Part shown: positions 1-64,000 of the stretch, piece by piece
Numbering within the stretch: the first letter of the stretch is position 1
Layout: the number at the start of each line of letters is the position of its first letter
Assembly: GCF_900187405.1 (NCBI RefSeq)
Contig: NZ_LT896716.1
Location: 3,286,753-3,350,752 of the forward strand
DNA: 64,000 nucleotides
DNA from: Geobacter sp. DSM 9736
GTDB lineage: Bacteria; Desulfobacterota; Desulfuromonadia; Geobacterales; Geobacteraceae
Direction: 5' to 3'
Notes under the pieces: generated by a model
What the model was told of the DNA's origin: nothing
What the model saw: only the letters and a program-made list of their open reading frames with translations
The model's database searches: none
Position numbers and translations under genes: made by a program

Positions 1-1
1 G

Positions 2-3000
2 TGGGATACTGCTACGGGGAGCAATGCGACGGTCGTTGCCGTGATAGACAGCGGGGTCGACTACACGCATCCCGACCTGGCGCCGAACATGTGGACCAAT
101 TCAGGGGAGATAGCCGGGAACGGATTGGATGACGACGGCAATGGATATGTGGATGACATTTACGGCATCAATCCTTTTTCGGGTACCAGCGACCCAATGG
201 ACGAGAATGGGCACGGGACGCATGTAGCCGGAATAATCGGGGCTGCAGGGAATAACGGGGAAGGGGTAGCGGGAGTTACCTGGAACACGAAAATATTGGC
301 ATGCAAGGCGGGTGATGCAGCGGAGAGTATAAGCACGAGCAGCGTCATTGCATGTCTTAACTACCTCAAGACGATGAAGAGCAGGGGAGTTAACATCGTT
401 GCAAGCAACAACAGCTGGGGAGGATGGGGCTACTCCAAATCACTATACGAAGCGATAAAAGCGCAGACAGATATCCTTTTCATTGCTTCGGCAGGTAATG
501 ATACCGGAGACAACGACAAGATACCGGTCTACCCTTCCGGATTCAACCTTCCTAACGTAATTTCCGTCACTGCAACCGACGGCGGTGACGGCAAAGCCAG
601 GTTCTCCAATTACGGAAAAAAGAGTGTCCATATAGCGGCTCCCGGGGAGTCCATCTACAGCACGAGGCCGGGAGATAGCTATGGGAGCGGGTCGGGAACG
701 TCATTGGCGGCTCCATTCGTAACCGGTCTGGCCGGTCTGATAAAATCTCACTACCCCGATTCAACCGGGGCGAGGATCAAGAACCTCATCCTTGCGGGTG
801 GTGACCCCGTCGCCGAAATGACCGAGGTGTCCATAACCGGAAGACGGATCAACGCAGCCCGCTCCCTTGCCTGCGTTGACCGCCCTGTTTTCTCGGTCAT
901 CGATTACCCTTCTCCACCCGTCACCGGAGTAGCTGCTACCCTTTCGGTGCTGAGCATCAACTGCGATTCCCCGGCAGGGCCGGTTGTGGTAACTACAGCC
1001 TCCGGTCAGAGCATCACCCTCCTCGATGATGGAGCAGCCCCTGATTCTGCTGCTTCAGACGGCATCTTTACGGGGACGTGGGTCCCTCAGCGGGAAGGGG
1101 AGTACCTGACATTCACTTCTCCGGCCGGCGCAGAGGGGGTGGAAACTCCGGCCCTTACCATCGCATCCACCTACATTGCAGAAGGCAATACCAGGACCAC
1201 CTACAGCTTTTTACTCCGGGCACAGGGAGGAATGCCGCCATACAGGTGGGACGTTCTAAGCGGAAATCTTCCCCCCGGCCTTTCACTGAACAGCACCAGC
1301 GGAGAGATATCCGGCATTCCAGCTACCCCAGGCACATACAGCTTCAACCTCCAGGTCACGGATGGTCTGAACAGAGCGGTTTCGATCGATACCCTCATAA
1401 AGGTGGTGGATGCTCCTGTGGTAGAGCGGTGGGCAAACACATTCGATAACGGCTATGCCGAAACGGGGCGTGGCGTCGTGTCTGACGGAAACGGTAATGT
1501 GCACGTGGGCGTGGATTCCTCCAGTGCAGGCGACTTGACCGGCAACTACGTCACATTCAAGTACGATGCATCGGGTAACGTAGTATGGAGGGAGGACTAC
1601 TCGCCGAGCCAGTACATCACGGCGCACGGTATCGCCATCGACGGTTTCCGCAATACCTATGTCACCGGGTATCTCTTCAGCGGCAAGTGTCTGACCTTGA
1701 AACGGGACTCGCTCGGGAACCTTCTCTGGTCTAAGACGATCGAGGACATGAACTGCTATGGGGTCGCTACCGATCAGTCGGATGGCATCTATCTGGCCGG
1801 ATATTCCAATGGGACCACGAGCGATGCAGCTCTGGTCAAACTGGATGCCGCCGGCAACGTAATATGGACCAAGAAGTTCGATAGCGGCTCCAGCGACCAG
1901 TTCAATGCCGTTACTGTCGACAGGGAAGGCAACATACTGGCAACCGGATCGAAGGGGGGGCTGAATACCGACTGCATCACCAACAAATACGACGGGAGCG
2001 GCAACCTTCTCTGGTCCACAACCTATGACAGCTCATCATACAACGAGTCCGGAACCGGGATTACTACCGATGCGGACAAGAACATCATCGTTGCCAGTTC
2101 TACCTCCTCCAATAACTATCTCACCATTAAGTACGACGCTGACGGTGGGCTGCTTTGGGCACGGACATACAGTGCAGGAGCCTCATCTGTCAGCACTGCA
2201 AGGGGGATCGTTGCAGATCGGCTCGGCAATCTCTACGTTACCGGCTCTTCCCGCGCGACAACGAGTTCGACCTATGACTTCCTCACCCTCAAGTACAACC
2301 CCGAAGGCGTTGTACTCTGGAGCAAGACCTTCGACATGGGGGGGGGTGAAAACGCCTACGGCATTGCTCTCGATGGCGCAGGCAGCATATACGTGACCGG
2401 TAATTCGCAGAGTGGCGTCAACACGGACGCAGTCACTGTAAAGTATTCCGAGTTCCCGCTCATAGTAACCTCCTCGCTGCCGGAAGCTTACTCCGGCGTC
2501 TACTATGGCAGGTCCTTAGCAGTGACAGGCGGGAAGTCCCCCTACACCTGGTCCGTTGCCTCCGGCGCCCTGCCTGAGGGGCTTACGCTTGATGGCTCTT
2601 CCGGCACTATTTCCGGTGTTCCGACAGCGGCGGGTTCTTATTCCTTTGCCGTTGAGGTGGCGGATTCCGAGGGCGCCACGGCTTCAAAAGATTTCAGTGT
2701 CAGCGTTCATCCCCCTCTTGCGATAACTGTAGCATCCATGCCCGGTGCAAAAACGGGCTTGCCATACCTGGAAGGGATAAGCGGAGGCGGCGGCAAATCT
2801 CCATATTCCTGGTCGATAACATCCGGAAGCCTGCCAGATGGATTGACCTTGGACGGTGAAGCAGGGGTGATTGCAGGGACCCCGTTACTGACCGGTTCGT
2901 TTACCTTTACCGTCTTGCTTGCGGACTCCAATGGGTCCACTGTTGAAAAGCCGCTCAGCATTGTCGTCTTCCCTTACCCGCCTGTTGTTACCACATTGTC

Positions 3001-4027
3001 ACTGGCGGTGGCCACGACAGGGGAACATTACGGCCAGACCCTGACCGCAGCCGGCGGCGACGCACCCTATACCTGGTCCGTTATCTCCGGCAGTCTCCCG
3101 TCAGGTATGACTCTCCATGGCCTGGGAACTCTCTCCGGCACTCCGTCAGCCACCGGATCTTATACCTTTGTGGTCATGGTGACCGACGCACAGGCTTCCA
3201 CATCCACACAAGAGCTGACGATAAATGTTTATGAGCCGTTGCGTATCCTTACCACTGCACTTTCTTCCGGGGAGGTGGGAGTTCCCTATTTTGACGCTGT
3301 TGATGGGGCCGGGGGGAAAACCCGGTATTCATGGTCAGTCTCGTCCGGCTCACTTCCCGACGGGCTGTTCCTGGGCAGCGCGATGGGTGTCATCTCGGGG
3401 ACTCCGATTGCTGCAGGTACATTTGCCTTCACTATCCAGTTGACCGACGGTAACGGCTTCACGGTATTCAAACCACTTACCGTCACGATCGATAGCCGCC
3501 AGTTAACCGTGACTACCAGCTCGTTGCCGGGTGGTGCTACCGGGGCACCATATGAACAAGCCCTTGCAGCCACAGGAGGAACATCTCCATATTCCTGGTC
3601 CATTATTTCAGGAAGCCTGCCGGACGGTCTTGTATTAAACCAAACAACAGGGGCGATTACGGGTATACCTGGGCAGGAGGGGGATTATTCCTTCACGGTA
3701 AGGGTAACTGACGCTGCCTCTGCGAGGGTGGACAGGCAGCTGGCATTGGCAGTTTCATGCTCTACACTGCCGGCAAGGGTAAACGGCTTGCTCCAATCCT
3801 ATTTCGGCACGCTGCAAGCCGCTTATGCTGCAGCCGGAGATGGGAATGTGATCGAGCTGCGAAATGTCGCGTTCGCCGATAGCATCACCTTCAACAGGGG
3901 CATTCATGTGGTGATTAAAGGCGGGTACGATTGTTCATATTCGGGAAATGAAGGGCTTACTGCCATAAATGGCCCGCTGGTGATCAATGCGGGATCCATC
4001 GATGTGGAGCACCTGGTAATACGATAG
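2..4027 (+). CDS. Secreted subtilisin-like serine protease with Ig-like and SBBP-type repeats (5' end missing)
   Basis: The reading frame is already open at base 2, so the signal peptide and propeptide lie outside the window. The peptidase S8 triad is visible: Asp in VIDSGVD (near base 47), His in GHGTHVAG (near 212) and Ser in GTSLAAP (701-703). Behind the catalytic domain comes one Ig-like putative domain (about 1180-1410), then a run of SBBP-like units with GNVYVTG/TVKYD-type motifs (about 1440-2450), then five more Ig-like domains (about 2455-3760), each carrying a core like SPYSWSxxSGSLPDGL and ending near VTDxxG. The last ~90 residues (GGYDCSYS, INGPLVI) resemble a parallel beta-helix edge. 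Family knowledge points to an extracellular or cell-surface protease; the substrate is unknown. No C-terminal sorting motif was recognised. It converges on uvrA, 21 bases away. Confidence 0.9.
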   Translation, partial: WDTATGSNATVVAVIDSGVDYTHPDLAPNMWTNSGEIAGNGLDDDGNGYVDDIYGINPFSGTSDPMDENGHGTHVAGIIGAAGNNGEGVAGVTWNTKILACKAGDAAESISTSSVIACLNYLKTMKSRGVNIVASNNSWGGWGYSKSLYEAIKAQTDILFIASAGNDTGDNDKIPVYPSGFNLPNVISVTATDGGDGKARFSNYGKKSVHIAAPGESIYSTRPGDSYGSGSGTSLAAPFVTGLAGLIKSHYPDSTGARIKNLILAGGDPVAEMTEVSITGRRINAARSLACVDRPVFSVIDYPSPPVTGVAATLSVLSINCDSPAGPVVVTTASGQSITLLDDGAAPDSAASDGIFTGTWVPQREGEYLTFTSPAGAEGVETPALTIASTYIAEGNTRTTYSFLLRAQGGMPPYRWDVLSGNLPPGLSLNSTSGEISGIPATPGTYSFNLQVTDGLNRAVSIDTLIKVVDAPVVERWANTFDNGYAETGRGVVSDGNGNVHVGVDSSSAGDLTGNYVTFKYDASGNVVWREDYSPSQYITAHGIAIDGFRNTYVTGYLFSGKCLTLKRDSLGNLLWSKTIEDMNCYGVATDQSDGIYLAGYSNGTTSDAALVKLDAAGNVIWTKKFDSGSSDQFNAVTVDREGNILATGSKGGLNTDCITNKYDGSGNLLWSTTYDSSSYNESGTGITTDADKNIIVASSTSSNNYLTIKYDADGGLLWARTYSAGASSVSTARGIVADRLGNLYVTGSSRATTSSTYDFLTLKYNPEGVVLWSKTFDMGGGENAYGIALDGAGSIYVTGNSQSGVNTDAVTVKYSEFPLIVTSSLPEAYSGVYYGRSLAVTGGKSPYTWSVASGALPEGLTLDGSSGTISGVPTAAGSYSFAVEVADSEGATASKDFSVSVHPPLAITVASMPGAKTGLPYLEGISGGGGKSPYSWSITSGSLPDGLTLDGEAGVIAGTPLLTGSFTFTVLLADSNGSTVEKPLSIVVFPYPPVVTTLSLAVATTGEHYGQTLTAAGGDAPYTWSVISGSLPSGMTLHGLGTLSGTPSATGSYTFVVMVTDAQASTSTQELTINVYEPLRILTTALSSGEVGVPYFDAVDGAGGKTRYSWSVSSGSLPDGLFLGSAMGVISGTPIAAGTFAFTIQLTDGNGFTVFKPLTVTIDSRQLTVTTSSLPGGATGAPYEQALAATGGTSPYSWSIISGSLPDGLVLNQTTGAITGIPGQEGDYSFTVRVTDAASARVDRQLALAVSCSTLPARVNGLLQSYFGTLQAAYAAAGDGNVIELRNVAFADSITFNRGIHVVIKGGYDCSYSGNEGLTAINGPLVINAGSIDVEHLVIR

Positions 4028-4048
4028 GTGCGGAGAGTTTTCGCACAG

Positions 4049-6862
4049 CTACAGCAGTTTCCGTAGAAACTGGCCGGTATAGGACCTGGAGACTTTGGCT
4101 ACATCCTCCGGAGTTCCAGTCGCGACGATTTCCCCTCCCCGGTCCCCCCCTTCGGGCCCCAGGTCTATGATGTAGTCGGCTCTTTTGATCACGTCGAGAT
4201 TGTGCTCTATGATCACGATGGTGTTGCCTGCTTCCACCAGCCGTTCAAGCACTTCAAGCAGCTTCTGGATGTCGGCGAAGTGAAGGCCGGTGGTCGGTTC
4301 GTCCAGGATGTAGATGGTCCGGCCTGTGGCACGCTTCGAGAGCTCCTTGGCGAGCTTCACCCTCTGGGCTTCTCCTCCCGAGAGGGTCGTCGCCGACTGA
4401 CCGAGTTTGATGTATCCGAGCCCGACCTCTTCCAGGGTCTGCAGTTTGCTCCTGATACGGGGGATGTTTTCCATGAACTGTACCGCCTGGCTCACCGTCA
4501 TGTCGAGCACTTCGGCGATGGATTTTCCCTTGTAGCGCACTTCCAGCGTTTCACGGTTATATCGTGCCCCTTTACATACCTCGCAGGTGACAAAAACGTC
4601 GGGGAGGAAGTGCATCTCGATCTTGATGATGCCGTCTCCCGAACATGCCTCGCACCGCCCCCCCTTTACGTTGAAGGAGTAGCGTCCCGGCTTGTATCCC
4701 CGCATCTTCGACTCTGGGAGTTGGGCGAAGATATCCCGTACCTCTGCGAAAATCCCCGTGTAGGTAGCGGGATTGGATCGGGGGGTGCGGCCTATGGGGG
4801 ACTGGTCGATATTGATAACCTTGTCCAGAGCTTCCAGTCCCATGATGTCCCTGACGGCGCCGGCTTTTTCTCTGCTGCGGAAGAGGCGCTGGCAGAGCAC
4901 ACGATGGAGGGTGTCGATGATGAGGGTCGATTTTCCCGAGCCGGAAACACCGGTGACGCAGGTCATGAGGCCGACAGGGATCTCTACGTCCACTTCCTTC
5001 AGGTTGTTCTCCGAAGCTCCTAGCACGCTGATGAACTTTTTGGGCATGCGGCGGGTGGAGGGCACGGCGATGCTCAACTCTCCCGAGAGATACCTGCCGG
5101 TGAGAGATGCTGCGTTGGCCATTATCTCCGTCGGAGTTCCCTGGGCCACGACCTCTCCTCCGTGGACACCCGCCCCCGGACCCATGTCAATCACATGATC
5201 GGCTTCGAGGATCGTCTCTTCGTCATGCTCCACCACGAGGACGGTGTTGCCGATATCGCGCAGATGCTTCAGGGTCTGGAGGAGCCGGGCGTTGTCGCGC
5301 TGGTGCAGCCCGATCGACGGCTCATCCAGGATGTACAGCACCCCGACGAGACTGGAGCCGATCTGGGTCGCGAGGCGGATGCGCTGTCCTTCGCCTCCCG
5401 AAAGCGTTCCCGATGACCGGTCCAGCGAAAGGTAATCCAGGCCGACGTTCACGAGGAAGTGGAGCCGGCTGTTGATCTCCTTTAGAATGCGCCGGGCGAT
5501 TTCCTCCTCCTTTTCCGTCAGCCTGAGGTTGCCGAAGAAGGCGAGGGCATCCTTGATGGAGAGGCCGGTTAGCTCACGTATGTTCCGCCCTCCTACCCGA
5601 ATGAAGAGCGCCTCTTTCTTCAGACGGGCGCCTTCACAGGTGGGGCAGGGCATCACATTCATGTACTTTTCCAACTCCTCCCGGACCTGCTCCGAATCGG
5701 TCTCCCGGAAGCGCCGTTCGAGATTGTTGAGCACGCCTTCGAATTCTTTCGTGTAGGTGTGGCGCCGTCCACTTTCTTCTTCCCACCAGAATTCGATTTT
5801 CTCTTTTCCCGAGCCGCGAAGAATTACCTGCCGCGCCTTTTCCGGCAGTTTCCTGAAAGGGGTGCGGATGTCGAAGCCGTATGCCTTCGCGAGCGCTTCG
5901 AGTGTGAGGTGGAACCAGCCCGAGAGCCGCTTCTCCCAAGGGGCTATGGCCCCTTCCCTGAGCGAAAGGTCGGGATTGGGAACCACTAATTCCTCGTCGA
6001 AATACATCCTCGTGCCGAGGCCGGTGCAGTCAGGGCAGGCGCCGTAGGGATTGTTAAAGGAGAACATCCGCGGTGTCATCTCCGGGTATGAGATTCCGCA
6101 GTCGATGCAGGCGAGGGCTTCGGAGAAGAGGAGCGTTTCTCCCCCCAGGATTTCGACCTTGACGATTCCCTCCGCATGGCTGAGGGCAGTTTCCAGCGAA
6201 TCGGAAAGGCGGCGTCCGATCCCTTCTTTGACGATGAGCCGGTCCACCACGATGTCGATGTCATGCTTCTTGTTCTTGTCGAGGGTTATTTCATCGTTCA
6301 GGTCGAAAGGAGTGCCGTCGATGACGACTCGGACGAAGCCATCCTTGCGCAGCTGATTCAGCTCTTTCCTGTATTCTCCCTTCCGTCCACGGATCATCGG
6401 AGAAAGGAGGCTCAGTTTCGTTCCATCCGGAAGGCCCAGTATCTGGTCCACCATCTGGCTCACCGTTTGCGACGTAATTTCCTTGCCGCAGTTGTAGCAG
6501 TAGGGGCGTCCGACCCGGGCAAAGAGGAGCCGAAGATAATCATAGATTTCGGTAACTGTGCCTACCGTGGAGCGGGGGTTTCTGCTGGTCGTTTTCTGTT
6601 CAATGGATATAGCGGGGGAGAGTCCTTCTATCGACTCGACATCCGGTTTTTCCATCTGCTCAAGAAATTGACGTGCGTAGGCGGAGAGGGATTCCACATA
6701 GCGCCTTTGCCCCTCGGCGTAGATGGTGTCGAAGGCGAGGGTCGATTTACCCGATCCGGAGATGCCGGTTATCACTACCAGCTTGTCTCTTGGTATTTCC
6801 ACGTCGATGCACTTGAGGTTGTGCTCGCACGCCCCTTTTACGATGATTCGATTGTTTGCCAT
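4049..6862 (-). CDS. uvrA: Excinuclease ABC subunit A
   Basis: UvrA is the damage-sensing ATPase of nucleotide excision repair. The 937-residue length is normal for the family. Two ABC ATPase modules are seen: Walker A GISGSGKS at residues 33-40 with signature LSGGEGQR, and a second Walker [10 protein letters not shown] with signature LSGGEAQR. CxxC pairs of the zinc modules are present (CYNCG, CPDCTG, CEACSG, CEVCKG). The start ATG begins [16 protein letters not shown], which matches the usual N-terminus. It is transcribed alone, away from the lipoprotein cluster. uvrC lies about 8.6 kb away on the same strand but not in the same operon. No LexA-type operator could be shown in front of it. 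Confidence 0.98.
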
Positions 6863-7015
6863 AGTCTCCGCTGCCGTAGATAACTGGTTAGAAACGACCG
6901 TGTACTATAACATATAACGCGATAGATGCCCATCATCACGGAAAAATCCCCACCCACCGTGTTGCGTTGTGCCCATCTGCAACCACATAAGTCGCGTTGG
7001 CGGGATACAACCGGA

Positions 7016-7045
7016 TTGAAAACAGGTTAAAGCTTGCGCTATATT
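7016..7045 (+). promoter_or_regulatory. Candidate sigma-70 promoter of the lipoprotein cluster
   Basis: TTGAAA (7016-7021) and TATATT (7040-7045) are separated by 18 bases. They sit about 80 bases before the lipoprotein start chosen at 7123. The open frame that runs further upstream of that start would place this promoter inside coding sequence, which supports the shorter gene. Prediction from consensus only. Confidence 0.45.
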
Positions 7046-7122
7046 CGCCTATACAGACACGCAGCCGGCGCTTCTCACGAGGCAAGGAAGTGCCTGCCGC
7101 CGCCGTCACTACAGGAGGAATG

Positions 7123-8583
7123 ATGCTCCATCCCTCTCACGTTCCTTCCATATCCAGCACTGCTCGCATCAGATTGGCCGGTACACTGGCTGCTCTGATA
7201 TTCGTTACAGGGTGTGCAGCATCGACTACATTTGCACCATACCCGAACAAGATAACCCCATACATTCAGAACCTGCAGACGAAGAAGCAGATCGATTTTT
7301 CCAGGTCGCTGCTCAACGAGTGCCGGAGCAGCGACAGGATACTCTATTCTATGGAACGGGGGAGGATCGCGCAGATTCTCGGTAATTTCGACATGAGCCT
7401 GCAGGACTTTATGCTCAGCATCGAAGCTATTAAGGAGAAGGAGGACAGGGCTTTAGTCAGCGCATCCGGCATCGGCGCCCAATTAGCGGCAGTTTCCCTG
7501 AATGACAACGCCATCCCTTACGAGGGTGAGGGGTACGAGCGAGTGATGCTTCACCATTTCCAGGCGATGAACTACCTCGGTAAACGAGATCTGGAGGGGG
7601 CAGGGGTGGAAATCCGCCGCGCCAATGCGGAGCAGGAAGACGCACTGAGACGGTTTGAGAGGGATCTTGAGAAGGCACGCCGGGAGGCCGAAGAAAAGCA
7701 GATCGACGCGAATCCCGATAACCCGGTGCTGCTGCAACAGTATGCTCAACTCGATGAGGTAGCAGGGAGCGTAAAGAACTCCTTTCAGAACGCATACACC
7801 TTTTACCTTTCCGGGATTGTGTATGAGCTCATCCATCAGCCCGGAGATGCCTACATCGACTATAAAAAGGCACTTGAGATATTCCCGGAGAACATGACTC
7901 TTCAGCGGGATGTGTTCAGGCTGGCGCGGCAATTGGGCATGACTCAGGATCTGGAGGATCTGAAGGGCCGTTTCCCATTGGTTGCGCAGGGAGTGAAGGA
8001 TGACCTGAGTGTTCCAGCCGGAGAGCTTGTCGTCCTGTTCGAGGATGGATTCGTCCCCCAGAAGCAGGAGATGAAAATCCCTTTTCCGGTACCAAGAGTG
8101 GGTGTGGTGGCAATGGCGTTCCCGATGTATCAGGGCAGGTGGGTTCCTCCGATGCCTCTGTATGTGGCCGATGGCGGCAGGCAGATCGGTCGCACCGAGC
8201 CCGTTTGCGACATCAGGGCTCTTGCGGTGAAATCCCTTAAGGAGAAGGTCCCGGCTCTAGCCATTCGCCAGACCATCCGGGCGGTATCCAAGGGAGCCAC
8301 GGTGAAAATGGCAGAGGAGAAGCTTGGTCCCCTGGGCTCTTTTGGCGCCGGTCTGTGGAACCTGCTCAGCGAGAATGCCGATCTTCGCAGCTGGATAACT
8401 CTGCCGGATAATGCGCAGATCATGCGGGTACGTCTACCCCCCGGTTCCTACTGGCTTTCCCTTCAGCATGACGGAACTGCTGCCGCTTCGGAAGTTGGCG
8501 TTGAGATCAGGGAGGGGGGCAAGACCATATTGCGGGTTGTAAGGGCGGGATCTGAGATATACAGTGCCGTCATGTCTTTCTAG
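7123..8583 (+). CDS. COG3014-type outer-envelope lipoprotein
   Basis: The start was set at ATG 7123 because AGGAGG lies at 7113-7118; the adjacent ATG at 7120 is too close to it. The product (486 aa) starts with a type II signal peptide, hydrophobic LAGTLAALIF followed by lipobox VTGC. The mature part is mostly helical with TPR-like stretches (one near SGIVYELIHQPGDAYIDYKKAL) and a charged helix RRFERDLEKARREAEEK. I relate it to the uncharacterised COG3014 lipoproteins, which in other bacteria neighbour ycfL and lpoB genes, exactly as here. The molecular function is unknown. Context suggests a role in cell wall synthesis or its outer-membrane activators, which is inference. Confidence 0.75.
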   Translation: MLHPSHVPSISSTARIRLAGTLAALIFVTGCAASTTFAPYPNKITPYIQNLQTKKQIDFSRSLLNECRSSDRILYSMERGRIAQILGNFDMSLQDFMLSIEAIKEKEDRALVSASGIGAQLAAVSLNDNAIPYEGEGYERVMLHHFQAMNYLGKRDLEGAGVEIRRANAEQEDALRRFERDLEKARREAEEKQIDANPDNPVLLQQYAQLDEVAGSVKNSFQNAYTFYLSGIVYELIHQPGDAYIDYKKALEIFPENMTLQRDVFRLARQLGMTQDLEDLKGRFPLVAQGVKDDLSVPAGELVVLFEDGFVPQKQEMKIPFPVPRVGVVAMAFPMYQGRWVPPMPLYVADGGRQIGRTEPVCDIRALAVKSLKEKVPALAIRQTIRAVSKGATVKMAEEKLGPLGSFGAGLWNLLSENADLRSWITLPDNAQIMRVRLPPGSYWLSLQHDGTAAASEVGVEIREGGKTILRVVRAGSEIYSAVMSF

Positions 8584-8862
8584 TCCGGGAAATTTTCAAG
8601 ATCGAGACGTGAAATCACCTTCTACATCGTAACCTACACGTGCCCCCCGGTATTCAGGCGGCGACCGGGGCTGCAAAGGGTGCTTGAATGACCGGTGATG
8701 CAATTTTCAATACCTTAACTTCACCTATCCTTATTCCCCCTGCAGGATTCTTTCTGTGACTGTAGTGCAGATTATGATAAACAGGGACAGGGACAGCAGG
8801 GGAAGCCGGTTAGGTCCCCGCGTTCGAGCGAAAATGTCGGTGAAATGATGAAAGGATGGGAT

Positions 8863-9297
8863 ATGATACACATGACGCGCGGCTGGATGGGTCTATTGGT
8901 GCTCCTCCTCGGGATGGCGGTGCTGAACGGATGCGGTACGACATCCGGTATAGAGGCCTCCGGAAAAACGGATTGGAACCAGGAGGGGGAGAGGGTACTC
9001 GGAAAAAACATAATCATCAACAATGGCAGTCTCGGACGTGACGTAGAGGTTGTGGACATGCGGAGTGCCATGGTGGGCGACATGATGACGGCGCAGGTTT
9101 CTCTACGTTCGAAGGATCGGGATACCATCAACCTGGAGTATCGGTACGAGTGGTTCGATTTGCAGGGGATGGAAACGGGCAGTTCCAGTGCCTGGAAGCC
9201 GCTCCTCCTCTACAGCCGTGAGACAAGGACCGTGCAGGGAATCGCCCCTGATCCCCGTGCGCGGGAATTCAAGCTGAAGCTCCGGGAAGCCGAATGA
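8863..9297 (+). CDS. YcfL/DUF1425 family lipoprotein
   Basis: A 144-residue lipoprotein with lipobox LNGC after a hydrophobic stretch (GLLVLLLGMAV). ATG 8863 is preferred over the ATGs at 8845 and 8848 because AAAGGA lies six bases before it. The mature domain has the YcfL pattern: a conserved VEVVDMRSAMVGDMMTAQV strand segment, then LEYRYEWFDLQGME and a small beta-sandwich ending in FKLKLRE. YcfL proteins are encoded next to LpoB in several proteobacteria and are thought to be periplasm-facing outer-membrane lipoproteins; their precise role is not established. The gap of about 280 bases from the gene upstream holds a GC-rich inverted repeat near 8646-8672 but no T-run. Confidence 0.8.
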   Translation: MIHMTRGWMGLLVLLLGMAVLNGCGTTSGIEASGKTDWNQEGERVLGKNIIINNGSLGRDVEVVDMRSAMVGDMMTAQVSLRSKDRDTINLEYRYEWFDLQGMETGSSSAWKPLLLYSRETRTVQGIAPDPRAREFKLKLREAE

Positions 9298-9337
9298 ACT
9301 CTCTGTTCGTGTCGATCTTAATTCAAGTGAGGATACT

Positions 9338-9940
9338 ATGAAGATAGGGAAAGCTTGTGTGGCAATTGTGTCTATAGCGATGGCTCTTGCTTCCGGGGGG
9401 TGTGCAACTTCCGTTCAGTATGGCGACGCCGGATCGGCTAAGCCGCTCAGCACTGAATTCGGATCTTCCGACCTGCAGCAGATCGCGGAGAAGATGGTTG
9501 ATTCGCTGGTCGCTTTCCCCCCTGTTGTCGAGGTGACGAGCCAGCGCCGTCCGGTGATTACGGTAGATAAGGTCAAGAACAAGACCATGCAGCACATAGA
9601 TACCGAATCCGTAACCGATTCAATTCGTACAAGGCTCATCAGGACTGGCAAGTTCCGGTTCATCGACCGGACAACCGACGCCGCTGCCGTTGAGGAGATC
9701 AAGATACAGCAGGAGAGCGGGCTCGTGGACAAGAATACGGCGGTGGATTTCGGAAACCAGATCGGAGCCGAGTACCTGCTTACCTCGAACTTTTCGGAGA
9801 TAAAGCAGAAGGCAAGCGGCGTCACCGACGTCTATTACAAGTTCACGATGAACTTGAAGAACCTGAAGACGGGTATTCTCGAATGGTCGGATGAAATGGA
9901 GATCCGCAAGGTAGCCAAGCGGTCCATGTTCGGGAGCTGA
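9338..9940 (+). CDS. lpoB: LpoB-like penicillin-binding protein activator
   Basis: A 200-residue predicted lipoprotein: MKIGKACVAIVSIAMALASG leads into the lipidation cysteine (SGGC, a somewhat loose lipobox). The mature domain has the LpoB features: SSDLQQIAEKMVDSL, PVITVDKVKNKTMQHIDTES, then TDSIRTRLIRTGKFRFIDR and a final strand pair around YYKFTMNLKNLKTGILEWSD. In E. coli, LpoB reaches from the outer membrane through the peptidoglycan to switch on PBP1b; assigning the same role here is by family. It lies 40 bases after the ycfL-like gene and 2 bases before the DUF1566 gene, so all three are probably cotranscribed. Confidence 0.85.
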   Translation: MKIGKACVAIVSIAMALASGGCATSVQYGDAGSAKPLSTEFGSSDLQQIAEKMVDSLVAFPPVVEVTSQRRPVITVDKVKNKTMQHIDTESVTDSIRTRLIRTGKFRFIDRTTDAAAVEEIKIQQESGLVDKNTAVDFGNQIGAEYLLTSNFSEIKQKASGVTDVYYKFTMNLKNLKTGILEWSDEMEIRKVAKRSMFGS

Positions 9941-9942
9941 CG

Positions 9943-10431
9943 ATGAGAAATTTACTTCTTGCGGTGCTTTGCCTGTTGATTTCCGCGTGCGCTGCTCCCC
10001 ACAGCTTCGTCCTTCTCGACCAGACGGCGGTGGACCAGACGACGGGGCTTGTATGGGCGAAGCATGCGAATCTTCCGGGGAAGCAGCTCTTCTGGAAGGG
10101 GGATGGGAACGTCTATGAATTCATCCAGAAACTAAACAAAGATAACTACGCCGGCTATGCCGACTGGCGGGTTCCCACAAAAGATGAACTTGCCGATCTG
10201 ATCGGTCATGCCAAGAGCTTCGGATACGATCCCGCCAACCGGGAGACGTGGCCCTTCCAGAAGCTGCGTCTGCAGGGCTTCCAGGATGTCCGCGACTACG
10301 GATACTGGAGCTCGACGCGAAAGTCTCCGACAGAGCTTTGGATCGCGGACCTGGCATACGGATCAGTTAAACCGGCCCTCGACACTAAACCGTACTATCT
10401 CTGGCCGGTTCGCGGAGGCCGCAACCGATGA
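9943..10431 (+). CDS. DUF1566 (Lcl C-terminal-like) domain lipoprotein
   Basis: A 162-residue product with a clear type II signal peptide and lipobox ISAC. The mature part holds the DUF1566 pattern: DQTTGLVWAKHAN near the start, NYAGYADWRVPTKDEL in the middle and YGYWSSTRKSPTELW before a terminal YYLWPVRGG. This fold is related to the C-terminal domain of Legionella Lcl and to formylglycine-generating-enzyme-like or C-type-lectin-like folds; no enzymatic residues can be argued. It begins two bases after lpoB and closes the cluster, being followed by a strong terminator. It may bind glycans or proteins at the envelope, which is inference. Confidence 0.8.
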   Translation: MRNLLLAVLCLLISACAAPHSFVLLDQTAVDQTTGLVWAKHANLPGKQLFWKGDGNVYEFIQKLNKDNYAGYADWRVPTKDELADLIGHAKSFGYDPANRETWPFQKLRLQGFQDVRDYGYWSSTRKSPTELWIADLAYGSVKPALDTKPYYLWPVRGGRNR

Positions 10432-10471
10432 TCCATCAATAATCCCTGGTAGGCTGTTTCTTGTAATAAGA

Positions 10472-10500
10472 CGCCCCCTGTGAAATCGCAGGGGGCGTTG
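10472..10500. terminator. Bidirectional terminator between the lipoprotein cluster and the phosphohexomutase
   Basis: CGCCCCCTG (10472-10480) pairs with CAGGGGGCG (10489-10497) around an 8-base loop, followed by TTGTTTGTG on the plus strand and by CTTATTAC on the minus strand. It sits in the 94-base gap between two convergent genes, so it probably serves both. Confidence 0.75.
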
Positions 10501-10525
10501 TTTGTGTCGGCTGGCCTGTAAAAGG

Positions 10526-11935
10526 TCAGATTCCGGCAATCTCCCGACCTGCCTTCAGCAGTTCCTGCACCACATGCTGCTCTCCTGCTTCACTGTAGAG
10601 GCGCAGCACGGGCTCCGTTCCCGAGGGACGAATGAGGAGCCAGGAGCCGTTTTCAAAGATGTATTTGAAGCCGTCGCGGAAGTTTTCACCGGCAACCTTC
10701 CGCCCCGCAATAGTCTCGAGCCCACCTGCCTGCAACCGGGTTATCAGTTTTTCCTTCGCCTCGTTTGCGATCTGCAGGTCAATCCGGTTGTAGAAAAAGT
10801 TTCCGATTTCTTCCATGGTTTCATCGAGGAGTCTGCGAAGCCCTTTGCCGCTCATAGCCATCGCTTCCAGGAGAAGTAATCCCATCAGTATTCCGTCACG
10901 CTCCGGTATGTGTCCTTTGACACCGAGACCTCCCGACTCCTCGCCTCCCATCAGAATGTCGTTTTCCAGCATCAGCTCGCATATATGCTTGAACCCGATG
11001 GGAGTTTCAAAAAGTTGCAGCCCGTATTTCTCGCACAAAAGATCGATCATCCTCGTGGTAGAGACGGTTTTCACGACGCCCCCCCGCAGACCCTTTCGTT
11101 CGTAAAGGTGGCGAAGCAGCACTGTAAAAATTCGATGGGAGGAGAAAAACTCCCCCGTTTCATCCACGGCGCCGATACGGTCCGCGTCACCATCGAGGGC
11201 CAGGCCGACAGTGTATCTGCCGCTTCTGACCAGGTCGGCGAGTTCCGTGAGATGCATATCTATCGGCTCGGGTGGCTGGCCACCGAAGCCCGGGTTCTCA
11301 CCGTTATGAATTTCGAGTGCATGGGGAAGCAGTTCCTGAATGAAGCCGCTACCTGCGCCGTACATCGGGTCTGCTACGACCGGTATCTCTGCCCGCCTTA
11401 TCAGATCCAGATCTACATAATTTGCGAGCTGGCGAAAGTAAGGGGTTTTGGCATCGAGGACCTGGATGTTTCCACTGCTCAGTCCACTTGAGAAGGATAT
11501 GGAGCGGGGTCTTTTTCCAGCTGCCAGGTTTGAAGCGACAACATCTTCCAGGGCCTTGGTCGTGGAGGGACGTGCAGAGCCCCCGAATGATTCCTTGACT
11601 TTGAACCCGTTGTACTTTGGGGGGTTGTGGCTGGCGGTTATCATAACTCCCGCTCCTGCCTTCAGCTCACGCACTGCCCAGGATACTGCGGGAGTGGGGG
11701 CATACCCGTCCGTCATCCATACATTTATGCCGTTGCCGGCGGCTATTTCAGCTGTCAACTCCGCGAAGTCCCGTGACAGGAAACGCCGGTCGTATCCGAC
11801 AACAAGTCCTCTGCCGGCAAGCCCTTGCTCGTGCAGGTAATCCATCGTCGCCTGGGCGACAACGGCTACGTTGTCAAAAGTAAATTCCCGTGCTATAACT
11901 CCGCGCCAGCCGTCAGTGCCGAATTTTATCTGCAC
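10526..11935 (-). CDS. Phosphoglucomutase/phosphomannomutase (alpha-D-phosphohexomutase)
   Basis: The frame is open much further upstream (to 12403), but the gene should start at the GTG at 11935: GGGAGG lies seven bases before it and VQIKFGTDGWRG is the normal family N-terminus. The product of 469 residues holds the phosphoserine loop TASHNP (Ser about 102), the metal loop DGDADR (248-253), the sugar-binding loop GGEESGG and the phosphate-binding RPSGTEP near the C-terminus. The enzyme interconverts hexose 1- and 6-phosphates for sugar nucleotide and polysaccharide supply. The exact substrate (glucose, mannose or both) cannot be read from the sequence. It is divergent from the PrmA-like gene. 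Confidence 0.93.
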   Translation of the reverse strand: MQIKFGTDGWRGVIAREFTFDNVAVVAQATMDYLHEQGLAGRGLVVGYDRRFLSRDFAELTAEIAAGNGINVWMTDGYAPTPAVSWAVRELKAGAGVMITASHNPPKYNGFKVKESFGGSARPSTTKALEDVVASNLAAGKRPRSISFSSGLSSGNIQVLDAKTPYFRQLANYVDLDLIRRAEIPVVADPMYGAGSGFIQELLPHALEIHNGENPGFGGQPPEPIDMHLTELADLVRSGRYTVGLALDGDADRIGAVDETGEFFSSHRIFTVLLRHLYERKGLRGGVVKTVSTTRMIDLLCEKYGLQLFETPIGFKHICELMLENDILMGGEESGGLGVKGHIPERDGILMGLLLLEAMAMSGKGLRRLLDETMEEIGNFFYNRIDLQIANEAKEKLITRLQAGGLETIAGRKVAGENFRDGFKYIFENGSWLLIRPSGTEPVLRLYSEAGEQHVVQELLKAGREIAGI

Positions 11936-12080
11936 GCTTCCTCCCAAATCAAAATATTGGTTTCTGTTAAGATTCAAAGGCGCTACATTTTCCCTTCGAA
12001 AGGGAGAATTGTCAACCCCGTCCTCTTGCCTATCGTGATGCAGGACAGGAGGCGGCTTTTTTTCAATTCCAGGAGGTCTC

Positions 12081-12677
12081 ATGACAGGACGGATATTCAG
12101 GCCCTTCAGCATAGGTGGCTTTACCATAACCCCCGAAGATGAACCTCTTACGCCGATGGGTGGAATTCCACTCGTGATGGGGAAGAAAGGGGCCTTCGGG
12201 TCGGGAGAGCACGAAACCACCCGTTCCTGCCTTGAACTTCTCGAACAGCTCCCACAGGTACGTGGCGCGAGGGTTCTAGATTTCGGAAGCGGTACCGGCA
12301 TCCTGGCTATTGCAGCCGTGAAGCTTGGTGCATCCTCTGTGGTTGCGCTCGACATAGATCCAAGGGCCGCCGTTTCATGTTCACGCAACATCGGCCTGAA
12401 CAATGTGCATGGGCTGGTGAATGCCGTTTGCGGGGAGCTGGCATGTCTGCGAGGCGGCAGCTATGATCTTGTACTTGCGAACATTTATGCTGATGTTCTC
12501 GGCAATGTTGCTGAGGAGCTTGTTGCCATGACCCGTCCGGGTGGGCTGGTCCTTCTTTCGGGGATACCGGTGCAGGATGACAGCGGGGTCCACGGCCTCT
12601 TTCTGCGGTACGGGTGCCGGACATTAAGGACCATCTTCCTGGACGAGTATCTGACCTTTCTCCTGGAGAAGGATTGA
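12081..12677 (+). CDS. PrmA-like class I SAM-dependent methyltransferase (short form)
   Basis: A 198-residue methyltransferase with AGGAGG at 12071-12076 before its ATG. It has the motif FGSGEHETTRSCL, which parallels FGTGTHPTT of ribosomal protein L11 methyltransferase, then motif I VLDFGSGTGILAIAA, the acidic residue of VVALDID and the catalytic-loop equivalent VLANIYADV. It lacks the N-terminal substrate-recruiting domain of PrmA, whose full-length gene is also in this window (47113-48030). The substrate is therefore probably not L11, or is recognised differently. The stop lies 61 bases before the cyclophilin gene on the same strand. Confidence 0.8.
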   Translation: MTGRIFRPFSIGGFTITPEDEPLTPMGGIPLVMGKKGAFGSGEHETTRSCLELLEQLPQVRGARVLDFGSGTGILAIAAVKLGASSVVALDIDPRAAVSCSRNIGLNNVHGLVNAVCGELACLRGGSYDLVLANIYADVLGNVAEELVAMTRPGGLVLLSGIPVQDDSGVHGLFLRYGCRTLRTIFLDEYLTFLLEKD

Positions 12678-12738
12678 CCAGGGGGGAAATTTCGCTTATA
12701 CCTTTACCATCGCATACCATTAAAAGGAGGAGCTGACC

Positions 12739-13320
12739 GTGAAAAAACTGTTTCTTGTGATCGGGATTTGTTTTGCCCTCTGCTGTGCCGTTCCTGTTTT
12801 GGCCGCGCAAGGGAAGAATCCGGTGGTCCAGATGGAAACTACACTCGGCACCATCAAGCTGGAGCTGTTTGAGAAGGAGGCCCCGATCAGCGTCAAGAAC
12901 TTTCTCGATTACGCCAAATATGGCTATTACAAGGGAACTATTTTCCATCGCGTGATTCCGGGATTCATGATTCAGGGAGGTGGCTTTACTCCCGACATGG
13001 TACCTAAAGAGGGCACCAAGGCACCCATCAAGAATGAAGCGGGAAACGGCCTGAAGAATGATCGGGGGACACTTGCCATGGCCCGCACGATGGTTGTCGA
13101 TTCAGCCACGGCCCAATTCTTCATCAACGTAGTTAACAACGACTTCCTCAATCATCGCGATGAGTCGCCGCAAGGGTTCGGGTACGCGGTTTTCGGAAAG
13201 GTTGTGGAGGGTATGGATGTGGTTGACGCCATCGCAGCCAGCAAAACAGGAGTCAACAAGGGATTTCGGGATGTCCCGGAGGCACCCGTGATTATCAAAT
13301 CCATCAAGATTTTGAGGTAG
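12739..13320 (+). CDS. Exported cyclophilin-type peptidyl-prolyl cis-trans isomerase
   Basis: A 193-residue protein starting at GTG 12739, with AAGGAGG at 12724-12730. An N-terminal Sec signal peptide ([22 protein letters not shown]) directs it to the periplasm. The cyclophilin core is intact: Arg of the active site in [15 protein letters not shown], then TLAMAR and the [10 protein letters not shown] strand, [17 protein letters not shown] and a C-terminal strand VIIKSIKI. It catalyses proline isomerisation during folding of exported proteins. A terminator follows at once. It may be cotranscribed with the methyltransferase in front, but the strong Shine-Dalgarno would also suit an independent unit. 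Confidence 0.93.
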
Positions 13321-13342
13321 GAATCTAAATAAAGGTTTGACC

Positions 13343-13367
13343 AGGGCGCCGAAGGGCGCCCTTTTTA
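13343..13367 (+). terminator. Rho-independent terminator after the cyclophilin gene
   Basis: AGGGCGCC (13343-13350) and GGCGCCCT (13355-13362) form an 8-bp stem with a GAAG loop, followed by TTTTTAT. It overlaps the last bases of the convergent resB-like gene. Confidence 0.85.
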
Positions 13368-14072
13368 TCTGCCTCTGCGTACGGCCAGAAGGACAACATT
13401 CCCAAGAGTAAAGAGCAGTGCTCCAGCGAGAGCAATCCCCGCACCTGGTTCCCGATGTACCTCGATCAGCGCGGCCCGCCGCGGCATAATCGCCACATCT
13501 TTCACGTATAACCCCACACCCTGATAGAAAACCGGCTCATTGGGTCTGGCAGTTTTGTACAGCTGGCGGCCCTCCACCGTCAGGGCCAGATCCGCAGAAA
13601 AGTCCGTAAGCATTCCCATTTGGCCGACGCTTCCTCTAATGGCAGTTACTCCGACGAGACTTCCATCCGGAAAACCGATTACGGACCCTTCCTCGACCTG
13701 CATAATCTGCTTATAGCTTCCGCCCGCACTAAGCAAATGGGCAAGGATGATGAGGAGAAAGCCGATGTGCATCACCTGTGGGGCGATGAGGATCAGAAAA
13801 CCGGTCTTGCCCCATTTGCTTCGCAACGATTCGATACTGCAGAGGATAGTGTTCAGTGCGAGCAGTGCAAGCAGCGCCAGGGAGCCCCACAGCCACCAGG
13901 AAGCGGCCAAGGGAGCTTCCCTGAGCCAGACGAAAAGGGGCAGATCGTTAATGCTTCCCGATTCCGCCGCGCCGCTGCTGAAAGATCCCGCTCCCAACAG
14001 AAGCATTACACCTGCAATGAGCCATATTCCAAAAGTAAGAGATGCCAGTTTCTGGTAGATGTTTCGCAGCAT
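13365..14072 (-). CDS. resB: ResB-like cytochrome c biogenesis protein
   Basis: A 235-residue membrane protein of the ResB/Ccs1 type (short form). Hydrophobic segments are seen at residues about 16-33 (FGIWLIAGVMLLLGAGSF), 58-77 (SWWLWGSLALLALLALNTIL), 93-115 (LILIAPQVMHIGFLLIILAHLL) and at the C-terminus (GIALAGALLFTLGNVVLLA). A periplasmic loop of about 95 residues lies before the last one. ResB works with CcsA in system II cytochrome c maturation, delivering haem and keeping apocytochrome thiols reduced. The His in QVMHIG is a possible haem-related residue. It follows ccsA by 21 bases, so the pair is an operon, as is usual for system II. Confidence 0.82.
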   Translation of the reverse strand: MLRNIYQKLASLTFGIWLIAGVMLLLGAGSFSSGAAESGSINDLPLFVWLREAPLAASWWLWGSLALLALLALNTILCSIESLRSKWGKTGFLILIAPQVMHIGFLLIILAHLLSAGGSYKQIMQVEEGSVIGFPDGSLVGVTAIRGSVGQMGMLTDFSADLALTVEGRQLYKTARPNEPVFYQGVGLYVKDVAIMPRRAALIEVHREPGAGIALAGALLFTLGNVVLLAVRRGR

Positions 14073-14093
14073 GACTTCCTTTCTTCCGTTGCA

Positions 14094-14813
14094 TCAGAAG
14101 CTGTGTGAGCTCTTCATAAGGAGACTGACGCCGAGGTAGGTGAAAAGCGCCACCCCGAGCCCTATTATCCCCCCCCATGCCACTGCGCGCTCCCATTGCG
14201 GGCCTTTGAGGCGCACGTGAAGGTAAAGTGTGTAAAAAAGCCAGAGTATGGATGTCCACAGTTCTTTAGGTGTCCAGAGCCAGTATGTCCCCCACGCGAA
14301 ATACCCCCAGATCCCTCCTGACACCATGGATGCTGAAAAGAAGGTGTAGCCGACGAGTGCCGCCCGGTACTGGAGGTCGAGCAAGCTTCTTTGTCTGTCT
14401 CGAAGGAAGAGAATGCCGAGGACTGCACCGATGCCGAAGAGAGCATATGCGAAGAAAGCGAGAGCAACGTGAAGCTCGAACCAGAAGGTCTTCAAGATCG
14501 GCGGGAGGGGCATCGAGAATGAGGGAAAAAGGAGTGCCGTCAGGGCGAAGAATCCTGCCAAGGCTCCTGCCGACCAGGAGAAGCGGTTTCGGTCACGTAC
14601 AGCCGGAGCGTACAGGAAAGGCACGGCCATGACAGCAATCGAGCAGGAAAAGAAGACAAGGGTGTCATGAGGGCCTATGAGTGGCAGACGTCCCAGAGCT
14701 ACCCCTCGCTGTGCGAGGTAGCAAAGTTCCACGCATGCTCCTGCCAGAAAAAAAAATCTTCGGTGGGAGCCGAACATAAAAAGGGCCGCAGATGCCAGAA
14801 TAAGCCATTTCAT
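14094..14813 (-). CDS. ccsA: CcsA-like haem transporter for cytochrome c maturation
   Basis: A 239-residue polytopic protein with about eight hydrophobic segments. It carries the periplasmic haem-handling signature of the CcmC/CcmF/CcsA family in the form WGTYWLWTPKELW, where the usual Asp of WxWDPKE is Thr. Conserved histidines appear in FELHVALAFF and LYLHVRL. With ResB it forms the system II synthetase that ligates haem to CxxCH motifs, a need explained by the cytochrome-rich lifestyle inferred for this organism. The start MKWLILASAALFMF is the only ATG fitting the first membrane segment. It is the first gene of the pair with resB. Confidence 0.82.
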   Translation of the reverse strand: MKWLILASAALFMFGSHRRFFFLAGACVELCYLAQRGVALGRLPLIGPHDTLVFFSCSIAVMAVPFLYAPAVRDRNRFSWSAGALAGFFALTALLFPSFSMPLPPILKTFWFELHVALAFFAYALFGIGAVLGILFLRDRQRSLLDLQYRAALVGYTFFSASMVSGGIWGYFAWGTYWLWTPKELWTSILWLFYTLYLHVRLKGPQWERAVAWGGIIGLGVALFTYLGVSLLMKSSHSF

Positions 14814-15104
14814 GGGATTCCTCGAGTTCAGAAGGAAGTTGCAGAAGGCAGCCTACATCGGGTGGGAAAGGAGGGTCAAGAATAAAAATGTTTTTGAGAA
14901 TACAGGCGGGGCAATGATTGGCTTTCTTGGGCGCCGAGGGTGGTAAGTTCCAGATACTGTCGTTGGCTGCCTTCCAAAAGCGGAGAACCTAATAATATCC
15001 TATGTCGGCGATGACTTATAGTATGAATAAAAAACTACCGACTGCCTCGAAATGTAGTTCAAAAACTAACATCTCGTTTTATTTTAACTTTTTATTTTTA
15101 GTGC
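14814..15104. other. Gene-free, AT-rich divergent intergenic region
   Basis: About 350 bases separate the ccsA start from the small Cys-pair gene at 15168. No coding frame with a ribosome binding site was found. The right part is markedly AT-rich (runs of T and A at 15070-15100), unlike the flanking genes, and ends in the promoter listed separately. The left part should hold the ccsA promoter, but none could be picked out with confidence. Confidence 0.6.
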
Positions 15105-15133
15105 TTGTAAAGATAAGGTGGAGGGCCTATAGT
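15105..15133 (+). promoter_or_regulatory. Candidate sigma-70 promoter of the small Cys-pair gene
   Basis: TTGTAA (15105-15110) and TATAGT (15128-15133) are separated by exactly 17 bases, behind a T/A-rich upstream tract that could act as an UP element. The predicted start of transcription lies about 28 bases before the gene. Confidence 0.5.
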
Positions 15134-15167
15134 GATCCTAAATTTGTGTGAGTGAAAGGAGCAGTAT

Positions 15168-15383
15168 ATGAAATGTCCGGTTTGCAGGAATCATGAGCAG
15201 TATGCGACGCTCGAAGTTCAGACGGAGGGATTTTCCGAGGAAATTAACACCTGCAGTATCTGTGGGACGGTTTGGGCCGTGAATCATGGGGCGATCGAAG
15301 TAGTGCGTGACCCTCAGGAGAAATCTTTTCTTGAGGCTGTTACAGAGTGTGTGGAGGGAGATGATTACCACCTTGCGGCCTGA
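15168..15383 (+). CDS. Small protein with two CxxC motifs, function unknown
   Basis: A 71-residue protein preceded by AAAGGAG eight bases before its ATG. It begins MKCPVCRN and has a second pair CSICG at residues 33-37, spaced as in a zinc ribbon or rubredoxin-like knuckle. The remainder is acidic (EEINT, EVVRDPQE, EGDDY) with no membrane segment or signal, so a cytoplasmic metal-binding protein is likely. Own promoter and terminator suggest a monocistronic transcript that could be abundant. I do not recognise the family. A regulatory or chaperone-like zinc ribbon is one possibility among several. Confidence 0.7.
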   Translation: MKCPVCRNHEQYATLEVQTEGFSEEINTCSICGTVWAVNHGAIEVVRDPQEKSFLEAVTECVEGDDYHLAA

Positions 15384-15428
15384 TACATTCCGTTAATAAT
15401 AGCCTCTGAGAGAGGGGCGCTGACGTTT

Positions 15429-15468
15429 GAAACCGCGACTACAGCAAGTCAGCGGTTTCTTTGTTTTT
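15429..15468 (+). terminator. Terminator overlapping the 3' end of uvrC
   Basis: GAAACCGC (15429-15436) pairs with GCGGTTTC (15452-15459), followed by TTTGTTTTT. The 3' arm and tail lie inside the last codons of the convergent uvrC gene. It would end the transcript of the 71-residue gene. The 15-base loop is rather long. Confidence 0.5.
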
Positions 15469-17310
15469 ACTGTCGGTAGGCTCTTCTTTTTCTTTGTGAA
15501 AATGGACCCATAGCGCTTCTGCTGCGCGTCGTGTCATTCCGCTTACCGCTGCCAGTTCTTCAAGGCTAGCCTGCTCCAATCTGGAGAGACTGCCGAAGTG
15601 GTTGAGCAGTGCCTTCCTCCGCACCGGTCCCACTCCCGGGATTTCATCGATTTTAGATGCCAGCGCAGCTTTCCCGCGCAGCTTCTTGTGGTATGTGATT
15701 GCAAACCTGTGAGCCTCGTCCCTGATTCTGGCGAGAAGGAGAAGAGGAGCAGAGTTCTGGCGCAGTATGAGCGGATTCTTTCTACCCGGAAGGAAGATTC
15801 GCTCGTCGCTGCGTGACACTTTATGTGCGGCGATGCCGCGTTCCACCCGGCTCTTTGCCAGAGATGCTGCGTGTACCCCCTGTATTCCCAGGTCTTCAAG
15901 CACCTTCAGGAGGATGTTCAACTGGCCGATTCCTCCATCGACAATAATCAGATCGGGAAGACCCTCCTCTTCCGTTCTGTTGAAGCGCCGCGCCAAGACC
16001 TCTCGCATCATGCCGAAATCATCAGGCTGGTCAAGTGACCGAATCCTGTAGTGTCGGTATGCGGTTTTGTCAGCCTTGCCATCAAAAAAAGAAACCCGGC
16101 TTCCGACCGCCAGCCGCCCTTGGGTATTTGATATGTCGTAACATTCAATCCTTCTGGGAATTCCTTCGAGACGAAGCCGCTCTTTGAGCTCCTGAAGCAC
16201 CGCTTCAGAGCCGGCCGCAGCAGCTGCTTTCTCCTGGGCAGCGTTGCGGGCATTTTTTGTCGCCAGCTGTACGATTTCCAGCTTTGATCCCTTTCGGGGG
16301 GTGTGCACTGTAACCTTCTTGCCCCGTTTTTCGGACAGGTAATCGGCGAGGGCTTCCGGTTCATCCAGAGGGATAGGTACAAGCACTTCCTCCGGGATGT
16401 AGACCTCTTTGCTGTAGTACTCCGCGAGAAAGGAGGCGATTCCTTCCCCATCATCAAGTTCCCATGCAAGTGAGTAGTTTCTGCTTCCAATGACGGTGCC
16501 GCCACGGATGAAGAGGAGCGCTATCTCAAGCCTGTTTGCTTCGTGGCAGAAGCCGAGAACATCCATGTCTCCACCCTGGGTCACCATCTTCTGTTTTTCC
16601 AGGGTAACCTCCACCGACTTGACCAAGTCGCGAAAACGCGCTGCTTCCTCATATTCTTCATTTGCCGCAGCCTGCGCCATCCGCTGTTTGTAGATCGCAA
16701 CGAGATTCTTCTTCTTCCCCTCCAGGAATAGCATAGCCCCTTCGGCAAGCGAGGCATACTGCTCAGGAGAAATCATTCCGTGGCATGGTGCGGAGCATTG
16801 CCGGATCTGGTAGAAAAGGCAGGGGCGCTTTCGAAGCCTGCATGTCTCAAGAGGGTAATGGCGGAGAGGGAATATCCTGTAGAGTTGCTTCAAGACTTCA
16901 CGGGCTGCAGCAGCAGAGGAATAGGGGCCGAAATAACGGGCTCCGTCTCTGGGAATTTTACGCACTATAGTCAGGCGGGGGAATTGATCCCTCATGTCCA
17001 TGCGAAGCGAGAAGTAAGTCTTGTCGTCCCGCAGGTTGAGGTTGTAACGAGGGTGGTGCTTCTTGATGAGAGTGTTTTCGAGAATCAGTGCTTCTTTTTC
17101 CGTGTCGGTCACAATGAATCGGATAGAGGCAACACGCTCCATTAGAAAACGGATATGCCACCGGGAGTCCTTGGAGGTGCTGAAATAGGAGCGTACCCGC
17201 TTTTTGAGGTCACGCGCCTTGCCGACATAGAGAACAGTGCCGTCGCTTCCCTCCATCAGATAAACGCCGGGGGCCGCTGGGAAAGAGTCGGTTTTTTCAA
17301 TAGTAATCAT
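15439..17310 (-). CDS. uvrC: Excinuclease ABC subunit C
   Basis: UvrC (623 residues) makes the two incisions flanking damaged DNA. The GIY-YIG nuclease domain is at the N-terminus ([19 protein letters not shown]), followed by the Cys-rich stretch around [20 protein letters not shown]. The UvrB-binding helix pair ([18 protein letters not shown]) comes next, then the RNase H-like nuclease domain ([21 protein letters not shown]) and the C-terminal helix-hairpin-helix ([20 protein letters not shown]). All family parts are present. Its 3' end overlaps the terminator of the convergent small gene. uvrA is in the same window but separated. Confidence 0.97.
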
Positions 17311-17447
17311 CGCTTCGAGTATAGCAGGGGAATTAGGTAAGGGACAATTCGTTTTGATGGTTCAAAGGGATGTCGAAGGCGTTGATACATTTCGTGGGTA
17401 ATCGTCCCAAAAACCAGAGGAGGAGCATACTTACAGGGGCTTCATCG

Positions 17448-17476
17448 TTGACAATGCGGGTGTTAGGTGATATTTT
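17448..17476 (+). promoter_or_regulatory. Candidate sigma-70 promoter of the AAAEK-repeat gene
   Basis: TTGACA (17448-17453), 17-base spacer, TATTTT (17471-17476), about 40 bases before the GTG start of the following gene. Confidence 0.5.
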
Positions 17477-17524
17477 GCGGCGAACTTTTTTGCCTATTCT
17501 CATGTAAACATTGAAAGGTCGATC

Positions 17525-20428
17525 GTGGATTATAAGAGAATCTTCCGCGCAGCAGCCAGCAGGTTCCTTCTGGGGCTTATGTTCCTTTCTTTGCTATCAG
17601 CAGGACCTGCTTTTCCTCTTGATTCCGAAGACGCTCAACTCTTCATCGGCGGATTCAATGCCTATCAGAAAAAGGACTACAAGGTTGCTGCAGACCAGAT
17701 GAATCTCGTCCTGCAAAAGTACCCTGACACGCCGTTAAGGGATATGGCGCTGTTCTGGCTTGCCAGAGCTCAATACAAATTAGAAAATCGGGAAGAGGCA
17801 GCCAAGAACATGGCGACCTTCTTCCGTGACTATCCGGAAAATCCCCTAAAGGCTACGGTGGAAGAGGACTTAGTGCAGCTGGCTTCCGCATACCAGCGCG
17901 GCGAGAAACTGCCGCCTGCACCGGCCGTGGAGCGGCAGTCAAAAGAGGCCGCAGCCGCCGCGGAGAAGGCCGCCGCGGAGAAAGCTGCCGCGGAGAAAGC
18001 TGCCGCGGAGAAAGCTGCCGCGGAGAAAGCTGCCGCGGAGAAAGCTGCCGCGGAGAAAGCTGCCGCGGAAAGAGCTGCCGCGGAAAGAGCTGCCGCGGAA
18101 AGAGCTGCTGCGGAAAGAGCTGCTGCGGAAAGAGCTGCTGAAAAGGCAGAAGCAATGCGCGCGGCTGTTGCTGCGGCACAGGCTGCAGAGAAAGCTGCTG
18201 CAGAGAAGGCTGCCGCCGAGAAGGCCGCTGCAGAGAAGGCCGCCGCCGAGAAGGCCGCCGCCGAAAAGGCCGCCGCCGAAAAGGCCGCTGCCGAAAAGGC
18301 CGCTGCCGAAAAGGCCGCTGCCGAAAAGGCCGCTGCCGAAAAGGCCGCTGCCGAAAAGGCCGCTGCCGAAAAGGCTGCTGCCGAAAAGGCTGCTGCCGAA
18401 AAGGCTGCTGCCGAAAAGGCTGCTGCCGAAAAGGCTGCTGCCGAAAAGGCTGCTGCCGAAAAGGCTGCTGCCGAAAAGGCTGCTGCCGAAAAGGCTGCTG
18501 CCGAAAAGGCTGCTGCCGAAAAGGCCGCTGCCGAAAAGGCCGCTGCCGAAAAGGCCGCTGCCGAAAAGGCCGCTGCCGAAAAGGCCGCTGCCGAAAAGGC
18601 CGCTGCGGAGAAGGCCGCTGCGGAGAAGGCCGCTGCGGAGAAGGCCGCTGCGGAGAAGGCCGCTGCGGAGAAGGCCGCTGCGGAGAAGGCCGCTGCGGAG
18701 AAGGTTCGCGTGGAGGCCCTGCGTAAGAAAGCAGAGGCAGAAAGGGAAGCCCGCGATAAGGCCCAGAAGGCAAAACGTCAGCCATCGGGAAGCGGAAAGC
18801 AAGAATCTGGAGAGAAAGCAGCACTAAGAGAGAAGGCCGTTGCTGAATACAAAGATCTAGTTACTCGTTTTCCAGGAACGGCAGCAGCGGCCGGTGCCGC
18901 TGCACGGCTTCGTGAAATGGGAGTCTCCTTTGATAGTCCTGTACCGCCGCAGGTGGCCGCCGCAACCGGCAACGCCCAAGTGCTTACACTTGAGGTGGGG
19001 CAGGCTGCAGATATAGGTTTTGACGTCCGAAATCCCCAGCAGGCGGGTGAGGTCAGCCGCAAGGTGTACATCCCCTTTTCAGTCACGAATCGGGGGAATG
19101 GCCCCGACAGCTACTACCTGGAGTCCGGTTTTCCCTCGGCCTATTCTGCGCAGTTTGCGGCAGCGAGCCGTCCGGACAGGGCTGTTAATCTAACGCCCGT
19201 CCTTGCTCCGGGAGAGAGCTTTGAAGGTGTCCTTTCGCTGACAGTCCCGCCCACTGCGGTCGATGGGACAAAAATAATCTATCCAGTAAAGGCCGCATCA
19301 CAATTCGCTCGGGAAGTCTCGCAGTCGCGGGACGTGATACTTGTCGCTTCCGCGCCACTGCTCCGCATGGTGCTCAAGCCGGACAAGCCTCAGCTGTTGC
19401 CGGGAGAGAGGGTGACGTATCGAGCCGCTCTTCTCAATATCGGTAGCGCTACGGCAACCGGGATTTCCATCCGCTTTAACTATCCGCCCCAGTACGAGCC
19501 GGTCGATTTCGTTCCTGCCGGGTTCAAGCAGGAGATGAAGGCGGCGTTGGTGATGGACGGGCTGCAGATCAAGTCGGGGGAGAAGAGGGAGTACACCGTG
19601 CAGTTCCAACTCAAGGATGAGGCCCTCGCACAGCAGGAGCTGTTTCTGCGTGGAGAGGCGGTAAACCAGGATCTGGGGACGCGGGATTCTTTTGTATCGA
19701 CTGTTTCGGTGGTGCGGCCGGTGAGCGATGTGCTGGTTCGCAGTAGCATTGGAAAGACTATGGTTATTCCAGGCCAGGTAGTAGCCATACCGCTGATTGT
19801 GACGAATGCGGGCAATGTGCGTGAAGATTTCGCCATCCGGGCAAAGCTCCCTGAGCGATATTCGCATTCATTCTTTCAGGACATGAACCGGGATGGCATC
19901 CGTCAGCCAAACGAGCCTGTGATAAATCACGTTGGCCCCCTGTCCCCCCGGGAGGATATGTATGTTGTGATGGAGGTTTCTACCTCTGCTACAGAGAAAG
20001 ACGGTACAGAAGCGCAGTTGTCAGTGGATCTTGAATCGGAAAACGCCCAGGGAGGAAGGGCTTCCGCTTCGGTAAGATTGCGGTTTTCGCGACCGGTGCT
20101 TGAACTTGCCATGGCCGGCAGGGGTGGGAGGCTCAGACCCGGTGACGTGAATGGACTCGAACTTTCCTGCATGAACACAGGTTCAAACATGGCGAAGAAT
20201 GTCGAGCTTGAGAGCACGCTGCCCGATCCGGTCGAACTGGTGGCTTCGGACCCGCCATTCACTGCGGGCAAGGGGGGAGCCTATCTCTGGCGCTTCGAAG
20301 AACTCGGCTCTGGGGAGAAGAGAAGCATCAAGCTCACTTATCGGCTGAAGCCGACGGCTCCGGTCGGGGCACACCTTCAGTTGAAAAACGTGCTCACGTA
20401 TCAGGATCAACTGGGGAACAGGTACTAG
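17525..20428 (+). CDS. Exported protein with TPR-like head, long AAAEK helical arrays and DUF11-like repeats
   Basis: The 967-residue product starts at GTG 17525 (GAAAGG lies nearby). A hydrophobic signal sequence (FLLGLMFLSLLSAGPAF) leads into a BamD/YbgF-like TPR segment (residues ~35-125: LFIGGFNAYQKKDYKVAADQ, FFRDYPENP). Then come two arrays of AAAEK/AAAER pentapeptides, 12 units at residues 144-203 and 34 units at 224-393, joined by a short irregular linker. A second TPR-like piece follows (AVAEYKDLVTRFPG). About 480 residues then carry at least four DUF11/NEW3-like beta-sandwich repeats (TNRGNGPDSYYLES, LNIGSATATGISI, TNAGNVREDF, MNTGSNMAKNVEL). No membrane anchor is seen at the C-terminus. 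The repeat part should be a long, salt-bridged alpha-helix. The function is unknown; a periplasm-spanning or surface scaffold is inferred. It abuts the LysM/TPR gene without a gap. Confidence 0.85.
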   Translation: MDYKRIFRAAASRFLLGLMFLSLLSAGPAFPLDSEDAQLFIGGFNAYQKKDYKVAADQMNLVLQKYPDTPLRDMALFWLARAQYKLENREEAAKNMATFFRDYPENPLKATVEEDLVQLASAYQRGEKLPPAPAVERQSKEAAAAAEKAAAEKAAAEKAAAEKAAAEKAAAEKAAAEKAAAERAAAERAAAERAAAERAAAERAAEKAEAMRAAVAAAQAAEKAAAEKAAAEKAAAEKAAAEKAAAEKAAAEKAAAEKAAAEKAAAEKAAAEKAAAEKAAAEKAAAEKAAAEKAAAEKAAAEKAAAEKAAAEKAAAEKAAAEKAAAEKAAAEKAAAEKAAAEKAAAEKAAAEKAAAEKAAAEKAAAEKAAAEKAAAEKAAAEKAAAEKAAAEKVRVEALRKKAEAEREARDKAQKAKRQPSGSGKQESGEKAALREKAVAEYKDLVTRFPGTAAAAGAAARLREMGVSFDSPVPPQVAAATGNAQVLTLEVGQAADIGFDVRNPQQAGEVSRKVYIPFSVTNRGNGPDSYYLESGFPSAYSAQFAAASRPDRAVNLTPVLAPGESFEGVLSLTVPPTAVDGTKIIYPVKAASQFAREVSQSRDVILVASAPLLRMVLKPDKPQLLPGERVTYRAALLNIGSATATGISIRFNYPPQYEPVDFVPAGFKQEMKAALVMDGLQIKSGEKREYTVQFQLKDEALAQQELFLRGEAVNQDLGTRDSFVSTVSVVRPVSDVLVRSSIGKTMVIPGQVVAIPLIVTNAGNVREDFAIRAKLPERYSHSFFQDMNRDGIRQPNEPVINHVGPLSPREDMYVVMEVSTSATEKDGTEAQLSVDLESENAQGGRASASVRLRFSRPVLELAMAGRGGRLRPGDVNGLELSCMNTGSNMAKNVELESTLPDPVELVASDPPFTAGKGGAYLWRFEELGSGEKRSIKLTYRLKPTAPVGAHLQLKNVLTYQDQLGNRY
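17954..18133 (+). repeat. 15-bp tandem array 1 (12 units, AAAEK/AAAER)
   Basis: Twelve uninterrupted 15-base units encode seven AAAEK then five AAAER. Synonymous variants are grouped in blocks: five of GCTGCCGCGGAGAAA, three of GCTGCCGCGGAAAGA and two of GCTGCTGCGGAAAGA, which shows growth by local duplication. Confidence 0.95.
18194..18703 (+). repeat. 15-bp tandem array 2 (34 units, AAAEK)
   Basis: Thirty-four uninterrupted units encode AAAEK without a single amino acid change. After six mixed units come blocks of 6 x GCCGCTGCCGAAAAG, 10 x GCTGCTGCCGAAAAG, 5 x GCCGCTGCCGAAAAG and 7 x GCCGCTGCGGAGAAG. Unit changes keep the reading frame. Short-read assembly could have altered the true copy number. 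Confidence 0.95.
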
Positions 20429-21034
20429 ATGAAGCGGGTAATCTCATCCTTTGCCGCTGGATTTGCGATTTCACTTGTTTCGGCTTCCTACGCCGCCGAG
20501 GGAGACTACTACCTGTACGCTCCCCGCAAGGCTGACCCTGCTGAGGTTTCCGCAGGGGAAACGGCCGTTCTGGTGCGGGAGATTGTTATTCGAAAAGGGG
20601 ACACCCTTCGGGCCATTTCCCTTGAACAAATAGGTAGGGCGGCTTACTTCCCTCAGATCCTCCTCTTCAATGACATAAGAAACCCGGATCTGATTTACGA
20701 GGGGAAGGCGTTGCGAGTACCGGTGCGGAAGGTTGCAGAAAAGAATGAGCTGAAGCGGGGCGGTAATGGAAAGAAGCGCGGCAGGCAACCCGCGAGGAAA
20801 GGTAAGGCAGGACCTGCAATAAAAGAGAGAAGAGCGGCGGGTGCTGAGGATATCCTGCGCCGGGATCAGGAACAGGCCCTGTTCGACCGTGCAGCCGCAG
20901 CGTATCGAAACGGCTCGTGTCGCGAGGTACTTCCGCTGCTTGAACAATTCCTGTCGAAGTTTCCGCGATCAAAGCATGTTCCGGATGCCATGTTCTACCG
21001 GGCGGACTGCTACCTCAAGTTGTCCCAGGAATAG
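20429..21034 (+). CDS. Exported LysM/TPR protein
   Basis: A 201-residue protein whose ATG directly follows the stop of the AAAEK gene, so translation is probably coupled. A signal peptide ends at SASYAA. A LysM-like or FimV-like module follows (IRKGDTLRAISLEQIGR, LLFNDIRNPDLIYEGKALRVPV), then a very basic linker (KRGGNGKKRGRQPARKGK) and a C-terminal TPR (FDRAAAAYRNGSCREVLPLL, FPRSKHVPDAMFYRADCY). LysM binds peptidoglycan glycan chains, and the basic linker could contact acidic polymers. The arrangement recalls pieces of FimV and of cell-pole or envelope scaffold proteins. I infer that it works with its upstream partner at the wall. It converges on a second LysM gene four bases away. Confidence 0.78.
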   Translation: MKRVISSFAAGFAISLVSASYAAEGDYYLYAPRKADPAEVSAGETAVLVREIVIRKGDTLRAISLEQIGRAAYFPQILLFNDIRNPDLIYEGKALRVPVRKVAEKNELKRGGNGKKRGRQPARKGKAGPAIKERRAAGAEDILRRDQEQALFDRAAAAYRNGSCREVLPLLEQFLSKFPRSKHVPDAMFYRADCYLKLSQE

Positions 21035-21038
21035 TTTA

Positions 21039-22076
21039 TTATTTGGAGGCGTCGGTCAGGAACACCTGGCCGGCACCATTCTCCACCAGGAAGCCAGCCG
21101 CTTCGGCACTCTCTCCGTCAGCTTCCCCCTCAACAGATCGGTATGTGCGCCCCAGTTGCGAGAGTAATTTTTCCGTCACCTTGTTGAATCCGCTACCCTC
21201 AACATCGATGAGCGTATACCCGTCCCTTTCAAGCAGGCGGAGCAGGGTGTAGTTGAACTGATCCTTCGGGGTGCAGTTCACGATGAATCGCCTTCCCCTT
21301 TCGATGAAGAAGCGATCCACCTTGACGCTCAGCGGATTTCCCCCTATGTTCGCCTCCAGCACCTCGTTTTCCCTTGTTTCAATGGCGAGAGCTGCCAATA
21401 TGCCGTCGATCAACTCCTCCCGTGTTGTAGAAGGGATTTTCTCGGTTTTGACTGGAACGGGATCCGCTTCCGCTGCAGGAGGAACCGCAGTTTCCGCCGC
21501 GTAAGCAGCCGGCTCGGGATCAGGTTCTAACTCCGGAGGAGCAGTTGCTGCTCGGGCTGTAACCGTGGAGCCTGCTGCAGTTTGCGGGGAATCCCCCCTT
21601 TGCCGCAACTTCCGCTGCTCGTGCGGATGTTTTGTGCCTGTACGTGACGGCAGGAGCAGCACTTGACCGACCGACAACTGCCTGATGTCCGAGATTCCAT
21701 TCAACCTGGCGACTTCGGGAATCAGCCTTTCGGCGCTGTCGTTGGAAAGGCCGAACTGTTTCATCAATATCCGGAACAGATGATCCCCAGGTTTTACTGT
21801 GTACTTGACGTGCCCAGAGGAACTCCGTGTCACTATGTCGTGACGCTTGGGTGCCGGTTTGGGAGGCAGTTTCCGAACTTTCTGCGGTGAGGGTGCAGGC
21901 TTGACACGGTCAAGGTCTTGGAGGTCGAGTTCGAATGAGGTTGTGGCTGCAGCGCACAAGGGCGATGCAAGCAGAAGCAAGATAATAATGCCGGCATGGG
22001 CAGGGAGGGTCGGAAGGAGCGCAAGGAATGCGCCGCTCCCTGACTTCCGTATTCGTTGCATGATTTCCTCAGTCAT
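21039..22076 (-). CDS. Exported LysM-domain protein of unknown function
   Basis: A 345-residue protein whose ATG at 22076 overlaps the stop of the preceding gene by eight bases; the ATG at 22061 is an alternative. An N-terminal hydrophobic segment (FLALLPTLPAHAGIIILLLLASP) acts as signal or anchor. A LysM domain follows (VKYTVKPGDHLFRILMKQFG to LSVGQVLLLPS, residues ~90-145). After a Pro/Ala-rich linker comes a C-terminal domain (~225-345) that ends with FNKVTEKLLSQLGRTYRSVEG and VFLTDASK. I do not recognise this domain. Peptidoglycan binding is supported by the LysM; the rest is unknown. It forms a two-gene unit with the membrane protein upstream. Confidence 0.75.
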   Translation of the reverse strand: MTEEIMQRIRKSGSGAFLALLPTLPAHAGIIILLLLASPLCAAATTSFELDLQDLDRVKPAPSPQKVRKLPPKPAPKRHDIVTRSSSGHVKYTVKPGDHLFRILMKQFGLSNDSAERLIPEVARLNGISDIRQLSVGQVLLLPSRTGTKHPHEQRKLRQRGDSPQTAAGSTVTARAATAPPELEPDPEPAAYAAETAVPPAAEADPVPVKTEKIPSTTREELIDGILAALAIETRENEVLEANIGGNPLSVKVDRFFIERGRRFIVNCTPKDQFNYTLLRLLERDGYTLIDVEGSGFNKVTEKLLSQLGRTYRSVEGEADGESAEAAGFLVENGAGQVFLTDASK

Positions 22077-23427
22077 TGAAAGTTATGACGAAAGCCTGAA
22101 TAATCGTGTCGCCGTCTCTCTTGTATACTATTACGCGCGCCCTGTCCGACAAGGTTCCCCGCTTTACGAGGTAACGCCCTTTTTTCTCCTTTGCTTCCAG
22201 CTGATAGTCCCTTACGCCTGTCATCTGGTGGATAACATTTGTGAAGAAGGAGCGAGGCAGCCCGTTTCCGCTTCTGTCTATGACCTGTAGAGCCTTTATC
22301 CTGGAAGCTTCACGGTATACCTTGTATTCGGCGGCAGCTGAAAGATATTTTTCCCACCCGGGATTGCTGCGGCCGTAATCCGTGACTACTCCTTCTCGTG
22401 GGATAAACCCTGGGAGTGATTGAGGAGTCGGCGGATTTGCCACTTGTGCGGAAGTGGGAAAAGGAGTTTTGGGTTGTACCTCGGCAGGGACAGGAGTCAC
22501 TGGTAATTTATCGGGTTGCTTGGTTTGTCCATTTGTAATCTGCGGAGGAGTCGCCAGAGATGTGGGTTTAGCAACACCGGGCTCGGTCCTGTTGAAAATA
22601 AAGAAAAGCAATGCTGCTGCGGTGAGCGACAGCGTCGAGACAGCGAGGATTGCATGATTATTTTTTTTTGCCGGAATTCGACTGAAAACTTCGTCGACGG
22701 TCGGCGCTGAGAATGGGGTTTCCTGTTCTTTCGGCCCGGAAGGAGGATAAGCCGATAAAAGACTGTCCAATTCTTCCTTGAAAGCCATGGAAGGTGCTAT
22801 CGCAGCGGGTGCTGCTGGTTCCCCTTTTACCGATACGCTATCCGATACGCTGGAAATTGCCTCAAGGGGGGTGCAGTCCGCATCGCCCCCAGCCGTCTTC
22901 AGGTTCGCTACCTCTAGAGGTTTAAAGCCGGCCTCATCTTCTCCTGTTTTGGCATCAGTCCCGGAGCCTGCACGAGGATCGACTTCTGCATTCTGTGCAG
23001 TGACTCCGTCTTTGTTTCCTGCTTTCAGATTAACGCGTGAGGAAAAGGCGCCGGTCGCGTCGCCTGCCATAGTCTCAGAGATAATTCCCCTTATGGCCAC
23101 TGAAATCTGAGCATCTTCTGCTGTGGTGTCGAGAATGGAATCAACCGTTAATTCTCCCCCTGGTGCAGACGAATCACCTTTCTCCGCAAAGAGAACCAAC
23201 TTTGCACCAAGGGGCGCATGGCTCCTGACATGTCTGGCGATGATTTCAGCTGATAACCCTGACAGGCGGCTCTGAAGGAAGATGATGGAGGGGGAGACAT
23301 TACCTATTTCAGCGACGCCGTCAGCCAGATTCGTAGCGATACGCAGAATGGCACCCGAAGGTGTTGCTGCTTCCGAAACAATCTGGTGCAGGCGTGGCTG
23401 GCTGGCAATAAGGAAAATGTTCAACAT
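22069..23427 (-). CDS. Membrane protein with receiver-like N-terminus and periplasmic C-terminus
   Basis: A 452-residue protein. Residues 1-85 look like a response-regulator fold (MLNIFLIASQPRLHQIV, PSIIFLQSRLSGLSAEIIARH, APLGAKLVLFAEKG), but the phosphoacceptor Asp position is taken by other residues, so it is probably a pseudo-receiver. Residues ~85-255 are low-complexity and acidic. One transmembrane helix is at 258-278 (HAILAVSTLSLTAAALLFFIF). The outer part is Pro-rich, then folded (PREGVVTDYGRSNPGWEKYL to VIVYKRDGDTIIQAFVITF). It could pass a cytoplasmic signal to the periplasm or the reverse. Its stop overlaps the start of the LysM gene, so both are coexpressed. The family is not recognised. 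Confidence 0.72.
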   Translation of the reverse strand: MLNIFLIASQPRLHQIVSEAATPSGAILRIATNLADGVAEIGNVSPSIIFLQSRLSGLSAEIIARHVRSHAPLGAKLVLFAEKGDSSAPGGELTVDSILDTTAEDAQISVAIRGIISETMAGDATGAFSSRVNLKAGNKDGVTAQNAEVDPRAGSGTDAKTGEDEAGFKPLEVANLKTAGGDADCTPLEAISSVSDSVSVKGEPAAPAAIAPSMAFKEELDSLLSAYPPSGPKEQETPFSAPTVDEVFSRIPAKKNNHAILAVSTLSLTAAALLFFIFNRTEPGVAKPTSLATPPQITNGQTKQPDKLPVTPVPAEVQPKTPFPTSAQVANPPTPQSLPGFIPREGVVTDYGRSNPGWEKYLSAAAEYKVYREASRIKALQVIDRSGNGLPRSFFTNVIHQMTGVRDYQLEAKEKKGRYLVKRGTLSDRARVIVYKRDGDTIIQAFVITFND

Positions 23428-23578
23428 CTTGTCCAGGAGGGGGGATCTACCCCGTGTGGTATGGCGGGTAGTGCCGGTAACTAGCAGGCACTATAATGTA
23501 GCAAGCAGGTTTTCAGCGCAACAGGTTTTTGCACCCGCAGTTTAAGCATTCACAGCTGGCATGGCAGGTCTGTCTGCT

Positions 23579-24247
23579 TCAGATGGGGCCGAGCATTTCT
23601 TGCCGGAACCGCTCGATGCCGACCGAGTCTATTATCCGTCCCAACCTGTTATGGTTGGTGCTCATCCGGCAAAAGGTCATAATCTTGTCTACTAATGCCA
23701 GGACCTCATCCTGCGACGAAACATTATCGATGAGCATGTCGGCGAGACGTGGGCGCGGTCCTGCGCTTCCGCCTACCAAGATCCGCCAGCCTTTGAGCGT
23801 ACCCAGGATGCCGATATCCTTGACGGCAGCTTCAGCACAGGAGACCAGGCACCCCGAAACGCCGATCTTCAGTTTGTTGGGCAGTTCCATGCCATGGTAT
23901 CTGCGGTCGAGCTCAAGGCCGAGCGAAACGGAATCCTGCACGCCGCGCTTGCAGCACGTGCTCCCCGGACAGATCTTTACGCTGCGCACACGATGCCCGA
24001 GCACTGCGCCGGGCGTCATGCCTAGATCGATCCATACCTTGTCGAGGTCCTCTTCCCGGATGCCGATAAGGGCGATTCTTTGCGCGGATGTAAGCTTCAG
24101 AGCCCGGACCCCGTATTTTTCCGCCACATCGCATATGCTACGAAGCTGGGATGTAGTGACGAACCCGCCGGGCAGGTGGGGGGCTATAGCGTATGTCTCT
24201 TTATCGCTTTGGACGATGGCATGTTTTGAAGGTAGATCTTTTTTCAT
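23579..24247 (-). CDS. Small nitrite/sulfite reductase-like siroheme and 4Fe-4S protein
   Basis: A 222-residue protein. The N-terminal ~65 residues match the ferredoxin-like half-domain of nitrite/sulfite reductases (YAIAPHLPGGFVTTSQLRSI, LKLTSAQRIALIG). Then come the siroheme/4Fe-4S cysteines CPGSTCCKRG and SGCLVSC, spaced as C-x5-C ... C-x3-C, and a GWRILVGGSAGPRPRLAD segment typical of these enzymes. Full-size enzymes contain two such repeats; this is one. Related single-repeat proteins occur in anaerobes and are often listed as nitrite/sulfite reductase small forms. The substrate cannot be read from the sequence, and partner flavin subunits are not adjacent. Confidence 0.82.
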   Translation of the reverse strand: MKKDLPSKHAIVQSDKETYAIAPHLPGGFVTTSQLRSICDVAEKYGVRALKLTSAQRIALIGIREEDLDKVWIDLGMTPGAVLGHRVRSVKICPGSTCCKRGVQDSVSLGLELDRRYHGMELPNKLKIGVSGCLVSCAEAAVKDIGILGTLKGWRILVGGSAGPRPRLADMLIDNVSSQDEVLALVDKIMTFCRMSTNHNRLGRIIDSVGIERFRQEMLGPI

Positions 24248-24295
24248 CCGATCCTCTTGAGGTAGTCTGTGCTCGGTCAGCGCCCAAAAAAAGTG

Positions 24296-25519
24296 TCAGT
24301 GGGTATCCCGCCCCAGGTCACGGATGATCGCAGTGAACATCGGCTTATGATCCGTCATTGAAGCCGAGAGAGCTATTTCAACTTCGATCTGCTTTCCCTG
24401 CCGATCCCTGATCTTTTGCCGTGAGGTTTTGTCTACCACCCCGCCGGCTCCTTCTCGGAGGTACTGGGAAATGCTTTCACGTATGAGCTCTCCATCTTCA
24501 AGAAAATGAAAAATTGATTCGCCCAGAAGATCCCTCTTCGGCATGTCGAAAAGCTTTTCTGCACGTTCATTGGAAATTACTATTTTCCCGTCTGCCAAAA
24601 AGGTTACAACTGCTGACCTTGCCATCTCAATGAATTTACGGTACCGCTCCTCTGACTCAGTGTGCTGCAGCGTCTTGTGTCCAAGCTCCTCCATCATTTC
24701 GTTGAATGCGTTGATCAGCTGACCGATTTCATCTCTGGTATAGCGCGGAATTCTTTCGGTGAAGTCGCCAGTCTGCGTGACATGTGAAATGGTTTTCGAC
24801 ACCGTTTCTATAGGGTTGATGATGGTCTTGCGGACCAGGTAGCCGAGAACCAGAATCACGGACAAGAATATGAATGCGCGACCTGTAATGTCAAGAGCCA
24901 GGTTCACACCGATCTGGTGATAGAGGTCTGCCATGGGTATGCTGACCGACACTGCGCCGATGACTTCGCCCTGATGGTAGTTATAGGAAAAATGTCCTTT
25001 TGGAAACCGCTGCTGCACGAAACGGGGTGCCGTTTCGTAGGAGCCGTGGCACTGGAGGCAGGACTTGTCCGCCACCATTGTCTGCATGTAGCGGAACACT
25101 TTTTTCCCATCGTAGGGCACGATGCCGTATGTTTCATTGCCGGTTCTCCGTGCGAAGGCGTTCAGCTGAACCGATTCGAAGGAGTCTGGACGGTTTTCCG
25201 GGTTGCGGTAACGAAGCGAGACCTGACGCACGTAAAATTTGCTATCACGAGTAATCCGCCGGGCAACCTGTGTGGCAACCACCTGTGGCACCAGGGAGTA
25301 GTTTTGCTCAGGTTCGCCGCGAACAACGCTGGACATGTACTCCCGTGTCTCGATAATCTGCTTTGCAAGCACCCTGGCATTGTCAACCGCTACATTGAGG
25401 ATCAGCTTCTGTTGACGGGAGTATGTGAGATATGCAGCCACGAAGAAGAGGAGGACCAGGAGAATAGACATGATCAGGTTGAATTTGGTATTGATTTTCA
25501 GGTTGCTGAACCACTCCAT
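24296..25519 (-). CDS. DUF3365-HAMP-PAS sensor protein with a c-type haem motif, no kinase domain
   Basis: A 407-residue membrane protein. TM1 is at residues ~14-33 and TM2 near 218-240 (AFIFLSVILVLGYLV). The periplasmic region between them matches DUF3365 (Tll0287-like) and holds CLQCH at 154-158, a covalent haem c site. A HAMP domain (residues ~240-295, ending EMMEELGHKTL) and one PAS domain (~300-400: ARSAVVTFLADGKIVISNER) follow. The protein ends right after the PAS with no histidine kinase, GGDEF or methyl-accepting region. It may sense redox state or gases and pass the signal to a partner. It is divergent from parA and is followed on the same strand by the siroheme protein gene. Confidence 0.85.
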   Translation of the reverse strand: MEWFSNLKINTKFNLIMSILLVLLFFVAAYLTYSRQQKLILNVAVDNARVLAKQIIETREYMSSVVRGEPEQNYSLVPQVVATQVARRITRDSKFYVRQVSLRYRNPENRPDSFESVQLNAFARRTGNETYGIVPYDGKKVFRYMQTMVADKSCLQCHGSYETAPRFVQQRFPKGHFSYNYHQGEVIGAVSVSIPMADLYHQIGVNLALDITGRAFIFLSVILVLGYLVRKTIINPIETVSKTISHVTQTGDFTERIPRYTRDEIGQLINAFNEMMEELGHKTLQHTESEERYRKFIEMARSAVVTFLADGKIVISNERAEKLFDMPKRDLLGESIFHFLEDGELIRESISQYLREGAGGVVDKTSRQKIRDRQGKQIEVEIALSASMTDHKPMFTAIIRDLGRDTH

Positions 25520-25641
25520 GTGTCCGCACCTCCCGGAAATTTACAGCAAAAGTATACCGGTACGCCCACGGGAAGCAAGTGAAAGTTGCCGAACAACGGT
25601 CTCTCAATGAGGGACGAATTTGCTTTCCATCGAAGGACTTT

Positions 25642-25650
25642 TGTGATAAT
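25642..25650 (+). promoter_or_regulatory. Possible extended -10 element in front of parA
   Basis: TG-T-GATAAT at 25642-25650 fits an extended -10 element about 70 bases before parA. No convincing -35 at the right distance. Weak. Confidence 0.25.
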
Positions 25651-25719
25651 TTCCTCCCCTCTTCAGCCTGCAAATACCGCCCTGCCGCATGGGAAACTCG
25701 TCGAGAACCCCTTATATCT

Positions 25720-26493
25720 ATGGCAAGAATAATTTGTATTGCAAATCAGAAAGGCGGCGTCGGAAAAACGACTACGGCCGTCAATCTCGCTGCTTCGCTT
25801 GCTGCGGCTGAGAAGAAGACTCTGCTTGTCGACATGGATCCACAGGGGAACGCCAGCAGCGGCGTGGGTGTGGACAAAAGCTTGCTTCGGGAATCGATTT
25901 ACGATGCGCTGATAAACGATACCGATGCAACCGGAATTATCGTTGGAACTGATCTTCCGTGTCTCGACCTTCTCCCTGCCACTCCGGATCTGGCGGGCGC
26001 CGAGCTTGAGCTGATAACGATAGCCGACCGTGAGCACAAGCTGAAGCAGGTTCTGGCAGGTATCCAGCATTCGTACGACTACATTCTCATCGACTGCCCC
26101 CCTTCTTTGAGCCTGCTCACTGTCAACGCCATGACTGCTGCACACTGCGTGCTCATCCCGTTGCAGTGCGAGTTCTACGCGATGGAGGGGCTGTCGCAGA
26201 TCCTCAACACCATCAAGCTTGTCCAGAAAGGACTAAACAGATCACTGAGGGTCGAAGGGATCGTGCTGACAATGTATGATGGGAGAAATAACTTGGCCCG
26301 TCAGGTCAGTGACGAAATCAGAACACATTTCGGATCTCAGACCTTCGGAACGGTTATTCCCCGGAACGTACGGCTGTCCGAGGCCCCCAGTCACGGAAAG
26401 CCGGTGCTGCTCTATGATATAGCTTCCCGTGGAGCCGCAAGCTATCTTGAATTGGCCCGGGAGATAATGGAGAGAGAGGGGCGGGATGGTTAA
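25720..26493 (+). CDS. parA: Chromosome-partitioning ATPase ParA (Soj)
   Basis: Start set at ATG 25720 (MARIICIANQKGGVG), the usual ParA N-terminus; the longer open frame upstream is not supported. The 257-residue product has the deviant Walker A KGGVGKTT, the A' box DMDPQGNASSG and Walker B YILIDCPPSL. It lacks an N-terminal helix-turn-helix, as in chromosomal Soj. ParA moves or positions ParB-parS origin complexes and, with ParB, influences replication start. It overlaps parB by eight bases. In many bacteria rsmG and mnmG precede this pair; here a haem sensor gene is upstream instead. Confidence 0.96.
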   Translation: MARIICIANQKGGVGKTTTAVNLAASLAAAEKKTLLVDMDPQGNASSGVGVDKSLLRESIYDALINDTDATGIIVGTDLPCLDLLPATPDLAGAELELITIADREHKLKQVLAGIQHSYDYILIDCPPSLSLLTVNAMTAAHCVLIPLQCEFYAMEGLSQILNTIKLVQKGLNRSLRVEGIVLTMYDGRNNLARQVSDEIRTHFGSQTFGTVIPRNVRLSEAPSHGKPVLLYDIASRGAASYLELAREIMEREGRDG

Positions 26494-27322
26494 GAAAACC
26501 GGACTCGGAAAGGGAATGGCTGCGCTTCTCCCCGCTGTGGAGGAAGAAGGCAAGAGCTACTTCACCTGCCCGATCGAGGAGATAAGGCCGAACAGGGCGC
26601 AGCCGCGTAAAACCTTCACCGGTGACAAGCTGGAGGAACTCGCAGCTTCTATCAGGGAAAAAGGTATCATTCAGCCGCTGGTTGTCAGGAAGAAGTCGGA
26701 TCACTACGAGGTCATTGCCGGAGAGCGGCGTTGGCGGGCGGCCCAGAAGGCAGGCCTGCGCGAGGTGCCGGTTGTCATTCTGGATGTTTCGGATGATACC
26801 GCACTCGAAATGGCTCTTATAGAGAATATTCAGCGAGAGGATCTGAACGCCGTCGAGGAAGCGGAGGCGTATCATGCGTTGATGGACAACTTCGGCCTGT
26901 CGCAGGAGGAGCTGGCAAAGCGGGTAGGGAAGGAGCGTTCCACGGTTGCGAATTCTCTGCGCCTGTTGAAACTTCCTGCAGAGATCAAGCGTGACATTGT
27001 CGAGCAGCGCCTTTCGATGGGGCATGCCAGAGCACTTCTTGCACTTGATTCTGCAGAGCAGGTGAAAGAGGCGCGGGACGAGATCCTGGCCAAGAACCTT
27101 ACGGTGCGCCATGCCGAGAATCTCGTCAAGCGGCTGAAGAGTGGAAAGCTCCGGACCCGGAAAGCCCAGCCGGAATTGCATATGACCGACCTTGTTGACC
27201 GTATGAAGCGCCACTTCAAGGCGAAGGTTGCCATACGTTCCACCGGGAAGGGGGGGAAGATCGAGATCAGCTTCTCCAGTAACGACGACCTTTCTCGTCT
27301 GATCGAGCAGTTGGGTCTGTAG
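26486..27322 (+). CDS. parB: Chromosome-partitioning protein ParB (Spo0J)
   Basis: A 278-residue protein with the family order: start MVKKTGLGKGMAALL, the CTPase/N-engagement domain (PNRAQPRKTF, IREKGIIQPLVVR, GERRWRAAQKAG, ENIQREDLNAVEEA), the helix-turn-helix (LSQEELAKRVGKERSTVANSLRLL) and the C-terminal dimerisation part (GKGGKIEISFSSNDDLSRLIEQ). ParB spreads from parS as a CTP-dependent clamp. No TGTTTCACGTGAAACA-like parS was seen in the window. It ends 127 bases before the F1 atp operon. Confidence 0.96.
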   Translation: MVKKTGLGKGMAALLPAVEEEGKSYFTCPIEEIRPNRAQPRKTFTGDKLEELAASIREKGIIQPLVVRKKSDHYEVIAGERRWRAAQKAGLREVPVVILDVSDDTALEMALIENIQREDLNAVEEAEAYHALMDNFGLSQEELAKRVGKERSTVANSLRLLKLPAEIKRDIVEQRLSMGHARALLALDSAEQVKEARDEILAKNLTVRHAENLVKRLKSGKLRTRKAQPELHMTDLVDRMKRHFKAKVAIRSTGKGGKIEISFSSNDDLSRLIEQLGL

Positions 27323-27362
27323 ATTAGGAGTTTATAAGTTTCGGTTTTTCTGGACAAAAAGC

Positions 27363-27391
27363 TTGACATGGGTCAGGCCGTGTGATAGCTA
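27363..27391 (+). promoter_or_regulatory. Candidate promoter of the F1 atp operon
   Basis: TTGACA (27363-27368), 17-base spacer, TAGCTA (27386-27391), 59 bases before the atpX start. The -35 is perfect; the -10 is a moderate match. Confidence 0.4.
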
Positions 27392-27419
27392 TCGCGTGTT
27401 TTGCCGCAGGCAGTCCGGC

Positions 27420-27431
27420 ATACTGTATACA
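27420..27431 (+). promoter_or_regulatory. ATACTGTATACA element, shared with the nuo upstream region
   Basis: The 12-mer contains the palindrome TGTATACA and lies 18 bases before the atpX start, inside the expected leader. The same 12-mer occurs inverted at 58731-58742 in front of nuoA. This is a candidate operator for a common regulator. Confidence 0.4.
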
Positions 27432-27449
27432 ATCTGATGAGGTGGCAGG

Positions 27450-27875
27450 GTGATCAATTTAGATCTGACGTTCGTAATACAGCTTATCAACTTCCTGGTT
27501 CTCATGCTGGTACTCAACATCTTCCTGTACAAGCCTCTCAGGAAGGTACTGTCGGAGCGGGAGAAAGAGATCAGTGGTGCAAGGCAGCGCGCTGCTGGCG
27601 TCGACTCCGATGTGCAGGAGAAGGTAGCCCTCTACGAGGCGCGTCTACGCGAAGTGAAGCTGCAGGCTCACGAGCGTCGGGGTGCCATGCTGAAGGAGGC
27701 TCAGGCAGAAGAGGCGGCGACTCTTGAAAAAGCGCGTAAGGAAGCGAGTGACACAATTGGGGCAATCAAGGGCAAGGTAGCTCAAGAGGCAGCCGACGCC
27801 AAAAATCTCCTGAGGGAGCAGGCCCGGTCGTTGTCATTGGAAATATGTGAAAAGGTCCTTGGGAGGAGCTTGTAA
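27450..27875 (+). CDS. atpX: F0F1 ATP synthase subunit b' (AtpX)
   Basis: A 141-residue b-type stalk subunit starting at GTG 27450. One N-terminal membrane helix (FVIQLINFLVLMLVLNIFLY) carries no signal peptide. The rest is a long charged coiled coil (LSEREKEISGARQRAAG, LREVKLQAHERRGAMLKEAQ, LREQARSLSLEICEKVLG). Together with AtpF it would form a heterodimeric peripheral stalk, as in photosynthetic bacteria, Aquifex and Geobacter-type organisms. It is the first gene of the F1 operon and ends one base before the atpF start. Confidence 0.92.
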   Translation: MINLDLTFVIQLINFLVLMLVLNIFLYKPLRKVLSEREKEISGARQRAAGVDSDVQEKVALYEARLREVKLQAHERRGAMLKEAQAEEAATLEKARKEASDTIGAIKGKVAQEAADAKNLLREQARSLSLEICEKVLGRSL

Positions 27876-27876
27876 G

Positions 27877-28494
27877 ATGATTCAGTTTGTACGCCGCAGC
27901 CCGTATAGATCTCTGGTGCCGGCAAGTGCCGTGTGTCTGCTGCTCCTAGGGCTTGCCGCTGTTGGCTTTGCTTCTGAAGGTGGCGAAGGTGCCCATCATG
28001 TGGACACTGCAGCTCAATTGAAAGACTTCGGATGGCGTGTTCTTGATTTTGCAGTTCTTGCCGCCATCGCCGTGTGGGCGCTCAAGAAGGCCAATGTTAA
28101 AGGCTCCCTTTCGGAACGCAGGATGAAGATCGAAAAGGCGCTCCAAGAGGCTACTCTTGCCCGCGAAGCCGCCGAGCGGAAATCCGCCGAGTACAGTGAA
28201 AAGCTGGCCAAGGCGAGCCGGGAGATCGACGAGATTCAGACTGCCATCATCAAGGAGGGCGAGGCTGAAAAAGCTCGTATTATTGCCGAGGCGAAGGCGG
28301 CAGCTGAAAAAATCCGTGAGCAGGCCCAGCAGGCTGCGCAGAACGAGGTGCTGAAGGCGCGTGCCGAGCTGCGCGAAGAGGCTGCCAGGCTGGCCGTGCA
28401 GCTGGCCGAGCAGACCCTTCGGGAGAAGATAAAGAAGGAAGACCAGGACCGTCTGGTCGGTGAATATCTTACCAAGGTGGTGGAGTTACATTGA
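27877..28494 (+). CDS. atpF: F0F1 ATP synthase subunit b
   Basis: ATG 27877 was chosen because GGGAGGAG lies at 27861-27868; an upstream in-frame GTG at 27847 lies within atpX. The 205-residue product starts with a cleavable-looking hydrophobic segment ([16 protein letters not shown]), then a membrane helix ([15 protein letters not shown]) and a long helical stalk ([20 protein letters not shown] to [14 protein letters not shown]). The extra N-terminal hydrophobic part is typical for b subunits paired with b'. Its stop overlaps the TTG start of atpH by four bases, giving coupled translation. Confidence 0.93.
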
Positions 28495-29033
28495 TCACGA
28501 ACGCTATATCACGACGCTATGCCAAGGCTCTCGTTCAGCTTGGGGCAGAAGAAGGGGCTGTTGACAAGTTCAACGACGAACTTGCAGGCTTCTCCGCATT
28601 GCTGGGCGCTAATGCAGAAGCAACTGCCATACTGACCAGTCCGGCCTACGGAATCGAGGCGAAGAAAGAAATACTGAATGCCCTTATTGAAAAGGCTGCC
28701 GTCTCAGGTACCGTGGGGAACTTTCTCCGGCTGCTGCTGGATCGGAACAGACTGAGCATTCTGCCACAGGTTTCCGCAAGCTTTGGAATTTTTGCCGACG
28801 AGCTTTCGGGAGTCATTCGTCCCACACTTACTTCAGGAATGCCTCTGGAGGAGAGCCAGATAGCCGAGATAAAGGCCGTTCTGGAGAAGAGCACCGGCAA
28901 AAGGGTCGTTCTGAATGTAGAGGTCGATCCCGCTCTCATCGGTGGTGTGGTCACGAAGATCGGAGACAAGGTTTTCGACGGCAGCGTGCGTACGCAACTC
29001 AACAAGATCGAAGATATATTACAGAAGGGGTGA
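28491..29033 (+). CDS. atpH: F0F1 ATP synthase subunit delta
   Basis: A 180-residue OSCP/delta subunit. It starts with TTG at 28491, overlapping the atpF stop (TTGATC); no ATG or GTG fits the conserved beginning [13 protein letters not shown]. The N-terminal six-helix domain and C-terminal [29 protein letters not shown] are as in the family. It joins the stalk tip to the alpha/beta crown. The weak start codon may set a lower synthesis rate than for its neighbours. Confidence 0.95.
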
Positions 29034-29042
29034 TACGGTTCT

Positions 29043-30551
<1,509 letters not shown>

Positions 30552-30572
30552 TCTAAGGACGGACCTTCATTT

Positions 30573-31436
30573 ATGGCAAGTCTGAAAAGTATAAAAAAGA
30601 GGATCGTCTCGGTCAAGAACACGAGGCAGATCACCAAGGCCATGAAAATGGTCTCGGCAGCCAAGCTGCGCCGCGCCCAGGAGAACGTGGTTGCCGCCCG
30701 CCCCTACGCAAAGAAGCTTGCAGAGGTGCTGGAGAGGCTTGCACGTCAGCAGGACGCTGATGTTCATCCCCTCATGGAGAAGCGGGAGGCCCGCAAGGCT
30801 CTCCTCATCCTGGTAACTTCCGATCGCGGTCTGTGCGGCGGTTTCAATGCCAACATCAGCAAGGCCGCCGAGCGGTTCGTCAAGGAGCGGAAAGGCTCCT
30901 ACGAAGAACTCTCGATCCTCACCATCGGGCGCAAGGGGTACGAGTTCCTCAAGAACCGCCAGAAGATCTACAAGAACTACACGAGCGTCTTTTCGAACCT
31001 CAATTACCAGACTGCGGCGCTCCTCGCCCAGGAGGTGGTCGAGGGGTACCTCAACGAGGAGTACGACGAGGTATTCCTGCTCTACAACGCCTTCAAGAGT
31101 GTGATGTCCCAGGACATCACCCTTCAGCCGCTTCTTCCCATCACACCCCCGGCTGCGCAGGAAGAGGAATACGCTCCCGAGTATATATACGAGCCGTCGA
31201 AGGCCGAACTGCTCGGCGAGCTGCTGCCGAAGCACATCGAGGTTCAGCTCTTCAAGGCGCTCCTCGAATCGGTTGCTTCGGAGCACGGGGCTCGGATGAC
31301 GGCCATGGACAGCGCCTCCAAGAACGCCAGCGAGATGATCGGCAAGCTCACTCTGCAGTACAACCGAGCCCGTCAGGCCGCGATCACAACGGAGCTCATG
31401 GAGATCATTTCCGGCGCCGAATCGATTAAGGGATAG
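30573..31436 (+). CDS. atpG: F0F1 ATP synthase subunit gamma
   Basis: A 287-residue central-shaft subunit. The N-terminal helix ([35 protein letters not shown]) and the C-terminal helix ([40 protein letters not shown]) form the rotating coiled coil. The middle Rossmann-like domain has [13 protein letters not shown]. All family regions are present and the spacing to atpA (21 bases) and atpD (64 bases) supports one transcript. Confidence 0.98.
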
Positions 31437-31443
31437 ACCTTAG

Positions 31444-32913
<1,470 letters not shown>

Positions 32914-32924
32914 AAACTCGAACA

Positions 32925-32980
32925 TGTAGGGGCGCGCCTGAAGGCGCGCCCGCACGAAGCGGACTCTGTCCGCCCCTACA
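32925..32980. repeat. GTAGGGGCG-type palindromic repeat between atpD and atpC
   Basis: Outer arms TGTAGGGGCG (32925-32934) and CGCCCCTACA (32971-32980) enclose two further hairpins: GGCGCGCC-TGAA-GGCGCGCC (32931-32950) and GCGGA-CTCTG-TCCGC (32959-32973). The RNA or DNA can fold as a three-way or cruciform structure. Elements with such TGTAGGGGCG ends are dispersed in many bacterial genomes and behave like REP/MITE-type sequences. It fills nearly the whole intergenic gap. Confidence 0.85.
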
Positions 32981-32992
32981 GGAACCGGATAT

Positions 32993-33406
32993 ATGGCAGA
33001 AAAACTTAAACTGGAGCTAGTTACTCCATACAAGAAGGTACTTTCGGAAGAGGTGGACGAAATCACCGCCTCCGGCTCGCTCGGCGAATTTGGCGTGCTG
33101 CCGGGGCACGCTCCGTTTCTCACCTCCCTCAAGATCGGGGAACTTTCCTACAAAATAGGCGGAACGGTACATCATTTGGCCGTGAACTGGGGCTACTTCG
33201 AAGTCGAGGACGATAAGGTGACTGTACTTGTCGAGACAGCTGAACGCGCAGACGAAATAGATCTGCAGCGTGCCAGAGCAGCGCTTGGTAGAGCCGAAGA
33301 AGCGTTGAAACGCCTTACTCCAGAGGACAAAGACTTCAGGAAGTACGAAGCCGCTCTGGAACGTGCACTCATAAGGGTTCAGGTTGCTGGGAAAACCGGA
33401 AGGTAG
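32993..33406 (+). CDS. atpC: F0F1 ATP synthase subunit epsilon
   Basis: A 137-residue subunit with the N-terminal beta-sandwich (KLELVTPYKKVLSEEVDEIT, GEFGVLPGHAPFLTSL, HHLAVNWGYFEVEDDKVTVL) and a C-terminal helical pair (IDLQRARAALGRAEEALKRL). It couples rotation to the c ring and can inhibit ATP hydrolysis. It lies 79 bases after atpD, separated by the palindromic repeat, and is the last gene before a strong terminator. No clear Shine-Dalgarno is seen; the GGAACCGGATAT stretch is the best candidate. Confidence 0.97.
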   Translation: MAEKLKLELVTPYKKVLSEEVDEITASGSLGEFGVLPGHAPFLTSLKIGELSYKIGGTVHHLAVNWGYFEVEDDKVTVLVETAERADEIDLQRARAALGRAEEALKRLTPEDKDFRKYEAALERALIRVQVAGKTGR

Positions 33407-33427
33407 ATCTAATATTCATCGCATTGA

Positions 33428-33454
33428 AGAGCGGCTTTGCCGCTCTTTTTTTTT
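33428..33454 (+). terminator. Terminator of the F1 atp operon
   Basis: AGAGCGGC (33428-33435), loop TTT, GCCGCTCT (33439-33446), then an unbroken run of T up to 33454. A textbook intrinsic terminator 22 bases after atpC. Confidence 0.95.
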
Positions 33455-33479
33455 AGGCAAAGTTTTGCGTGAGGAATAT

Positions 33480-34493
33480 ATGAAAAAACCTCTCATATCC
33501 GTTACGATGGGCGATCCGACGGGAATCGGACCGGAGATAATTGCTTCTGCTCTCAGCGATCCAGATGTGCGAAGAATGTGCTGCCCATTTGTTGTAGGTG
33601 ACAGCGAGGCAATGGCCCGTGCTGTCCGGATAACCGGGGTTAATCTTAACATTCGAACTGTCTCCTCGATTAAGGAGGTGTCAGACCATGAAAACCAGGT
33701 ATGTTTGCTTCCTATGACCAAGTTGTCGCAACGAGACCTGGAATTTGGAAAGCCGACAGATGCTGTAGGGGAGGCAGTGTACAGATACATCGTCGAGGCT
33801 ACACGCCTGTGCATGGCTGGTGCTGCCGATGCCATGGTCACAGCACCGATAAACAAGGAGGTCATGAACCGAGCAGGACACAATTATCCAGGGCACACCG
33901 AACTATTGGCAAAACTTACCTCCTGCGATAATTATGTGATGATGCTTGCGGGAACCCGCCTGCGTGTATCCCTTGTAACTATCCATGAACCACTTCGGGC
34001 AGTACCGTCTTTGCTCTCGACCGAGCGGGTACTGAAAACCATCAGGACGACCTGGAAGGATGTTTCCACATATTTTTGTACAAATCCCAGACTAGCCATC
34101 CTGGCGCTGAACCCTCATTGCAGCGAGGGGGGAATGTTCGGTGATGAGGAGGAGTCGATAATAAAACCTGCGGTAGATGCTGCGTGCGCCGAAGGAATAA
34201 ACGCAGTAGGACCCCTTTCTGCTGATACACTTTTTCATTTCGCTGTCGGAGGGGAGTATGATGCCGTGATTTGTATGTACCACGATCAGGGGCTTATTCC
34301 TCTTAAGCTCCTTCATTTCGACGACGGTGTGAATGTCACACTGGGACTTCCCATCATTCGGACCTCAGTGGATCATGGTACGGCCTACGGGCTGGCGGGT
34401 ACAGGAAAGGCATCCCCTGCAAGCATGATTGCCGCTACAAAAATGGCCACGGAGATGGCAATCAGGAAATTGCGTCTGGAGATAGAGAAATAA
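33480..34493 (+). CDS. pdxA: 4-hydroxythreonine-4-phosphate dehydrogenase
   Basis: Start placed at ATG 33480 (MKKPLISVTMGDPTGIGPEI), because the open frame upstream runs through the atp terminator. The 337-residue product has the PdxA motifs: MGDPTGIGPE at the N-terminus, TAPINKEVM, the metal-binding His of GHTELLAKL and YHDQGLIPLKLL, and the final GLPIIRTSVDHGTAYG. It makes the pyridoxal phosphate ring precursor from 4-phosphohydroxy-L-threonine in the DXP-dependent route. It is followed two bases later by the GT51 gene. Confidence 0.96.
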   Translation: MKKPLISVTMGDPTGIGPEIIASALSDPDVRRMCCPFVVGDSEAMARAVRITGVNLNIRTVSSIKEVSDHENQVCLLPMTKLSQRDLEFGKPTDAVGEAVYRYIVEATRLCMAGAADAMVTAPINKEVMNRAGHNYPGHTELLAKLTSCDNYVMMLAGTRLRVSLVTIHEPLRAVPSLLSTERVLKTIRTTWKDVSTYFCTNPRLAILALNPHCSEGGMFGDEEESIIKPAVDAACAEGINAVGPLSADTLFHFAVGGEYDAVICMYHDQGLIPLKLLHFDDGVNVTLGLPIIRTSVDHGTAYGLAGTGKASPASMIAATKMATEMAIRKLRLEIEK

Positions 34494-34495
34494 TA

Positions 34496-35461
34496 ATGAG
34501 TATGGTTAAGAAGGCCTTCATAGTGTTCCTCCTCCTCGTGCTAGGGTACGGCGCATACATCATTTTTTCGCTGTTGTCCCTTCCATCGGTGGAGGAACTG
34601 AAAAACCGGAAGATGAGTATCAGTATCAAGGTCAAGGATTGGAAAGGAAAGTATCGGCCTTACGTGCTGGGTCCCAGGAATCGTTATTGGACACCTTCTG
34701 CCAGCATACCTCCGGAGATGAAATGGGCGGTCATTCTCGCCGAGGATGCGAACTTCTACAAACATGAAGGCATCGATATCAAAGCCATCAAAAATGCAAT
34801 AATGTATGACCTGGAGAAGAAAAGCCTCGCCAGAGGTGCTTCTACTATTACACAGCAGGTAGCGAAGAATATATTTCTGACACGGGAAAAGACAATCACC
34901 CGAAAGATCAAGGAAGTAATTCTTGCAAAACGGATGGAGCAGGAGCTGACGAAAGGAAGAATAGTCGAGCTCTATCTGAATGTTGTTGAGCTCGGTCCCA
35001 TGGTATACGGGATAGGACACGGAGCTCGCTACTACTTCGGCAAGTCTGCCGTAGAACTTACCCCCCGTGAGTGCGCCTTTCTTGCCGCAATGCTTCCCGG
35101 GCCGCGGGTAGCCTACAACCCATATAAAAACCTCGCAAAAGTGACGAAACGTTCTGAGATGATCCTCCGACTGCTGCGCAAGAATGGTGTCCTGTCGGAC
35201 ATTGAGTATCAGGCAGCGTTGGCGGAGGTGCCGAATGTGGGACGGCTCCAGAAAAAAGTTGATGAGACTATAAAGAAGGCAGAGATCTTCACTACTGTTA
35301 CAAGCGCGGGTGCTGTACCCACAGGGGGCCCCGGAGATCAGCAGGATTCGACTCTTCAAGGGCCACCGGAGCCTGTCAAAGATGGTTTAGTCGAGTCAAC
35401 TGAAAGACCGGCAACACCCACACCTGAAGAGCCGCCACCTACAGGCGACCTCGAACAATAG
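34496..35461 (+). CDS. Monofunctional peptidoglycan glycosyltransferase (GT51)
   Basis: A 321-residue membrane protein. One N-terminal helix (AFIVFLLLVLGYGAYIIFSLL) anchors a GT51 transglycosylase domain with the catalytic EDANFYKHEGID, then RGASTITQQVAKN, KEVILAKRMEQELTKGRIVELYLNVVELG and ECAFLAAMLPGP. The transpeptidase domain of class A PBPs is absent. Beyond residue ~250 comes a low-complexity Pro/Glu-rich tail (TPTPEEPPPTG). It polymerises lipid II into glycan strands. It is close to MtgA but the tail is unusual. It starts two bases after the pdxA stop, so the two are cotranscribed. Confidence 0.92.
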   Translation: MSMVKKAFIVFLLLVLGYGAYIIFSLLSLPSVEELKNRKMSISIKVKDWKGKYRPYVLGPRNRYWTPSASIPPEMKWAVILAEDANFYKHEGIDIKAIKNAIMYDLEKKSLARGASTITQQVAKNIFLTREKTITRKIKEVILAKRMEQELTKGRIVELYLNVVELGPMVYGIGHGARYYFGKSAVELTPRECAFLAAMLPGPRVAYNPYKNLAKVTKRSEMILRLLRKNGVLSDIEYQAALAEVPNVGRLQKKVDETIKKAEIFTTVTSAGAVPTGGPGDQQDSTLQGPPEPVKDGLVESTERPATPTPEEPPPTGDLEQ

Positions 35462-35571
35462 TACATTTCAGCTGGATCCCGCACTCCTTTTGCCGCCTGC
35501 TTCCTCAAGTCAAGACTGAAGATGACGATAATCCATAGAGGACTTTGGCTGCCCGGAGGCAGGGGGGAACC

Positions 35572-36636
35572 ATGGAAATGAAAGGTATTGTGCAGGTTGT
35601 AGATGATGACACGTTCGTGCTTGAAAGCGTTTCCACGCTGCTGGAGGCGTATGGCTACATGGTGTATCCCTGCAACAGCGCTTCGGTAGCCTTGGAGAGA
35701 TTTACGCGGGATACGTATGATGTAGTTCTGACCGATGTAAACATGCCTCACATCACAGGGATTGATCTTCTTGGAAAAATAAGGGAGCGGGACAAGGAAA
35801 CGCCGGTGATCCTCATGACGGCATTTGCCGAGCTGGATATGGCTGTATCGGCTATCAAAATGGGGGCATTCGATTTCATTGTAAAACCGTTTAACCCACC
35901 ATACCTCGTTCACGCCATCGAGAAAGGTGTAGAGTACAAGCGACTCATCCAGATCGAGAAGCACTATAAGGCAGAGCTCGAAAATGTAGTCAGGAAGAGG
36001 ACAGCGGAACTGGGCAAGGCTCTCGACCTTTTACAGAGCATGAGCCGGGAAACCATCGAACGCCTTACTTCCGCTGCAGAGCTGAGAGACGAAGACACTG
36101 GCAGGCACATCTCCCGTATCGGTCTTTATGCTAAATTGGTGGCGACTACCCTTGGAATGCCGCATGACTTCGCGGAAAATATTTCGGTGGCCAGTGCCAT
36201 GCATGATGTAGGTAAAATAGGGATACCAGACGCAATTCTTCTGAAACCAGGAAGGCTGGAGAGGGAGGAATTCGAAACTATAAAGAGTCACACTCTGATA
36301 GGCGAAAAGATTCTGCACGGCTCTTCTCACCCAATGCTGCAGATGGCGGCTTCAATCGCACTAAATCATCACGAAAGGTGGGACGGTACCGGTTACCCGA
36401 ACGGGCTGAAAGGGAAGGATATCCCGATTGAGGGACGCATTATCATGCTTGTCGACCAATACGATGCGCTGCGCAGCAGACGTGTCTATAAGCAGCCCCT
36501 GACGCACGCAGCCGCGTATAGGATAATAACAGAGGGAGACACTCGTACCATGCCCGAACATTTCGATCCTGAAGTTCTCGAAGTCTTCAAAGCGCATGAA
36601 AAAGCTTTCGCAGAAATATACGATTCCATCGACTGA
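35572..36636 (+). CDS. Response regulator with HD-GYP c-di-GMP phosphodiesterase output
   Basis: Start set at ATG 35572 behind a G-rich AGGGGGGAAC; a TTG further up is less likely. The 354-residue product has a receiver domain (VVDDDTF, phosphoacceptor Asp in [10 protein letters not shown], Lys in IVKPFN), a short coiled coil ([20 protein letters not shown]) and an HD-GYP domain with the metal-binding [25 protein letters not shown] and [11 protein letters not shown]. The catalytic residues are intact, so it should degrade cyclic di-GMP when phosphorylated. No cognate kinase is adjacent. It may affect motility or pili, with pilT 1.2 kb away, but that is inference. Confidence 0.95.
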
Positions 36637-36637
36637 A

Positions 36638-37642
36638 CTATATCCTGAAGCCCTCAATTTCCCTGTCACCGAAGGTGTTGCAGATCATAAAAGAAGATCG
36701 TTCTTCCCCCCTGGCGGTCAGTATCTTACATTCTTGTCCGGGCTCAGCCTTGGTGTACCTGAGGATAACGCGCCCGGCTGTCTGAAGTAGACTCTCTGAA
36801 ACCTCACCCATGACAACTCCGAGTGGGCTGCTCCCGTCGAGCCACCGAAGGGTGGCTTCCCCATTCTGCACAGATCTATCGAGAAGCTCATTCTCAGCCT
36901 CATTACGTCCAACTAGCAGCTTCGTATTGCTGCCGATACGGAAATGACGTCCGACCTTGAGAAGGCGGAAGTCGCGCAGGTTAAGATTATCAGTATGATC
37001 AAAGATGTCTCTTATTTTTGAGACAAAAGAGAGCTCGGTGAGAAGGCATCCTCCTGCAGGACAGGGGTAATTCGTAACGTCCAGTTCTTCGGCCAGCTGC
37101 ATCTGCTCTTTTCGAGAACGTCCCTGAATGGCAAGCAGCTTTTCCCGGTCAACCCACCCTTCCAACTCGGGAAGGGTCGGCTCGAAATGTTTGGCAGATA
37201 GAGGCCGGAGCAAGAGGCCTTCGAGTCCGCTCTCCCTTTCGATAATCCGCAAAGTCTCCCGCCGCTGGCTCATGGGGCGCTGGCCCAGTACTTCACCTGT
37301 AATGACGAAGTCAGCACCACTCTCAGCCATATACTCGCGAGCTTTCCTGAGGAGAAAGATGCGGCAGTCTACGCAGGGATTCATTCCTTTCCCGTAACCG
37401 TGACGTGGATTCCGAACGACCTCAAGATAGTCGATACCCTTGTTCATAACCTTTATTGGAATGCCGAACTCCTCGGCAACCCGGACGGCTTCTGATTTAC
37501 ATCCGGCATTTTTTCCTGTGCAGGTGCAGAAGGGGGAGGTGAAGTTGAGGGCTTCGACCGAGATCCCTTGTTCGAGCATGACCTTCACTGCAAGAGTCGA
37601 ATCGAGGCCACCGGAGAGGAGGGCGAGGGCTTTGCGCTTCAT
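36638..37642 (-). CDS. PP-loop ATP pyrophosphatase of the ThiI/MnmA type, Cys-rich
   Basis: Start placed at ATG 37642 (MKRKALALLSGGLDS), with AGGAG in front; the longer open frame is not supported. The 334-residue product has the PP-loop SGGLDSTLAVK and cysteine groups CTCTGKNAGC (residues ~33-42), NPCVDCR and YPCPAGGC. The segment GADFVITGEVLGQRPMSQR resembles tRNA thiolases. The C-terminal third, ending in the frame of VGRNEAENELLDR and ILRYTKAEPGQ, resembles a separate RNA-binding-like module. Most likely it thiolates tRNA or handles a sulfur carrier, possibly with a Fe-S cluster bound by the Cys. Its 3' end meets the HD-GYP gene with one base between. Confidence 0.8.
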   Translation of the reverse strand: MKRKALALLSGGLDSTLAVKVMLEQGISVEALNFTSPFCTCTGKNAGCKSEAVRVAEEFGIPIKVMNKGIDYLEVVRNPRHGYGKGMNPCVDCRIFLLRKAREYMAESGADFVITGEVLGQRPMSQRRETLRIIERESGLEGLLLRPLSAKHFEPTLPELEGWVDREKLLAIQGRSRKEQMQLAEELDVTNYPCPAGGCLLTELSFVSKIRDIFDHTDNLNLRDFRLLKVGRHFRIGSNTKLLVGRNEAENELLDRSVQNGEATLRWLDGSSPLGVVMGEVSESLLQTAGRVILRYTKAEPGQECKILTARGEERSSFMICNTFGDREIEGFRI

Positions 37643-37839
37643 AATTGGCTCCTGTGGGACCATGGCGGATTGAGTAGAACGCTTTGCCACGGGACCGATA
37701 TTGTCGCAGAAACATATCATAGCCGGTTGTCTAAGAGAACCAGATTCTGTTTCAGTAAGGGAGGAAAGGAGCCGAAGCGAAGGGAAGAAGAATATGGAAA
37801 TAGCTGAGGTATTTGACGGTGGTAAAGGAGAGAGCTTAT

Positions 37840-38922
37840 ATGGCACGTATAGACGCATTGTTTCGGATGATGAAGGAGCAGGGAGCTTCCGACCTGCACC
37901 TTTCCACCGGTTCTCCCCCTATTTTCCGGCTTCATGGGGAGATGGAGCGGCTGAACTTCAAAGCGCTGTCTCATGACGAGCTAAAATCGATTCTTTACGA
38001 AATCTTGACCGAGAAGCAGAAGGAAGAGTTCGAAAAAAAAAATGATTTGGATTTTGCCTACTCCGTGGAGGGCTTGGCCCGGTTCCGCGGTAACCTTTTA
38101 ATGCAGCACAGAGGAGTAGCAGCAGTATTCCGGATCATTCCGAGCAAGATACTGTCAGCGGACGACCTGGGGCTTCCGGAGGGGGTCCGGAAGTTGACAA
38201 TGCTGAAGAAAGGGCTCGTTCTGGTTACGGGGCCTACAGGATCAGGAAAATCGACTACGCTGGCCGCGATGATCGACCTGATCAACTCAACTCGCAAGGA
38301 GCATATATTGACGCTGGAGGACCCGCTGGAGTTTGTGCATGAAAACAAGATGTCGTTGTTCAACCAGCGGCAGATCGGAGAACATTCCGAGAGCTTTGCT
38401 TCGGCACTCCGTGCGGCGTTGCGTGAAGACCCGGATGTGATTCTGGTCGGTGAAATGCGGGATCTTGAGACTATCAGCTTGGCGATGAGTGCTGCGGAGA
38501 CGGGGCATCTCGTATTCGGTACCCTCCATACCAATTCGGCAGCAAAAACCATCGATCGGATAATCGATGTATTTCCCAAGGATGCACAGGAGCAGGTGAG
38601 GGCGATGCTTTCAGAATCGCTGAAGGGGGTTATCTGTCAGCAGCTGCTACGAACGGCAGATGGCAAGGGGAGAGTTGCTGCTCTGGAGATAATGATTGGG
38701 ACTCCTGCAATAGGAAATCTGATACGAGAGGGTAAAACGTTCCAGATCCCCTCCATCATGCAGACAGCCAGAAAGGACGGAATGCAACTCGTGGATCAGC
38801 ATCTCCTCGACCTTGTGAAGGCAAACAAGGTTGCGCCGGAGGAGGCATATCGCTGTGCCATGGATAAAAAACAGTTCGAGCAGTACCTTTCACCTGCAGC
38901 ACCCTCAGGCGAAGTGCGATAA
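37840..38922 (+). CDS. pilT: Type IV pilus retraction ATPase PilT
   Basis: ATG 37840 was chosen because AAAGGAG lies at 37824-37830. The 360-residue product has the PilT PAS-like N-terminus (DALFRMMKEQGASDLHLSTG), Walker A GPTGSGKSTT, Asp box LTLEDPLEF, Walker B VILVGEMRD, His box TGHLVFGTLHTNSA and the PilT-typical C-terminal motif seen here as IGNLIREGK. It powers pilus retraction from the cytoplasmic face. No other pilus gene is next to it, which is common for extra pilT copies. Its terminator may be shared with the tRNA hairpin downstream. Confidence 0.93.
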   Translation: MARIDALFRMMKEQGASDLHLSTGSPPIFRLHGEMERLNFKALSHDELKSILYEILTEKQKEEFEKKNDLDFAYSVEGLARFRGNLLMQHRGVAAVFRIIPSKILSADDLGLPEGVRKLTMLKKGLVLVTGPTGSGKSTTLAAMIDLINSTRKEHILTLEDPLEFVHENKMSLFNQRQIGEHSESFASALRAALREDPDVILVGEMRDLETISLAMSAAETGHLVFGTLHTNSAAKTIDRIIDVFPKDAQEQVRAMLSESLKGVICQQLLRTADGKGRVAALEIMIGTPAIGNLIREGKTFQIPSIMQTARKDGMQLVDQHLLDLVKANKVAPEEAYRCAMDKKQFEQYLSPAAPSGEVR

Positions 38923-38950
38923 GCTGGTGAGGCCAGGGCGGCGAATATCC

Positions 38951-38985
38951 AAAAAAGAAAGGGTTACAGCTAAAGCCGTAACCCT
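38951..38985 (-). terminator. Terminator of the tRNA-Pro gene
   Basis: On the minus strand AGGGTTACGGC and GCTGTAACCCT form an 11-bp stem with one mismatch around a TTTA loop (plus-strand 38960-38985), followed by TTCTTTTTT. It may also slow transcription coming from pilT. Confidence 0.85.
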
Positions 38986-38995
38986 CTCGAAATTC

Positions 38996-39072
38996 TGGTC
39001 GGGATGAGACGATTCGAACGTCCGACCCCCTGCTCCCGAAGCAGGTGCGCTACCAGGCTGCGCTACATCCCG
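38996..39072 (-). tRNA. tRNA-Pro (anticodon CGG)
   Basis: Read on the minus strand, the 77-base gene starts CGGGATGTAGCGCAGCCTGG, has the anticodon loop TTCGGGA between CCTGC and GCAGG, a T arm with GTTCGAATC, acceptor pairing CGGGATG/CATCCCG, discriminator A and an encoded CCA (38996-38998). The anticodon CGG reads CCG proline codons, which are frequent in this GC-rich genome. It is transcribed alone from a strong promoter and ends in a hairpin. Confidence 0.97.
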
Positions 39073-39081
39073 ACATCGACT

Positions 39082-39110
39082 TATATAGCTTTTCCCCCTC
39101 TCTTTGTCAA
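39082..39110 (-). promoter_or_regulatory. Promoter of tRNA-Pro
   Basis: On the minus strand TTGACA, a 17-base spacer and TATATA end ten bases before the tRNA 5' end. Both hexamers are near consensus. A short G/C-rich stretch between -10 and the tRNA could be a stringent-response discriminator. Confidence 0.85.
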
Positions 39111-39210
39111 ACACTTTCCCAGTCATTTCCCCCATAAAACAATTGTCATGCAGCCGGTGAAGTGTTAAAAAATAAAGTTTCCGTTCCGAGGAGCCAAGAG
39201 GTGATAAGGC

Positions 39211-40617
39211 GTGCCAATTCATGACTTGCATGAATTTTTGGGTATCCTTGAGGAGCTGGAGGAGCTCCACAGGGTGCGGGTTGAGGTGGATCCCGTTCTG
39301 GAAATATCATCTATCACTGCGAGGGTGAGCGGGCAGGAGGGCGGGGGGAAGGCCCTCCTATTCGAACGGGTAGCAGGTTCGCCGTTTCAGCTCGTGACCA
39401 ACATATTCGGGTCGCCGCGAAGGATGGCTCTTTCCCTGTCGGTTAAGAATATCGTTGATGTCCAACGACGCATGGAGGTTCTCCTGGCGGGTGGTGACCC
39501 CTGGCGAAAAGGCCTTGTGTCCTTTCATCCGGTAGAGAAGGCGGGTTGTATATGTCAGGAAGTCTGGGAGGGCCCCTCTGCGCTGAACAGCTACCCTTTC
39601 CTAAAGAACTGGCCGGCGGATGGGGCCGGAGGCGGGGGCGGTCGTTTTATCACACTACCACTCGTCATTACCCGTGATCCCGATGATGGCACCATCAACT
39701 GCGGCATGTATCGGACCGAGCTGTTCGACGATCGTACCTGCGGCATTCACTGGCGACCGGGAAGCGGAGGAGCCGCTCATTACCGGAAGTACGCATCTCG
39801 TGGGCTCCGGACTCCGGTAGCCGTAGTTGTCGGGGGAGACCCGGCTGCTGTTGTTGCAGCATCACTGCCTCTTCCCGAAGAAGTAGATGAGCTTGCCTTT
39901 GCAGGCTTTCTGCGCGGAGAGCCGCTCGATGTTGCACGCTGTAGGACTTCCGATCTTGTTGTGCCCGCTGCAGCCGAGATGGTGATCGAAGGCTACCTAG
40001 AGCCGGGGGAGGCGCGGCAGGGGGGACTTTTCGGGAATCATACGGGGTTCTACGCTTCAGCCGGCGAAGTTCCAGTTTTGAGAGTTCTTTCCATTTCCAG
40101 AAGAGATGCACCGATCTTTCCTGCGACGGTTGTAGGAAGACCACCCATGGAAGATTGCCACATGGCGAAGGTCATGGAGAGGATCATGCTGCCCCTGACC
40201 CGATGGCACCTCCCCGAAATTGAGGAGATAAATCTTTTGACGGAGGGAATATTTCATGGCTGTGCCGTCATATCCATCAAGAAAACTGATCCCGGGCAGG
40301 GGTTGCGGGTAATTGAGAAACTTAAGACGGATGGGTGGCTGAAGGGCTCACGACTTCTCGTGGTTGTGGACGCTGATGTCGATCCTCACAATCTGTCGAT
40401 TTCTTCATGGCGCGTGTTCAATAACGTTAACTGGAGCCGCGATACCATTACATATAGCACCCCGGTCTACGGGTCATTACCGCATGGTGGTTGTTTCGGC
40501 ATCGATGCCACCCGAAAATTTGTCGAGGAGATCGGCTCGCGGTGGCCAGAGGAGATCGGAATGCCGGTAGCGGTAGAGGAAATGGTCACCCGTAGATGGC
40601 GTGAATACGGATTGTAG
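39211..40617 (+). CDS. UbiD-family decarboxylase (probable menaquinone-pathway MqnL)
   Basis: A 468-residue protein with a GTG start. The UbiD fold is recognised by the N-terminal EFLGILEELEELHRVRVEVD, RMALSLSVKN, YRKYASRGLRTPVAVVVGGDPA, the prenylated-FMN site region EMVIEGYLEPGEARQGGLFG with NHTGFYA, and VDADVDPHNLS. UbiD enzymes decarboxylate aromatic acids with prenylated FMN supplied by UbiX, whose gene is two positions downstream. In a cluster with ubiA and mqnE-mqnC the substrate is most likely a prenylated 6-naphthoate of the futalosine pathway; that role is inferred from context. Confidence 0.9.
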   Translation: MPIHDLHEFLGILEELEELHRVRVEVDPVLEISSITARVSGQEGGGKALLFERVAGSPFQLVTNIFGSPRRMALSLSVKNIVDVQRRMEVLLAGGDPWRKGLVSFHPVEKAGCICQEVWEGPSALNSYPFLKNWPADGAGGGGGRFITLPLVITRDPDDGTINCGMYRTELFDDRTCGIHWRPGSGGAAHYRKYASRGLRTPVAVVVGGDPAAVVAASLPLPEEVDELAFAGFLRGEPLDVARCRTSDLVVPAAAEMVIEGYLEPGEARQGGLFGNHTGFYASAGEVPVLRVLSISRRDAPIFPATVVGRPPMEDCHMAKVMERIMLPLTRWHLPEIEEINLLTEGIFHGCAVISIKKTDPGQGLRVIEKLKTDGWLKGSRLLVVVDADVDPHNLSISSWRVFNNVNWSRDTITYSTPVYGSLPHGGCFGIDATRKFVEEIGSRWPEEIGMPVAVEEMVTRRWREYGL

Positions 40618-40646
40618 CTGTGAAAATTGGTGTGTGAGGTGCAGTG

Positions 40647-41543
40647 ATGGACATTCAGGAGAACATAGAAATGGGCGCACTGGCCAGAATCAGAATTTTC
40701 CTGGAGATGATCAAGTTTAGCCACACCGTCTTCGCTCTTCCCTTTGCATTTACTGCAGCGCTGCTCGCTGCCAACGGACTACCCACTGGTTATCAGACCT
40801 TCTGGATTATTATGGCGATGGTCGGAGCACGCACCGCCGCCATGGGACTGAACCGGATAATCGATGCGGAGATAGATGCAGAGAATCCTCGTACCTGCGG
40901 GCGAGCCATACCTGCTGGACTCCTTGGGAAGGGGACGGTTTTGTTATTCATCGCTCTATCGACAATGCTCCTTCTCTACGCCGCCTACCGGCTCAACCCG
41001 CTCTGTCTGTATCTTTCACCAGTCGCTCTCGGTTTTCTCCTGCTCTATTCTTATTGCAAGCGCTTCACTTCCCTTGCCCACGTGGTGCTCGGCATATGTC
41101 TCGCCGGAGCTCCACTCGGGGCATGGATCGCAATTAAGGGAGACATCGGACTGCCAGCGCTGCTCCTTGGAGTTGCAGTTCTTTTCTGGGTAGCGGGCTT
41201 CGACATCTTGTACGCCCTTCAGGATGTGGAATTCGACAGGGGCAAAGGGCTTCATTCTATTCCAGTCAAGTTCGGAGTGCACGGCTCTCTCTGGCTTGCG
41301 CGACTCTTTCACCTGTCGATGCTGGGGGCACTCGCAGCTTTGCTGATAACTTCCGGGCTCGGGTGGATATTCGGCTTCGGCTTGGCTGTTACAGCCGGGA
41401 TGCTCGGGTATGAGCACTGGCTTCTACGAAGAGGGGACCTTGCAAAACTCGATGCTGCCTTTTTCAACATGAACGGTTACATAAGTATCACGATCTTCCT
41501 CTTTACCCTGGCTGAAGTGGTAGTGGGTAGAGGCGGGGCATGA
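40647..41543 (+). CDS. UbiA-family prenyltransferase (probable menaquinone-pathway MqnP)
   Basis: A 298-residue integral membrane enzyme with about nine hydrophobic segments. The two Asp-rich motifs of the UbiA family are present: NRIIDAEIDAENPRT and DILYALQDVEFDRGKG. ATG 40647 is preferred; a GTG one codon earlier is possible. It should attach a polyprenyl chain to a naphthoate acceptor. It stands between the ubiD- and ubiX-like genes and overlaps the latter (ATGATG), so the three are surely coupled. 4-Hydroxybenzoate for ubiquinone is a less likely acceptor in this setting. Confidence 0.9.
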   Translation: MDIQENIEMGALARIRIFLEMIKFSHTVFALPFAFTAALLAANGLPTGYQTFWIIMAMVGARTAAMGLNRIIDAEIDAENPRTCGRAIPAGLLGKGTVLLFIALSTMLLLYAAYRLNPLCLYLSPVALGFLLLYSYCKRFTSLAHVVLGICLAGAPLGAWIAIKGDIGLPALLLGVAVLFWVAGFDILYALQDVEFDRGKGLHSIPVKFGVHGSLWLARLFHLSMLGALAALLITSGLGWIFGFGLAVTAGMLGYEHWLLRRGDLAKLDAAFFNMNGYISITIFLFTLAEVVVGRGGA

Positions 41544-42157
41544 TGCTCAGGTTAGTTCTAGGCATAACTGGGGCGTCTGGCGGTATTTACGGGATAAGGC
41601 TTGCCCAGGAGGTTTTGCGGGCAGGCATACATCTGAGCCTGCTTATCAGCCGGGCTGGGCTTCTCGTGCTCAACGAGGAATGTGGAATGGATCTGGACAT
41701 CGATTCTTCGGCAGGGGTGCGTCAACGGCTGTACGAATATTTAGATGTGGATGCCGAACGCCTTGTGCTCTACGAAGAGAGCGATCTCCTTGCGCCCATT
41801 GCCAGTGGTTCGTCAGCTCCTGATGCAATGGTGGTCTGTCCTGCCAGTATGGGTACTGTTGCCAGGATTGCGTGCGGCGTATCTTCGAATCTACTCGAAC
41901 GCTGTGCCGACGTGATGCTGAAGGAACGCCGCCCGCTAGTGCTCGTTCCGCGCGAGACTCCTTTCAGCCCGATTCATCTGGAAAACCTGCTTAGGGTGGC
42001 ACGTGCCGGTGGTATCATCCTCCCAGCGATGCCCGCTTTTTATCATCACCCTGCAACAGTGGATGACATCACTGACTTTGTAGTCGGTAAGATACTCGAT
42101 TCGCTAGGAATTGATCACTCTCTTTTCCGCAGGTGGAGGGGAGAGGATGGTGACTGA
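41540..42157 (+). CDS. ubiX: UbiX-type flavin prenyltransferase
   Basis: A 205-residue flavoprotein. The N-terminal GITGASGGIYGIRLA and SSAPDAMVVCPASMGTVARI, the phosphate-binding ERCADVMLKERRPLVLVPRETPFS and IILPAMPAFYHHPATVDDITDFVVG are diagnostic. It makes prenylated FMN from FMNH2 and dimethylallyl phosphate for UbiD-type decarboxylases. It may begin at either of two adjacent ATGs (41540, 41543). The 3' end overlaps mqnE by 11 bases. Confidence 0.95.
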   Translation: MMLRLVLGITGASGGIYGIRLAQEVLRAGIHLSLLISRAGLLVLNEECGMDLDIDSSAGVRQRLYEYLDVDAERLVLYEESDLLAPIASGSSAPDAMVVCPASMGTVARIACGVSSNLLERCADVMLKERRPLVLVPRETPFSPIHLENLLRVARAGGIILPAMPAFYHHPATVDDITDFVVGKILDSLGIDHSLFRRWRGEDGD

Positions 42158-43256
42158 CATGCTCGATAGTATATGCCGGAAGGTCGACGATGGGGAACGG
42201 ATTACGGAGGAAGAGGCCCTTTTCCTCTACCGTACTAAGGATCTGCTGGCCATCGGTGAACTCGCCGCCAAAATTAATGAGCGAAAGAATGGCAAGTGTG
42301 TTTCTTTTAACGTTAACAGGCATATCAACTACACCAACGTCTGTGTCAATCGCTGCAAGTTCTGTGCGTTTTTCCGGGCCCCCGGTGAACCCGGCGCGTA
42401 TACCTACAGCCTTGAGGAGATCAGGAGCCGCGCACAGGAAGCCATGCACCAGGGGGCGACGGAAATTCACATTGTAGGTGGATTGCACCCCGACCTCCCC
42501 TTTGAGTTTTATCTGGAGATGTTGGCAAGCGTGAAGAGCCTGTCTCCTGATCTGCATGTCAAGGCGTTCACCGCGGTCGAAATAGAGTACCTTTCCAGGC
42601 TTGCGCGGTTGTCGGTGCCTGATACACTGCGTTGTCTCAAAGAAGCTGGACTAGGCTCCCTTCCTGGGGGAGGTGCTGAAATTCTCGGGGACCGGGTTCG
42701 CCAGCAAATATGCCCTGAGAAGATTTCTGGAGAGCATTGGCTGATGATCATGGAAGAGGTTCATCGTGCCGGTCTGAAATCGAATGCTACGATGCTCTAT
42801 GGACACGTCGAATCTTTTGAGGACAGGGTGGAGCATATGCGTCTTCTCCGTGACCTCCAGGACAGGACAGGAGGCTTCCAGGTGTTCATCCCGCTGGCGT
42901 TTCAGCCCGAAAATTCAGCACTCACCATTTCGGGGGTAAGGAAAACCTCCGGGGTTGATGACTTGAAGACGCTTGCCATTGCTCGCATCTATCTCGATAA
43001 TTTCACGCATATTAAAGCGTACTGGATAATGCTCGGTGAAAAAATTGCCCAGGTTTCCCTTTCTTTCGGAGTCAATGATCTGGATGGTACGGTAGTTGAG
43101 GAAAAAATAGGCCACGATGCAGGAGCGGCATCGCCCCAATGCATGAGCAGGGAAGATATCATCGTCATGATCAGCAAGGCAGGTAAGATACCTGTTGAGC
43201 GGGACACGCTATATAACGCATTGCGAGTATACGGGACGGAAGAGCAGATACAATGA
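42147..43256 (+). CDS. mqnE: Aminofutalosine synthase
   Basis: Start set at ATG 42147 behind GGAGGGGAGAGG. The 369-residue radical SAM enzyme has the cluster-binding CVNRCKFCAF (CxxxCxxC), the MqnE-specific IHIVGGLHPDLPFEFY and KAFTAVEIEYLSRLA, and GGGAEILGDRVRQQICP. It condenses 3-(1-carboxyvinyl)oxybenzoate with SAM to aminofutalosine, an early step of futalosine-type menaquinone synthesis. It overlaps both ubiX and mqnC (ATGA), showing a tight operon. The earlier partner mqnA and the hydrolase genes are not in the window. Confidence 0.93.
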   Translation: MVTDMLDSICRKVDDGERITEEEALFLYRTKDLLAIGELAAKINERKNGKCVSFNVNRHINYTNVCVNRCKFCAFFRAPGEPGAYTYSLEEIRSRAQEAMHQGATEIHIVGGLHPDLPFEFYLEMLASVKSLSPDLHVKAFTAVEIEYLSRLARLSVPDTLRCLKEAGLGSLPGGGAEILGDRVRQQICPEKISGEHWLMIMEEVHRAGLKSNATMLYGHVESFEDRVEHMRLLRDLQDRTGGFQVFIPLAFQPENSALTISGVRKTSGVDDLKTLAIARIYLDNFTHIKAYWIMLGEKIAQVSLSFGVNDLDGTVVEEKIGHDAGAASPQCMSREDIIVMISKAGKIPVERDTLYNALRVYGTEEQIQ

Positions 43257-44317
43257 CGGTGGATCTTATTACAAAAATCAGTGAAGGGGCTCGCATCGAA
43301 AGAGCAGAGGCCCTTGCTCTGCTTGAGAGTGCCGATCTTTTGCCTCTGGGGCGTCTTGCTGCGGATATTCGCTGGCGACTGCACCCGGAACCCGTCGTCA
43401 CGTTCGTAGTCGATCGTAATGTCAATTATACCAACATCTGCGAATCGAAGTGCTCCTTCTGCGCTTTTTACCGGGAGCCCGGGGCAGCTGACGGCTTCCT
43501 GCTTGACGAGGAGGAGATCTTTTCCAAGATAGCGGAGCTGGTAGCGCAGGGTGGAACCCAGCTTCTTATGCAGGGAGGCTTGCATCCATCTCTCAAAATC
43601 GAGTTTTTTGAGACTCTCTTTCGTGAAATAAAACAAAGATTTCCCTCGGTCCAGAACCACTCTCTTTCACCCGCTGAAATAACGCATATCGCAGGTAATT
43701 CAGGTCTGACAGTGGCGGAAGCAATTACACGCCTCAAGTCTGCCGGTCTGGATTCACTCCCCGGAGGAGGGGCTGAAATTCTCGTTGACAGTATCCGTCA
43801 GGAGATTTCACCAAAGAAGATCGGATGGGGAGGCTGGGCGGCGGTTATGCGGGAAGCTGCTCGGCTTGGTATGCCGACAACTGCAACCATGATGTTCGGG
43901 AGCCGGGAGAAGGCCGTCGATATCGTAGAGCATCTTTTCCGTATTCGTGAGCTTCAAGACGAGGGGGGGTCGTTTACGGCGTTCATCCCCTGGACCTACC
44001 AGCCAGGAAATACCGAGCTTGGCGGAAAGACTGCCAGCGGGATCGAATACCTGAAAGTCCTGGCGCTGTCGCGGATTGTTCTCGACAATATTCCCAATAT
44101 CCAGGCGAGTTGGGTAACTCAAGGGGCTAAAATGGCCCAGGTTGCCCTGTTTTTTGGAGCAAATGACCTGGGTGGAACGATGTTGGAAGAAAACGTTGTC
44201 GCAGCAGCGGGATGCCGTTTCCGTATGAGTATGGAGGAAATGGTTGCACTTATACAGGGAGCCGGACTCAAGGCGGCTCAGCGGTCCACCCTGTATACCA
44301 TCTTGCGGTACAGTTGA
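43253..44317 (+). CDS. mqnC: Cyclic dehypoxanthine futalosine synthase
   Basis: A 354-residue radical SAM enzyme, paralogous to mqnE, with CESKCSFCAFY, the MqnC-type LLMQGGLHPSLKIEFF and HSLSPAEITHIA, and SLPGGGAEILVDSIRQ. It cyclises dehypoxanthine futalosine. It starts inside the mqnE stop codon. The last gene of the menaquinone set; rnd starts 11 bases later with a GTG. Having both radical SAM enzymes side by side matches Geobacter-type and other deltaproteobacterial genomes. Confidence 0.93.
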   Translation: MTVDLITKISEGARIERAEALALLESADLLPLGRLAADIRWRLHPEPVVTFVVDRNVNYTNICESKCSFCAFYREPGAADGFLLDEEEIFSKIAELVAQGGTQLLMQGGLHPSLKIEFFETLFREIKQRFPSVQNHSLSPAEITHIAGNSGLTVAEAITRLKSAGLDSLPGGGAEILVDSIRQEISPKKIGWGGWAAVMREAARLGMPTTATMMFGSREKAVDIVEHLFRIRELQDEGGSFTAFIPWTYQPGNTELGGKTASGIEYLKVLALSRIVLDNIPNIQASWVTQGAKMAQVALFFGANDLGGTMLEENVVAAAGCRFRMSMEEMVALIQGAGLKAAQRSTLYTILRYS

Positions 44318-44328
44318 AAGAGGCGCAT

Positions 44329-45468
44329 GTGACGAGGCAAAAACCGGAATTCATTACTACCTCTCATTCCTTGGAGCAGCTGGTGGCTAGATTATGCCAG
44401 GAGCGAGTGCTGGCGTGCGATCTTGAAGGAGATTCGCTCCATCATTACCAGGAACGTGTATGCCTCATCCAGCTTTCGACGGGTGAGGGTTCTTTTCTTG
44501 TAGATCCTCTTGCTATTGACGATATGTCTCCCCTTGCGCCCCTTATGGCCGATCCGTCCATCAAGAAGGTTTTTCACGGGGCAGATTACGACATACGTTC
44601 TCTTCACCGCGATTTCGGCATCGAAGTATGCAATCTTTTCGATAGTATGATCGCATGCCAGCTGCTTGGAGAAAAAGAGGTGGGGCTGGCTGCGGTACTC
44701 AAAAAGAGGTTTGGCGTTGAACTCGACAAGAAGTTCCAAAAAGCCGACTGGAGCAGAAGGCCTCTTTCCGAAGGGATGATTGATTACGCAATCAGGGACA
44801 CCATCCTTCTCATAGAGCTTTACCGCCAACTGGAGCGGGAGCTGGCAGCCCGAGGGAGGCTTGCCTGGTTGGAAGAAGAGTGTGAGCTCCTTTCGCGAGT
44901 CAGGGCGACCGGGCGGAACGAGGAGCCCCTTTTCTCCAGGTTCAAAGGAGCCGCAAGAATGGATGGCCGGACGCTTGCTGTGCTTGAGGAGCTGTTGCGA
45001 TTTCGGGACGAGAAAGCGCGCATCAGGGATGTTCCACCTTTCAAAGTGCTAGGGAATGAACAGGTGCGGGCCCTTGCCGAGAAGAAACCGCACAAGCCAG
45101 CCGATTTGCAGTCTGTTCCTGGTATGCCCGCAGCTGTTGCCGAACGTTACTGCAAAGAAATTCTAGCGGCGGTCGCCCGGGGAATAGCAACGCCTGCGGA
45201 ACAGCTTCCGCGGTTTCCACGGCTCGAACGTGTAGCACGTGATCCCAAGCAGGAAGGGCGGTTAAAAATACTGAAGCGTTGGCGAGAAAAAAAGGCGGAA
45301 GTCCTAGGGATGGAAGCGGGGATACTTGCCAATAACAACCTTCTTGAGGGACTTGCTGAAGCTGTTCCATTTTCCCTTGAACAGCTCGATCTGGTATGCC
45401 ACATGAAGAAATGGCAAAAGCGGGAATTCGGAGCCGAAATTATTTCAATCCTGGCACGAGGCGATTAG
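44329..45468 (+). CDS. rnd: Ribonuclease D
   Basis: Start placed at GTG 44329 with GAAAGAGG eight to twelve bases before; the longer open frame overlaps mqnC heavily. The 379-residue product has the DEDD exonuclease motifs: Asp and Glu in ACDLEGDSL, Asp in HGADYDIRSL, Tyr and Asp in DYAIRDTILL. The HRDC domain follows (LAVLEELLRFRDEKARIRD, LAEKKPHKPADLQSVPGMP). A further C-terminal helical repeat ends the protein. It trims the 3' ends of stable RNA precursors such as tRNA. Whether it is cotranscribed with the quinone genes is not decided by the sequence, but the spacing suggests it. Confidence 0.93.
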   Translation: MTRQKPEFITTSHSLEQLVARLCQERVLACDLEGDSLHHYQERVCLIQLSTGEGSFLVDPLAIDDMSPLAPLMADPSIKKVFHGADYDIRSLHRDFGIEVCNLFDSMIACQLLGEKEVGLAAVLKKRFGVELDKKFQKADWSRRPLSEGMIDYAIRDTILLIELYRQLERELAARGRLAWLEEECELLSRVRATGRNEEPLFSRFKGAARMDGRTLAVLEELLRFRDEKARIRDVPPFKVLGNEQVRALAEKKPHKPADLQSVPGMPAAVAERYCKEILAAVARGIATPAEQLPRFPRLERVARDPKQEGRLKILKRWREKKAEVLGMEAGILANNNLLEGLAEAVPFSLEQLDLVCHMKKWQKREFGAEIISILARGD

Positions 45469-45469
45469 A

Positions 45470-46279
45470 TCAGTTTACCTTCCTTCGCGGAGGTAGTTCT
45501 CCGAAGAGGGATTCGTATTCCTCTACCGAAAGACCCATGGTATCTATTTCCTCTTGCCCCTCTGCTTGTCCTTCCGAGATGTCTTCCAGCAAAACCTCAC
45601 CAAAACCAATAGGGTCGACTGTTTCAATTGTTTCATTCTTATTTACTGACGGTTCTTCAGATACGAATTCAAAGTCATTAAATAAAAATTCCATAGGTTC
45701 AAGCTTGGTTGAATCGTTCTTTCCCGCGTCTGCCGTAGCAGGGGTAGCTGACGCCGGGCCGATTTGAAGATATTCTTGTTCCTCATACTTCTCTTCATCG
45801 AAGGAAAATTCCGCGAAAGAGATCCCTTCAGCCTCGGGTGCTGGCGAATCCTCCGGTAATGAAGCAATTTCTTCAGCTGCATCGGTTTGAAAATCAGAAA
45901 CTAGCGGCCCTTTTGCGTCTTGGAGTATGTCGGGGAAGGAATCGGTGAATGGTGATTCTGTCCGGAGTTCCCCTTCGTTCCCCGCTAATTCGATGCCGAA
46001 GCTGAACGGATCAGGCTCTTGAGAAAACTGTTCCGGAGAAAAATGGTGGCCCCCATCTCCAGCTGGTTCCGGTTCGCTAACTTCGCCCATGCCTGTCCCT
46101 GAAGTGCATATGTCAGGCTGTAATTCGGCAAGCGCATCCAGTGTAGGTTCGGGTGGTAGGAACGGAAGAATCGTTGCGCGTAGCCCATGGGATACCTTAT
46201 AACCACCTAGATCGATTCCGCATTTTTTGCAGCTATCGAGATATTCGAAGCTGTTGTACCCGCATTTGGGGCATCTCAT
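45470..46279 (-). CDS. Acidic protein with an N-terminal zinc ribbon, function unknown
   Basis: A 269-residue soluble protein. Two Cys pairs at the start (MRCPKCGYNSFEYLDSCKKC) form a zinc ribbon. The remaining ~225 residues are strongly acidic and low in complexity, with repeated short aromatic-acidic patches such as FSFDEEKYEEQEY, MEFLFNDFEFVSEE and LSVEEYESLFGELPP. The pattern suggests an intrinsically disordered tail with linear binding motifs. No family was recognised. It converges on rnd with one base between them and is preceded by the rsmE-prmA unit on the same strand. Confidence 0.65.
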   Translation of the reverse strand: MRCPKCGYNSFEYLDSCKKCGIDLGGYKVSHGLRATILPFLPPEPTLDALAELQPDICTSGTGMGEVSEPEPAGDGGHHFSPEQFSQEPDPFSFGIELAGNEGELRTESPFTDSFPDILQDAKGPLVSDFQTDAAEEIASLPEDSPAPEAEGISFAEFSFDEEKYEEQEYLQIGPASATPATADAGKNDSTKLEPMEFLFNDFEFVSEEPSVNKNETIETVDPIGFGEVLLEDISEGQAEGQEEIDTMGLSVEEYESLFGELPPRRKVN

Positions 46280-46370
46280 CGTAGCCTCCGTTCAAAAGGT
46301 CTGCTTCCCATTATCGGTCGTCTTCACTCAAACTTTATGCTGCTCCTGTGAATGCAAGAGCGGCTTCGGG

Positions 46371-47111
46371 TCACCCTATATCTCCCCATACGAACTGAAG
46401 GATCGAAAGGATTACGATTCCGGCGGTCTCAGTCCTCACTATGCGTTTTCCCATGGATACGGGTACAAATCCATGTTCTCTTGCGATAGCTGCTTCTTTG
46501 GGGGCTATTCCGCCTTCAGGACCGATAATGATTGAAATAGTTGTGGGTAAGGTCACTGTGTCCAGGACATCTTTTAGCCCGGCTAGTCCCTGCTCTTCCC
46601 AAAGGAGCAGCTTGACAGAGGATCTGTCAGCTTTAATTGCCTCGCCCAGACCCAGTGAAAAAGCGACTTCGGGGACATCATTGCGCCCGCATTGGCGTGA
46701 AGATTCCCGCACGATTCGTTGCCATCGGGCGAGGATACCCGACTCTCTTCCCTGATCGATCCGCCTCACCGACCGTTCTGCCTGGAACGGTATAATGGCG
46801 GCGGCACCTATTTCAGTGGCTTTCTGAAGGATGTGATCGATCTTGTCGCCTTTTGGCAGCCCTTGGTAAAGGGTTATAGCAGGGGCAGGCGAGGGACCGG
46901 CTGAAGGCGCGTGCTTCAGGAGGTCCAGCACAAGGCTGTCGGCATGTATATCGCGAAGCACGGCGCCCCTCACGTTTCCCTCTCCGTCAAAAAGAAGTAC
47001 CTCCGTGTTCTTTTTAAGGCGAAGGACTTTTGCCATGTGGTGAAATGTTTCGCCGCCGATTATTACTTCCGAACCGGTTAAATACTCTGCAGGAACAAAA
47101 AAACGTCGCAC
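46371..47111 (-). CDS. rsmE: 16S rRNA m3U1498 methyltransferase
   Basis: A 246-residue SPOUT-fold enzyme with an N-terminal PUA-like domain (MRRFFVPAEYLTGSEVIIGG, HHMAKVLRLKKN) and the C-terminal knot: LYQGLPKGDKIDHILQKATE, IPFQAERSVRR, SIIIGPEGGIAPKEAAIARE and VSMGKRIVRTETAGIVILSI. All three SPOUT motifs are intact. It modifies U1498 in the decoding region. It directly follows prmA with a one-base gap, a pairing seen in many bacteria. Confidence 0.95.
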   Translation of the reverse strand: MRRFFVPAEYLTGSEVIIGGETFHHMAKVLRLKKNTEVLLFDGEGNVRGAVLRDIHADSLVLDLLKHAPSAGPSPAPAITLYQGLPKGDKIDHILQKATEIGAAAIIPFQAERSVRRIDQGRESGILARWQRIVRESSRQCGRNDVPEVAFSLGLGEAIKADRSSVKLLLWEEQGLAGLKDVLDTVTLPTTISIIIGPEGGIAPKEAAIAREHGFVPVSMGKRIVRTETAGIVILSILQFVWGDIG

Positions 47112-47112
47112 C

Positions 47113-48030
47113 TCAAGACTTCCTGCGGTATGTCAGACAGCACCACTCCGCCTGTTCCGTCCGGCTCTGGAAATCTAGTTCAGGGAGATCAAAGCCTTGG
47201 CGGACGAAGCTCTCGCGCTCTTTCAGGATGCCCGACAGAATAAGGAATCCATTTAAGGCGAGCTTTTCCACCAATTCTGGAGCGAGCTTTACGAGCTCTT
47301 CTGCAATTATGTTTGCCAGAACAACATCAAACTCCCCAGGTATCTCATCAAGCGGCTCCGTGCCCAGGCGTATTTCGGAAGTGACGCTGTTTAACAGAAG
47401 ATTTTCCGAAGCAACACGAATCGCTTCCGGATCAATGTCTAATGCGTGAACGAGCCAAGCTCCCATTTTTGCTGCAGCTATGGTGAGGACACCAGACCCC
47501 GTTCCCACATCGAGGACTGCTAAGGAGCGGGGTGATGGGGACATGATTTTTTCAAGGGCCTCCAGGCAAAGCCGCGTGGTCGGATGTGTTCCTGTGCCGA
47601 AGGCTTGCCCTGGATCGAGTTCAAGAACTATATCGCCCGGGGAAGCTGAATACTCTTCCCATGTGGGTTTGATAACCAGATTACAGCCGATTCGCGATGG
47701 TTTGAAAAATGCCTTCCAGTTGTTTGCCCAATCTTCATCTCCAAGAGCCTGGATAGACGGGGGTCTGTAGGTATATCCGGGGAAAATGCGAGTCTGTTGC
47801 ATCAGAAAGGCTGAGATATCGTTGACGACCCCCTCCAGGGATGCGTCCGCCGAGAAGTACGCGCAAATGTTTTTTTCCGGGGAAGATGCAATTGAGTCGG
47901 TAGTAAAAGTATCCACGCAGATATTTTCTATGCTGACACCGCAACCGGAGAGCTCAATAAGATACTCCGCCAAGACGTCTACCATTTCATCAGGGACAGT
48001 ACAGGAAACTTCGATCCAGCCGCTTTTCAT
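47113..48030 (-). CDS. prmA: Ribosomal protein L11 methyltransferase
   Basis: Start placed at ATG 48030 (MKSGWIEVSCTV) with CCGGAG in front. The 305-residue product has the N-terminal L11-recognition domain (EVSCTVPDEMVDVLAEYL) and the methyltransferase domain with FGTGTHPTTRLCLEAL, motif I LDVGTGSGVLTIAAAK, VHALDIDPEAIR and VLANIIAEELV. It trimethylates L11. A truncated paralogue lacking the N-terminal domain lies at 12081-12677. It forms a unit with rsmE. Confidence 0.94.
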   Translation of the reverse strand: MKSGWIEVSCTVPDEMVDVLAEYLIELSGCGVSIENICVDTFTTDSIASSPEKNICAYFSADASLEGVVNDISAFLMQQTRIFPGYTYRPPSIQALGDEDWANNWKAFFKPSRIGCNLVIKPTWEEYSASPGDIVLELDPGQAFGTGTHPTTRLCLEALEKIMSPSPRSLAVLDVGTGSGVLTIAAAKMGAWLVHALDIDPEAIRVASENLLLNSVTSEIRLGTEPLDEIPGEFDVVLANIIAEELVKLAPELVEKLALNGFLILSGILKERESFVRQGFDLPELDFQSRTEQAEWCCLTYRRKS

Positions 48031-48146
48031 TAGTTGCTCCGGATTGTGCTTGTTGAAATTGCAGGGAGCTAACGTAGCAAAATGATGATGTATTGACAAT
48101 AAAAACCTTGACAAAGCACCAGGGCGCATGTAGCTTTAATTAAAAT

Positions 48147-49331
48147 ATGGTAGTGGCAGGTGCCGTGGATATATCGACAGTAAAAGCTGCTATTGTGGAG
48201 AAGGTTGAAGATCGGTGCGATGAGTGGTTCTCCATTGCCAAGTGTTTTTATGACTCTCCTGAGGTAGGGCTCCAGGAGGTTCGCGCTGCGGCCGTCCTGA
48301 CAGCTAAGCTGGAGACGGAAGGTTTTGAGGTTCGGAGGGGGCTTGCTGGCCTTACTACCGCATTCCGTGCTGAGTGGGGGAGTGCAGGTCCTACTATTGC
48401 TCTGTTGGCCGAAATGGATGCGCTTCCTGGGCTGGGGCATGCCTGTGGGCACAACATCATAGCCGCAGCAACCTTGGGGGCTGCGGTCACCCTTCGACAT
48501 GTTCTCCCAACGAATGCTGCCCGTATTGTGGTAATCGGAACTCCAGCTGAAGAACAGGGGATAGGGAAAATAGAGCTGATTCGAGCCGGATGTTTCGCAG
48601 ACGTCGACTTTGCAATGATGGTCCACCCTGCGTCTAAACGTCAGGTCATCAAAATGTTTCTGGGCCTTGCCCGTATCCGTTTCGAGTTTATCGGAAAAGC
48701 AGCCCATGCAGCTGCTCATCCCGAGGAGGGGATCAATGCCCTCGATGCAGTCATTCAAACCTTCAATGCCATCAATGGACTGCGTCAACATCTGCGTCAG
48801 GATGTGAAGGTGCACGGTATTATTACTGAAGGTGGAAGTGCACCGAACATTATTCCTGAACGGGCTTCATGCTTCTTCTACGTTAGGGCGGAGGACCTGT
48901 CTCAAGTCGAAGAGGTCCGACGGCGAATAAAAGCTTGCGCAGAAGGGGCGGCCATGGCCTGCGGATGTCGGCTCTCGGTCCAGGAGGATCCTCGTGTGCT
49001 TGCACCTATGGTCATAAATCGCGCGTTTTACCGTCTCTACTCGAAGCAGCTTGAGTATCTTGAGCTACCAGAGGCAAATGCACCCATTGATCGTAATATG
49101 GGGTCTTCAGATATCGGTAACGTTTCGCGGCTTGTACCGACAATTCATCCTCATGTACCTATAGGTACCGGAATTTCGATACATACCGAAGAGTTTGCTC
49201 GCGCTACTGTCTCGGAGCAAGGAAGGGCTGCTGTTATCGAGGGAGCAAAATCGCTGGCTCTGACAGCATTCGAATTGGCTTCATGTCCGCGCGTAAGAGA
49301 AGAAATTTTGAAGGAATTTACTGCTCATTAG
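48147..49331 (+). CDS. M20-family amidohydrolase
   Basis: A 394-residue hydrolase of the M20D group (aminoacylase/IAA-amino acid hydrolase-like). Metal ligands can be placed in LAEMDALPGLGHACGHN, GTPAEEQG and MVHPAS; the dimerisation lid lies between about residues 180 and 290 (FEFIGKAAHAAAHPEEGINA). The substrate, an N-acyl amino acid or peptide, is unknown. The ATG has no clear Shine-Dalgarno, and TTGACA (48108-48113) sits close in front, so a very short leader is possible. It is divergent from prmA and precedes the PEP regulator gene. Confidence 0.85.
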   Translation: MVVAGAVDISTVKAAIVEKVEDRCDEWFSIAKCFYDSPEVGLQEVRAAAVLTAKLETEGFEVRRGLAGLTTAFRAEWGSAGPTIALLAEMDALPGLGHACGHNIIAAATLGAAVTLRHVLPTNAARIVVIGTPAEEQGIGKIELIRAGCFADVDFAMMVHPASKRQVIKMFLGLARIRFEFIGKAAHAAAHPEEGINALDAVIQTFNAINGLRQHLRQDVKVHGIITEGGSAPNIIPERASCFFYVRAEDLSQVEEVRRRIKACAEGAAMACGCRLSVQEDPRVLAPMVINRAFYRLYSKQLEYLELPEANAPIDRNMGSSDIGNVSRLVPTIHPHVPIGTGISIHTEEFARATVSEQGRAAVIEGAKSLALTAFELASCPRVREEILKEFTAH

Positions 49332-49403
49332 GAAAATGGATTGCTCAATTTTAAAAAAATGGTATATTAATGAGCGTAGGCAAATACGGGTGGGCTGTTT
49401 AAT

Positions 49404-50216
49404 ATGAGCCAGCATCTTTATCTTTTGTCCGACGCGACTGGGGAGACTGTGGAGCGAGTGGTGCGCGCAGCTCTTTCACAGTTCAGAAACATAGATATAA
49501 AGCTGCATCGGTTGAGTGGCTTGCGTTCTCCCTCCGACATTTTGCAGGCTATCACCGCACCTATCAGACAGCCCGGACTTGTAGTTTATACGCTGGTTGA
49601 TCCGGAGCTTGCCCAGTTTTTGCGAAATGAAGTGGAAGCGCACGGGCTGGAAGCGGTGGATCTTATCAGCCCTCTACTATACAAGCTTTCTGATATGTTT
49701 GCCATGCCACCGAGAGAGGAGCCGGGGCTGCTGCATCAGATAAGCTCAGAATATTACAAGCGCATGGATGCGGTAAACTTCACGGTAAAGCAGGATGACG
49801 GGCAGGAGCTGCGAAACCTTTTCCGTGCAGATATTGTGCTTGTTGGGGTGTCCCGGACATCTAAAACACCGCTTTCGATTTATCTTGCGCATAAAGGTTA
49901 TAAAGTTGCGAATGTCCCATTGGTATATGGGATCGCTCCACCTCCGGAGCTTTTCGAAATCGATCAGCGGAGAGTGGTTGGCCTAATGATTGATGCGGAG
50001 CGGCTTGTCGAGTTGCGCGTTGCCAGGCTCCGACAGTTACGCCAAAGTCCGCGTGGAAGCTATGCGGATTATGATGCCGTTGTGGAGGAGCTGAATTACT
50101 GCAGGCAACTATACCGCAAGAATCCGGAGTGGCAGGTCATAGATGTAACAAACAAATCGGTTGAGGAGTCGGCAGCTGAAATACTGAAAAAATTGAGCAG
50201 TAACAGTATTGACTGA
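49404..50216 (+). CDS. ppsR: Bifunctional kinase/pyrophosphorylase regulating PEP synthase or PPDK
   Basis: A 270-residue DUF299 protein. Recognised by [19 protein letters not shown], the P-loop-like [15 protein letters not shown] and [15 protein letters not shown] near residue 175, with a helical tail ([37 protein letters not shown]). The protein phosphorylates a Thr of PEP synthase or pyruvate phosphate dikinase in an ADP-dependent way and removes it with phosphate, linking energy state to gluconeogenesis. The target enzyme gene is not in the window. It starts 72 bases after the amidohydrolase. Confidence 0.95.
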
Positions 50217-50275
50217 AGGTGCATGCTCCGTTCCTGATAAGCGCGAAGTAAATTTCAATGAAAAGGGGACATAAC

Positions 50276-50950
50276 ATGAGAATTCTAGTAGTAGAAGATG
50301 AAAAGAAGGTGTCCAGCTTCATCAAACGGGGTCTGGAAGAGGAAAAATATGAAGTGGACACAGCTATCGACGGGGAAGAAGGCTTAAAAATGGCTCTTGA
50401 GAAGCCTTACGACCTGCTTGTGCTCGACTGGATGCTTCCGAAGAGAGATGGGCTCAGTGTGCTCAAGGAGCTACGGATGCGGAAGAATACCACACCGGTG
50501 CTGATGCTCACCGCCAAGGATACGGTCGAAGACATTGTGGCCGGGTTAGAGACCGGATCTGATGACTACCTCACAAAACCGTTTGCCTTTGCAGAACTGC
50601 TGGCCCGAGTCAGAGCCCTTCTCCGCCGCAGTGAGATGGACCGCGGCGCAGAAATCCGTTTTGCTGATCTTAGAATAGACCCCGTGACTCATAAGGTCTG
50701 GCGAAAAGATCGTGAAATTGACTTGACTGCCAAGGAATATGGTCTGCTGGAATATTTCATGCGTAACCCTAATCAAGTTCTCACAAGAACCATGGTCGCC
50801 GATCATGTTTGGGATTACACTTTCGACAGCTTTACAAATATCATTGATGTTTATGTAAATTATCTACGTAAAAAAATAGATCGCGACGCAGATAAAAAAC
50901 TTATTCATACAGTAAGGGGGGTAGGTTACATTCTGAAAGAGGAGGATTGA
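50276..50950 (+). CDS. OmpR-family response regulator
   Basis: ATG 50276 was taken as the start, preceded by AAAAGGGG. The 224-residue product has a receiver domain (ILVVEDEKKV, phosphoacceptor Asp in LLVLDWMLPKRDG, Lys in DYLTKPFAF) and an OmpR/PhoB winged helix (VWRKDREIDLTAKEYGLLEY, DHVWDYTFDSFTNIIDVYVN, IHTVRGVGYIL). It is closest in look to CusR/CopR- or MprA-type regulators. The kinase gene follows after three bases, and a DegP-type protease is next, so an envelope-stress or metal-stress role is likely by context. Confidence 0.95.
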   Translation: MRILVVEDEKKVSSFIKRGLEEEKYEVDTAIDGEEGLKMALEKPYDLLVLDWMLPKRDGLSVLKELRMRKNTTPVLMLTAKDTVEDIVAGLETGSDDYLTKPFAFAELLARVRALLRRSEMDRGAEIRFADLRIDPVTHKVWRKDREIDLTAKEYGLLEYFMRNPNQVLTRTMVADHVWDYTFDSFTNIIDVYVNYLRKKIDRDADKKLIHTVRGVGYILKEED

Positions 50951-50953
50951 TCT

Positions 50954-52369
50954 TTGATTTTTAGGTCAATCCGTTTTTCTCTCACATTTTGGTATTCAGT
51001 TACACTAGCTGTAGTTCTTGTTGTTTTCAGCTCGTTTCTGTACCTTATAATAAGAGAGCAGTTTTACCATGAGGCTGACAGGGAGCTGTTAACTATAGCA
51101 GAAGCGATTGCCAGCCCCACGATGGAGCCCTTCCGGAATTCTGCTCCATCGGTTATCGATCAGGTACTGGAAGATTTTCTGGGGCCTAAAATAAGCAACA
51201 AGTATGTCCAGATTTTTGACGGGACCGGAGACGTTTACTCCCGTTCCCGAAACCTGAAGGACATTCGTCTCCCTCTGACGAAGTCCACGCTCACTGAAGC
51301 GAGCCAAGGCAATATTGTCTATGAAACAGTGACTACTCCGGGTCTTTATCCTGTCCGGAGTATTTCATTTCCGCTGTTCAGCGATGGACGCCTGAGCCGC
51401 ATCATATACGTCGGGACTTCTCTTGCAGCCGAGACGGAGACCCTTGACAAGATTCTCCTTATCCTCTTTATCACCATTCCCACGTCGCTACTCCTTGTCG
51501 GGTCCGGCGGATGGTTTCTTGCCGGTCGTGCCTTGAAGCCTGTCGATCTTATCACCAGAAGCGCTCAAAAAATCACCGCCGAAAATCTGAATCAGAGGCT
51601 GGAGGTCGTAAATCCCAACGATGAAATCGGGAGGCTGGCCGAGACTTTTAACAGAACGCTTGCTCGCCTCGACCACTCATTCAAGCGGACGAGGCAGTTT
51701 TCTTCTGATGTGTCCCACGAGCTGAGAACACCGTTGACCATTCTCAGAGGGGAAACGGAGGTAGGGCTGCGGTGGGCAAAGGAGCCCGAGGATTTTCGTG
51801 AGTTGCTGCGAAGCAATCTGGATGAAATCAAACGTATGTCGGAGATAATCGAATACCTCCTTGAGCTGTCCAGAATCGAAGCAGGCGAACTGCCACTCGA
51901 TATCCAGGAGGTCGACCTGGAGGAGCTGCTGCATGAAATGATCGGATCATTGGAAGCAGAAGCATCAGTTAAGGGAATTGGCCTCGATCTAATCCAATCG
52001 GGACCCGTTTTTGTAAAGGGGGACAGACTGCGGATAAAGCAGGTTTTCATCAATCTGCTCGAAAATGGAATGAAGCATACACCATCCGGCGGGAGAGTCA
52101 GGATCATCCTTTCATACGCTGCTGAAAGTGCTACAGTTGAATTCGCCGATTCAGGCCCTGGTATACCCGAGGAAGATATCCCGTTTATCTTTGAAAGATT
52201 TTACCGAGTTGACAAGGCAAGAAACCGTTCCCATGGGGGCCTCGGCCTAGGTCTTTCAATTGCTAAATCTTTAGCTGAGGCTCAGGGTGGACGTATCGAG
52301 GTCAGCAGTGTGCTCGGAAAGGGGAGCACCTTCTCAGTTCATTTTCCCCGTTTACATTTTGCCAGTTAA
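50954..52369 (+). CDS. Membrane sensor histidine kinase
   Basis: A 471-residue kinase beginning with TTG 50954, with GGAGGA seven bases before. TM1 is at the start (FWYSVTLAVVLVVFSSFLYL), a periplasmic sensor of ~120 residues follows, then TM2 (LLILFITIPTSLLLVGSGG), HAMP (RALKPVDLITRSAQKI), HisKA with phosphoacceptor His in DVSHELRTPLT, and the ATPase N/G boxes (NLLENGMKHTP, DSGPGIPEEDI, GGLGLGLSIAKSL). It pairs with the OmpR-type regulator upstream. The sensor domain has no recognisable ligand motif; CusS-like metal sensing is possible but not shown. Confidence 0.94.
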   Translation: MIFRSIRFSLTFWYSVTLAVVLVVFSSFLYLIIREQFYHEADRELLTIAEAIASPTMEPFRNSAPSVIDQVLEDFLGPKISNKYVQIFDGTGDVYSRSRNLKDIRLPLTKSTLTEASQGNIVYETVTTPGLYPVRSISFPLFSDGRLSRIIYVGTSLAAETETLDKILLILFITIPTSLLLVGSGGWFLAGRALKPVDLITRSAQKITAENLNQRLEVVNPNDEIGRLAETFNRTLARLDHSFKRTRQFSSDVSHELRTPLTILRGETEVGLRWAKEPEDFRELLRSNLDEIKRMSEIIEYLLELSRIEAGELPLDIQEVDLEELLHEMIGSLEAEASVKGIGLDLIQSGPVFVKGDRLRIKQVFINLLENGMKHTPSGGRVRIILSYAAESATVEFADSGPGIPEEDIPFIFERFYRVDKARNRSHGGLGLGLSIAKSLAEAQGGRIEVSSVLGKGSTFSVHFPRLHFAS

Positions 52370-52389
52370 CCTTTCGCACCCTCGTCGGG

Positions 52390-52418
52390 TTGACAACCAC
52401 CATACCCGTCATTACATT
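52390..52418 (+). promoter_or_regulatory. Candidate promoter of the degP-like gene
   Basis: TTGACA (52390-52395), 17-base spacer, TACATT (52413-52418), 28 bases before the protease start. It suggests that the protease can be expressed apart from the two-component genes. Confidence 0.45.
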
Positions 52419-52445
52419 ATTAAGATACATCAAGAGGAGGGGAAT

Positions 52446-53846
52446 ATGCGAAGGAACCTATTTCGTGCCGTATCCTTATTTCTGTTGTCAGTGTGCCTTC
52501 CGACCTTTGCAGTGACTCAAAGTTATGGAGCCAGTGTCGGGCCCGACCTTTCAGAGCTTGTAAAGAAGCTCAAACCTACCGTGGTAAATATCGGCACATC
52601 AAAGACTATCAAACCGCAGCGACCGTACATGCGCCGTTCTCCGAATCCATTTGGAGACCCCTTTGAAGATTTTTTCGAGCGCTTTTTCGGGGAAACCCCT
52701 CAAAGATCCTACAAGGAGAGAAGCCTCGGGTCCGGATTCATCATCAGCGATGAAGGGTATATTCTGACCAACTATCATGTAGTATCAGGCGCCGATGAAA
52801 TCAAGGTCAAGCTCTCCGATGGGAGGGAGTTCAAGGGGGAGGTGAAAGGGCTCGATGAAAAGCTGGATCTCGGCCTTATCAAAATCGAGACCAAGGGGGA
52901 GCATCTTCCGGTAGCCGAGCTCGGCGACAGCGACAAGATCCGGGTCGGAGAATGGGTCATGGCCATAGGGAACCCCTTTGGGCTTGCCCAGACTGTTACG
53001 GCGGGGATCGTCAGCGCGGTGGGACGTGTGATAGGCAGCGGTCCGTATGATGATTTCATTCAAACCGATGCATCGATCAACCCGGGAAATTCGGGCGGAC
53101 CTCTCTTCAACATGAATGGTGAAGTAATTGGTATCAACACGGCTATTGTGGCCGGTGGGCAGGGGATCGGTTTTGCAATCCCTGTAAACATGGCTAAAGG
53201 TACCCTGAACCAGTTGAAGGAGAAGGGAAGGGTGACGCGTGGATGGCTCGGAGTAGTCATTCAGCAGATTACTCCGGAACTGGCTCAGTCTTTCGGCATT
53301 CAGGAAAATGTTGGAGCTCTCGTTTCGGAGATTGTTAAAGATGGTCCTGCTGAAAAGGCTGGCCTCAAGGCGGGAGACATCATTCTGGAGTTCAATGGTA
53401 GAAAGATTAAAGAAATGAATGACCTTCCTCGCATAGTCGCATCAACCCCCATAGGGAACAAGGTGCCTGTCAAGATAGTGCGTAATGGGAAACAGGAGGA
53501 GATAGCAGTAGTCATCGAGCGGCTGAAGGACGACTCCGTAGAAGAAGAGCCCGCCGCGGCTCCGGATAAACTAGGAATGGGAGTGAGCGAGTTGACGCGG
53601 GACCTGGCGGCCAAACTCAACCTGAAGGAAACCAGCGGCGTGGTGGTCACCGAAGTGAAACCAGGTGGTCTCGCAGATGAAGCAGGCATCACTCCTGGTG
53701 ACTTCATTAATGAAATAAATGGAGCAAAGGTATCCACTGTCGGTGAATACAATAAGGCCGTTGAGTCCGCAAGAAAAGGGAGTGTGGTGAGGATTCTTCT
53801 GAAACGCGGTGATTCCTCGCTCTTCGTTGCGATGAAGCTTGATTAG
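52446..53846 (+). CDS. degP: Periplasmic DegP/HtrA-type serine protease
   Basis: Start set at ATG 52446 behind AAGAGGAGGGG; longer readings run through the end of the kinase gene. The 466-residue product has a signal peptide ([18 protein letters not shown]) and the trypsin-like domain with catalytic His in LTNYHVV, Asp in KLDLGLIKIE and Ser in GNSGGPLF, followed by two PDZ domains (ITPELAQSFGIQENVGALVS; GMGVSELTRDLAAKLNLKE). It should degrade or chaperone misfolded periplasmic proteins. Its place behind the two-component pair hints at induction by envelope stress. Confidence 0.96.
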   Translation: MRRNLFRAVSLFLLSVCLPTFAVTQSYGASVGPDLSELVKKLKPTVVNIGTSKTIKPQRPYMRRSPNPFGDPFEDFFERFFGETPQRSYKERSLGSGFIISDEGYILTNYHVVSGADEIKVKLSDGREFKGEVKGLDEKLDLGLIKIETKGEHLPVAELGDSDKIRVGEWVMAIGNPFGLAQTVTAGIVSAVGRVIGSGPYDDFIQTDASINPGNSGGPLFNMNGEVIGINTAIVAGGQGIGFAIPVNMAKGTLNQLKEKGRVTRGWLGVVIQQITPELAQSFGIQENVGALVSEIVKDGPAEKAGLKAGDIILEFNGRKIKEMNDLPRIVASTPIGNKVPVKIVRNGKQEEIAVVIERLKDDSVEEEPAAAPDKLGMGVSELTRDLAAKLNLKETSGVVVTEVKPGGLADEAGITPGDFINEINGAKVSTVGEYNKAVESARKGSVVRILLKRGDSSLFVAMKLD

Positions 53847-53959
53847 TCGCAAAGTGGCCGAGAGTTCTCCCGTCCGCGGTTAAACTGCCTTATGCTCAGA
53901 ATATTGCCGAGCCAAGGTTAGCTGCAGATGTCTCGACTAAAGGTTGAATGGAGCAGTAT

Positions 53960-55441
53960 ATGATAGTTGATGTGATTAGTGGCAACCCCCTACAGTATGA
54001 ATCACAGGTGCTTGCGCTAGGCTGTTTCGAAGATGATAGATCCGCCCTTTTGATACCTGAACTGAACGAGGTTCTAGGTGGGCTCATCGAACGCTTGTAT
54101 ATCCAAGGTGAGTTCACGGGAGGTCTTAACAAGACTACATTTATTCATTCTCTGGGTAATCTTCCATCGGAGCGCATTCTCCTTGTCGGTCTGGGGCAAA
54201 AAGACGCACTGACGTGTGACCGCTTACGCCAGGTAGCCGGTACTGTCGTTCAGCTTGCCAGGGCTAAAGGTATCACTGAAGTTGCTTCAATGATTCACCT
54301 GCAGGCAGGAACAATGGAAGAGGGTGTTGCAGCCACGATTGAAGGTGCAATGCTTGCCAACTACTCCTTCAACAGGTACCGCACCAAGAAAAAAGGTGAG
54401 AACCCTATAGAGAGGTTTAGCATTTTCGCTCCTGGTCCCGACCATGTGCCGCTATATGAAAAGGCCGTTACAGAAACGCGGATTATTTCAGAAGCTGTCC
54501 TCTTCGCCAGGGATATGGTTTCACAGCCATCAAACGTTGTAACTCCCCCTTTCCTGGCAGAAGAGGGAATAGAGATGGCCGATGTATTCGGCCTTGGCTG
54601 CAGGATCATTGAACAGGAAGAGATGGAGCAGCTTGGCATGGATGCACTACTCGCTGTATCGCGTGGTTCCCGGCAGCCACCGAAACTGATCGTACTTGAA
54701 CATCTTCCCAATAGAGGGGAGAGGCCGGTGGTACTTGTCGGGAAAGGCGTCACTTTCGATTCCGGTGGGATTTCGCTTAAGCCGCGGGACGGGATGGAAA
54801 TGATGAAGACCGATATGGCGGGAGCAGCAGCAGTAATGGCAACGCTTCGGACTGTTGCAGCGTTGCGGTTACCTCTGAATGTCGTCGGGATAATTCCAGC
54901 AGTTGAGAACCTTCCAGGAGGGAGTGCATACAAGCCAGGTGATGTTCTTTGTTCGATGTCGGGTCAGACAATCGAAATTGTCAACACAGATGCCGAGGGG
55001 CGGCTCATACTCTGCGATGCCATGTGGTACGCACGACGCTACGAGCCACGTGCAATCATAGACATTGCGACGCTGACAGGTGCTTGCACGGTTGCTCTCG
55101 GCACGGTGGCTACCGGTCTTCTAGGAAACGACATGGACCTGAAGCACTTGCTCTCTCAGGCCGGAGAGGCAACTGGGGAGCGTGTGTGGGAGCTTCCGCT
55201 CTGGGAGGAGTACGGAGAGCTCATGAAAAGCGATATAGCAGACATGAAGAACGCTGGCGGTGCCACGGCTGGTACCATTTCGGCGGGATGGTTTCTGCTG
55301 CAATTCGTGGGAGATACTTCTTGGGCACACCTCGATATTGCTGGAACGGCATGGGAAGAAAAGGGGCGGGCTTACGTCCCGAAGGGCGCCTCCGGGGTGG
55401 GGGTTCGCCTGTTGGTAGAATATCTGCGGAGCAGGTGCTAG
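53960..55441 (+). CDS. pepA: Leucyl aminopeptidase (M17)
   Basis: The ATG at 53960 is preferred over 53948 because GGAG lies six bases before it and MIVDVISGNPL fits the family beginning. The 493-residue product has the di-metal site: VGKGVTFDSGGISLKP (Lys, Asp), KTDMAGAAAVM (Asp) and NTDAEGRLIL (Asp, Glu, Arg), all intact. It removes N-terminal residues from peptides in the cytoplasm and in some bacteria also binds DNA. A strong hairpin terminator follows, shared with the convergent atpE gene. Confidence 0.94.
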   Translation: MIVDVISGNPLQYESQVLALGCFEDDRSALLIPELNEVLGGLIERLYIQGEFTGGLNKTTFIHSLGNLPSERILLVGLGQKDALTCDRLRQVAGTVVQLARAKGITEVASMIHLQAGTMEEGVAATIEGAMLANYSFNRYRTKKKGENPIERFSIFAPGPDHVPLYEKAVTETRIISEAVLFARDMVSQPSNVVTPPFLAEEGIEMADVFGLGCRIIEQEEMEQLGMDALLAVSRGSRQPPKLIVLEHLPNRGERPVVLVGKGVTFDSGGISLKPRDGMEMMKTDMAGAAAVMATLRTVAALRLPLNVVGIIPAVENLPGGSAYKPGDVLCSMSGQTIEIVNTDAEGRLILCDAMWYARRYEPRAIIDIATLTGACTVALGTVATGLLGNDMDLKHLLSQAGEATGERVWELPLWEEYGELMKSDIADMKNAGGATAGTISAGWFLLQFVGDTSWAHLDIAGTAWEEKGRAYVPKGASGVGVRLLVEYLRSRC

Positions 55442-55474
55442 CAATCCTTCTGTCAAAGAAGTGGATGGATAAAA

Positions 55475-55507
55475 AAACAGGGTGTGCCGCAACGGCACAC
55501 CCTGTTT
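55475..55507. terminator. Bidirectional terminator between pepA and atpE
   Basis: ACAGGGTGTGCCG (55477-55489) pairs with CGGCACACCCTGT (55493-55505) around CAA. The flanking AAA/TTT extends the stem and leaves T-rich tails on both strands. Serves pepA (+) and atpZ-I-B-E (-). Confidence 0.92.
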
Positions 55508-55525
55508 AATTTGAACTCACCCGGT

Positions 55526-55801
55526 TTACTTAGCTACGGTCTCGGCGAGTTTGATGGCGATGTCTTTGTAGGGGTTTGCGAACAGGATGATCAGACATAC
55601 AACCAGGGCGTAGATAGCGAGGGACTCGATCATGGCGAGGCCGATCATCATCGTGGTGAGGATTTTACCGGAAGCCCCCGGGTTCCTCGAAACGCCTTCA
55701 ACCGCACTCTTGACGGCAAGACCCTGACCGATACCGGTCCCTACTGTTCCAAGCGCCATACCGATTCCGGCGGCCAGAACGCACATGGTGAAAAAGCTCA
55801 T
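55526..55801 (-). CDS. atpE: F0F1 ATP synthase subunit c
   Basis: A 91-residue two-helix hairpin proteolipid. Helix 1 holds GIGMALGTVGTGIGQGLAVK, the polar loop has SRNPG, helix 2 holds the ion-binding Glu59 in MIESLAIYALV. Gln26, Glu59, Ser60 and Tyr64 occupy positions equivalent to residues of known Na+-binding c rings, discussed as a finding. It is the last gene of the F0 unit on the minus strand, 53 bases after atpB. Eleven or more copies would build the rotor ring. Confidence 0.97.
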   Translation of the reverse strand: MSFFTMCVLAAGIGMALGTVGTGIGQGLAVKSAVEGVSRNPGASGKILTTMMIGLAMIESLAIYALVVCLIILFANPYKDIAIKLAETVAK

Positions 55802-55854
55802 CTTACTTCTCCTTTCTTCGTGTTGTTTCCTAAACAGTATAGGAAGTAAAATTC

Positions 55855-56544
55855 TCAGTGAGCCTCTTCAAGAGACCCCTGAATGTAGATCATTGCCAGC
55901 AGCATGAAGACAAAGGCCTGGATGAACGAAACCAGAACCCCCATCAGCAGCATGGGTAGCGGTACAAGAAAGGGTGCGAGGCCGAAAAATATAAGAAGCA
56001 CCAGCTCGTGGCCGTTCATGTTGCCGAAGAGTCTGAGGGTGAGGGAGACTGGCCTTGAGAGATGACCTATTACCTCAATGAAAAACATTATCGGGGCGAG
56101 CCAGATGATGGGGCCCATGAAATGCTTCAGGTACTTTATCCCGTGCTCTTTAAGACCAACTATATGAGTGGCTACGAACACAATGATTGCGCAGGCCGCA
56201 GTGGTATTGATGTTCGCAGTTGGCGGGAAAAAGCCAGGTATCAGCCCGATGAGGTTTGAGACGAGGATGAACAGAGCCAAAGTGGCAATCAACGGAAAGA
56301 AAGGCCGACCGTGCTCTCCCATTGTCTCTACGATCATGTTCTCGATTCCGCCAACTACGACCTCCATGAAATTCTGGAGACCGGCTGGAACCGTTTTGAT
56401 CGCCTTTGTGGCAAGAAATGACACTATCAGCAGAAGCACGATGATCAGCCATGTGTAGGCTATGGCGTCGGCTCCAGCCTCGGTGATGTGAAGTGGAGCG
56501 AGCAGTTCACGAAAGAACTGCAGGAACAATAACGGATGGACCAT
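55855..56544 (-). CDS. atpB: F0F1 ATP synthase subunit a
   Basis: A 229-residue polytopic subunit with five or more membrane helices. The essential Arg lies in [20 protein letters not shown], the conserved region after it is complete, and [17 protein letters not shown] is the usual N-terminal half motif. It forms the ion channels against the c ring. It starts four bases after the atpI stop, so it is translated from the same transcript as atpZ and atpI. Confidence 0.97.
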
Positions 56545-56548
56545 GTAA

Positions 56549-56926
56549 TCAACCTCCTTTGCGGGCCACCAAGTAGAGTGCGAAAGCGGTAATGTTCATC
56601 ACGATAAGGGACAGTCCCAGCAAGAGTCCTGGTATATGCACCTGTACCGTTGTAATAAGAAACCAGAGAACGACGCCTAGCAGAAAGAGTCGTACTACAT
56701 ATCGAACCTGAGCGAAGCGTCCTGCCTGTCCAGCAGGCATGCGAAGCACCCGGCGCAGTACGCTGGCCAGCCAGTAGTAATTGGTGATTGCAATCAAGCC
56801 ACCGCAAAGAATGCTGCCTGCAATGTGAGTGGTCCCGATTAGCATTCCCCCAAGGGTAAGTGCACCTAGGAGTATCCAATTTGCAAAGTTCAGCCGGGAG
56901 AGGATGTTACTTTCGTTTATCCTCAT
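56549..56926 (-). CDS. atpI: ATP synthase-associated membrane protein (AtpI-like)
   Basis: The start was set at ATG 56926 ([14 protein letters not shown]), inside the end of atpZ, giving a 125-residue protein. Four hydrophobic segments are seen ([66 protein letters not shown]). It matches the ATP synthase subunit I type often found ahead of atpB, thought to help c-ring assembly. No good Shine-Dalgarno is present, so it probably depends on translation of atpZ. Confidence 0.78.
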
Positions 56927-57152
56927 CGGATTCGTCACGTTTGATTTCTTTTCCGGCAATAATGTAGATGTTCCTGAAGCCGGCTGCTATCCCGAAGAAA
57001 AGAAAAATGAAGAAAAACCAGGGGTCGGTCCCAAACCATGCATCGAGCTTTAGTCCAACGAAGACGCCGATGGCAATTGCGAGAACAACTGATATGCCCA
57101 TGCTCGACACGATGCCGAGTGTTTTGATGAGGCTTTTGTTATTTTCTTTCAT
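56907..57152 (-). CDS. atpZ: AtpZ-like F0F1 assembly protein
   Basis: An 81-residue protein with two membrane helices (LGIVSSMGISVVLAIAIGVF, FFFIFLFFGIAAGFRNIY) and a charged tail ([14 protein letters not shown]). The GLKLDAWFGTDPWFF link is typical of AtpZ. AtpZ and AtpI together have been linked to Mg2+ or Ca2+ supply and to ring assembly. It is the first F0 gene on the minus strand and overlaps atpI by 20 bases. hemL ends 87 bases upstream of it on the same strand, so read-through from hemL is possible. Confidence 0.85.
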   Translation of the reverse strand: MKENNKSLIKTLGIVSSMGISVVLAIAIGVFVGLKLDAWFGTDPWFFFIFLFFGIAAGFRNIYIIAGKEIKRDESDEDKRK

Positions 57153-57238
57153 TCCTTCCCAGTTGGGGCAGCAAACCCACGCTTGATATCACACGAAATC
57201 GTACCCTGTCAATCAATTTGTCGACAAGGTTCTCAGGT

Positions 57239-58522
57239 TCAGAGGGCCTTGAATGCTTTTCTCGCAGCTGAAATTGTCTTATCAAGCTCCTTTTCTGTGT
57301 GGGAGATTGAGACGAAAGCAGTTTCGAACTGGGAGGGGGCTAAATAAATTCCTTCTTCCAGCATGAGCAGGAAGTATTTTGCGAACATCTTGGTGTCGCA
57401 TGCAGCTGCCGTGTTCCAATCCTTGACTTCTCCTTTTGTGAAGAAAGCGCAGAACATGCTGCCGACACGCGTTGAGAAGATTGGATAGCCGGCATCATGT
57501 GCAGCTTGTGCGATGCCGGTAGCCAAATAAGCACTTTTCTCTTCAAGCTTAGCGTAGAAACCTTCCTGTTGAAGAAGTTTCAGGGTTTCTATGCCGGCGG
57601 TCATGGCTAGTGGATTGCCAGAAAGTGTTCCCGCTTGGTAAACACCGCCAGCCGGGGAAAGCATCTGCATAATTTCCTTTTTCCCCCCGAAGGCGCCCAC
57701 GGGCAGACCTCCCCCTATAATCTTACCGAGAGTGGTCATGTCGGGAGTAACTCCATAAAGCTCTTGTGCGCCGCCGTAGGCAACCCTGAAGCCGCTCATA
57801 ACTTCGTCGAAAATGAGAACAATGCCTTCGTTGCTGCAGATAGCGCGAAGCCCTTGGAGGAAGCCTTCTGCGGGTGGGACAGTCCCCATGTTTCCGGCGA
57901 CGGGTTCGACTATGATGCAAGCGATCTGTCCCGGATTCTGTTGGATGAGTGCTTTTACCGATTCGAGGCTGTTGTATTCAGCGGTAAGGGTGTGCTTGGC
58001 AAAATCGGCAGGAACGCCGGGGGAATCAGGGACGCCAAAGGTGGCAGCGCCAGAACCGGCCTTCACGAGAAGAGAGTCTGCATGCCCGTGATAGCACCCG
58101 GAAAATTTGAGGATCTTGTCACGGCCGGTGTATCCGCGGGCGAGGCGGATCGCGCTCATCGTCGCCTCTGTTCCGGAGCAGACCATTCTCACCATTTCGA
58201 TAGAAGGGACGGCTTGCACTACCATCTCGGCGAGTGTGATCTCCAGTTCGGTGGGGGCGCCAAAGCTGCTCCCGGTCTCGACTGCCTTCTGAACTGCGGA
58301 AACGACTTGGGGGTGGCAGTGGCCGAGAATCATTGGTCCCCACGATCCTACGTAGTCGATATAGCTGTTTCCGTCGGCATCGGTGATAGTCGGCCCTGCA
58401 GCTTTCCTGATGAAGACCGGATCGGCTCCGACAGATTTAAAAGCGCGGACGGGGCTGTTGACGCCTCCGGGGATGAAGCGCTGTGCCTCGCGGAAGAGTG
58501 ACGCGGAAGTTGTTAGGTTCAT
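57239..58522 (-). CDS. hemL: Glutamate-1-semialdehyde 2,1-aminomutase
   Basis: A 427-residue PLP enzyme of the C5 pathway to haem. Family parts seen: [69 protein letters not shown] and the PLP-binding Lys in [18 protein letters not shown]. It turns glutamate semialdehyde into 5-aminolevulinate. Haem demand should be high given the cytochrome maturation genes and the haem sensor in this window. It is divergent from nuoA, with a 344-base region between. Confidence 0.97.
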
Positions 58523-58692
58523 CTTATTCTTCCTCCGTGGAAACTGACGTAAAAGCAGCAGGTTGGTATCATGGAAATCGAGATGGTGTCAAGAAATAAA
58601 CTTGTTGTTCGGGCCGTTTCTATGCTATGGTCTCGCCGCGTAACCTCCCGAAAAGCGCGCGCAAAAGCCCTCCAGATTAAAAACTTTTTTCC
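58523..58692. other. Left part of the hemL-nuoA divergent intergenic region
   Basis: About 345 bases separate hemL and nuoA. This left part should contain the hemL promoter (minus), but none could be assigned with confidence. No coding frame with a ribosome binding site is seen on either strand. The right part holds the nuo promoter and palindrome cluster listed separately; 58750-58850 shows nothing recognisable. Confidence 0.55.
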
Positions 58693-58721
58693 TTGACAAA
58701 CTTTTTGAAATGAAATAAGTT
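58693..58721 (+). promoter_or_regulatory. Candidate promoter of the nuo operon
   Basis: TTGACA (58693-58698) with a 17-base spacer to TAAGTT (58716-58721) in an A/T-rich stretch. The -10 is weak, which would fit a promoter needing activation or release from repression at the palindromes just downstream. Confidence 0.4.
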
Positions 58722-58729
58722 CCCATGTG

Positions 58730-58748
58730 CTGTATACAGTATACGTAT
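58730..58748 (+). promoter_or_regulatory. Cluster of overlapping palindromes upstream of nuoA
   Basis: CTGTATACAG (58730-58739), GTATACAGTATAC (two GTATAC palindromes with one base between, 58732-58744) and ATACGTAT (58741-58748) overlap. On the minus strand the block reads ATACTGTATACA (58742-58731), identical to the element before atpX. It would lie at or just after the start of transcription. Confidence 0.45.
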
Positions 58749-58866
58749 GTACGGCCCCATGTTCTCTCCGTAACTAGCTGATAATTCATTTGTTTAACGT
58801 TTTTGTGCTGGCTGTGACTTTCTGGTAAGCACGCCATTAAATACACTCCCTTGGAGGAAGCTCTGT

Positions 58867-59238
58867 ATGCTCGGTGCCTATTTGCCTATTATTCTACTTG
58901 TGGTTGTGGCGGTTGGTTTCGGTCTGGTCTCCATTACCCTGTCTACCCTGATCGGGCCAAAGAAGCCCTCGCTGGTGAAGATGTCTCCCTATGAGTGCGG
59001 GTGCGAGCCGGTGGGGAGTGCAAGGGAGCGATTCTCAATAAAGTTCTATATCATCGCCATGCTCTTCATACTATTCGATATAGAGGCGGTGTTCCTCTAT
59101 CCTTGGGCTGTGGTATTCAAGAAGTTCATCGCCTCGGGTTTCGGCACGTTCGTCTTTGTTGAGATGATGGTCTTCATTGTCATCCTCTTCGTCGGTTATA
59201 TCTACGTTTGGAAAAAAGGAGCCTTGGAATGGGAGTAG
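58867..59238 (+). CDS. nuoA: NADH-quinone oxidoreductase subunit A
   Basis: A 123-residue protein with three membrane helices ([57 protein letters not shown]). The conserved loop [11 protein letters not shown] contains the Cys used in complex I active/deactive studies of the family. GGAGGAAGC precedes the ATG. First gene of the nuo operon. Its end overlaps nuoB by ten bases. Confidence 0.97.
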
Positions 59239-59741
59239 ATCAAGCACTTGGTGACAATATCATCACGACCTCGCTGGACGGACTGGTCAACTGGGCGCGC
59301 AAGTCGTCCATCTGGCCGATGACGTTCGGACTGGCATGCTGCGCCATCGAGATGATGGCTACCGGCGCTTCCCACAACGACCTTGACCGTTTTGGAATCA
59401 TCTTTCGCGCATCTCCAAGGCAAGCCGACTGCATTATTATCGCCGGTACCGTGACAAAAAAGATGCTGCCGGTAATCAAGACTGTCTATGAGCAGATGCC
59501 GGAGCCGAAGTGGGTGATCGCCATGGGCGCCTGCGCCTGTTCGGGGGGGGTTTTCGATACCTACAGTGTGGTGCAGGGTATTGACGAGGCCCTGCCGGTA
59601 GACGTCTACATCCCCGGTTGCCCTCCGCGCCCGGAGGCGCTTCTGTACGGGCTTATCAAGCTGCAGGATAAGATCATGAAGGATCGGAACTCGTTCGGTT
59701 CCTCCATCGGACTTGGTGAGCGGGTAGAGGCGGCCGCCTAG
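59229..59741 (+). CDS. nuoB: NADH-quinone oxidoreductase subunit B
   Basis: Start set at ATG 59229 ([10 protein letters not shown]) with AGGAG seven bases before, inside the end of nuoA. The 170-residue product holds the N2 cluster ligands: tandem Cys in [10 protein letters not shown], Cys in MGACACSGG and Cys in [11 protein letters not shown]2 is the last Fe-S cluster and hands electrons to quinone, here presumably menaquinone made by the mqn/ubi cluster 15-20 kb upstream. Confidence 0.97.
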
Positions 59742-59772
59742 TAGCGAAACTCAAAAGGGAGAAGGTACGGTC

Positions 59773-60258
59773 ATGGCAGAAAATAATCGCGCGGTAGTGA
59801 CGCTTAAAGAAAAATTCCCTGCAGCAATCCTCGATATCAAGGAGTGCCGCGGCGATGTCATCATTACCATTGACAAGAAGGACGTTGTGGCGGTCTGTCG
59901 TTTCCTCAAGGAGTCTCTCCAGTACAATCTGCTGACAGATTTGACGGCAGTGGATTATCTTGGGGCCGATCCCCGCTTCATGGTCGTCTATAATCTATAT
60001 TCGATTCCTAACAAGGACCGGTTGCTCGTGAAGGCGGGGGTGGGTGAAGGGGAGTGTGTAATTGATTCACTTACATGTCTTTGGAATAGTGCCAACTGGC
60101 TCGAGCGGGAGGTGTACGACCTGTTCGGTATCAACTTCGCCAACCATCCCGATCTGCGCCGCATCCTGATGACTGAGGATTGGGTAGGGCATCCCCTGCG
60201 CAAGGACTACCCCCTTCAGGGGCCGGATCGCGAGCCATACAAGGGTCGTCTTTCCTGA
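59773..60258 (+). CDS. nuoC: NADH-quinone oxidoreductase subunit C
   Basis: A 161-residue separate NuoC (30 kDa subunit), not fused to NuoD. Seen: LTDLTAVDYLGADPRFMVVY, the signature ERELYDLFGI-like EREVYDLFGINFANHPDLRR and LRKDYPLQGPDREP. It helps hold the peripheral arm. It starts 31 bases after nuoB and ends 51 bases before nuoD. Confidence 0.96.
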   Translation: MAENNRAVVTLKEKFPAAILDIKECRGDVIITIDKKDVVAVCRFLKESLQYNLLTDLTAVDYLGADPRFMVVYNLYSIPNKDRLLVKAGVGEGECVIDSLTCLWNSANWLEREVYDLFGINFANHPDLRRILMTEDWVGHPLRKDYPLQGPDREPYKGRLS

Positions 60259-60309
60259 ACTCCAAAGCAAACTCCAACTAATCAAATTCACCAATAGCAG
60301 AGGCGAACG

Positions 60310-61479
60310 ATGTCCAACGAAATTATGACGGTAAATATGGGGCCGCAGCATCCGAGTACTCATGGGGTGTTGCGTTTGGTAATCGAGCTCGATGGTGAGG
60401 TGATCCAGAAGATTACTCCGCACATCGGCTACCTGCATCGTGGCGTTGAGAAGTTGTCCGAGCATCGGACTTATCACCAGACGATACCCCTGACGGACCG
60501 GCTCGACTATCTCGCCCCGATGAGCAACAACCTCGGCTATGTGCTGGCGGTGGAAAAGCTTCTCGGATTAGAGGTTCCCGAGCGTGCCCAGACGATCCGT
60601 GTCATCTTGACTGAGCTGACTCGGCTAAAGTCGCACCTTGTGTGGATTGCCTGTCATGCCCTTGATATCGGTGCCATGACTGTTTTCATCTACGCCTTCC
60701 GCGAGCGTGAGAAGGTCATGCAGTTGTATGAGAAGATTTCGGGCGCGAGGATGACGAGCAACTTCTACCGGGTTGGCGGACTGTCCTCCGATGTCTACAA
60801 CGGCTTTGAGAAGGACGTACGTGAGATCGTGGATACCTTCCCCGGCCACTTCGACACCTACGAGGGGCTTCTCACCAAGAATACCATCTGGCTCCAGAGA
60901 ACCATCGGCAACGGAGTGATTTCCGCTGAGGATGCAATTGACTTCGGGATCACTGGTCCGGCGCTGCGCGGGTCAGGTGTAGACTGGGACCTGCGTCGCG
61001 ACAATCCCTACAGCGGCTACGAGAAATACAAGTTCAAGGTGCCGGTGGGCGAGAACTGCGATACCTATGACCGGTACAAAGTACGGCTCGTCGAGATGCG
61101 TGAGGCGGTTAACATCATACGTCAGGCGCTCGATTCCCTAAAGCCGGGACCAGTCCTTGCTGATGCTCCGAAGGTTTGTTACCCGTCCAAGGAGAAGGTG
61201 TACGATACCATAGAAGGACTGATTCATCACTTCAAGATCGCCAGCGAAGGATTTCCTGTGCCAGCCGGTGAGGTATACCAGGGAGTTGAGGCGCCAAAGG
61301 GTGAACTCGGCTTCTATATTGTGAGCGACGGCGGCACCAAGCCATACAGGATGAGGATCAGGCCTCCCTCATTCGTCAACCTTGGCGCGATCGAGAAGAT
61401 GGCAAAAGGATCGATGATTGCCGACTTGGTTGCCATCATAGGAACCCTCGATATCGTCCTAGGTGAGATCGATAGGTAA
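60310..61479 (+). CDS. nuoD: NADH-quinone oxidoreductase subunit D
   Basis: A 389-residue 49 kDa-type subunit. Quinone-site features are present: NMGPQHPSTHGVLRLV near the N-terminus with the conserved His, GYLHRGVEKLSEHRTYHQ, the ALDIGAMT helix and the C-terminal RPPSFVNLGAIEKMAKG and DIVLGEIDR. It forms the quinone chamber with NuoB. Length and motifs are normal. Confidence 0.98.
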   Translation: MSNEIMTVNMGPQHPSTHGVLRLVIELDGEVIQKITPHIGYLHRGVEKLSEHRTYHQTIPLTDRLDYLAPMSNNLGYVLAVEKLLGLEVPERAQTIRVILTELTRLKSHLVWIACHALDIGAMTVFIYAFREREKVMQLYEKISGARMTSNFYRVGGLSSDVYNGFEKDVREIVDTFPGHFDTYEGLLTKNTIWLQRTIGNGVISAEDAIDFGITGPALRGSGVDWDLRRDNPYSGYEKYKFKVPVGENCDTYDRYKVRLVEMREAVNIIRQALDSLKPGPVLADAPKVCYPSKEKVYDTIEGLIHHFKIASEGFPVPAGEVYQGVEAPKGELGFYIVSDGGTKPYRMRIRPPSFVNLGAIEKMAKGSMIADLVAIIGTLDIVLGEIDR

Positions 61480-61506
61480 CCCCCAATATTTGCAAAGGAG
61501 ATGGGA

Positions 61507-62037
61507 ATGAGCAACGCTCCAGCCGAACAGACAGAGCAGGCTCCGGCCGAGGAAGTCGACCTCGCACCCGCTAACAAAATTATAGACAAGTACTTCACGC
61601 TTCCAGGGAACCTGATGCCTGTTCTCCAGGGTATTCAGGACGAGTACGGCTTTGTCCCGAGGCCGACAATCGACTTGGTAGCAGAGCGCCTCAATGTCTA
61701 CCCGAGCCAGATCTTCGGGGTGCTGACGTTCTACGCGCAGTTCCACCTCAAGCCCCGCGGTCGCTATATTATTCGTGTGTGTGTCGGTACCGCATGTCAC
61801 GTCCAGGGAGCGCCCCGTATTGTAGACACCTTCTTTGACAAGTTGGGGATTGGGCACGCAGAGACTACGCCGGATTTACGCTACACCTTCGAGAAGGTTG
61901 CCTGTCTCGGAGCCTGTGGCATGGCGCCTCTCGCCATGGTGAACGACGACACCTTCGGCAAGATGACTGTCCAGAAGGTCGAGGAGATCATCGCTGAGTA
62001 CAACAAGCGTCCGATGAAGAAAGAGGAAGCTGAGTAA
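61507..62037 (+). CDS. nuoE: NADH-quinone oxidoreductase subunit E
   Basis: ATG 61507 was preferred over 61501, because AAAGGAG ends at 61499, too close to the first ATG. The 176-residue protein has a disordered N-terminus (PAEQTEQAPAEEVD) and the thioredoxin-like [2Fe-2S] domain with ligands in CVGTACHVQG and CLGACGMAP. The 24 kDa subunit holds cluster N1a next to the NADH site in NuoF. Confidence 0.96.
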   Translation: MSNAPAEQTEQAPAEEVDLAPANKIIDKYFTLPGNLMPVLQGIQDEYGFVPRPTIDLVAERLNVYPSQIFGVLTFYAQFHLKPRGRYIIRVCVGTACHVQGAPRIVDTFFDKLGIGHAETTPDLRYTFEKVACLGACGMAPLAMVNDDTFGKMTVQKVEEIIAEYNKRPMKKEEAE

Positions 62038-62067
62038 GTTCATCCACTAACCAGGGGATAATTCGTT

Positions 62068-63843
62068 ATGGGCGAAGCTATAAAAATTTTGATCTGTCAG
62101 GGTACCGGCGGTGTGTCGGCAGGAGCGAAACAGGTTGAGGCCGAATTTCTCCGGGTGATCAAGGAGAAAGGGGTCGACGCCACCGTCGGCAAGCGTTGCG
62201 ACGTCATCAAGACCGGGTGCCGTGGTCTCTGCGCCAACGACGTTCTCGTCGACATAATCACCGAGGAGCAGGGGCGGATTACCTACGACTTCGTCCTTCC
62301 CGAAGAGGTCGAGAAGATCGTCGACGAACACATCGTCAACAAGACGACCCTCGAGAAGCGCAAGGCGAAGCCCTACTACAATACGTTCGTCGACCAGCAG
62401 ATGCGCGTCGTCATGACCGGCTGCGGCCAGATCGATCCGGAAAGCCTCGAAGCCTATCTCGAAGAAGATGGGTTCAAGGCCATAGAGAAGTGTGTGAAGG
62501 AAATGACCCCGGATCAGGTTGTTGAGGAAGTGAAGAAGTCGGGTCTCCGCGGAAGAGGGGGGGGCGGCTTCCCCACCGGCCTCAAGTGGTCCTTCTGTAA
62601 GGCAACTCCCGGCAACAAGAAGTACCTCATCTGCAACGCCGACGAGGGTGACCCCGGCGCCTTCATGGACCGCTCGATTCTCGAGGGTGACCCTTACTGC
62701 ATTATCGAAGGGATGATGATCGCTGCCTACGCCATCGGATGCTACGCAGGATACGTATATGTTCGCGCAGAGTACCCGCTTGCCATCGAGCGTCTCCAGA
62801 AAGCTCTCGACGTTTGCTACGAGAAAGGGTACCTAGGCAAGAACGTCCGCGGGTGGGGATTCGATTTCGACCTCAGGATCAAAAAGGGTGCAGGCGCATT
62901 CGTCTGCGGCGAGGAGACGGCGCTGATGGCCTCCATCGAGGGCGAGCGCGGGATGCCGCGCCCCCGTCCGCCTTTCCCGGCCGTCAAAGGCCTCTGGGGC
63001 AAGCCTACCAACATCAACAACGTCGAGACCTTTGCCAACGTCCGCCACATCATCAACAAGGGAGCGGAGTGGTACGCATCGCTCGGTACCGAGACTACGA
63101 AGGGCACGAAGATCTTCGCCGTCACCGGGAAAGTTAAGCACACCGGTCTCGTAGAAGTCCCCGCCGGTATGACGGTGCGAGAGGTTATCTACAACGTCTG
63201 CGGCGGTATTCTTAACAACCGGAAGTTCAAGGCAGTTCAGGCGGGCGGCCCCTCCGGCGGCTGCATCCCTGCAGAGGTTCTCGATACGCCGGTTGACTAC
63301 GACTCTCTCATCAAGGCTGGAGCCATGATGGGTTCCGGTGGTCTCGTCGTCATGGACGAAACTACCTGCATGGTCGACGTTGCCCGCTTCTTCCTCACAT
63401 TCACGAGGATGGAGTCATGTGGGAAGTGTGTTCCGTGTCGCATCGGCCTCAAGGCTATGCTTGATATCCTCGAGAGGATCACCGAGGGGCGGGGAGAGGC
63501 TAACGACATCGACACCCTTCTCGAAATGGGGGCGACCATCAAGAAGGCGTCCCTCTGCGGTCTCGGACAGACCGCGCCGAATCCTATCTTGTCCACAGTC
63601 AAGTATTTCCGCAACGAATATGAAGCCCATATCAATGATAAGCGGTGCCCGTCGAACTGCTGCAAAGAGCTTCTTCTGTGGCAGGTCGTTGAAGAAAAAT
63701 GCGTGAAGTGCGGAGCATGTTTGAAGGCGTGCCCCTCTGATGCCATCGAATGGGAAAAGGGGAAGGTTGCGTACCTCGTGAAGGAAAAGTGCACCAAGTG
63801 CAAGTCCTGTTATGATGCCTGCCGCTTTATGGCCATCGAGTAG
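62068..63843 (+). CDS. nuoF: NADH-quinone oxidoreductase subunit F, long form
   Basis: A 591-residue flavoprotein, about 150 residues longer than E. coli-type NuoF. Residues ~1-95 form a thioredoxin-like ferredoxin-type domain (ILICQGTGGVSAGAKQVEAE, TGCRGLCANDVLV). The core holds the FMN/NADH region GLRGRGGGGFPTGLKW, CNADEGDPGAFMDRS and the N3 ligands in ESCGKCVPCRIG and SLCGLGQTAPNP. Residues ~535-591 add two 4Fe-4S motifs (CVKCGACLKACPSDAIEW, CTKCKSCYDACRFMA). This layout is that of HndC/HydB-type hydrogenase or formate dehydrogenase diaphorases. Confidence 0.96.
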   Translation: MGEAIKILICQGTGGVSAGAKQVEAEFLRVIKEKGVDATVGKRCDVIKTGCRGLCANDVLVDIITEEQGRITYDFVLPEEVEKIVDEHIVNKTTLEKRKAKPYYNTFVDQQMRVVMTGCGQIDPESLEAYLEEDGFKAIEKCVKEMTPDQVVEEVKKSGLRGRGGGGFPTGLKWSFCKATPGNKKYLICNADEGDPGAFMDRSILEGDPYCIIEGMMIAAYAIGCYAGYVYVRAEYPLAIERLQKALDVCYEKGYLGKNVRGWGFDFDLRIKKGAGAFVCGEETALMASIEGERGMPRPRPPFPAVKGLWGKPTNINNVETFANVRHIINKGAEWYASLGTETTKGTKIFAVTGKVKHTGLVEVPAGMTVREVIYNVCGGILNNRKFKAVQAGGPSGGCIPAEVLDTPVDYDSLIKAGAMMGSGGLVVMDETTCMVDVARFFLTFTRMESCGKCVPCRIGLKAMLDILERITEGRGEANDIDTLLEMGATIKKASLCGLGQTAPNPILSTVKYFRNEYEAHINDKRCPSNCCKELLLWQVVEEKCVKCGACLKACPSDAIEWEKGKVAYLVKEKCTKCKSCYDACRFMAIE

Positions 63844-63885
63844 CCGATCGTCACGTAATACATCTGAGGGAGAACAGAGGTCGAG

Positions 63886-64000
63886 ATGGTAAATCTTACA
63901 ATCGATGACAAACAGGTAACCGTACCGAAAGACGCTACCATATACGATGCGGCCAAAGCTGCCGGCATCAAGATCCCTATCCTGTGCCATGACAAGAAGC
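63886..64000 (+). CDS. nuoG: NADH-quinone oxidoreductase subunit G (3' part beyond the window)
   Basis: ATG 63886 starts MVNLTIDDKQVTVPKDATIY, followed by DAAKAAGIKIPILCHDKK at the window edge, the beginning of a [2Fe-2S] plant-type ferredoxin domain with its first Cys. GAGGGAGAACAGAGG precedes the start. Only 38 codons are visible; by position and motif it is NuoG. Confidence 0.88.
   Translation, partial: MVNLTIDDKQVTVPKDATIYDAAKAAGIKIPILCHDKK

Follow-up and report, generated by a model that had tools for sequence, protein, structure and literature searches.

The window (i.e., the whole 64,000-nucleotide stretch of DNA analyzed here) encodes a 967-residue protein in which 34 exact copies of the pentapeptide AAAEK lie between a TPR head and a tail of four Ig-like domains. 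In the reading that we favor, and consider fairly probable, this array is a mostly helical spacer of variable length, expanded by repeats, within a periplasmic envelope protein specific to the lineage; an adjacent LysM-TPR protein would link it to peptidoglycan, and the pair would act as a scaffold or tether with slack. The features are as follows.

17525 to 20428, forward strand: 967-residue protein made up of a signal peptide, a TPR head, an A/E/K linker, a TPR-like helix pair, and four Ig-like domains (ORF, 59-row alignment with conserved ends, Pfam, and AF2 models)
17525 to 17617, forward strand: putative signal peptide, residues 1 to ~29-31, no lipobox (model helix 3-25; aligned small residues 29/31)
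17624 to 17905, forward strand: TPR head, YfiO/YbgF-like, residues 34-127 (PF13525, 9.1e-9; TPR_6, 1.6e-6; TIGR02795, 8e-12 yet below the cut-off)
17954 to 18133, forward strand: array 1, 12 units of AAAE[K/R] (read from the sequence)
18134 to 18193, forward strand: irregular break of 20 residues between the arrays (read from the sequence)
18194 to 18703, forward strand: array 2, 34 exact AAAEK units with a 15-bp DNA period (TRF and unit reading)
18824 to 18916, forward strand: TPR-like helix pair, conserved, C-terminal to the linker; residues 434-464 (consensus REKAIAQYK..YPGS..AAAKL.ELGV; helices 2-15 and 20-31 of the C-terminal model)
19013 to 19351, forward strand: Ig-like domain 1, residues ~497-609 (AF2 strands; Ig_VWA7 at 514-595; borders by eye)
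19361 to 19696, forward strand: Ig-like domain 2, residues ~613-724 (AF2 strands; NPCBM_assoc at 626-664; borders by eye)
19730 to 20086, forward strand: Ig-like domain 3, residues ~736-854 (AF2 strands; borders by eye)
20099 to 20404, forward strand: Ig-like domain 4, residues ~859-960, followed by the terminal Tyr 967 (AF2 strands; DUF11 at 878-944; borders by eye)
20429 to 21034, forward strand: partner gene, signal-peptide-like start, LysM, and TPR (LysM, 9.9e-5; YfiO, 0.0025, below the cut-off)

Reading by residue and coordinate bore out exactly the counts of an earlier, sequence-only reading of this DNA: as assembled, array 2 has 34 unchanged AAAEK units (residues 224 to 393), and array 1, ahead of it, has 12 units (7 AAAEK and 5 AAAER; residues 144 to 203). 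An independent TRF run agreed, placing array 2 at 18182 to 18704 (period, 15; 34.9 copies; 97% matches; score, 773). Such an array cannot be of chance origin. An assembly artifact was rejected as its sole explanation; the window genome is a single contig, and AAAEK runs of at least three units were present in 16 of the 95 family members described below, the window included.

The DNA of array 2 consists of eight distinct 15-mers arranged in blocks, with runs of identical neighbors that include 10, 7, 6, and 5 units; these blocks show tandem duplication of the 15-bp unit. All 13 codon differences between adjacent units were synonymous because the run was chosen for its unchanged peptide, and one of the five differences between adjacent units of array 1 changes the residue (Lys to Arg). 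The eight unit types require about eight base changes, all of them synonymous (random expectation, 24 to 29% synonymous), and the chance of 7 of 7 synonymous changes was 5e-5 to 1.7e-4, an argument that loses force because a perfect peptide was the ground for choosing the array and because gene conversion spreads changes. Selection has probably acted against amino acid change in array 2. The whole protein had no match in its own genome at an E value of ≤0.001 outside its own locus. A search for RNA elements between 12000 and 24000 returned three matches, all below the gathering score.

The gene starts with a GTG codon, and the protein is probably exported, as previously proposed, judging from its hydrophobic N terminus and from a site resembling that of signal peptidase I, which 57 of 59 aligned members have in the form of small residues at positions 29/31. 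The window protein, with Pro at position 31, is among the two that do not; its cleavage would need a GPA site two residues upstream. None of the 59 aligned members had a Cys preceded by G, A, or S at position 31, and a pattern script applied to unaligned N-terminal segments detected a lipobox-like pattern somewhere in 7 of the 95 members. By eye, the window protein had no hydrophobic segment besides the signal peptide.

The TPR head alone exceeded the Pfam cut-off for YfiO (35.8 versus 25). CpoB/YbgF and BamD (YfiO) have a similar TPR head, but the remainder of the window protein is unlike them, and the scores for both families were below their cut-offs (TIGR02795 for CpoB/YbgF, 45.8 versus 90.1 bits; TIGR03302 for BamD/YfiO, 37.2 versus 81.4 bits). 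Two other loci of the genome passed the TIGR02795 cut-off. At the other end, the C-terminal AF2 model (mean pLDDT, 87.7; pTM, 0.57) comprised four Ig-like sandwiches. This region had no relative among PDB sequences (best E value, 0.2), and its fold matches were generic Ig domains, including those of surface proteins (pilins, antigen I/II, and integrin legs). The terminal Y967 was invariant in the 59-row alignment.

Several matches were discarded. HC2 (above the Pfam cut-off) and Extensin_1 (below it) had their best stretches on the array, that of HC2 extending into the linker end (263-436), and we treated both as composition matches, as we did CatSper2 and sigma factors found in the PDB with the N-terminal half (phmmer). 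Two NCBIfam matches, choice_anch_T (24.1 versus 70 bits) and T9SS_PorW_SprE (31.1 versus 250 bits), were far below their cut-offs.

In the full-length AF2 model, the linker, about 300 residues long in the window protein, formed two long helices (H138-261 and H270-416); the helical array proposed from the sequence thus held as a prediction. The pLDDT of the linker/array block was only ~44 to 75 in this model, and the helix break (262-269) fell inside the perfect array 2. "Perfect rigid helix" is not a safe description. Given that a period of 5 corresponds to a turn of 140 degrees per unit, we would expect no constant helix face, and a two-stranded coiled coil would be disfavored on geometric grounds.

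Array 2 is 60% Ala and 40% charged, and it shares its pentad make-up (three Ala, one Glu, and one Lys) with engineered (EAAAK)n rigid linkers. The order differs, however. AAAEK had been taken for a circular permutation of EAAAK, which was mistaken (the permutations of EAAAK are AAAKE, AAKEA, AKEAA, and KEAAA). Whereas EAAAK linkers have E(i)-K(i+4) pairs, AAAEK puts Glu right before Lys and yields the reverse, K(i)-E(i+4). The EAAAK-type pairing that had been supposed was accordingly in the minority in the window linker, with 6 E/D(i)-K/R(i+4) pairs against 50 K/R(i)-E/D(i+4) pairs. The latter order also predominated in all 83 other members with a helical-type linker (2,047 versus 606 pairs; 804 and 805 expected from shuffled linkers). 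In these linkers, E/D immediately preceding K/R was enriched (1,855 versus 807 expected), and residue identity within linkers peaked at spacings of 5, 10, 15, 20, etc., most strongly at 10. The hallmark of the family is an EK dipeptide pattern, not an EAAAK pattern.

According to the available portion of PMC5812594, the K/R-before-E order at i,i+4 is less stabilizing than the E-before-K/R order. At a spacing of 3, the order in the family flips (E/D before K/R, 1,307 versus 701; in the window linker, only 4 versus 2), and the more stabilizing order is thus present in the family linkers as a whole. Stable single alpha-helices (SAH, ER/K) are likewise long charged helices without a hydrophobic seam that act as spacers; the same portion of PMC5812594 describes SAH domains as having an extremely high content of E, K, and R and gives E followed by K/R as the stabilizing order. 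Array 2 differs from them in that Ala makes up the larger share and the reverse order dominates. The 34-unit array is in effect a natural experiment in helix design, built from Ala and Glu-Lys pairs in the supposedly weaker order.

With the Ig region as the query, 116 of 147 genomes of Geobacter relatives matched, its own included, although some of these matches were weak or were merely to a shorter paralog. Our examination covered 101 loci in 100 of these matching genomes (i.e., 100 members, the window included, and one paralog, L110); another 14 were set aside because they were partial or, by their frame length and score, repeated loci already included. Before linkers were counted, the paralog and five members with no recognizable N terminus in frame (L015, L024, L026, L092, and L111) were dropped, leaving 95 members. 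In a sample of 395 genomes of the phylum, 8 matched across the whole 536-position model, all from the same order, and 5 more matched part of it only. Nine of the family loci were from Geobacter, Pelobacter, or metagenome bins of Desulfuromonadaceae or Geobacteraceae. The Ig region was 39 to 63% identical to that of the window protein across 58 rows. Geobacter relatives are noted for extracellular electron transfer. A literature search for AAAEK gave only an off-topic match, and searches for Geobacter with TPR, LysM, TolA, or DUF11 returned no description of the family, judged by titles, the start of abstracts, and passages of PMC12204202. Widespread among Geobacter relatives, with both ends well conserved and no description in the literature searched, the family would lend itself to the study of a candidate envelope function.

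The search for orthologs with other array lengths suggested by the sequence-only reading was productive: linkers ranged from 48 to 569 residues (median, 219) among the 95 members, with the proviso that draft assemblies and metagenome bins, in which repeats are possibly collapsed and lengths possibly wrong, are numerous among the relatives. The longest exact AAAEK run besides that of the window was 13 units, and 47 of the 95 members had no run; the 34-fold run is thus an expansion of the window lineage. A+E+K+R made up at least 0.6 of the linker in 84 of the 95 members, and Pro and Gly together accounted for 67 of 15,404 linker-core residues (0.4%) in these helical-type members. At the other extreme, A+E+K+R was below 0.5 in eight members with linkers of 48 to 139 residues; seven of these have at least eight prolines, and L105 has two. 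A quick Ig-region tree required two changes to account for these eight members, both forced by starred branches. A helix is therefore not essential to the family.

The length data bear on the earlier proposal of a periplasm-spanning ruler or strut, in which helix length would fix the distance from the inner to the outer membrane. The protein is probably exported, long, and predicted to be helical, array 2 alone would measure ~25 nm, and some close pairs have equal or near-equal linkers (L066/L067, 202/202; L083/L089, 343/343; L048/L054, 109/114 residues). Other pairs argue against it: linkers differed by 109 residues (320 versus 211; 16 nm if helical) between L016 and L018, whose Ig regions are 96.3% identical, by 76 residues (569 versus 493) between L043 and L044 (98.3%), and stood at 355 versus 309 residues in L055 and L056 (96.3%). 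The longest Pro/Gly-free stretch, if helical, would exceed 25 nm in 52 of the 95 members and 50 nm in 5, with a maximum of 560 residues (84 nm). The members with non-helical-type linkers and the single hydrophobic segment likewise count against a ruler. In the part of PMC5736177 available, lengthening of Lpp in Escherichia coli (lpp+14 and lpp+21) widens the intermembrane distance and destroys Rcs signaling; real rulers thus seem to tolerate little, which also speaks against a ruler here. An exact periplasmic ruler is unlikely, and we hold the ruler or strut in general to be improbable; a ruler tuned species by species to the width of each envelope may be conceived.

The same variability could mean that the linker is a near-neutral product of slippage, a low-complexity stretch of fluctuating length that is tolerated because of its position between two domains. 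Rapid length change and the replacement of the helical type in 8 of the 95 members are in line with this, but the scarcity of Pro and Gly in the 84 cores, the 5/10 period, the uniform K-before-E order, and the synonymous changes of array 2 (with the caveat that a perfect array was chosen) are not. We rate this explanation as rather unlikely; linker composition looks to be under selection, even if length is not.

Conserved ends joined by a freely varying linker, with a helix-type make-up in most members, the 5/10 period and K-before-E order, the helical AF2 linker, the DNA blocks, and the LysM-TPR neighbor support the spacer reading; the Pro at the signal peptidase site of the window protein, the low pLDDT of its linker, the break within array 2, and the eight members with non-helical-type linkers count against it. 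The repeat, the domain layout, the conserved ends, the two-gene neighborhood, and the length variation are observed; a helix in vivo, export, partner binding, attachment to peptidoglycan, and the scaffold role are inferred. As a spacer, the linker would separate the TPR head from the four-Ig tail, probably in the periplasm. Its composition (Ala, E-K pairs, and nearly no Pro or Gly) is retained in most members while its length drifts fast; in the window, 15-bp units would be what is gained or lost.

TolA is one of the closest known parallels. Its domain II, also found in an envelope protein, is an A/E/K/D stretch rich in Ala and itself contains AAAEK pentads (E. coli-type chain). The window protein could accordingly be a TolA-like force transducer, whose helix conveys pull from an inner membrane motor to an outer partner. 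The Ala-rich helical middle domain resembles that of TolA by composition, without homology. The text of PMC12204202, as far as it was available, describes TolA domain II as helical or Pro-rich and variable in length, much like the linker here, the helical form not being the rule, and gives a weak correlation (0.28) between its length and that of TonB. The window protein differs in its TPR head, its four Ig domains, and a far more regular repeat. Pfam and NCBIfam scans gave no TolA family, and Ig-like sandwiches occupy the C terminus, where TolA has its domain III. By eye, residues 1 to 45 of the window protein lack the S-x-H-x-L-x-S (SHLS) anchor motif, as that motif is given in the available text of PMC12204202; 57 of the 59 aligned members have the signal-peptide-like site. 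None of tolQ, tolR, tolB, and pal was among the immediate neighbors, which in the window and many relatives were uvrC and the LysM-TPR gene. The TolA match of the N-terminal half in the PDB (phmmer; score, 28.5 bits; bias, 141.5) reflects composition, and weak TolA-like frames elsewhere in the genome were all below the cut-off. A transducer of this kind is highly improbable.

In the window, the LysM-TPR gene starts at the base right after the stop codon of the first gene; it lies downstream in 96 of 100 loci, the window included, and was not found in L009, L010, and L013 (one genus) or in L102. From this neighborhood, we infer that the two proteins are partners, and the LysM-TPR protein probably ties the assembly to peptidoglycan. 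The LysM partner also bears on the possibility that the protein is a surface structure beyond the outer membrane, where a helical stalk would present the Ig domains as a binding tip. Fold matches to pilins, antigen I/II, and integrin legs lend it some support, and linkers longer than the periplasm would fit more easily outside; however, Ig-like folds are generic, Pfam and NCBIfam scans gave no anchoring or surface-export domain above the cut-off, and a LysM partner argues for peptidoglycan. We regard the stalk as unlikely.

In the spacer reading, the two-protein pair would instead be a scaffold or slack tether in the envelope and would set no exact distance. A bolder version, which we consider unlikely, is that the TPR-helix-Ig protein makes up, with its LysM-TPR partner, an undescribed tether across the envelope that is common throughout the order to which Geobacter relatives belong, its reach depending on how many copies of a short repeat (15 bp here) are present; this reach would differ between lineages, and perhaps between cells of one population, via replication slippage. 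A correlation between linker length and partner length (Spearman, 0.42; P = 3e-5; 91 loci) was discarded, given that independent tree pairs, few of them informative, yielded a median P of 1. On the other side of the family gene, uvrC lies upstream in the opposite direction in many relatives, and an ammonium-transporter-like gene (named by eye) lies between the two in the six loci whose upstream frames were examined.

The 15-bp repeat unit is free of stop codons, and several frames are therefore open across the array of 34 AAAEK units (18194-18703). The ORF listing contained the following three long alternative open frames over the array:

17853-18824, - strand, 323 aa
17939-18802, - strand, 287 aa
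18168-18827, + strand, 219 aa

The openness of such frames is no evidence of genes.

At locus L015 (genome G039), the 754-aa frame lacks the N-terminal domain and starts with the repeat RKPLPRKPL..., which is apparently the repeat read in another frame. Taken together, these sequence features suggest either an insertion/deletion within the repeat or an assembly error.

A 916-aa paralogue (L110; genome G007, contig 5) has the same TPR head as the family, followed by an A/E/K linker of 489 residues, and the Ig region is present only in part. The Ig-region search also returned, in many relatives' genomes, a second protein (often in frames of ~430 to 690 aa) that matched positions ~60 to 300 of the Ig region at ~30% identity.

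In the 59-row family alignment (A1), 21 members carry a Cys at position 31, directly ahead of the presumed mature start; none of these 21 has G, A, or S before this Cys.

The following genes are convergent with the pair formed by the 967-aa gene and the directly downstream LysM-TPR gene:

21039-22076, - strand, second LysM protein
22069-23427, - strand, protein without a Pfam match

Relatives of the latter protein (22069-23427) were found near the pair in many genomes.
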